Positions 1-26,949 of a stretch of DNA of 26,949 nucleotides are shown one piece after another. The notes below the pieces were generated by a model, which saw nothing but the letters and a program-made list of their open reading frames with translations, was not told the DNA's origin and made no database searches. Each line of letters starts with the position of its first letter. Within the stretch, counting starts at the first letter, position 1. Made by a program: the position numbers and the translations under genes. This DNA comes from a virus. Location: IMG/VR virus record IMGVR_UViG_3300030060_007932, positions 1-26,949 of that record; one strand, given 5' to 3'.

Positions 1-72
1 GAACGTCAGGGTCGTGCCATCTATGCCTCTGGCTACAAAAAGGAGAAAAAAGGTGGCAGGTCCAAAAAGTAA
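1..72 (+). CDS. C-terminal end of an upstream gene (partial)
   Basis: Frame 1 is open from the first base and stops at TAA 70-72, giving 23 residues that end in a lysine/glycine-rich tail (GYKKEKKGGRSKK). The 5' part lies outside the window, so the product cannot be named; a portal or other head protein would fit the position, but that is only a guess from context. It overlaps the next gene by 20 nt, because the ribosome binding site and GTG start at 53 lie inside this reading frame. The basic tail could be a disordered nucleic-acid-contacting end. Confidence 0.6.
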   Translation, partial: ERQGRAIYASGYKKEKKGGRSKK

Positions 73-397
73 AATAGTAACTGGTGCATTAGAAGGTCTA
101 TCAGATATATTTGAAGGAAAGAATGCAACTAATTTAAAATATAATGTGAAAGAAATTCCTGAAGGTGTTAGTGTTTTTGAAACTAAAAGCTGGGATTTTT
201 TGCCTGATGATATAAAAAATACTGTTTTTGACGAGAGTTCTTTTTCTGATTTAAAAGATTTTTTTGCAGGAAAAATAAATCTAGACGATGTTGAATACAA
301 CAACGAAAGTCTTGCTAAATTAATCTTTAATCTTTCCGAAGAGGGATATAACAAAGATCAAATTATGAATTTAATGGCTGTAGGAATCGCAAGATAA
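53..397 (+). CDS. Leader-tagged small protein A (unknown function)
   Basis: Predicted 114 residues. I chose GTG 53 rather than the upstream GTG at 14 because AGGAG at 41-45 sits 7 nt before it and because translation then begins MAGPKSKIVTGALEGLSD, the leader shared with the following genes. After the leader comes VKEIPEG (residues 32-38), which recurs in the next protein as VKEVPEG. AGKINLDD (72-79) and KDQIMNLM (101-108) resemble AGKIDLQD and KPEIMDYL in the gene at 2040, so parts of these proteins look paralogous. It is acidic, has no membrane segment and lacks the C-terminal GALxxL element seen in other members. The stop overlaps the next start (TAATG). Function unknown; I infer a virion-associated cargo protein from the shared leader and location. 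Confidence 0.75.
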   Translation: MAGPKSKIVTGALEGLSDIFEGKNATNLKYNVKEIPEGVSVFETKSWDFLPDDIKNTVFDESSFSDLKDFFAGKINLDDVEYNNESLAKLIFNLSEEGYNKDQIMNLMAVGIAR

Positions 398-918
398 TGT
401 CTGGTCCAAAAAGTAGAATAATAACTGGTGCATTAGGAAATTTAATTGATGCCTCTGATTTATTTAAAGCAAAAACTGAAGCTAATATTAAACAGCAAAG
501 TGAAGATGACATCAAATTTGTGAAAGAAGTTCCTGAAGGTGCACGCAAACTTAGCAAAAGAGAGCAAGATAAATTTTTTGGACTTAGTGACGAGTATCTT
601 GATGCAAGAGATGCAGGAGTTCGTTTTGAGGAGAAACCACCTGATTGGAGAGACATTGAGGAAAGCATTTCATCCTCTCAATTAAGTGATTTGGAGCAAG
701 TTATTGGAAAAAAATTGAACACATATGATATTAATTCAATTCTTGAAGACCCAACCATGCCATTATCAAAATTAAAACATGACAATTTGAAAGAAGAAGA
801 TCTGATGAAAGGTTCTTCTTTTATAGTTTGGGATCCAAAAAGCCAATCTCGTTATCTTGCAAATACAAGTGGAGCAAACACATATATAAGAATGTGGACA
901 GGTATTGATTATGATTAA
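397..918 (+). CDS. Leader-tagged protein B (unknown function)
   Basis: Encodes 173 residues starting MSGPKSRIITGALGNLID, the closest leader match to the previous gene, followed by VKEVPEG at 42-48, which parallels VKEIPEG in protein A. The middle is charged and helical in character (KLSKREQ, SQLSDLEQVIGKKL). The last 35 residues change style to aromatic and beta-rich (SSFIVWDP, YIRMWTGIDYD), which suggests a small separate domain I do not recognise. The start codon overlaps the upstream stop (TAATG) and a 16-nt gap follows. No catalytic motif or membrane segment is visible. Confidence 0.8.
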   Translation: MSGPKSRIITGALGNLIDASDLFKAKTEANIKQQSEDDIKFVKEVPEGARKLSKREQDKFFGLSDEYLDARDAGVRFEEKPPDWRDIEESISSSQLSDLEQVIGKKLNTYDINSILEDPTMPLSKLKHDNLKEEDLMKGSSFIVWDPKSQSRYLANTSGANTYIRMWTGIDYD

Positions 919-934
919 AAGGATTTTATATTAA

Positions 935-1849
935 ATGGCTGGTCCAAAAAGTAAAATAATTAATGTTGCAAAAGGTGCATTAGAAAATCTAGCTGATGAT
1001 ATCTTTAAGCCAACAGCTCCTCAAAATAAACAAGAAGTTTACATGGATGAATATTCTAACATATTTAATCCAGAGACGACTTCGAAAAAGATTTCTGAAT
1101 ATAGGCAAATGGAAGATGATCTTTTCGACATGGACAGTGACAGTGACGAGTATGCAGAAATGTACGAAGCCTATGAAAATAAATTGAAAGCAGAAGACCC
1201 TGCAGAAATAAGAAGACTAAGAGCTTCAGGGATAGGCTATACTTATATTTCTCCAGCAGATTTTAACCGCTGGGAAAAAAAGAGGGATTTTGGTCTTGAA
1301 AGTGCTCCTGTCGATCCATCTCGCAGGAAATTTATGAAAGAGGCAGGTGCTACTGGATTAGCAATAGGAGCACTTGGTAAATTGCCAATAGGTGATATTA
1401 TTGATGCTCCAAAAGCAGTAAAAATAGCTGATAAAGTTGCTCCAAAGATAGTAATTCCAAAAGGATTTAATTTTTCTTCTCTTAATTCATTTATGAACAA
1501 AATTGAAGAAGCAAAAGAACTTGCGATTGGAGAAGGAAGAGCTGATGATTTAGATGTGCTTGATGATCTTCAAATTGAAGAAATCATTGATGAAGTTGAT
1601 TATGATGAAATCACAGAGATGGTTTCTGAAATGAAATCAAAATTTCCAGATGCAACAAATCAAGAAATATACGAAGAGTTTTCTAAAATATCTGATGATG
1701 GTTTAGAAAATCTAGATGATATTTTTGATGAAGATGGTGGGTTTTTTTCTGCTATCGAAAAAATATCTCCTAAGAAAGTTGATCTAGAAGATCCAGTTGA
1801 TGTTGATGCTTTGCTTGATGAACTTGGTGAAAAGGCTTTTAGAAACTAA
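935..1849 (+). CDS. Leader-tagged acidic protein C with an internal twin-arginine-like motif
   Basis: Encodes 304 residues. It starts MAGPKSKIINVAKGALENLADDIF, where four extra residues split the usual leader. Residues 30-120 are acidic and helical. At 129-135 SRRKFMK matches the Tat consensus S-R-R-x-F-L-K, and it is followed by a weakly hydrophobic stretch (AGATGLAIGALGKLPIG). In a true Tat substrate this motif lies at the N-terminus, so here it is either coincidental, a membrane-association motif, or exposed only after cleavage. The C-terminal third is very acidic and contains GLENLDDIF (about 254-262), an echo of the leader's GALENLADDIF; the DNA shares 13 identical bases (980-992 and 1703-1715). 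AAAGGA lies about 12 nt before ATG. The stop overlaps the next gene (TAATG). No enzyme fold recognised. Confidence 0.8.
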   Translation: MAGPKSKIINVAKGALENLADDIFKPTAPQNKQEVYMDEYSNIFNPETTSKKISEYRQMEDDLFDMDSDSDEYAEMYEAYENKLKAEDPAEIRRLRASGIGYTYISPADFNRWEKKRDFGLESAPVDPSRRKFMKEAGATGLAIGALGKLPIGDIIDAPKAVKIADKVAPKIVIPKGFNFSSLNSFMNKIEEAKELAIGEGRADDLDVLDDLQIEEIIDEVDYDEITEMVSEMKSKFPDATNQEIYEEFSKISDDGLENLDDIFDEDGGFFSAIEKISPKKVDLEDPVDVDALLDELGEKAFRN

Positions 1850-2040
1850 TGGCTAGAGCTAAAATAAAAAAAGTTGCAGCTGCAGAGATAAGAGCTGCTA
1901 AGAAATTTCTTGAGCGTCGTGGTTTGAAAAGCACAGAGATCTCGCCACGCAAGTTTGCTCAAGCAGCAAAAGAACTTGACGAGTCGTTCAACGACACACT
2001 CGTTATCTTGGCTCGTGAGATTGAAGGAGGGCAAGGCTAG
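1849..2040 (+). CDS. Small basic helical protein
   Basis: Encodes 63 residues, rich in Lys/Arg/Ala, with the core FLERRGLKSTEISPRKFAQA followed by KELDESFNDTLVILAREI. Its first residues, MARAKIKK, only faintly resemble the neighbouring leaders and there is no GALxxL element, so I treat it as not being a family member. It is the only non-tagged gene among the eight of the array. From memory, similar short ISPxxFAxAAxEL proteins occur in marine phages, but without a known role. Junctions are TAATG upstream and TAGTG downstream. AAGGAGGG near its 3' end (about 2022-2029) is the ribosome binding site of the next gene. Confidence 0.75.
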   Translation: MARAKIKKVAAAEIRAAKKFLERRGLKSTEISPRKFAQAAKELDESFNDTLVILAREIEGGQG

Positions 2041-2738
2041 TGGCTGGCAAAGGTAAAATAGTAACTGGGGCATTAGAGGGGTTGACAGATGCAGCTTCCA
2101 AAGTTTTGCCAGAAAACATTTTTGATCTTCCAAGTTTTAAAGAAGCAGTAAGAGCTTTTAAAAGATCTGTGATGGGAGATACAGAGGATCTTTCTGTTGC
2201 AGAAAAGTTAGAAATTCCAGACGCTGAAGTTGATGCTGAAGATCTTGGTATTTATGGTTTTGAAAATGAAAAAGACCTATTTAGATCAAATCGAGATCCC
2301 TTTGATGATTGGGCAGCTGGAAAAATTGATCTGCAAGATTTTCAAAAAAAAGGAAGTTTTAGATCTAAAGAACATCCTGCTTATCCTTTGTCTCATGCAT
2401 TTCCGAGTATACCACCAACCTCAGGCACTGAGTTTTTAGGTGGTGCGAATTATCCTCTTGATGTTAGATCTTATGTTCTTAGAGATCTTGAAATGAATTA
2501 TGGTTTGTCAAAACCAGAGATAATGGATTATCTTAAAAAGAATGATTTGCTTGAAGCTACTGATCCGGAAGAATTCGATTTTAGTGAACAGCAAATGAAG
2601 GCATTAAAAGACGCATTTGCTTCTGACGATCCAGACAACCCTATCGTAAAAAGAGTCCGTGGTGCACTTGATGATCTTGTAGATGAAGATGACCTTGTTG
2701 AAGTTACGCCAGAGATGATCTACGGAAAGTCAAACTAG
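2040..2738 (+). CDS. Leader-tagged protein E (unknown function)
   Basis: Encodes 232 residues from a GTG start that overlaps the upstream TAG (TAGTG) and is preceded by a strong AAGGAGGG site. The leader is MAGKGKIVTGALEGLTD. Residues 93-100 (AGKIDLQD) and 158-165 (KPEIMDYL) match segments of protein A, separated here by about 57 residues instead of about 21, so A may be a shortened relative. A second element, GALDDLVDE, lies at 208-216, close to the C-terminus. A proline-rich middle (about 112-128) looks like a linker. No catalytic signature or membrane segment is visible. Confidence 0.8.
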   Translation: MAGKGKIVTGALEGLTDAASKVLPENIFDLPSFKEAVRAFKRSVMGDTEDLSVAEKLEIPDAEVDAEDLGIYGFENEKDLFRSNRDPFDDWAAGKIDLQDFQKKGSFRSKEHPAYPLSHAFPSIPPTSGTEFLGGANYPLDVRSYVLRDLEMNYGLSKPEIMDYLKKNDLLEATDPEEFDFSEQQMKALKDAFASDDPDNPIVKRVRGALDDLVDEDDLVEVTPEMIYGKSN

Positions 2739-3187
2739 TGGCTGGCAAAGGCAAAATAGTTCGTGGGGCATTGAAAGGCATAACAAATCTTGCTGACGTC
2801 AGAAAAGAAAAGGAACTGCAAAGTTTCCTCGATGACTTCAGGGAAAAAATTTCTCGCAGAATGGAAGATCAGCTTTTGAAAATTGCTGATCATAACTGGA
2901 ATTTTGAAGTTGGCGACAGAGTAATAACTGGAGACGAAGCTGCTAGAGCTGACAATCCAATGCCTTGGCAAATTGTAGGAAAAACTATTCGCAAAAAAGG
3001 TTTACTTCCAGAATCTAATCCGAGAGAGGGCAAGAACATATATGGAGAAGATGTTCCTTATTACTATGTTCAGCGTGGAGTTGAAGGTTCTGGTGATTTC
3101 GTACAGACATCTCTACCTGAATGGGCAATTACTCAAAAGTTTGGGATTGATAAAAAAGGTGCACTTGTAGATTTGGTAGAAGAATAA
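2738..3187 (+). CDS. Leader-tagged protein F with a small beta-rich domain
   Basis: Encodes 149 residues from a GTG start overlapping TAG (TAGTG). The leader reads MAGKGKIVRGALKGITN. A helical segment (22-50) is followed by a compact beta-type domain, with FEVGDRVITGDE (56-67), PWQIVGKTIRKKG (76-88), PYYYVQRG (107-114) and LPEWAI (126-131). This pattern of VGDRV, a WxIVG strand and a YYVQR strand suggests an SH3-like barrel, which is my inference from pattern only. The protein ends in GALVDLVEE, a terminal copy of the leader-like element. The last bases of the gene belong to a 20-nt border repeat (3173-3192) seen again at the next gene border. Confidence 0.8.
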   Translation: MAGKGKIVRGALKGITNLADVRKEKELQSFLDDFREKISRRMEDQLLKIADHNWNFEVGDRVITGDEAARADNPMPWQIVGKTIRKKGLLPESNPREGKNIYGEDVPYYYVQRGVEGSGDFVQTSLPEWAITQKFGIDKKGALVDLVEE

Positions 3188-3192
3188 TGGCA
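3173..3192 (+). repeat. Gene-border direct repeat, copy 1
   Basis: TTGGTAGAAGAATAATGGCA spans the last codons of one array gene, its TAA stop and the ATG of the next. The identical 20 bases recur at 3907-3926. Together the two copies bracket the ART-like gene. Looser similarity extends upstream through codons for Gly-Ala-Leu (GGTGCACTT here, GGTGCTCTC at the second copy). Confidence 0.85.
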
Positions 3193-3921
3193 ACTATTAA
3201 AAGTAAAGCAGCACAATCAGCACAAGGAGCATTGGAAGCTCTAGCAGATGCTTATAAAAAGACATTTGCTCCTGAGACCTATTACCATGCATCGGATTCT
3301 CCAGATATTGAAAAGTTTGATCCAGAAGCTAAACCATCAAGATTTGATGATTTTCCAACAGAAGTGATTAGAGCTACTGGCAACAGAGGTGCAACTTTTT
3401 TTACAGCAGATCCTAGTTTTACTGATAGAGTTATAGAAAATATCCAAACTGTTCGTTTCAATAGACAAGAAGCAGATGATTATTATGATAAAATTAGAGG
3501 TTCAACAATTTATCCAGTTAAAATAAAAACAAACGATCTATTTGACCCAGAAAATATAGAGCATCTTGAAAAGTTTAAGCAAAATTATAACAGAAACAAT
3601 GGCAGAGGTGCTTATGATATAAATTTTAGACAGACGCATAATTATGAGAACAAAACTATAAATGAAAATAATGAGCTTCTTCATCAATGGCAAGTTTTAG
3701 AGGATCCATATGTACACGATGCTTTAAAAGATGCAGGATTTAGAGGATATTTGGTAAAAGACGAGCCTGACACTGTAGCTCTTTTTAATCCAGACAAAGG
3801 CGATGTAAGATCTATTTTTGCAAAGTTCGATCCCAAAGAGTCTAAGTCAGGAAACATCCTAGCCTCTGTTCCAGCTGGAGCATTGGCCACTGGTGCTCTC
3901 GGCAACTTGGTAGAAGAATAA
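3187..3921 (+). CDS. Leader-tagged predicted ADP-ribosyltransferase (ART-PolyVal-like)
   Basis: Encodes 244 residues. The leader is diverged: MATIKSKAAQSAQGALEALAD. The body matches the pattern of ADP-ribosyltransferase-like domains in phage polyvalent proteins: YYHASDSPDIEKFDP (32-46, first strand with the conserved His34), GATFFTADPSFTDRV (68-82, the S/T-T strand), YPVKIKTNDLFDP (109-121), LKDAGFRGYLVKDEP (180-194, with possible catalytic Glu193) and a closing strand VALFNP then DVRSIFAKFDP (197-216). It would transfer ADP-ribose from NAD to a target, probably a host protein or nucleic acid; the target is unknown. The tail carries AGALATGALGNLVEE. The gene is bounded on both sides by the same 20-nt repeat. 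T4 Alt, a packaged ART, is the obvious functional analogy, but this is inferred. Family confidence is moderate to good; activity is unproven. Confidence 0.75.
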   Translation: MATIKSKAAQSAQGALEALADAYKKTFAPETYYHASDSPDIEKFDPEAKPSRFDDFPTEVIRATGNRGATFFTADPSFTDRVIENIQTVRFNRQEADDYYDKIRGSTIYPVKIKTNDLFDPENIEHLEKFKQNYNRNNGRGAYDINFRQTHNYENKTINENNELLHQWQVLEDPYVHDALKDAGFRGYLVKDEPDTVALFNPDKGDVRSIFAKFDPKESKSGNILASVPAGALATGALGNLVEE

Positions 3922-3926
3922 TGGCA
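3907..3926 (+). repeat. Gene-border direct repeat, copy 2
   Basis: Identical 20-base copy of the repeat at 3173-3192, again lying across a TAATG stop-start junction. The preceding CTGGTGCTCTCGG (3890-3902) recurs near the end of the next gene at 4579-4591, so the 3' end is repeated a third time without the following start codon. Confidence 0.85.
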
Positions 3927-4610
3927 GGTAAAAGCAAAATAATAAAAGGACTGTCAGATGTAGCCCAACGATGGTTCAATTCACTAGACGAAACTACAGG
4001 TCACAGATCTGAACTCCTTGCTGACTGGCCTGAATTTGTCGAAAAAGTTAAGAACCTTGACAAGGAAGCACCATTCTTATTTTCTCAATATGAGCCTAAA
4101 GTTTTAAGATCTGCTCTCGCTGAATCTGCAGAGGGTTTATCAGATTTAGCAGTTATGAATCCTGAAGACTTTCGAATGCTTGCTGCTAGGAATATTGAGA
4201 TGTGGATGGAAGGTGGCAAAAATTTTTCTCCTGACGATCCAATAACTCAAGAAATATACAGCAAAATTAATGAATATGCTGATATGTACGAAAAGGGCAT
4301 ACAGTTCGATGACATTCCTTATTTTCGAGTTGATAATCCACACAAGGGAGTTGCACAAGTTGTTGGTCACCAAGGTCGCCATCGGAAGAGAGCACAAGAA
4401 AAAATTGGCTCGGATCTTTCATTGGTAAGAATCCTTCGTCCAGAAAACTATAAAATAAAAGGCTCTGGTGATGTTTTACACACAGAGTTAAGTAGCCATC
4501 AATCGGCAGAGTCTGGTGGTGGCAAATCATACAAACCAATAGATGATGTTCTTAAATTTTTAAGCCTCGGTGGAACATCTGGTGCTCTCGGAAATTTAGT
4601 TGATGAATAG
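3921..4610 (+). CDS. Leader-tagged protein H with a GHQGRHR (ParB/Srx-like) domain
   Basis: Encodes 229 residues; ATG overlaps TAA. A short leader, MAGKSKIIKGLSD, lacks the GAL triplet. From about 78 on it follows a pattern I know from phage polyvalent and stand-alone proteins: MNPEDFRMLAAR (79-90), a helix with a Gly-x-x-Phe turn (KGIQFDDIPYFRV, 125-137), then VVGHQGRHRKRAQEKIG (147-163) and LVRILRP. Gly-x-x-Arg-x-x-(A)-Ala followed by a helix and a 'PV' strand is the ParB/sulfiredoxin phosphate-binding style; Gln replaces the usual Glu of HEGRHR. That fold assignment is tentative and the substrate is unknown. It ends in GALGNLVDE, almost the same as the end of the preceding ART gene. It is the last gene of the array; 51 nt without a gene follow. 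Confidence 0.75.
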   Translation: MAGKSKIIKGLSDVAQRWFNSLDETTGHRSELLADWPEFVEKVKNLDKEAPFLFSQYEPKVLRSALAESAEGLSDLAVMNPEDFRMLAARNIEMWMEGGKNFSPDDPITQEIYSKINEYADMYEKGIQFDDIPYFRVDNPHKGVAQVVGHQGRHRKRAQEKIGSDLSLVRILRPENYKIKGSGDVLHTELSSHQSAESGGGKSYKPIDDVLKFLSLGGTSGALGNLVDE

Positions 4611-4661
4611 AGCAAGTTTCAGTAAACTATTAACCCCACCAGCCAAAAAAAGGAGTAAATC

Positions 4662-4748
4662 ATGGCTACAAAAACGAAAGAAGAAGAAAAGATCAAGGAA
4701 ATCGAAAAAAACTTGATCGACAATGCATGTGGATTCCATCGTGGATGA
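4662..4748 (+). CDS. Short ORF, possibly a frameshifted small gene
   Basis: ATG 4662 has a strong site (AAGGAG 4650-4655, 6-nt spacer) but frame stops at TGA 4746 after 28 residues: MATKTKEEEKIKEIEKNLID then eight more. A protein-like continuation lies in another frame from ATG 4723 (HVDSIVDDKDVIVNVTGVSI and onward, to TGA 4879-4881), with no good ribosome site of its own. Joining the two by one base change near 4722 would give a single plausible protein. The 3' end is also unclear, because the second frame would overlap the next gene by 71 nt, more than any other junction here. So this is either a genuine tiny gene, a recently broken gene, or a sequence error. No function recognised. Confidence 0.35.
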   Translation: MATKTKEEEKIKEIEKNLIDNACGFHRG

Positions 4749-4810
4749 TAAAGATGTCATTGTCAACGTCACTGGCGTTTCAATCTCTGGCAATACTGGA
4801 TTAACGAAAA

Positions 4811-5008
4811 ATGACAGTGAAAGAGATACTCGAGAGGATAAAGAAAGATCTTCAGACGAGGAAAAACCAACTGGCGAATGATATGGTTGAAGGTCGAGTT
4901 TCTGACTTAAACCATTATCACAAAAGCGTTGGCATTGCAGAAGGTCTTATGGAGGCTGATGCAATTGTCGATGGTATTATTAAAAAAATAGAGAAAGAGG
5001 ATGAATAA
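4811..5008 (+). CDS. Small helical protein, unknown function
   Basis: Encodes 65 residues: an amphipathic, Lys/Glu-rich helix (MTVKEILERIKKDLQTRKNQ), a polar middle (EGRVSDLNHYHK) and a second helix (AEGLMEADAIVDGIIKKIEK). It probably forms a two-helix hairpin or oligomer. It is followed after two bases by the GroES-like gene, so the two are likely co-translated. There is no strong ribosome binding site before ATG 4811, which fits coupling to an upstream reading frame; frame 0 of the preceding small ORF region has a TGA at 4812 that overlaps this ATG (ATGA), hinting that the ancestral upstream gene ended there. Function unknown. Confidence 0.75.
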   Translation: MTVKEILERIKKDLQTRKNQLANDMVEGRVSDLNHYHKSVGIAEGLMEADAIVDGIIKKIEKEDE

Positions 5009-5010
5009 TC

Positions 5011-5358
5011 ATGACTCATCATCATGTTCCCCAGCCACTTGGCTGGAAAGTATTGGTGAAACCATTCGAACCACCAGAAAAAACAGAAGGAGGCATTCTG
5101 CTTCCTGCCCAAGCTCAAGATGCTGAAGAGTATCTTACTGCACATGGCCACATCGTGGCTTTGGGTGAACTAGCTTATCGAGAAAGAGAAAGTGGCTTAC
5201 GATGGAAAGGCACTTGGCCAAAAGTCGAAGACCATGTCACATATGGAAAATATGCTGGACAAAAAGTCGTTGTCGATAGTGAAAAATTTCTGATTCTCAA
5301 TGATGACGAAATAACTTCAATCTTACCCAATGGTTGCGAGGTGAATAATCATGTCTGA
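5011..5358 (+). CDS. groES-like: GroES-like co-chaperonin
   Basis: Encodes 115 residues with the GroES (Cpn10) fold pattern: LGWKVLVKPFEPPEKTEGGI (10-29) containing the flexible mobile-loop region and the GGILLP motif that contacts GroEL, GHIVALG (46-52), and DHVTYGKYAGQKVVVDSEKF (74-93) followed by LILNDDEITSIL. It is longer than bacterial GroES (about 97 residues): the N-terminus is His-rich (MTHHHVPQP), and about 20 residues (ELAYRERESGLRWKGTWPKV) are inserted in the part that corresponds to the roof. Phage co-chaperonins such as T4 gp31 adapt host GroEL for folding the capsid protein; its place just before the scaffold and capsid genes fits that role. The last 8 nt overlap the scaffold start. 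Confidence 0.9.
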   Translation: MTHHHVPQPLGWKVLVKPFEPPEKTEGGILLPAQAQDAEEYLTAHGHIVALGELAYRERESGLRWKGTWPKVEDHVTYGKYAGQKVVVDSEKFLILNDDEITSILPNGCEVNNHV

Positions 5359-6256
5359 TCAAGAAGAAATTAAAAAAGTAGAAGAGGAGATTGCAAAAAC
5401 TCCTCTTGAGATAGAGTTGGTTGATGATAAAGAACCAGAAAAATCTGTTGAACAAGAAGAAAAACCAGAGCAAGAAGCAAAGGATGATCCCGAGGACAAA
5501 GAGTTTAGTCGTCGAGTCCAAAAAAGGATCAGTACTCTTGTCCAACAACGTAAACAAGCTGAAGCTGAAGCTGAACAGTCACGCTCGGAACTTGATTCGT
5601 TAAGATCTAGGCTTGATAAACTTGAGAAAGGTTCTGATCAACAAGCACAAAATCAATTTCAAGAGCGTTATAACGAAGCTCGCTCGAAATTGCAAATGGC
5701 TATTGAAGAAGGCAATACAGAAGAGCAAGTTGCCTATCAAGAGCAATTAGCTGATATGCGAGCAGCAATGCGTGTTCAAGAAATGCAAAGACAGCAGCAA
5801 GTTCAACAACAGGTATCTCCAACTGTTGGTCGTGCTGCACAGGTTCAATCTGAACCAACACCACAAAAAGCAATTGACTGGTGGCAGAAAAATCGTTGGT
5901 TTAATTCTGACGGCTATGAGAGAGAAACAGCTGCTGCAAGAGCAATTGATGTACAATTGGATCTTGAAGGATATGACAAATCTTCAGACGAATATTATGA
6001 TTTTTTGAATGACAGATTAAGAAAAGTCTTTCCCGAATTGATTCCAGAGAGTAAAGTAAAAAATAACTCTGCTCCAAGGACAAAAAGCAGATCACCAGTT
6101 GCACCAACTGCAGGTGGTCCAAGTCGCAGAGGAGGTCGTGTAAAGATGACCAAAGACCAGCTCGCTCTCGCTCGTGAGTTAGGAATAACTGACGAAAGGT
6201 CTTTAAAGGCTTATGAAAGTGAATTGAATGCACAAAAGGAGGCAAACAATGGTTGA
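5351..6256 (+). CDS. Capsid scaffolding protein
   Basis: Encodes 301 residues. It starts with a very acidic N-terminus (MSDQEEIKKVEEEIAKTPLE), then FSRRVQKRISTLVQQRKQAE (63-82) leading into a long Gln/Glu-rich coiled coil to about residue 152. Next come a small aromatic segment (PQKAIDWWQKNRWFN), a basic linker (SRRGGRVK) and a helical C-terminus ending KAYESELNAQKEA. Acidic start, coiled coil and basic helical end, placed immediately before head genes, are the hallmarks of phage scaffolds that are lost or removed when the capsid matures. The basic tail would contact the capsid protein. GAGGTG lies before the ATG. No prohead protease is visible in the window. Confidence 0.8.
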   Translation: MSDQEEIKKVEEEIAKTPLEIELVDDKEPEKSVEQEEKPEQEAKDDPEDKEFSRRVQKRISTLVQQRKQAEAEAEQSRSELDSLRSRLDKLEKGSDQQAQNQFQERYNEARSKLQMAIEEGNTEEQVAYQEQLADMRAAMRVQEMQRQQQVQQQVSPTVGRAAQVQSEPTPQKAIDWWQKNRWFNSDGYERETAAARAIDVQLDLEGYDKSSDEYYDFLNDRLRKVFPELIPESKVKNNSAPRTKSRSPVAPTAGGPSRRGGRVKMTKDQLALARELGITDERSLKAYESELNAQKEANNG

Positions 6257-6731
6257 AAAACGTAAAATACGGTCATCTGAAGCACGCTCTGAAACTCGTG
6301 GTAAAGGGTCTCGAGCCAAAACACCATGGAAACCTGCATCTTTGCTTGACGCTCCTCCAGCTCGACCAGGAATGGTGCAAAGATGGGTAGCCACCTCGAT
6401 TCTGGGGAAAGACACTCCTGACAATGTTTATAAAAGACAACGTGAGGGGTGGAATCCGAGACCAGCAGATTCCGTAGGAGATTTTCCAATTCCGACAATC
6501 AATCACGGACAGTGGGACGGATGTATTGGTATTGAAGGTATGATTCTTTGTGAAATGCCAGAAGAAACTCATCGTGAGATGAAAAATTACTATGCTGGCA
6601 GATCTGAAGAGTTAAATGAAACCATCGCTACTGATCTCCAAAATACTGAGAGGGCAGGAGGTATCCCGATCCAACAGGATCGTAACTCTAGCGTAAGTCG
6701 TGGCAGTGGTGTCACTGTCATGGATGATTAA
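6249..6731 (+). CDS. Conserved head-region protein, unknown function
   Basis: Encodes 160 residues when started at ATG 6249, chosen over the upstream alternative at 6228 because AGGAGG (6237-6242) is well spaced before it and because it overlaps the scaffold stop by only 8 nt. The N-terminus is strongly basic (MVEKRKIRSSEARSE). The core has RPGMVQRWVATSILGKDTPD, YKRQREGWNPRPAD, FPIPTINHGQWDGCIGIEGM and LCEMPEE. I recognise this pattern as a protein often found between scaffold and capsid genes in marine phages, without a known function. The basic N-terminus and location suggest a minor capsid or DNA-contacting protein; that is inference. Confidence 0.8.
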   Translation: MVEKRKIRSSEARSETRGKGSRAKTPWKPASLLDAPPARPGMVQRWVATSILGKDTPDNVYKRQREGWNPRPADSVGDFPIPTINHGQWDGCIGIEGMILCEMPEETHREMKNYYAGRSEELNETIATDLQNTERAGGIPIQQDRNSSVSRGSGVTVMDD

Positions 6732-6757
6732 CTTTAACAACCTATGAGGTTAGATAA

Positions 6758-7312
6758 ATGGCAAACGTAGACGCAGCTTTTGGCTTCGTTCCTTTGCGTC
6801 ATCTTTCTGGCTCAGGTGCTGTAAGGACTAACAAATACACCATCGCTAGTGGTTTGGCTGAGAACATCTTTAGTGGAGATCTTTGCATTATTGATGCGAA
6901 TGGCCAAATCACACCTCACACTGCTACTGAGGTTAATAATATCGGTGTTTTTGCTGGTGTTTCTTACACTGCGTCAGATGGCTCCTATGTTTATTCGGAG
7001 TATTGGCCATCAGGAACAACTGGAACGGATATCATCGCTTATATTTATGATGATCCGTTCATTATTTATAAAGTCCAGTCCGCAGGAACTCCTGCTCAGA
7101 CCAATATTGGCAATTGTGCTGATGTTGTTGCTGGTGCAGGATCGACTACAACTGGTAGATCCGGTTTCGAATCTTCTGGAACAATGAGTAATGGAACAGC
7201 AACTTGTAAAATTGTTGCTCTTTATGACTCACCAGAAAATGCTTTCGGAACCAATGCTGTCTTGGAGGTTCTCATTAATGAGCACCTTTATAAAGACAGT
7301 GCTGGCATATAG
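6758..7312 (+). CDS. Putative capsid decoration/head structural protein
   Basis: Encodes 184 residues, beginning MANVDAAFGFVPLRHLSGSG, and rich in Gly/Ser/Thr and beta-strand patterns (DLCIIDANGQITPH, VFAGVSY, KIVALYDSPEN, VLEVLINEHLY). This composition, the single compact size and its position directly before the major capsid protein are typical of decoration proteins that stabilise the capsid surface. The ribosome site GAGGT lies inside a small inverted repeat (AACCT 6739-6743 / AGGTT 6747-6751), so initiation could be tuned by RNA folding. Not proven to be surface-exposed; another head protein is possible. Confidence 0.75.
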   Translation: MANVDAAFGFVPLRHLSGSGAVRTNKYTIASGLAENIFSGDLCIIDANGQITPHTATEVNNIGVFAGVSYTASDGSYVYSEYWPSGTTGTDIIAYIYDDPFIIYKVQSAGTPAQTNIGNCADVVAGAGSTTTGRSGFESSGTMSNGTATCKIVALYDSPENAFGTNAVLEVLINEHLYKDSAGI

Positions 7313-7325
7313 GAGGGTATGACAA

Positions 7326-8231
7326 ATGGCTATGAATAGAGCACAATTTGCTAAAATGCTCGAGCCAGGATTGAATACCCTCTTTGGTCTCGAGTATGAC
7401 CGATATCCAGAGGAGTATGCACCTGTGTTCGCAGCGAATACTTCAAGTAAAGCATATGAAGAAGACGTCCTTTTGGAGGGATTCGGAAATGCTCCAGTGA
7501 AAACAGAAGGTGCAGCCGTTTCTTATGATTCAGCTTCCCAACAGTGGACAGCTCGTTATCAGCATGAAACAGTTGCTCTTGCCTTCTCAATCACAGAAGA
7601 AGCAGAGGAAGATGGCCAGTATGGTTCAATCGCTGCTCGTTATACGAAAGCATTGGCTCGCTCAATGGCTTCCACAAAGGAAATCAAAGCAGCCAACATT
7701 TTCAATAACGCAACGTCTGGAACTTATGCTGGCGGTGATGGTGTCGCACTTTTAAGCACCTCTCATCCAACTCGTAATGGCAACCAGTCAAACACTCTTG
7801 CGACTGCTGCTGACCTTTCAGAGACTTCTCTTGAGTCTATTTTGATTCAGATTGCTGACATGAAAGACGATCGTGGGTTGCGTGTTGCTGCCCAAGGAAC
7901 TCGTCTTATCATTCCAACAGCATATGTTTTCACTGCTGAAAGACTTCTCGAGTCTCAACTTCGTACTGCGACTGCTGATAATGACATAAATGCTATCCGC
8001 TCTGGTGGTTATCTGCCACAAGGGTATCATGTCATGCGTCGTATTTCAGACTCAGATCGTTGGTTTGTACAAACTGATGTTCCTGATGGTTTGAAGTACT
8101 TCCAACGCTCTCCTCTTAAAAAGGGCATGGAAGGCGATTTTGAAACTGGTAATGTTCGCTACAAAGTTCGTGAGCGTTATTCCTTCGGTTTCACCGATTG
8201 GCGTGGTCTTTTCGGCTCTGAAGGTGCGTAA
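7326..8231 (+). CDS. Major capsid protein (Mu gpT-like, HK97 fold)
   Basis: Encodes 301 residues. Starts MAMNRAQFAKMLEPGLNTLF, with YEEDVLLEGFGNAPVKTEGA and an acidic EEAEEDGQYG segment leading into the long spine-helix-like ARYTKALARSMASTKEIKAA. The STSHP motif, LIIPTAYVFTAERLLESQLR, and the end PDGLKYFQRSPLKKGMEGDF followed by RYKVRERYSFGFTDWRGLFG are features of gpT-like major head subunits. It assembles the icosahedral shell. A strong GGAGGGT site (7311-7317) precedes ATG, and an intrinsic terminator follows two codons' distance after the stop, as expected for the most abundant product. No obvious N-terminal delta domain, which agrees with a separate scaffold gene. Confidence 0.9.
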   Translation: MAMNRAQFAKMLEPGLNTLFGLEYDRYPEEYAPVFAANTSSKAYEEDVLLEGFGNAPVKTEGAAVSYDSASQQWTARYQHETVALAFSITEEAEEDGQYGSIAARYTKALARSMASTKEIKAANIFNNATSGTYAGGDGVALLSTSHPTRNGNQSNTLATAADLSETSLESILIQIADMKDDRGLRVAAQGTRLIIPTAYVFTAERLLESQLRTATADNDINAIRSGGYLPQGYHVMRRISDSDRWFVQTDVPDGLKYFQRSPLKKGMEGDFETGNVRYKVRERYSFGFTDWRGLFGSEGA

Positions 8232-8238
8232 AGGAATC

Positions 8239-8270
8239 GGGGTCATCTGAAAAGATGACCCCACTCTTTT
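8239..8270 (+). terminator. Intrinsic terminator after the capsid gene
   Basis: GGGGTCATC (8239-8247) and GATGACCCC (8254-8262) form a perfect 9-bp stem with loop TGAAAA, followed by ACTCTTTT (8263-8270). It begins 7 nt after the capsid stop codon. The T-run is short (four), so some read-through is likely, which would feed the genes downstream. Confidence 0.85.
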
Positions 8271-8759
8271 ATGGCAGAAGCAAAACAAGTTACAAAAAAT
8301 ATTGGTGCACTAAGTAATATTGGTGCAAACAAACCTGCTGAGTTAAGATCTTATGATCCTCCAAATGCAGATAAAATAGCTTATTTTTTAGCAGATGCTT
8401 TCGGAGATGGTGGCAGAGATTCTGTCAGACAAGCTAAAAAATTTACAGAACCTGCACAGGTTATTTCTGATTACGGAACATTACCTTTTTATTTTACAAA
8501 ATTTGCACCATTGGCAGCTGCTTTTGATAGTGCTAGAGGTGTTGTTTATGATGATCCTTATGAGGTTGCTCTTGGTGCACTTGGAATAGCTAGACCATTA
8601 AAATCAATGGCACCAACAATGTCTGATGCTTCTGAAAGAGCTTTGAGTTATGCATTTGGAGCTGGTGGTACTGGAATAGCTGCTCAAGATGCTGCCGAAA
8701 GTTTTGGAGTTTTAGATTTAATTAAAAGTATTTTTACAAAAGCTGAGAATGAAAATTAA
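8271..8759 (+). CDS. Cargo-type protein with a leader-like N-terminus, starting right after the terminator
   Basis: Encodes 162 residues. ATG 8271 is the first base after the terminator T-run, and no Shine-Dalgarno sequence precedes it; the upstream bases are the hairpin itself. The N-terminus, MAEAKQVTKNIGALSNIGAN, resembles the GALxxL leaders of the 53-4610 array. The middle (ADAFGDGGRDSVRQAKKF, LPFYFTKFAPLAAAFDSARG, VALGALGIARPL) alternates polar helices with Gly/Ala-rich hydrophobic stretches of a kind I associate with phage polyvalent proteins, so membrane or capsid-interior association is possible. It looks like an insertion between two structural genes. Expression presumably depends on read-through or on translation from a leaderless-like start. 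Function unknown. Confidence 0.7.
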   Translation: MAEAKQVTKNIGALSNIGANKPAELRSYDPPNADKIAYFLADAFGDGGRDSVRQAKKFTEPAQVISDYGTLPFYFTKFAPLAAAFDSARGVVYDDPYEVALGALGIARPLKSMAPTMSDASERALSYAFGAGGTGIAAQDAAESFGVLDLIKSIFTKAENEN

Positions 8760-8760
8760 C

Positions 8761-8789
8761 TTTTCATTCGATAAATAATAAAGTAACAT
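8761..8789 (+). promoter_or_regulatory. Candidate weak sigma70-type promoter
   Basis: TTTTCA (8761-8766) and TAACAT (8784-8789) are separated by exactly 17 bp; each matches the consensus -35 and -10 hexamers at 4 of 6 positions. It lies in the 81-nt gap after the post-terminator gene and before the structural gene at 8841, where a new start would be useful. In AT-rich DNA such matches arise by chance, so this is only a candidate. Confidence 0.25.
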
Positions 8790-8840
8790 AAAGTATCCTG
8801 ACTGCATTTCGCAGACATTAGCCAAGACAGGAGGAATGAA

Positions 8841-9461
8841 ATGGCTACTACAACATTTACTGGTCCAGTCCGTTCAGAGAACGGATTTCAAATGGTTTCT
8901 AAAAATTCTACCACTGGTACTGTTACTGTAACCAGTGGTGACAAAATGGCAGTTGAAGCAACTGCCTCTGCTGGTATCGAAGGAACTGCAGCTGTTTACG
9001 TTACGCAGGTTACTCGCCTTAAAAGTGATGTGACTACAAATGTAAACATCGTCAAAACTTCTATCATGATTGATCTTACAGGGTTAAGAGATGGTGGCAC
9101 TGCTGGTGATATTATCGGCAAAGATGGCGATGGCGTTGCTTTTATTGGTCAAGTTACAACTGCAAACCAAGGCACTGTTTTCGGAGTTACAATGACTTGT
9201 GTTGAAACACCTGCTGGTGGTGGTACAGATATTGATCTTTATTCTGCAACTGAAGGCACTGGCGTAAACGACACTGCAATTGGAGATCTGACTGAAACGC
9301 AGATAATCAATGCTGGTGCTGCTTCAGCTGGAACGATGGTTGCTGGTGGTGATATTGCTGCTGACCAGTATTTATACCTTGTTGGTCAAGGCACAGGTCA
9401 TGCAGCTTATACTGCTGGAAGATTTTTAATTGAAATCCTAGGATATGATGTAGCATCTTAG
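8841..9461 (+). CDS. Virion structural protein, Gly/Thr-rich (possible decoration protein)
   Basis: Encodes 206 residues: MATTTFTGPVRSENGFQMVS at the start, then repeated short beta-strand patterns (TVTVTSGDKM, AAVYVTQVTRL, TSIMIDLTGLRDGGTAGDII, LYLVGQGTGHAAYTAGRFLI). Very high Gly/Thr/Ala and no Cys-rich or enzymatic motif argue for a beta-sandwich virion component; the family is common in marine phages next to capsid genes. GGAGG (about 8831-8835) provides a good ribosome site. It sits behind the candidate promoter at 8761-8789 and ahead of the stem-loop at 9480. Its exact site in the virion is unknown. Confidence 0.75.
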   Translation: MATTTFTGPVRSENGFQMVSKNSTTGTVTVTSGDKMAVEATASAGIEGTAAVYVTQVTRLKSDVTTNVNIVKTSIMIDLTGLRDGGTAGDIIGKDGDGVAFIGQVTTANQGTVFGVTMTCVETPAGGGTDIDLYSATEGTGVNDTAIGDLTETQIINAGAASAGTMVAGGDIAADQYLYLVGQGTGHAAYTAGRFLIEILGYDVAS

Positions 9462-9479
9462 GAGTTGATCTTGTGATGT

Positions 9480-9503
9480 GGAGCAGGGTGTTATCCCTGC
9501 TCC
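9480..9503 (+). promoter_or_regulatory. Stem-loop without T-run
   Basis: GGAGCAGGG (9480-9488) and CCCTGCTCC (9495-9503) form a perfect 9-bp GC-rich stem with loop TGTTAT. No T-run follows (AAGAATTGG), so it is a poor intrinsic terminator. It may mark an RNA processing or stability element between two structural genes; GGAG just after it is the ribosome site for the gene at 9522. Stem and loop lengths match the capsid terminator (9 bp, 6 nt). Confidence 0.7.
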
Positions 9504-9521
9504 AAGAATTGGAGTCAAAAT

Positions 9522-9935
9522 ATGGCAGATATTACAACGTCAACCAAACTTCACGAGGATACTCGTCAGGTCGTTCAAGCGTTTCAATATCAATATGTTG
9601 ATACTGGCAATGAATCTGCTGTTCTTAAAGTAGATGTTTCTGGCTTGTCTCCGAATGCAAATGGAGATGCTTGCACAGCTGTTAGAATTATAGAGTGTTG
9701 GTGGATTATTTCAGCAATGACTGTTGAAATTTTAGCTGATGCTGATACTGATGTTATGATTCTTCATTTAACAGAAGGGCAGTCTGGCTATCAAGATTTT
9801 TCTTCTTTTGGTGGGTTGCCGAAAACAACTACATACGGAAGCAGCCCAACAGGGGATATAAAGTTTACCACCACTGGTGCTGGTGCTGCTGGCGATGCTT
9901 ATCAAATTGTTTTAAGAATGATAAAAGAGTACTAA
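9522..9935 (+). CDS. Small virion structural protein
   Basis: Encodes 137 residues: MADITTSTKLHEDTRQVVQA, VLKVDVSGLSPNANGDACTA, an aromatic strand (ECWWIISAMTVEIL), and a Gly/Thr-rich end (TTTGAGAAGDAYQIVLRMIK). The pattern is that of a beta-sandwich, and I have seen similar proteins among structural genes of marine phages, but no specific role is established to my knowledge. GGAG at 9511-9514 is the ribosome site, directly behind the stem-loop. One base separates the stop from the next ATG (TAAaATG), so it is likely co-expressed with the neck gene. Confidence 0.75.
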   Translation: MADITTSTKLHEDTRQVVQAFQYQYVDTGNESAVLKVDVSGLSPNANGDACTAVRIIECWWIISAMTVEILADADTDVMILHLTEGQSGYQDFSSFGGLPKTTTYGSSPTGDIKFTTTGAGAAGDAYQIVLRMIKEY

Positions 9936-9936
9936 A

Positions 9937-10617
9937 ATGGCAACATCTGGCACTGTAGCTTATAGGCCAAATATTGAAGAGATAATAGACGAGGCTTTTG
10001 AGCGTTGTGGTCTTGATACTCAAACACGTACAGGTGGTCAAGCTGTTAGTGCTAGAAGAAGTCTAAATCTTTTATTTACTGAATGGTCTAATCGTGGTCG
10101 TAATTATTGGACAGTTTCTTATAAAACAATAACTTTAGTTGCGAACCAAGCTACCTATACTTTAGATGCTGGTTTGGTTGATATTATAGATGTTGTTTAT
10201 CGTAAGGTTTCTGGCTCGACATCTACAGACCAAGTTATGAATAGAGTGTCAATTTCTGAATATAACCAGATACCAAATAAAACAGATACAGGCGTTTCTT
10301 CTCAATATATGATAGATCGTCAATACACTCCAACAATGACAGTTTGGCAAGTTCCTGATAATGCAACAGACTCGATACGTTATTATGGAGTTTTTCAGCC
10401 AGAAGATGTAACTGCATCAAATCAAGATGCTGACATTCCATATCGATGGACAGATGCATTGTGTGCTGGTCTTGCAGCAAAGTTAGCTGTAAAATTTGCA
10501 CCAGAACGTGCTGCAGATCTGTTTGCTCTTTATGAAAAATGTTTTCAATATGCTTCGGATGAAGAAGGTCCAAGCGTTCACCTTCGAATTAAACCTACAG
10601 GGATGAATCTTTACTAA
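9937..10617 (+). CDS. Head-tail adaptor (P22 gp4-like tail accessory factor)
   Basis: Encodes 226 residues. PNIEEIIDEAFERCGLDTQT (12-31) and ARRSLNLLFTEWSNRGRNYW (44-63) are the helical parts that pack against the portal in gp4-type adaptors, followed by a beta-rich middle (TLVANQATYTLDAGLVDIID) and a C-terminal helical part (WTDALCAGLAAKLAVKFAPE and beyond). Adaptors of this kind form a ring under the portal and seal the packaged head in short-tailed phages. The genes that follow at 10617 and 11298 fit a neck module. Confidence is moderate because sequence similarity in this class is low; a T7 gp11-like name would mean the same location. Confidence 0.65.
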   Translation: MATSGTVAYRPNIEEIIDEAFERCGLDTQTRTGGQAVSARRSLNLLFTEWSNRGRNYWTVSYKTITLVANQATYTLDAGLVDIIDVVYRKVSGSTSTDQVMNRVSISEYNQIPNKTDTGVSSQYMIDRQYTPTMTVWQVPDNATDSIRYYGVFQPEDVTASNQDADIPYRWTDALCAGLAAKLAVKFAPERAADLFALYEKCFQYASDEEGPSVHLRIKPTGMNLY

Positions 10618-11297
10618 TGGCTGTTTATGCAAAAGGAAGAAAGTCTTTAGCGATAAGTGATCGCAGTGGGTTTCGTGTGCCTTATAAAAATTTAAAAACA
10701 GAGTGGAATGGCTTAAGAGTCTCACCTGATGACTATGATCCTAAGCACCCACAACTTACACCACCTAGGAATATAACAGATGCAACAGCTCTTTATAATC
10801 CTAGACCAGACAATGATCCAGAAAATGTCTCTTTTTATGTAAATTATAATTGGTTTGGATTTACAAATGCTCCTCTCTCTGCAGATGGTTTCTCACAGCC
10901 ATCAATGGACTCTAGAGATTATAAAAAACCAAATTTAACAGTTGCAAAAGGATCCATTGGACATGTAACAATTGAACTGCCAATAGAGATCTTCCCAACT
11001 GGCACTTCTGCAAATGGTGCTGTTGGTACAGAATCTTTAGAAGCATCTATAGATGAAGTAGGTGTTGCAGGAACAGGTGCAATTGGAACAGAAACTTTTG
11101 AATCATCAATTACGGAAACAGGTGTTGCAGGAACAGGTGCTGTAGGTGTATTTGGTGAAACTGATGGTCCTAATCTTAATTTAAGCATAACTGAGTCTGG
11201 TGTTGCAGGAACAGGTGCAATTGGAACTGAGTCTGTTGATGTTGATAATCCAACTTGGGGAAGTGGTACTTGGGGCAATGGTGCTTGGGGTCAATAA
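10617..11297 (+). CDS. Structural protein with GVAGTGA repeats and a WG-rich C-terminus
   Basis: Encodes 226 residues, starting at a TAATG overlap. The N-terminal 120 residues (AVYAKGRKSLAISDRSGFRV, WNGLRVSPDDYDPKHPQLTP, NPRPDNDPENVSFY) form a conserved segment I know from marine phages between adaptor genes, without a known function. Residues from about 130 contain three near-copies of S-x-(E/T)-x-G-V-A-G-T-G-A-(I/V)-G, and the end is TWGSGTWGNGAWGQ. The number of repeats may vary between relatives. The WGxGxWG pattern occurs again in the tail nozzle protein (17814-19661, residues about 208-220), which may mean contact or shared origin. Confidence 0.7.
   Translation: MAVYAKGRKSLAISDRSGFRVPYKNLKTEWNGLRVSPDDYDPKHPQLTPPRNITDATALYNPRPDNDPENVSFYVNYNWFGFTNAPLSADGFSQPSMDSRDYKKPNLTVAKGSIGHVTIELPIEIFPTGTSANGAVGTESLEASIDEVGVAGTGAIGTETFESSITETGVAGTGAVGVFGETDGPNLNLSITESGVAGTGAIGTESVDVDNPTWGSGTWGNGAWGQ
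11061..11218 (+). repeat. Three 20-bp direct repeats within a structural gene
   Basis: GGTGTTGCAGGAACAGGTGC occurs without change at 11061-11080, 11121-11140 and 11199-11218. It encodes GVAGTGA in the same frame each time. Spacing is 60 and 78 bases, both multiples of three, so gain or loss of units keeps the reading frame. Confidence 0.9.
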
Positions 11298-11921
11298 ATG
11301 AATTATTCTAGTCTTGTAACAAATATCAAAAACTTTTTGGAAGATGACTCTACAGAGTTTTCTGATTCTATTGATTCAATTATAGATCAAGCTGAAGAGA
11401 TGATTTTTCAACGTCTTCCTAATTTACCTGCTTTTCGACAAAGTGCAACTGGCACACTTGCAGATGGAACAGCATCTTATGCAATAACAAATGCAAGAAT
11501 AATTAGAAATGTTGGTGTAACAGTATCAAGCAATGTTACATATCTAGATCATCGAGTTGATTCTTACTTGAGAGATTATTGGCCAAATTCAAGCACCACT
11601 GGTCAGCCAATAATGTACAGCACAGATTCTGCATCAGCTTCTGGCACAACAATAACTCTTGCACCAACACCAAATTCTAATTATTCTTATGAAGTTGAAT
11701 TTTCTGCACCAGCTACAGGTCTTTCTTCAGGAAACACAACTTCTTGGCTAGGGACAAATGCAGAAAATGTTCTTCTTAGTGCTTGTCTCTATGAAGCTAG
11801 TGCTTTTCTTAAAGCACCAGAAACAGTAACTTTGTACAAATCACAGTTTGATGAAGCAGTGCAGCTTATGCAACAGGAAATGCTGCGTGATTATGCTTCT
11901 GAATATAATGGAGGTATATAA
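11298..11921 (+). CDS. Phage neck adaptor (SU10/T7 gp11-type)
   Basis: Encodes 207 residues. MNYSSLVTNIKNFLEDDS, then SIDSIIDQAEEMIFQRLPNL PAFR (helical part), a beta-rich middle (DGTASYAITNARIIRNVGVT), the landmark DYWPNSSTTGQPIMYS, ITLAPTPNSNYSYEVEF, and a C-terminal helical part (NVLLSACLYEASAFLKAPET, YKSQFDEAVQLMQQEM). I recognise this as the adaptor family common in marine and SU10-like podoviruses: helix bundle, a tTG-P-Y segment, then YE/EASAFLK helices. It probably forms the ring below the portal or the gatekeeper of the tail. With the gene at 9937 the phage would have two ring proteins, or one of them could be a tail tube component. Confidence 0.7.
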   Translation: MNYSSLVTNIKNFLEDDSTEFSDSIDSIIDQAEEMIFQRLPNLPAFRQSATGTLADGTASYAITNARIIRNVGVTVSSNVTYLDHRVDSYLRDYWPNSSTTGQPIMYSTDSASASGTTITLAPTPNSNYSYEVEFSAPATGLSSGNTTSWLGTNAENVLLSACLYEASAFLKAPETVTLYKSQFDEAVQLMQQEMLRDYASEYNGGI

Positions 11922-12337
11922 TGGCAATAAGTCAAGCAATGTGCACATCTTTTAAGGCTGAAATATTAGATGAGCAGCATGATCTTGCAGCAGACACGAT
12001 CAAAATAGCTCTTTTTACAAGCAGTGCAAGTCTTGGAGCTGGAACGACTGCTTATTCTACTAGCAATGAAGTCTCTGGTACTGGATACACAGCTGGCGGT
12101 GTTGCTTTAACGAGCAAAACAGTCGCAACTTCTAGCACCTCTGCTTATTTTGATGCAGACGATCCAAGTTGGACTTCTGCAAGTTTTACTGCAAATGGAG
12201 CGTTAATTTATAACGACACAAATAGTGATAAAGCGATAGCTGTTCTTGCTTTCGGTGGAGATTTTACAGTTTCGGGTGGAACTTTTAAAATTGTATTCCC
12301 AGCTGCAGGAGCAAATGCAATTATAAGGATAGATTAA
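11921..12337 (+). CDS. Small conserved tail/virion protein
   Basis: Encodes 138 residues with a good GGAGGT site and a TAATG overlap. MAISQAMCTSFKAEILDEQH, then DTIKIALFTSSASLGAGTTA, NEVSGTGYTAGG, GALIYNDTNSDKAIAVLAFG and FKIVFPAAGANAIIRID form a single beta-sandwich-like domain. It is a widespread protein of marine phages encoded beside tail-fibre genes. Its role is not established to my knowledge; a fibre-attachment or adhesin-associated structural role is likely from position. Confidence 0.75.
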   Translation: MAISQAMCTSFKAEILDEQHDLAADTIKIALFTSSASLGAGTTAYSTSNEVSGTGYTAGGVALTSKTVATSSTSAYFDADDPSWTSASFTANGALIYNDTNSDKAIAVLAFGGDFTVSGGTFKIVFPAAGANAIIRID

Positions 12338-12338
12338 T

Positions 12339-13817
12339 ATGGCAAGTTCATACACAACAAATTTCTCTATTGAGAAAATGGGTACTGGCGATCAGTCAGG
12401 AACTTGGGGAACAACGACAAATCATAATTTTGATATTCTTGACAGAATTGCTTCTTATAAATCTGTTGCAATAACAACAAATGCAGATACGCACACATTA
12501 ACTGTTAGAGAAGCATCTCCTGGATCTGGAACTGAAAATTTACAAGATGGTATGTATCGTGTAATTAAATTTACAGGAGCATTGGATTCAAATTGTACAG
12601 TTACAATATCTCCAAATTCAGCAGCAGCATTTTTTATTTTTATTAATGCTACAACTGATTCTGGTTCAAGTGGTCCATATTCATTAATATTTACTCAAGG
12701 ATCTGGAGCGAACGTAACAGTTACGAATGGCAAATCAGCTGTTATTTATGCTGATGGTGCTGGCTCTGGTGCTGCCGTTGTCAATGCTTTAGATTCTCCA
12801 ACATTTGGAGCTACTGTAACAATTGGTGATGGCACAGCTGAAGATACTAAGCTTGTTTTTGATGGGAATGCCCAAGACTTTTATATAGGCTTAGATGATT
12901 CTGCTGATGATTTAATAATAGGTCACGGATCTGCTGTTGGAACAAATCCAGCAGTTGGTATAGATGAAAACCAAGCTGTAGTTTTTCCAGCTGCAAATGT
13001 AACTATAGGAGATGGCACAGCTGAAGATACTAAGCTTGTCTATGATGGAAATGCAAAAGATTTTTATGTTGGATTAGACGATTCTGCTGACAAACTTGTC
13101 GTTGGTGTTGGCTCTACTGTTGGAACTAATGGAATTTTAACTTTAGATGATGATTCTGTAACAATTGGTGATGGTGCAGCAGCTGATACAAAAATTGTCT
13201 ATGACGGAAATGCAAAAGATTTTTATATAGGTTTAGATGACTCAGCAGATAAACTTGTAATCGGTGAAGGATCGACTGTCGGAACAAATAATATTTTAAC
13301 TATGACGGATGACTCTATTGTTGTCGGTGATGGTGCAGCTGTTGACACTTCTATCGTTTTTGATGGTAACGCTCAAGATTTTTATATAGCTTTAGATGAC
13401 TCAGCAGATGATCTTGTTTTTGGACAAGGATCAACTGTCGGAAGCAATATTGCTTTCTCGATCGATGAAAATCAACTAACAAACTTTAGCCATGCTGCGA
13501 TTGGATCCACACAAACAGCATCTATATCAGGAAGCACAGTTTTAGATTTTCAAACTTATCAAAATTTTATTCTTACATTTACAGGTAATGTAACTCTCGC
13601 TAATCCATCTACTGAAAATGTTGGCCAGTCTGGAATAATAACAATTATACAAGATGGAACAGGAAGCAGAACTTTAAGTCTTGGCACAGATTATGAAAGT
13701 CCCGCAGGTGGGGGGATAACTATATCAACAACTGCTGCTGCCGTTGATATTGTACCTTATTTTGTAAAAGCCTCTGGGTCGATTCAACTTGGTGCACCTC
13801 AGTTGGCGTTCGCATAA
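12339..13817 (+). CDS. Tail fibre protein with four tandem beta repeats
   Basis: Encodes 492 residues. The N-terminus, MASSYTTNFSIEKMGTGDQS followed by GTWGTTTNHNFDILDRIAS, is a tail-attachment-like segment. Four repeats start at about residues 161, 222, 275 and 328; each reads (V/I)GDG-(T/A)-A-x-D-T-x-(L/I)-V-(F/Y)-DGNA-(Q/K)-DFY-(I/V)-x-LDDSAD-x-L, then GSxVGTN and ILT or SIDENQ strands. Repeats of this kind form beta-helix or solenoid shafts in phage fibres. After about residue 380 the end is a beta-rich head (TVLDFQTYQNFILTFTGNVT). It likely binds the host surface together with the 805-residue protein downstream. Repeats 2 and 3 are the most similar to each other, a sign of recent duplication. 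Confidence 0.8.
   Translation: MASSYTTNFSIEKMGTGDQSGTWGTTTNHNFDILDRIASYKSVAITTNADTHTLTVREASPGSGTENLQDGMYRVIKFTGALDSNCTVTISPNSAAAFFIFINATTDSGSSGPYSLIFTQGSGANVTVTNGKSAVIYADGAGSGAAVVNALDSPTFGATVTIGDGTAEDTKLVFDGNAQDFYIGLDDSADDLIIGHGSAVGTNPAVGIDENQAVVFPAANVTIGDGTAEDTKLVYDGNAKDFYVGLDDSADKLVVGVGSTVGTNGILTLDDDSVTIGDGAAADTKIVYDGNAKDFYIGLDDSADKLVIGEGSTVGTNNILTMTDDSIVVGDGAAVDTSIVFDGNAQDFYIALDDSADDLVFGQGSTVGSNIAFSIDENQLTNFSHAAIGSTQTASISGSTVLDFQTYQNFILTFTGNVTLANPSTENVGQSGIITIIQDGTGSRTLSLGTDYESPAGGGITISTTAAAVDIVPYFVKASGSIQLGAPQLAFA
12819..13490 (+). repeat. Four coding repeats of the fibre shaft
   Basis: Units begin at 12819, 13002, 13161 and 13320, i.e. 183, 159 and 159 bases apart (61, 53 and 53 codons), all in frame; the end of the last unit, about 13490, is approximate. 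The first two share GATGGCACAGCTGAAGATAC and the bases around it; later units keep GGTGATGGTGCAGC. The first unit is longer by an added IDENQAVVFPA segment, and a related SIDENQ segment ends the fourth. Confidence 0.85.
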
Positions 13818-16234
13818 TGGCTTTATCCAACTCACAATGGCTCGCTAATGTTGCCAGCAGCGATGTTGCTGGCAATTCTGCTATGTTTAATGATGGCGAC
13901 TCGGAAGATTTATCTAGAACATTTGGTTCAGGCGGTGATAGAAGAAAGTGGACTTTCGCTACTTGGTTTAAAACTACAGCTACAGGTGCCCGTCAATTTA
14001 TATTTGGCGGTGGTGGATCACACGATGGTTATATTGAACTTACAACTGACTTTACTTTAAATTTATACAATGGACCAAATGGTGATCTGTGGGATTGGAA
14101 AACTAAACAACTATTTCGTGATCCTACTGCTTGGTATCATATTGTATGGGTGTTCGACTCGAACAATTCAACCGCGAATAACCGGATGAGGTTTTATGTA
14201 AATGGAGTAGAAACTGACTACAGCGATTTTACTATAACAGCCAATGGAACGCAAAATAATGAAGGTCCTATTAACGAAGCATCACAAGTTCATAAAATAG
14301 GAGAGCATCCAGGAGCTTCGGGACTCTTTTTCGATGGTTATTTGGCTGAAACAGTTTTCCTCGATGGTATAGTCGCGGATGCTACAAGTTTTGGTGAGTT
14401 TGATGACTATGGAGTTTGGAAACCGATAGATGTTAGCGGACTTAGCTTTGGCACTACGGGGTTCTATCTAGACTATAAAACTGCTGGTAGTGATCTTGGC
14501 GACGATAAGTCTGGAAACAGTAATGATTTTACAAATAATAATTCTGTTACACAGTCAGGTGATTCGCCTACTAAAAACTTTGCTACTATTAGTCCAATAG
14601 ATAAAAACTCTGGTATAGGATTAGCTGCTGGGAATTTAAGTTATACAGCTGCATCAACGTGGACTGCTGCTGGAATTACTCAAGCTCCTACACAAAAAAC
14701 GTACTGGGAATTTAGACCGACAAGTGACAATTTACAAGTTGGCGTGAACAATATTCCTTCGGCAGCTAAAGCTGGAGCATCAACATATTATACTGGTTCT
14801 GGTGTTATTGCTTGGCAACATAATAGTTATTGGAATGGTGGCACTAATCTTACAGGTAAAACAGCATGGAGTAGTGGAGATGTCTGTGCTTTAGCTTTTG
14901 ACCCTGCTACTGGAAAAACTTGGTTTGCTGTTAATAACACATGGAATGATAGTGGTGATCCTGCTGCTGGAAATAATCCTAGTCTTACGTTAGCTGAAGG
15001 AACAGCTTCAGGATATGAGTTTTTTGCAGCTGGTGAATCTGGCAACATGGTATTAAACTTTGGGCAAGATGATACGTTTGGAGGCACAGAAACTTCTCAA
15101 GGAAATTCAGATGGAAATGGCAATGGAGCTTTTTACTATGCACCACCATCAGGCTTCTTAGCATTAGCTGCTGCATCTATAGCAGAACCAAGTGTCCCTG
15201 ATGGCACTGCCCAACATCAAGCTATCCTCTGGTCAGGAAACAGTTCAAGCCAAACAGTTACACAAACAGGAAATAGTGGATTTACTCCCGATTGGTGGAT
15301 TATAAAAAGCAGAAGTTTTGGAAATGGTGCAAACTCTTATGATTTAGTCAGAGGTGCAACGAAAGGGTTAGCAACTTTTGATACTGGTGCAGAAGACACC
15401 GAATCTAATATGGGAAGCCCATCAATTTCTGGTGGTAAAGGAACACTTAGCTTTACAGGCGGTGGGTCTGCTGGTGATATAAATTCGTCAGGAAGAACAT
15501 ACGTTGGTTTAACTTGGAATGCTGGTGGATCAACAAGCAGTAACTCGAATGGGTCTATTACTTCTTCAGTTAGGGCAAGTTCAACTTCTGGAATAAGTAT
15601 TGGAACTTATACAGGCGATGGTAATACTGGGGCTACCATAGGTCATGGTTTAGGCATTGTTCCAAGGATGGTTTGGGCAAAAAATCGTGGTGGTAACGGA
15701 TGGGCAGTTTACTCTGCCATAGCTGGTGAAGATTACTATATGTATTTGGATGCTGAAGGTGCAAGAGTAGATAATTCCTCTTATTGGAATGACACTGCAC
15801 CGACAAGCACTGTCTTTACTCTTGGTCATACTGCTGATGTAAATGCTAGCGGAGGAAACATTCTATTCTACGCAATGGCTGACGTTGCTGGTTATCAAAA
15901 AATAGGAGCTTATATAGGAAATGGCAATGCTGATGGACCTATGGTACACACAGGATTTAAACCTCAGTATGTAATGGTAAAAAGCACAACCGCAGGTAGC
16001 ACTAACTGGGAATTTTTCTGTGATATAATTGAGCCATTTAACACAGTTGGCAATCAAAATTTCTTTAACATTGCTAATGTTGAAGCATCTAACGACCATG
16101 AAATGGATTGGTTGGCTAATGGTTTTAAACTCAGAGATACATCAAGTTCTGTGAATTCAAGCAGTGCAACTTACCTTTATTGGGCAATTGCCAAATATCC
16201 ATTTGGCGGAACTTGTCCCGCCCCTGCACGATAG
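13817..16234 (+). CDS. Large tail spike/fibre with LamG-like and SPRY-like domains
   Basis: Encodes 805 residues. Residues 20-190 fit a LamG/concanavalin-type jelly roll (RKWTFATWFKTT, WYHIVWVFDSNN, RMRFYVNGVETDY, FFDGYLAETVFLDG). Residues about 270-420 look SPRY-like (KTYWEFRPTSDNLQVGVNN, VCALAFDPATGKTWFAVNNT, MVLNFGQDDTFGG). From about 465 a GFTPDWWIIKSRSF segment and at 590-800 GTYTGDGNTGATIGHGLGIV, PRMVWAKNR, NDTAPTSTVFTLG, IGAYIGNGNADGP, HTGFKPQYVMVKST and a final YLYWAIAKYPFGG belong to a domain common in marine phage fibres. Carbohydrate recognition on the host is the likely role. A 25-nt inverted repeat lies 35 nt into the gene. The fibre-assembly gene follows after 9 nt. Confidence 0.8.
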   Translation: MALSNSQWLANVASSDVAGNSAMFNDGDSEDLSRTFGSGGDRRKWTFATWFKTTATGARQFIFGGGGSHDGYIELTTDFTLNLYNGPNGDLWDWKTKQLFRDPTAWYHIVWVFDSNNSTANNRMRFYVNGVETDYSDFTITANGTQNNEGPINEASQVHKIGEHPGASGLFFDGYLAETVFLDGIVADATSFGEFDDYGVWKPIDVSGLSFGTTGFYLDYKTAGSDLGDDKSGNSNDFTNNNSVTQSGDSPTKNFATISPIDKNSGIGLAAGNLSYTAASTWTAAGITQAPTQKTYWEFRPTSDNLQVGVNNIPSAAKAGASTYYTGSGVIAWQHNSYWNGGTNLTGKTAWSSGDVCALAFDPATGKTWFAVNNTWNDSGDPAAGNNPSLTLAEGTASGYEFFAAGESGNMVLNFGQDDTFGGTETSQGNSDGNGNGAFYYAPPSGFLALAAASIAEPSVPDGTAQHQAILWSGNSSSQTVTQTGNSGFTPDWWIIKSRSFGNGANSYDLVRGATKGLATFDTGAEDTESNMGSPSISGGKGTLSFTGGGSAGDINSSGRTYVGLTWNAGGSTSSNSNGSITSSVRASSTSGISIGTYTGDGNTGATIGHGLGIVPRMVWAKNRGGNGWAVYSAIAGEDYYMYLDAEGARVDNSSYWNDTAPTSTVFTLGHTADVNASGGNILFYAMADVAGYQKIGAYIGNGNADGPMVHTGFKPQYVMVKSTTAGSTNWEFFCDIIEPFNTVGNQNFFNIANVEASNDHEMDWLANGFKLRDTSSSVNSSSATYLYWAIAKYPFGGTCPAPAR
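13851..13875 (+). repeat. Perfect inverted repeat at the start of the spike gene
   Basis: TTGCCAGCA (13851-13859) and TGCTGGCAA (13867-13875) form a perfect 9-bp stem with a 7-nt loop, beginning 34 nt downstream of the ATG. It encodes V-A-S-S-D-V-A-G-N in the reading frame. It may affect mRNA folding or decay near the start of a large gene; protein coding with GCC AGC AGC / GTT GCT GGC could also produce it by chance. Confidence 0.75.
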
Positions 16235-16243
16235 GAGATACTA

Positions 16244-16798
16244 ATGTTTGTTTTAAATGATACAACAATATTAAGAGCTGGAAGCTCTTGGGTAGATTCT
16301 GATGGAATACGCCACCCAAGAAACTGGGCATCTGCATGGTCTGCAGATGAGAAAGCTGCATACGGAATAAAAGAAGTTGATGAACAGCAAAAACCTGACA
16401 GTACTTTTTATTATTCAGGTAAGCTAAATCTTGATGGAACTTGGCAGTCAGTAGAGAAGAAACTAGCTGATGAAGAACATACTTCTGACGATGGTGTTAA
16501 AACAACAACTCTAGGATTAAAATCTGTTTGGATTGCTAACACAAAGGAAACAGCTAACAGTTTGTTAGCTCCTTCGGATTGGCAAGTCATTGCAAAGGCA
16601 GAGCGTGAAAGAGCTATCGATTCAAATGTAGCAACGTATCGTGCAGCTGTAATTACAAAATATGCTGAGATCGTAACTTCTATAAATGCTTGTTCTGATT
16701 TAGATGCATTTAAAGCACTGTTTGTAACTCCAACAGATTCAGATGGTATGGCAACTGGAAACGCACCTATATATGATTGGCCAGAGTTAGGCTCGTGA
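16244..16798 (+). CDS. Tail fibre assembly chaperone-like protein
   Basis: Encodes 184 residues with AGGAGA before ATG. The N-terminal part (MFVLNDTTILRAGSSWVDSD, IRHPRNWASAWSADEKAAYG) precedes a helix-rich C-terminal part. There LLAPSDWQVIAKAERERAID, at about 110-129, matches the R/L-L-x-x-(S/T)-DW signature of phage fibre-assembly proteins, followed by a long helix (VATYRAAVITKYAEIVTSIN) and PIYDWPEL. Such proteins help trimerise or attach fibres and are usually encoded right after the fibre gene, as here. A perfect 8-bp inverted repeat lies within its coding region (16552-16570). Confidence 0.75.
   Translation: MFVLNDTTILRAGSSWVDSDGIRHPRNWASAWSADEKAAYGIKEVDEQQKPDSTFYYSGKLNLDGTWQSVEKKLADEEHTSDDGVKTTTLGLKSVWIANTKETANSLLAPSDWQVIAKAERERAIDSNVATYRAAVITKYAEIVTSINACSDLDAFKALFVTPTDSDGMATGNAPIYDWPELGS
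16552..16570 (+). repeat. Intragenic 8-bp inverted repeat with 3-nt loop
   Basis: AGCTAACA (16552-16559) and TGTTAGCT (16563-16570) pair perfectly around GTT. No T-run follows (CCTTCGG), and it lies inside the fibre-assembly gene, so it is not a normal terminator. Likely minor or chance; noted because it is perfect. Confidence 0.6.
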
Positions 16799-16799
16799 A

Positions 16800-16964
16800 A
16801 TGGGAACTGTTAAAGACGTAGAGGCAAAATTGAATACACACGAAGCTGTTTGTGCAGAAAGGTGGAAAGAAACTATTGAGCGGATAAAACGCCTTGAGAT
16901 GGTTATGATTGGATCTGCAGGAGCAGTTATTGTTTTAATGGCAGGTGTTATTTGGAAAATTTAA
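16800..16964 (+). CDS. XhlA-like small membrane protein (putative holin component)
   Basis: Encodes 54 residues, starting at ATG 16800, one base past the upstream TGA. The first 33 residues are a charged amphipathic helix (GTVKDVEAKLNTHEAVCAER, then WKETIERIKRLE); the last 21 are a single hydrophobic membrane segment with small residues (MVMIGSAGAVIVLMAGVIWKI, minus its last residues). This layout, short coiled coil plus one C-terminal transmembrane helix, is that of haemolysin XhlA-type proteins found in lysis cassettes. It stands directly before the lysozyme gene, one base apart. It may act as holin or as a partner of the 3-TM holin downstream. Confidence 0.65.
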   Translation: MGTVKDVEAKLNTHEAVCAERWKETIERIKRLEMVMIGSAGAVIVLMAGVIWKI

Positions 16965-16965
16965 A

Positions 16966-17394
16966 ATGGATACAGATCGTTTAATAGAGCAATTAAAAAT
17001 TCACGAGGGTGTTCGTGATAAAGTATATTTAGATACCGAAGGAATTGAAACAATAGGTGTTGGTCGTAATTTAAGAGACAAAGGTCTCTCTGAAGATGAG
17101 ATCAATTATTTATTGATGAATGATATAGATGAGTTTAAATCTAAAGTTCAAGACACTTGGGACTGGTGGGACGACCTAGATGATGTTAGGCAACGAGTTG
17201 TTGTCGACATGGCATTTAATATGGGTCTTGGTGGATTGTCAAAATTTAAAAAAACTCTCGGATATATAGAATCTGGCGAGTATGAAGAAGCAGCATCTGA
17301 AATGTTAAACTCTCGTTGGGCAGAACAAGTTGGTCGGAGAGCAAACACTTTAAGTGAAATGATGCGAACAGGTGATGACAGCGATAGTTTTTAA
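16966..17394 (+). CDS. T4-type lysozyme (endolysin)
   Basis: Encodes 142 residues from ATG 16966, preferred over the upstream GTG at 16945 because it removes a meaningless N-terminal extension and follows the preceding stop by one base. IHEGVRDKVYLDTEGIETIG (12-31) matches the T4 lysozyme active site: Glu14, Asp23 and Thr29 correspond to T4 Glu11, Asp20 and Thr26. Further matches are VVVDMAFNMGLGGLSKFKKT and the SRWAEQVGRRANTLSEMMRT end. It hydrolyses the peptidoglycan glycan chain for host lysis. There is no signal peptide or transmembrane segment, so release depends on the holin. Length fits the family (T4 is 164). Confidence 0.92.
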   Translation: MDTDRLIEQLKIHEGVRDKVYLDTEGIETIGVGRNLRDKGLSEDEINYLLMNDIDEFKSKVQDTWDWWDDLDDVRQRVVVDMAFNMGLGGLSKFKKTLGYIESGEYEEAASEMLNSRWAEQVGRRANTLSEMMRTGDDSDSF

Positions 17395-17406
17395 GGATGT
17401 TGTTTA

Positions 17407-17814
17407 ATGATACAAGCTCTTTTACCAAGTATACTTCCAGCAGTAACTGATGTTATTGGCAGATTTTTACCAGAGGACAAAAATGCAAGAGCAAAAGCAG
17501 AGCGTGATTTAAAGAAACAACTTACAAAACACCTTGCTAAAATTGATATTGCACAACTTGAAATAAACAAAGCAGAAGCATCTCACAAAAGTATTTTTGT
17601 TGCAGGTTGGAGACCATTTATAGGTTGGACTTGTGGAGTTGCTTTAGCTTACTCGTATGTTTTGCAACCAATTCTTGTTTTTGTCCTTGCACAGTCTGGT
17701 TATTTAGTTGATTTGCCAAAAGTTGAACTTGGCGAGATGATGCCTGTTTTAATGGGGATGCTTGGTCTTGGTGGCTTGAGGACATTTGAAAAGTTTAAAG
17801 GTGTAAGTAAGTAA
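17407..17814 (+). CDS. Holin of the 3-TM superfamily (GTA-type)
   Basis: Encodes 135 residues. A hydrophobic N-terminal stretch (MIQALLPSILPAVTDVIG) is followed by a charged helix (AKAERDLKKQLTKHLAKIDI). FVAGWRPFIGWTCGVALAYS (64-83) is the signature of the holin family found in gene transfer agents and prophages; it is followed by YVLQPILVFVLAQSGYLV and by MPVLMGMLGLGGLRTFEKFK. It probably forms the membrane lesions that let the endolysin reach the cell wall. AAGGA precedes ATG. With the XhlA-like gene at 16800 and the lysozyme it makes a three-gene lysis cassette lying between fibre and tail genes. The stop overlaps the nozzle gene (TAATG). Confidence 0.88.
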   Translation: MIQALLPSILPAVTDVIGRFLPEDKNARAKAERDLKKQLTKHLAKIDIAQLEINKAEASHKSIFVAGWRPFIGWTCGVALAYSYVLQPILVFVLAQSGYLVDLPKVELGEMMPVLMGMLGLGGLRTFEKFKGVSK

Positions 17815-19661
17815 TGCCACTGCAAACTTTAAATATTAAACCAGGAATTGTAACTGATGTTGATGAATATACAGCAGCAAAGATTGGTCCATATTGGGTT
17901 GATGCAGATAAAATACGTTTTGTAAATGGTCTTCCGCAAAAAATAGGTGGCTGGGAGAAAGATACAACAACACCATCTGTTGCATCATCTAGTACAAATT
18001 TATCAGCTGGAAAAATTCGTGCTTTAAAAAATTGGCGTCTTGTTGATGGTACTGATGTAACAGCATTAGGTTCTGAAAGGCAACTTTTAATTCTTCTTGG
18101 TGGAACTTATTACGACATAACACCAACAAGAACTTCCGCAACGCTTGGATCAAATCCAATAACAACATCTAGTGGATCTACAACAGTTACAGTTGCTCAT
18201 ACTAGTCATGGTGCTGACACTGGCGAGATTGTTTCTTTCAGTGGAGCTGCAGCTGTCAATGGAGTAACTTTGTCTGGTGCTTATGAGCTTACAAAAGTTG
18301 ATAATAACTCTTACACTGTTGTTGATTCTGCAACTGCATCTGGCTCAGGATCTGGGGGAGGAAGTTCTGTTGTTGCTGCTTATTTAATAGGAAAAACAGA
18401 AGGGATGCTTGAGCCAACAGCTGCATTGGCACTTGGTTGGGGAACAGGAACTTGGGGAGGTGGAACTTGGGGGACAGCTAGATCAAGTTCGAGTGTTACT
18501 CTTGAGCTTTCCCAATGGAGTTTTGATCTATGGGGAGAAGACCTTATAGCAACAGTACATAATTTCGGGACATATGTTTGGGATGCAAGCTCTGGAGTTT
18601 CAACAAGAGCAACATTAATAAACGAAGCTGAAATAACTAAATCAAGATTTACGACAGTGTCTTTTCCAGACAGACATCTAATCGCTCATGGTGCATACAA
18701 CACTAGCACATCAGCTCAAGATCCTATGCTTGTAAGATTTTCTGATCAGGAAGATTACTCTGAATTTACACCATCAACAACTAATAGTGCTGGCTCTCAA
18801 AGATTGCAAGTTGGAACTAAAATAATGTCAGCTGTTGCAACTCGTGAAGCAACATTTATCGGAACTGATGAAGCAATGTACGAGATGCAATTTGTCGGTG
18901 CACCATTCATATTTTCTTTCCGGTTGCTTGGAACAAACTGTGGACCAATATCTCAAAACTCTATGGTTAATGAAAGTGGTGTTGTTTATTGGATGGGAAG
19001 AAGTAATTTTTTCGTTTATGATGGGCAAATAAAAGAACTTCCTTGTCCGGTGCAATATTTTATATTTGATGATTTGAACCAGCAACAACAGCAAAAAATA
19101 TTCGGAGCTATGAATAGAAAATTTCAAGAAGTTATTTGGTTTTACTGTTCTAATAATGCTTCTGAAGATGAGCCAGACAAATATGTTACTTATAATTTTG
19201 AGACAGGTGTTTGGACAATTGGGTCTTTGGAAAGAACAGCTTGGCATGACTCATTCGGAGTTCGCCTTGTTCCTTATGCTATAGATAAATCTGGAAATTT
19301 GTATAATCACGAAACTGGAACAGATGACGATGGCTCTGCCATGACTTCATTTATTGAAAGTTCTTCAATAGAGTTTGATGTTCAGCAATTTCCAGATGGA
19401 ACAAATCTTTATATGATTGATAAATTCATTCCTGCAGGAACTATTACAGGTTCTCTTGATTTAACAGTAAAATCAAAAAAATACCCTCAAGATGCAAGTG
19501 AAGTTAGCAAAGGACCATTTACTATTTCGCCAACAACGAATAAAGTAAGCCTTAGAGCTAAAGGTAGACAGATGAAAGTTCGTTTTTCTAGTGATGCTAC
19601 AGGCGATAACTGGGAGCTTGGTACATTTAGATTTAATTTAAGACCGGATGGACAGCGATGA
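17814..19661 (+). CDS. Tail nozzle/hub protein (P22 gp10 / T7 gp12-like)
   Basis: Encodes 615 residues. The start, LNIKPGIVTDVDEYTAAKIG PYWVDADKIRFVNGLPQKIGGW in sequence parts, is the family landmark of tail-stabilisation proteins (KPGI, a W/Y-x-D-x-D-K-(I/V)-R-F element and P-x-K-IGGW). Residues about 112-190 look like an inserted Ig-like or repeat domain (VTVAHTSHGADTGEIVSFSG, VTLSGAYELTKVDNNSYTVV). WG-rich residues 208-220 follow, then propeller-like strands (FGTYVWDASSGVSTRA, VVYWMGRSNFFVYDGQIKEL) and a beta end. It caps the short tail and binds fibres or a needle. The inserted domain suggests variable decoration. Confidence 0.82.
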   Translation: MPLQTLNIKPGIVTDVDEYTAAKIGPYWVDADKIRFVNGLPQKIGGWEKDTTTPSVASSSTNLSAGKIRALKNWRLVDGTDVTALGSERQLLILLGGTYYDITPTRTSATLGSNPITTSSGSTTVTVAHTSHGADTGEIVSFSGAAAVNGVTLSGAYELTKVDNNSYTVVDSATASGSGSGGGSSVVAAYLIGKTEGMLEPTAALALGWGTGTWGGGTWGTARSSSSVTLELSQWSFDLWGEDLIATVHNFGTYVWDASSGVSTRATLINEAEITKSRFTTVSFPDRHLIAHGAYNTSTSAQDPMLVRFSDQEDYSEFTPSTTNSAGSQRLQVGTKIMSAVATREATFIGTDEAMYEMQFVGAPFIFSFRLLGTNCGPISQNSMVNESGVVYWMGRSNFFVYDGQIKELPCPVQYFIFDDLNQQQQQKIFGAMNRKFQEVIWFYCSNNASEDEPDKYVTYNFETGVWTIGSLERTAWHDSFGVRLVPYAIDKSGNLYNHETGTDDDGSAMTSFIESSSIEFDVQQFPDGTNLYMIDKFIPAGTITGSLDLTVKSKKYPQDASEVSKGPFTISPTTNKVSLRAKGRQMKVRFSSDATGDNWELGTFRFNLRPDGQR

Positions 19662-19906
19662 CAATAAGACAAGGAAGATTACCATCACCTCCTAATTCAT
19701 ACGATCAAAGATGGGCAAATCAGTTAGTTCGTCAGCTTGAATCAAATATTTCAGCAACTAATCTTGCTGCATCATCTTCTCGCTACACAGTAACCAACGT
19801 AACAACAGATCGTGCACTAGATGCAGATTCAACATCAACAGCAGAGCTTGCTGATGTTCTTGGAACGCTGATAACTGATCTGAGAGAAAGAGGAGTTATA
19901 GGATAA
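19658..19906 (+). CDS. Small conserved virion-associated protein
   Basis: Encodes 82 residues; ATG overlaps the nozzle stop (ATGA). N-terminal MTIRQGRLPSPPNSYDQRWA NQLVRQLE looks like a helix with a proline-rich start. The end (YTVTNVTTDRALDADSTSTA, ELADVLGTLITDLRERGVIG) resembles segments often found at the ends of phage host-specificity or tail proteins. Probably a tail component, given the nozzle upstream. No specific role is known to me. Confidence 0.7.
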   Translation: MTIRQGRLPSPPNSYDQRWANQLVRQLESNISATNLAASSSRYTVTNVTTDRALDADSTSTAELADVLGTLITDLRERGVIG

Positions 19907-21180
19907 TGGCAGCTCTAACAAATTTAATTGAAAGAACAGAAAGTATTGTTCCCGATAAAAACGAAAAAGAGCAAGAGCAAGAGCTTGTTCCTGTTTATCA
20001 AGTTGAGTCTTTTAAACCAGATTTAGAGTCTGGACAACTTCAAAAACTTTATGGCACAAGTGCGATGCCGATGTTTGAGTTTGCCAGACGTGTTCAGTCT
20101 GGTGAAGCAACTTACAATCCTTCTAATCAATTTGATAGGGAAGCTGCAGAGACAATCAGTGCATTGTCAGATCAAGAATTAATTGACCAAGGTTTACAAC
20201 CTGATATTATCAAAGATATTTTACTTCCTACTGCTAGTTTTGCTGGAGGTACAGTTATATCTAAGGCAGGACAGCTCGCATCAAAAGCAGGTGCAGCTCC
20301 TTTTGCTGAACAGCTTGTTCCAGCGATTGAATCTTTTCTGCCAAGTTCTATAACTGGTGCACCACCAACTTATTCTGGACTTACTGTAGCTAGTGGTATT
20401 AATCCTACGATTGCAAAAGATTTTGGACTAGCAGCAAATCAGTCTGCAATCTCCAAAACAGCTTTTAAACAATTACAAGCAGCAAATCCTAATTTTGTTG
20501 GAACACAAGTTGTTGGCAATCCAAATCTTATGAAAGTAAGCACACCTTCACTAGATCTTGTGAATGCTTCTGCAAAATCAGGTAGTGTTGTCACTCCTGT
20601 AGCTTCTCAAGCTGATACATCTATATTTGGTGGTGAACTAACTCAAGGATATAAATCCGGACTCGCTCAAGTAGGAACAAGTTTTGCTTTAGACCTTGGT
20701 ATAAATCTTCTTTCTGGAATGAAGCCAAAACAAGCAGTAAAACAATCTGCAATTACAACTGCGGGAACAGCGATCGGAACTTATTTTGGTGGTCCAATTG
20801 GTGGATTCGTTGGTGGAACAGTAGCAAAAGTTGTTAGTGGTGGCTCTGTTGTTTGCACTGAGCTACACGAACAAGGTGAAATTTCAGACAGTGAATACAG
20901 AACAACAAATTATTATAACGCAGTAATTTTAACACCAACTCATATGAAAGGATATCATTTTTGGGGTGTTTCTGTTGCTAAAAAAATGAAAAAAGGTAAT
21001 AATGTTAAATTTTGGAAAGCTGTTTACAAAAAGTGGAACAAGCATGCAAATTATAAATTAGGAAAAGGCAAGTTTAGTATTTCTGGTTTTGTTGTTGCTA
21101 AATCTCTCGAAACAGCAAGCCTTTTAATTGGCAAAATTTACGAGGCAACTTTAGAGAAAAGGATATTTGCAAATGGCTGA
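19906..21180 (+). CDS. Putative ejection/internal virion protein with a glycine zipper
   Basis: Encodes 424 residues. A polar N-terminus rich in Glu (EKEQEQELVPVYQVESF) is followed by helical parts with Ala/Gly-rich amphipathic stretches. At 286-313 (AGTAIGTYFGGPIGG FVGGTVAKVVSG) a GxxxG glycine zipper resembles membrane-inserting segments of phage ejection proteins. The C-terminal 100 residues form a conserved domain with Cys317 (CTELHEQGEISDSEYRTTNY), GYHFWGVSVAKKM and a Lys-rich stretch that is common in marine phages. I infer delivery of DNA across the envelope. Start overlaps the previous stop (TAATG); the next start overlaps its stop by 8 nt. Confidence 0.7.
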   Translation: MAALTNLIERTESIVPDKNEKEQEQELVPVYQVESFKPDLESGQLQKLYGTSAMPMFEFARRVQSGEATYNPSNQFDREAAETISALSDQELIDQGLQPDIIKDILLPTASFAGGTVISKAGQLASKAGAAPFAEQLVPAIESFLPSSITGAPPTYSGLTVASGINPTIAKDFGLAANQSAISKTAFKQLQAANPNFVGTQVVGNPNLMKVSTPSLDLVNASAKSGSVVTPVASQADTSIFGGELTQGYKSGLAQVGTSFALDLGINLLSGMKPKQAVKQSAITTAGTAIGTYFGGPIGGFVGGTVAKVVSGGSVVCTELHEQGEISDSEYRTTNYYNAVILTPTHMKGYHFWGVSVAKKMKKGNNVKFWKAVYKKWNKHANYKLGKGKFSISGFVVAKSLETASLLIGKIYEATLEKRIFANG

Positions 21181-21454
21181 ACAAATGATGGAACAGCAAA
21201 GAAGTTTAAATGATGAAATGGGTTCTGATGCATCAATGATGATGATGCAACCAGATGAAGAGGTTCGTATCATTTTGCTTTCTCGTCTTGAGTCTATGAC
21301 TCCAGAAGAATTAAAAACTTTAGATCGAGCTATTGATGGAGCTTCAGCTAGAGTTCTTTTAAAGTTGTTGCCAGAGCTACAGGATCTTATTGAAACATCT
21401 ATGAGTCGAAAAGCTGCTGGTGGTCAGCAGGGTGGTGCATTGGCAGGAATGTAA
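21173..21454 (+). CDS. Small Met/Gln-rich helical protein
   Basis: Encodes 93 residues from ATG 21173, chosen over a TTG at 21167 because it gives the standard ATGGCTGA overlap with the previous stop. The N-terminus has clusters of Met and Gln (EQMMEQQRS, ASMMMMQPDEE), then a leucine-rich helix (VRIILLSRLESMTPEELKTL, ARVLLKLLPELQDLIETSMS) and a Gly/Gln tail. It looks like a small oligomer-forming partner of the ejection proteins around it; function is not known. Confidence 0.7.
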   Translation: MAEQMMEQQRSLNDEMGSDASMMMMQPDEEVRIILLSRLESMTPEELKTLDRAIDGASARVLLKLLPELQDLIETSMSRKAAGGQQGGALAGM

Positions 21455-21891
21455 TGGAAATAAGACAAGCATCAATATTTGATTTTTCTCACATTTGTGC
21501 TCATCTTGTCCGGATGCACAAAGAGTCTGATGTTAAATTATCAGAGATAGATGCTGATAAATTTTCATCGGCTGTTCTTAAAACAATTAATCAAGGCATT
21601 GTTCTTGTTGCAATTGAAGATGGTCGAATGATAGGATCGATTGGTGGTATTCAGTCTTCTGAGTGGTGGTCGGTTGAACCACTTCTAGGTGATATTTGGT
21701 TTTATGTTGAGCCAGAAAGTCGAGCAACTAGAGCTGCAATAAATCTTGTAAAAGAATTTATGTCTGTTGGACAAGGTATGAATATTAAGCTCGGCCATAT
21801 TTATGGCAGTGATTTAGATCGTAAAGATAATTTTTTTGAAAGGCTTGGTCTTAAAAAAGTTGGGACTAGCTATTTTTCGGAGGCGAGTTGA
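21454..21891 (+). CDS. GNAT-family N-acetyltransferase
   Basis: Encodes 145 residues. MEIRQASIFDFSHICAHLVR is the usual beta1-alpha1 start of GNAT proteins; GIVLVAIEDGRMIGSIGGIQ gives strands beta2-beta3; DIWFYVEPESRATRAAINLV is the beta4 and pyrophosphate-binding loop with R-A-T-R-A-A in place of the usual Q/R-x-x-G-x-G/A; LDRKDNFFERLGLKKVGTSY gives the acetyl-CoA-side end (F-x-x-x-G-F type). It transfers an acetyl group from acetyl-CoA to an unknown substrate. Its position inside the ejection-protein block is typical of marine phages, perhaps to modify a virion or host protein, but that is inference. Confidence 0.8.
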   Translation: MEIRQASIFDFSHICAHLVRMHKESDVKLSEIDADKFSSAVLKTINQGIVLVAIEDGRMIGSIGGIQSSEWWSVEPLLGDIWFYVEPESRATRAAINLVKEFMSVGQGMNIKLGHIYGSDLDRKDNFFERLGLKKVGTSYFSEAS

Positions 21892-22901
21892 TGGGTGGAT
21901 TATGCACTACAAATGTTCAAACACTACCTGATCCAAAGGAAGTTTTAAAAGATACAGAGATTCCTGAATGGGTATCTGAAGGTGGTCAAAAACTTTTTCA
22001 ACAAGCTGCTGAACTTGCTGGAGGTGAATTTCCTGTTTTTGAAGGAGACAGGATTTCTACATATGAAGACATAGCTGATCCAGGAGGAATTTCTAAATTT
22101 ACAGCTCGTGAACAGGAAGGTTTGCAACTTCTTGAAGATCGTGGTGATGTTTATCAACCTTTTATAGATAGAGCTAGTGAAATATCAACTGATATTGGTT
22201 CGCAAAGAATTGATACTGGCCAATTTGATTATTCTGCTTTTGGCCAAGAGGCTTTAGATAAATATCTTCCAATGTTTACTAGTGCTGTTGATCCAGCTTT
22301 GCAGGATGTTTCCGAAACATTTGCCAAAAGACAAAGAGATCTTAATCTTGCAGCTGGTAAGACTGGTGCTTTTGGTGATCGCAGAGGATTAGAGTCTGCA
22401 GAGCTGACAAGAGGTGAAGCTCGGGAGCGTGGAAAATTGCTTTCTGAAGCTGGTCGGCAAGGTCTTGAATTTTCATCTGGTCAATTTGAAAGAGATCGTG
22501 CAGCAGCAGAAAGATTATTTCAAATGAACCAAGCTGCTCGCCAGTCAGATTTTGACCTTAACCAAGCTAGCCGGAGAATGGAGCTTGAATCAGTTGCACA
22601 GCTCGCTCCTCAAGTTCAAGGTCTTGTTCAGCAGGAAGCACAAGGTTTAATTGGTGCTGGTGAAGCTGAAAGACAGCTTGATCAACAAGCTCTTGAAATG
22701 GCTTATAGAGACTATGTTGAGCAAAGAGAATTTCCATTCACATCTTTAAATTTTGCCTTGGGTGCTCTTAAAGGTCTTCCATTTGAAACTCGTGAATTTA
22801 CAATGCAACGTGGTGGCGAGTTTGTTCAGAGTCCTAGTGTATATGGTCAAACAATGGGTGGGCTTGGTGCTTTAGCATCAGCTTACAAGCTGTTAACTTA
22901 G
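21891..22901 (+). CDS. Putative internal virion/ejection protein
   Basis: Encodes 336 residues from ATG 21891 (CGGAGG site at 21878-21883; TGATG overlap). I chose this over a TTG three bases upstream. The protein is mostly helical and rich in Gln, Arg and Ala: PEWVSEGGQKLFQQAAELAG, EQEGLQLLEDRGDVYQPFID, RQRDLNLAAGKTGAFGDRRG, RDRAAAERLFQMNQAARQSD, MAYRDYVEQREFPFTSLNFA, then LGALKGLPFETREFT. The YVEQREFPF-x-x-LNFALGALKGLP segment is a motif I associate with marine phage internal proteins. It probably packs with the two large proteins that follow to form the ejected core. Confidence 0.72.
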   Translation: MGGLCTTNVQTLPDPKEVLKDTEIPEWVSEGGQKLFQQAAELAGGEFPVFEGDRISTYEDIADPGGISKFTAREQEGLQLLEDRGDVYQPFIDRASEISTDIGSQRIDTGQFDYSAFGQEALDKYLPMFTSAVDPALQDVSETFAKRQRDLNLAAGKTGAFGDRRGLESAELTRGEARERGKLLSEAGRQGLEFSSGQFERDRAAAERLFQMNQAARQSDFDLNQASRRMELESVAQLAPQVQGLVQQEAQGLIGAGEAERQLDQQALEMAYRDYVEQREFPFTSLNFALGALKGLPFETREFTMQRGGEFVQSPSVYGQTMGGLGALASAYKLLT

Positions 22902-22910
22902 GAGAAGTAA

Positions 22911-24158
22911 ATGGCAGACGAGGAAAAAAATGTTAGCGGTGCATTAAATCTTGGAGCAGCTGGGACAAAAGAAGAAGATTTGTCTAACTTTGGTGCTCTT
23001 GCAAAACAAATCGGACAACAGCTTTATCCACAACAAGCTGAAGATCCAAAAGAAAAGTGGCTTACTGCTTTTCAGTTCTTCACAAATATGGCTGCAGCTG
23101 CAAGTAAACCAGGATCCACTGCAATAGGTGCAGCTGGTGAAGCTGGAGCTACGACTGTTAAAACACTATTAGAGGAGCGAAAGCAAAAACGTGCTGAAGA
23201 TTTAGCAGCAACAAAGATTGGTGCAACTCTTGCTTCAACCCTCGCAAAACCTAAAACATTTAAACAATATCCGAGTGGTCCAAGTGCAATTTATATGAAA
23301 AAAGAAGATGCTGAAGAGTTTTTAGTAAACAAAGGTCTTAGTAGAAATTCTCCTACTTTTGAATCAACTGTTGACCAATTAACAGCTCCAACAGCTAACA
23401 TGGTTGGAAAACCAATCGTAATTGCAGGCTCTTACGTTATGTTAGCTCCACAGGTAAGAGGAAATGAAGTTACAGGATTCAATCTTATTCCAAGTGCTAG
23501 TGGTGCAAAACCTGCAATTGTAACATATAGAGAAAAAGAAATTCCATTACTTGCAAAAAATGACGATTATATATCTAAAAGTTTAGAAGTTATTCCGCAA
23601 GTTAATAGAGCCATGGATCTTTTGATTACTGGTGAGGTAAAAACTGGTGGTCTTACAGATCTTACATTACCAATAAGAAATACATTCGGCCAATTATTTG
23701 GAATTAGTGATCCTGAAATTCAAAGTCTACAAATTATTCAATCTATTTCAAATGTGTTAGCTCCTAAAATGAGACCTACTGGAGCAGGCTCAACTTCTGA
23801 TATGGAATTTGATGCATACAGATCAGCAATAGCGACTCTTAAAAATAGACCAAAAGCAAACTATTTATCTCTTTACACATTTAAAAAGGTTCAAGAAAAT
23901 AGTGCAAAAGCTGCACAGAAAAAATATGAAATTATTGTTGGTGGAGGTGGTCCTGAAGATGTAAGGGAAGCTCTTGAAAAAATGGACAAAGGTATTTACG
24001 AAACATACAAAGGCTCTATGGAAAATAAAGAAGAACTTAATGCATGGTACAGTAATTTGCCTCGTGGAGCTGTTATTTACAACCGAGCACCTGATGGTGG
24101 TAAGTTGATTGATGATGACCCTTCCGTTTTTCTGATTAAAGATTGGGGAGGAGAATAA
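22911..24158 (+). CDS. Putative internal virion/ejection protein
   Basis: Encodes 415 residues with AGGAG before ATG. The N-terminus, MADEEKNVSGALNLGAAG, has an SGALNL element that faintly recalls the leader family. Helical parts (EKWLTAFQFFTNMAAAASKP, GATTVKTLLEERKQKRAEDL) precede a beta-rich middle (GKPIVIAGSYVMLAPQVRGN) and a helical C-terminal domain (ISNVLAPKMRPTGAGSTSDM, EFDAYRSAIATLKNRPKANY) that I know from marine phages. It ends LPRGAVIYNRAPDG. An ejection-complex role is inferred from size, position and composition. The TAATG junction links it to the next gene. Confidence 0.68.
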   Translation: MADEEKNVSGALNLGAAGTKEEDLSNFGALAKQIGQQLYPQQAEDPKEKWLTAFQFFTNMAAAASKPGSTAIGAAGEAGATTVKTLLEERKQKRAEDLAATKIGATLASTLAKPKTFKQYPSGPSAIYMKKEDAEEFLVNKGLSRNSPTFESTVDQLTAPTANMVGKPIVIAGSYVMLAPQVRGNEVTGFNLIPSASGAKPAIVTYREKEIPLLAKNDDYISKSLEVIPQVNRAMDLLITGEVKTGGLTDLTLPIRNTFGQLFGISDPEIQSLQIIQSISNVLAPKMRPTGAGSTSDMEFDAYRSAIATLKNRPKANYLSLYTFKKVQENSAKAAQKKYEIIVGGGGPEDVREALEKMDKGIYETYKGSMENKEELNAWYSNLPRGAVIYNRAPDGGKLIDDDPSVFLIKDWGGE

Positions 24159-26194
24159 TGGGTTTTTCTTTAAAAGATATTCCTGGACTAAGCTCTGTTT
24201 CAGAAGAAGAACAGCAAGATAATCAAGTTGCGGAACAAACCTCTGGGTCTTTAAATTTCGATGAAAGAGTTCGTTTGAGTCTTCAAGGTCTTTTATACAA
24301 TTTTAGTGACGAAGGTATTGCTCGTATTAAATCTCTAACGAGCGATTTGAGCTATGATGATGCTCTTGCTGCCGAGCGTAAAATTTTAGAAGAAGCTCGT
24401 GCAAAAGATCCAACAGGAGCTTTAGTAACCGAGCTTGGTGGTGCTCTTATTCCTTCTTTAATTACACTAGTTGCGACAGGTGGCACAGGTATACCAGCAG
24501 TCTTTGCTAATTTAGCAAGAATAGGAACTGGAACAGGAATTAAAAGACTCGGAAAAAGTATGGCAATTGGTGCTGGTGAGGGAATGGTTGCTGGTGCTGG
24601 TGCTTCTGAAGAAGAAGGTTTCGATCGTGTAACAGACAAAGATACACTTATTTCAGCTGGTGCTGGTGGTGTCCTTAGACCATCGATACAAAAAGCTGGA
24701 AAGACTTTGAAACAAATTGGTGGTGCAATTGCCGATAGAAATTTTGTACGCAAAGTTTTATCAGGTCTTGGGAAAACTGAATCAGCTGAACTCGGTAGGA
24801 TAATCTCTGAGACAGATCTTACTGTGGATGATATAATTAGTCGTGCTGCAGATGGAGAAGTTATTGGTGACATGTCTGATTCAACTCGAATGGCATTGCG
24901 TGCTGCATATGCTAATGCTGGTCCAGGACGTGAACAAATAGCAGAAACTCTTGTAAGACGTGGATCTGAAAAACCTACAGAAGCTATGTCAACTTTCCAA
25001 ACAGATCTTTCTCCACAATTTTCTTCTGGAAACATATTAAAATATTTTGACAAAAGTATTGAAAAATTAAAAGCTGACGAGAGCAAAGCATATGACGAAA
25101 TATTTGCTATTGGAGCAACATCGGAAAAACTTAATGATTCTGTTTTAGAAGTTTTAACATCACAAAAAAGTATAAGACCACAAATAAATAAATTATTTGA
25201 AGCAAAAAGAATACCATTACCATACAGAATAAACAAAAAAACAAAACTTCTTGAGTTAACAAGAGATATTGATTTAGAGACAGCAGAAATTATAAGACGA
25301 TCTTTAAAAGATATTTCTGATAAAGCATATTCAGATAGTAAAGGAGCATTAGGAGGAGCTATTAGTGATTTAGAAAAAGAACTTAGAACAGCTCTTGATG
25401 ATGTCTCTCCAGATCTTAAAAATACTCGTGAAACTTGGAGATTAATTAACCAATCAGCAGATGCTTTTAAAGAGGGAAGAAATATTTTAAAAAAAGATCC
25501 TGACGAAGTTGAAATTATATTTGAAGATCTTCTTGCAAAAAATAACATGGATGCAGTTGCTGCTTTCCGTCAAGGATATGCCACTGCATTAAGAGCAAAA
25601 AAATCAGTAAGCAATGTTACAACTCTTTTTGCAAATTTGAATGAGGCTGGTCGCAGAGAGCAACAAATATTAAATACAATATATCCAGGAGACTCTCTTT
25701 ATGAAGCTGTTAAAAAAATAAATCTTGCTGATGCAGCTATGAAAACTCGCAATAAAGTTTTAGGACAATCAATAACAGCATCTCAACAAGCTGCAGAGAG
25801 AAAAGTAGGAACAGCATCTAATATTGCAAATTTATTTGAAATGATTACATCTCCAACCAGAGCACCATTTGCTGCGATGAGATTCCTTAGAGATAATCTT
25901 GGTGAAAAAATGGATAATCTTTCTTCCGAACAGAGAACTCAAATTGCTAAAATGCTTGTTGAAGAAGATCCAGATGTTTTAAGAAGTGTTTTGCAAAATG
26001 AAAATGTGCTAGGTAATATTGCATCTAAATATAACTCAATTGCGGATAGTTTAATTTCAGGAGTTGCAAGAGGTTCAAATATAACTGCCTCTGAGGATAT
26101 ACAGCAAGGAGAAGCTCCTAGAGTTATAAAATCTATAGCTGGCAATCTTGGTAAACAAGCGAGCGAAAAAGTTTTACGAGCTGTCGGAAATTAG
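24158..26194 (+). CDS. Large ejection/internal virion protein
   Basis: Encodes 678 residues from ATG 24158 (GGAGGAG site; TAATG), chosen over an upstream alternative at 24143. FSDEGIARIKSLTSDLSYDD, ALAAERKILEEARAKDP and ELGGALIPSLITLVATGGTG (about 49-110) follow the pattern of phage ejection proteins: a (G)DE segment, SYDDAL-x-x-ER helix, then a Gly/Ala-rich hydrophobic stretch (to about 150) able to enter membranes. The remainder is long helices with Lys/Asp/Glu repeats (KALRAAYANAGPGREQ-like, DLETAEIIRRSLKDISDKAY, SDLEKELRTALDDVSPDLKN). It is the largest protein of the block and should form the ejected channel with its neighbours. No enzymatic motif is visible. Confidence 0.75.
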   Translation: MGFSLKDIPGLSSVSEEEQQDNQVAEQTSGSLNFDERVRLSLQGLLYNFSDEGIARIKSLTSDLSYDDALAAERKILEEARAKDPTGALVTELGGALIPSLITLVATGGTGIPAVFANLARIGTGTGIKRLGKSMAIGAGEGMVAGAGASEEEGFDRVTDKDTLISAGAGGVLRPSIQKAGKTLKQIGGAIADRNFVRKVLSGLGKTESAELGRIISETDLTVDDIISRAADGEVIGDMSDSTRMALRAAYANAGPGREQIAETLVRRGSEKPTEAMSTFQTDLSPQFSSGNILKYFDKSIEKLKADESKAYDEIFAIGATSEKLNDSVLEVLTSQKSIRPQINKLFEAKRIPLPYRINKKTKLLELTRDIDLETAEIIRRSLKDISDKAYSDSKGALGGAISDLEKELRTALDDVSPDLKNTRETWRLINQSADAFKEGRNILKKDPDEVEIIFEDLLAKNNMDAVAAFRQGYATALRAKKSVSNVTTLFANLNEAGRREQQILNTIYPGDSLYEAVKKINLADAAMKTRNKVLGQSITASQQAAERKVGTASNIANLFEMITSPTRAPFAAMRFLRDNLGEKMDNLSSEQRTQIAKMLVEEDPDVLRSVLQNENVLGNIASKYNSIADSLISGVARGSNITASEDIQQGEAPRVIKSIAGNLGKQASEKVLRAVGN

Positions 26195-26206
26195 GCAGGA
26201 TGAAAA

Positions 26207-26692
26207 ATGGATCCTATTACTATTGGTGTTGCTATTGCTGGAGCAAAAAAACTTCTTGAAGTTTCTTCTGACATTAAAGATGTTGCTGGTGCATTAGATA
26301 ATATATTTCATCTAACGAGTAAAGCTGAGAAAACAAAAAAATCTAAAGTTGATGAAAGTGACACCAGTTACAAGTCGGTAATCCACGATGTTGTTACCGA
26401 GCGTAATAATCAAACACTTTTGCGTAATCTCGAAATAGACGTAGACGAAAAATTTGGTTTCGGAACTTGGAATGCAATAAAGCTGGAGCGTGAAAGACGC
26501 ATGGAGCTTGCAAAAGAACAAAAAATTAAAGAAGCAAAGAAGTTAAAGGCAAAAAAAGAAGCTGAGAAAGAATTTTATGAACGTGTTTTTTATTGGTTAA
26601 AAGAACTTGGAAAATTAATATTGATATTAGGTGTAGCTGGTGGATTTGCTTACGTAATATACGTTAATAGATGTTTGTCAGGAAATTGTTGA
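26207..26692 (+). CDS. Conserved marine phage protein with C-terminal membrane helix
   Basis: Encodes 161 residues. MDPITIGVAIAGAKKLLEVS starts with a hydrophobic helix; VAGALDNIFHLTSKAE (about 27-42) includes a GALDNIF element like the array leaders. A charged central helix (KLERERRMELAKEQKIKEAK and the following KKLKAKKEAEK) contains the GTWNAIK segment that I recognise from marine phage proteins, and LGKLILILGVAGGFAYVIYV near the end is a transmembrane helix with a short Cys-containing tail. Possible roles are envelope attachment in ejection or a spanin-like partner; neither is shown. AGGAT precedes ATG. Confidence 0.72.
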   Translation: MDPITIGVAIAGAKKLLEVSSDIKDVAGALDNIFHLTSKAEKTKKSKVDESDTSYKSVIHDVVTERNNQTLLRNLEIDVDEKFGFGTWNAIKLERERRMELAKEQKIKEAKKLKAKKEAEKEFYERVFYWLKELGKLILILGVAGGFAYVIYVNRCLSGNC

Positions 26693-26693
26693 A

Positions 26694-26924
26694 ATGTCAA
26701 ATTATGAAGTTGGCATATATAATAAAGTCGTAAGAGAAAAAATTCGCTCAGGCGAAGGCTGGAATAATGACTTAGGAATCTCGAGCGATTTTGAAAATGT
26801 ATTGTACTTTGATATCGTAAACGCTGCAAGTATCGAAGAGGTTCAACAACGAGTTGAAAAACAATTTCCATCTAAGTTAGGATTTGTTTTAGACTTTATG
26901 CGACTAATACCAAGGGAGACTTAA
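26694..26924 (+). CDS. Small conserved phage protein, unknown function
   Basis: Encodes 76 residues: MSNYEVGIYNKVVREKIRSG, GWNNDLGISSDFENVLYFDI, then SIEEVQQRVEKQFPSKLGFV and LDFMRLIP. The YEVGIYNKxVRxxxRxGE start and the alternation of strand and helix (a beta-alpha-beta-like domain ending in ERxYPxxxGFVxxxI) identify it with a small protein family I know from marine phages; its function is unknown. ATG 26694 follows the upstream TGA by one base. The 25 nt after its stop, up to the end of the window, contain no gene I can support. Confidence 0.7.
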   Translation: MSNYEVGIYNKVVREKIRSGEGWNNDLGISSDFENVLYFDIVNAASIEEVQQRVEKQFPSKLGFVLDFMRLIPRET

Positions 26925-26949
26925 AATGGAACTAACCTAACCAGTACAG

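Follow-up and report, generated by a model that had tools for sequence, protein, structure and literature searches.

A short motif at either end of unrelated proteins beside the head genes of a marine phage group, a candidate signal for packaging in the virion

Many otherwise different proteins encoded between the portal and GroES genes of a phage clade carry the short motif GALxx[LIV] at the N-terminus, at the C-terminus or at both ends, and this terminal tag is probably a cargo signal by which effectors are docked in the prohead for ejection with the DNA. The analysis started from a window of 26,949 bases, which is the whole stretch of DNA analysed and constitutes one IMG/VR virus record. 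An earlier note had compared an array of genes at its left end (53-4610) with the internal proteins of phage T4, as a set of effectors packed in the capsid. This remains the best explanation found, with the reservations that the motif may stand at either terminus and that the match to T4 is a functional analogy only.

The window encodes a GroES, a scaffold-like protein, a gpT-like capsid protein, tail genes and a DNA-ejection protein. Indeed, a GroES-like co-chaperonin (Cpn10) (5011..5358, + strand; PF00166, E=2e-16) forms the right border of the array locus and is followed by an acidic coiled protein (5351..6256, +), whose position suggests a scaffold role, and by the gpT-like major capsid protein (7326..8231, +), which served as probe for related loci. 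The left border is the portal gene, which lies beyond the left edge of the window and is visible in orthologous contigs. The array block was said to lie next to the head genes, and this neighbourhood is kept in all relatives. No separate prohead protease family was recognised among the head genes scanned, several of which gave no informative family match. The gene directly after the capsid gene (8271..8759, +) opens with an N-terminal copy of the motif (NIGALSNIGAN), the form GALxNIGAN also opening a gene of 193 aa in locus L179, and its product may be another head-interior protein. In the block of ejection proteins, a small protein (21167..21454, +) ends in GGALAGM (GALSGM in its L250 ortholog), and the DNA ejection protein (phrog_4287; 21888..22901, +) has GAL at residues 291 and 326 of 336 (numbered from the ATG at 21891), both copies being also present in the L250 ortholog. 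An acetyltransferase (phrog_1249, E=7.5e-20) is encoded within the same block at 21454-21891. Furthermore, contigs of this phage group are contained in bacterial genome assemblies (L253, from Rhodobacteraceae bacterium SB2; L252; L251), and the Rhodobacteraceae record L253 hints at the host.

The eight consecutive open reading frames that the earlier note had described are all present, mostly with 1-nt overlaps of stop and start, and a shared N-terminal leader was indeed found on seven of them (53, 397, 935, 2040, 2738, 3187 and 3921), the gene at 1849 having none. In brief, these genes, all on the + strand, encode: (i) a protein of 114 aa (53..397) with the leader MAGPKSKIVTGALEGLSD (GAL codons at 83-91) and a body of no assigned family, the start being the GTG at 53, while an in-frame extension back to 14 runs into the end of an upstream basic-protein gene; (ii) a protein of 173 aa (397..918) with the leader MSGPKSRIITGALGNLID (GAL at 427-435), whose body, also of no assigned family, has orthologs in L088/L179 and L155; (iii) a protein of 304 aa (935..1849) with the leader MAGPKSKIINVAKGALENLADD (GAL at 974-982), an internal Tat-like SRRKFMK and then a second GALGKL (1367-1375); (iv) an untagged basic protein of 63 aa (1849..2040), conserved at the same locus in many related phages; (v) a protein of 232 aa with a GTG start (2040..2738), the leader MAGKGKIVTGALEGLTD (GAL at 2067-2075) and GALDDLVDE at 2661-2687; (vi) a protein of 149 aa with a GTG start (2738..3187), the leader MAGKGKIVRGALKGITN (GAL at 2765-2773) and a C-terminal GALVDLVEE (3158-3184); (vii) an ADP-ribosyltransferase-like protein of 244 aa (3187..3921) with an N-terminal GALEALAD (3226-3249) and a C-terminal GALGNLVEE (3892-3918); and (viii) a protein of 229 aa (3921..4610) with a putative ParB/sulfiredoxin-fold body and a GH[QED]GRH motif, whose N-terminal leader is degenerate and without GAL (MAGKSKIIKGLSD) and whose C-terminal end is GALGNLVDE (4581-4607). 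The seven tagged genes thus hold 12 copies of GAL. The untagged 63-aa protein is retained amid the variable array across a wide range of phages.

The first 25 residues of the proteins from 53, 397, 935, 2040 and 2738 gave pair scores of 33-65, as compared with shuffled leaders (mean 16.4, sd 3.7, 99.9th percentile 33) and with other gene pairs of the window (at most 29); the scores are weaker for 3187 (15-46) and weaker again for 3921 (15-37). The leader had been described as conserved at the DNA level, which is real and is a matter of degree, 37-42 of the first 54 nt being shared in the best pairs versus about 25-34 in comparisons with 1849. The bodies differ as had been noted, no pair of them reaching z>3, except that those of 935 and 2040 were later joined through relatives in one distant family chain, and some array bodies may be very remotely linked. 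The signal is nevertheless not confined to the N-terminus as first described, because the same core is found at C-terminal ends: GALxxL[VI][DE] is the extreme C-terminus of the 2738, 3187 and 3921 proteins and sits 16 residues before the C-terminal end of the 2040 protein. This C-terminal recurrence of the leader core is new here and was absent from the earlier note. The acidic residues that follow the C-terminal GAL were also considered as a mere reflection of the purine-rich ribosome-binding sequence of the next overlapping gene. This was rejected because about 200 nt separate the LVDE end of 3921 from the next called gene and because such a sequence leaves GALxxL unexplained, although it may contribute to the acidic residues.

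About 250 related viral loci were retrieved for comparison, arrays being probed with the 3921 protein, the leader DNA pattern, GroES and the 63-aa gene. Outside the window, gene starts were assigned by a simple script, and several of the loci overlap as fragments of a single contig, which was dealt with by clustering in the motif statistics. These included close arrays (L086/L092, L087/L095, L088, L091, L094 and L099) and about 150 wider loci. The body sets of the close arrays overlap yet are reshuffled, L088 having an additional protein of 639 aa with the tag at both ends and L094 having two further bodies. In distant phages, the same locus carries very different leaders, each common within one genome (MAKITKIIKGVLPKDLGALGNLKE, MANPVKGAISQLGE, MAGKGKFGKFLEGKAHGALGELTD, MVKITPGALLNLLK and SAVDALGNKIGALP), and a GA[LI] core is present in all of them. 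The nearest named relatives (capsid 84%) have the same locus, with the leader MANPVKGAI[SG]QLGE on several bodies and with C-terminal GAL tags; most of their locus products are annotated as hypothetical, and the searched part of the text of the paper on these phages does not mention the shared protein ends. No match was obtained by tblastn of 3187 and 3921 against the phage collection, and the C-terminal tag DNA pattern, searched against all viral contigs, recovered one contig only, which was already known.

The tripeptide content of the locus was analysed on 239 non-redundant protein clusters (35% identity) from the portal-GroES interval of the clade whose capsid proteins are about 77-94% similar to that of the window. 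GAL is present in 124 of the 239 clusters versus 27.7 expected from composition (z=18) and is the most over-represented tripeptide, the second being ALP, which overlaps GAL (7.8); for GALxx[LIV], 110 were observed versus 5.9 expected. Downstream structural genes of the same contigs (198 clusters) show no enrichment in GAL (5 versus 4.6 expected). The density of GAL per 1000 aa is 8.1 in the first 30 residues, 8.2 in the last 20 and 1.6 in the interior, where 60 of the 190 copies lie. A blind search with reduced-alphabet four-position patterns, run separately on N-ends and C-ends, returned GA[LIVM]..[LIVM] as the top motif at both ends (N-terminal, 40 versus 2.4; C-terminal, 37 versus 1.9; of 177). 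A second N-terminal motif, [FWY][LIVM]..[LIVM]..[KR] (e.g. FLKSFSDK), was also observed on different bodies (20 versus 3.0 expected; examples in L149:4958, L120:7388, L101:4198 and L099:5989).

The earlier note had proposed to check whether the leader is restricted to one protein family, which would have refuted its proposal. When this was done on the relatives, the tag was found on 29 of 60 body superfamilies versus 6.7 expected (sd 2.1), the superfamilies having been counted with the termini removed and with profile merging, which guards against residual homology between the 35%-identity clusters; the count is conservative, since single-linkage merging of bodies chains large families.

Among the closest contigs the leader tracks orthology. 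In L099, leader similarity is 48.8 among unrelated bodies versus 27.9 with the leaders of true orthologs in other phages, so that the leader there tracks the genome more than the body. This result and the DNA-level likeness of neighbouring leaders would both be accounted for if the shared leader were a mere recombination or duplication module, new bodies being caught behind an existing gene start and the ends having no targeting role. Such an origin is unlikely to be the whole explanation of the tag, as this core is also present at C-termini and in leaders that are otherwise wholly different between phages. Moreover, the 190 copies of GAL are written in 50 different codon spellings and, in orthologs, GAL columns are more conserved than their flanks (0.80 versus 0.66, p=3.5e-4), which together point to selection on the peptide. 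Recombination between leaders is probably how the tag spreads, yet neither its conservation nor its C-terminal copies are explained in this way.

The tag is restricted to one clade. All 32 complete loci with a capsid at 77% or above hold at least one tagged gene, and 84 of their 185 genes are tagged, about half of the locus genes having no recognisable tag; rows without a capsid gene in the fragment (capsid value 0) were left out of this comparison, which includes some overlapping contig pieces. In the sister clade (capsid 57-67%), with GroES and portal in the same places, the tag is absent, GAL being found in 4 of 47 clusters and 3 of 26 genes passing the tag test. This restriction is what would be expected if the tag were recognised by a virion component specific to the clade. 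It also bears on the idea that the tag serves folding or recruits a chaperonin, suggested by the adjacent phage GroES gene, which stands at the locus border throughout the group: as GroES occupies this place in the tagless sister clade too, a chaperonin signal is hardly credible. Pairs of different small proteins with another common leader, such as MGDISLRGxGIExRxxFAKGG or MAGLGIxxRGxGxARI, were observed in the tagless sister clade (L045:734 and 1667; L049:517 and 1435; L068:2315 and 3159), and this leader may be another tag with an equivalent role.

The array proteins of the window itself gave nothing significant in Pfam, PHROG and PADLOC searches. A Pfam scan of 115 representatives bearing GAL, GAI or GSL identified ART-PolyVal (6 members), PBECR5 (2), ParB, GNAT, methyltransferase, LysM, Hint and Tat-like signals, to which PHROG searches on tagged representatives added endolysin, transglycosylase, DNA methyltransferase and ParB-like proteins. 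Judging from these domain matches, the tagged bodies are a predicted repertoire of 'polyvalent' early effectors. The 3187 protein of the window was not matched by ART-PolyVal (PF18760), while its orthologs (E=1e-5 and 4e-5) and a related protein (E=2e-6) were, all below the gathering score; residues Y33, H34, R208 and S209 are invariant in the alignment, and 3187 is a predicted ART-PolyVal member by way of its orthologs. The structural model of the ART, with a pLDDT of 68 and a best Foldseek match at E>1, is of low quality and does not settle the fold. For 3921, the structural model has a pLDDT of 85.6, falling below 50 in the C-terminal tag (residues 218-229), as expected for a disordered tail. 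Its leading Foldseek matches, namely Srx, PadC, Osa and KorB, all belong to the ParB/sulfiredoxin superfamily and are weak (best E=0.07, probability 0.89); GH[QED]GRH is conserved in the 3921 family. In another family of array proteins, an internal Tat-like SRRxFhK precedes a stretch rich in Gly and Ala, often with GAL (935-1849 in the window, at about 1321-1375; L086:5501; L099:4797 and 5375; L107:6740; L217:3731), and Pfam TAT_signal matches in two relatives of this family. Three array proteins (L099:5989-6462, L094:378-911 and L088:8059-8529) have repeated beta-strand-like sequence and two of them end in F; outer-membrane barrels often end in F.

The nature of the bodies bears on what the tag docks. 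It could dock minor structural or assembly proteins, such as a portal collar or an inner capsid lining, which would be kept in the virion or act as assembly aids without being injected; the position of the locus beside the head genes, the disordered tagged tail and the presence of the tag on the post-capsid gene 8271 and on the small ejection-block protein would all suit such a role. Structural proteins are, however, expected to be conserved, whereas the bodies vary strongly from one close relative to the next and count effector-type enzymes among them, which makes a purely structural role rather improbable. Outside the clade, a homolog of a tagged body adjoins a gene annotated as 'internal virion protein' in Pelagibacter phage HTVC028P, and body homologs lie within giant proteins of about 2850 aa beside lysozyme/endolysin genes in phages Carin1 and Ab9. 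The occurrence of bodies as domains of giant proteins, together with the tagged proteins of 640-1360 aa at the locus of relatives, could suggest that the tags are linker relics of an ancestral large polyvalent polyprotein that was split into separate genes. This origin is very doubtful, because the tag is missing from both outside homologs read at full length (HTVC028P and MW202675) and because relics would not remain conserved.

If the tag is indeed a cargo signal, the portal-GroES locus would be a row of cassettes for early-infection effectors, including a putative ADP-ribosyltransferase, a ParB/Srx-like nuclease or nucleotidase, a PBECR nuclease, acetyl- and methyltransferases, lysozymes and unassigned bodies. 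These proteins would be recruited into the virion via a short linear docking tag in the N- or C-terminal tail, with the core G-A-L-x-x-[LIV] and often an acidic residue next to it. During prohead assembly, the tag would bind a partner exclusive to this phage clade, e.g. the scaffold, the portal or the inner face of the capsid, and the effectors would sit in the head and exit with the DNA into the host. We infer packaging, the binding partner, ejection and the role of each body; no virion proteomics for any member of the clade was found in the literature searched. In a broader version of this proposal, which we put forward tentatively as a possibility, G-[AS]-L-x-x-[LIV] would be a general cargo code of the clade, similar to that of encapsulins and usable at either end; a head component peculiar to the clade would read it, and any protein that gains the tag would be loaded.

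Several known systems resemble this arrangement in part. In T4, a short leader, the N-terminal capsid targeting sequence, is common to several unrelated proteins (IPI-III and Alt) (PMC3012670, PMC9026906); as in T4, the genes go with late/head functions and an ADP-ribosyltransferase body recurs. Unlike in T4, the motif of the window, GALxx[LIV], occurs at either end and on about 29 body superfamilies across the clade, and packaging is here a prediction. For packaging, the leader of T4 IPIII is sufficient, as are the first 30 aa of P1 DarB (PMC9024508). The Dar effectors of P1 are packed in the head and addressed by a terminal peptide (PMC9024508), a likeness by analogy; DarB carries a signal of its own on a single large chain, whereas here one motif is common to many different and mostly small proteins. 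Iyer et al. 2017 (PMC5512222) predicted that the polyvalent proteins of phages and conjugative elements are packaged and injected. As far as the searched text of that paper goes, they share with the present locus ART, ParB-like, PBECR, GNAT, methyltransferase and lysozyme domains encoded beside virion genes, differ from it in that the domains are fused in one polypeptide instead of being mostly separate genes with a common tag, and are not described as having a shared tag. There is no sign of a fusion of several domains in the bodies of the window (114-304 aa), larger proteins being found only in relatives. In form, the encapsulin cargo peptide (PMC7925596) comes closest: like the apparently disordered GAL motif, it is a short, flexible peptide at a terminus, and its widely conserved G-S-L anchors cargo within a protein shell; here the motif is GAL rather than GSL, is N- or C-terminal and would act in a DNA-filled phage head, and the resemblance is one of form, with no homology claimed.

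Which phage proteins enter the host along with the DNA is, to our knowledge, unanswered for nearly all uncultured phages. Should the tag prove to encode packaging, injected proteins could be found by sequence search in a marine group related to Roseobacter phages, and dozens of candidate early effectors, including some of unknown fold, would be named; this idea could be tested in two cultured phages. The set of tagged proteins further suggests that polyvalent effectors can be separate proteins bearing the same tag rather than one fused chain and, if the general cargo code holds true, the proteins injected by a large group of marine phages could be predicted from a single motif.
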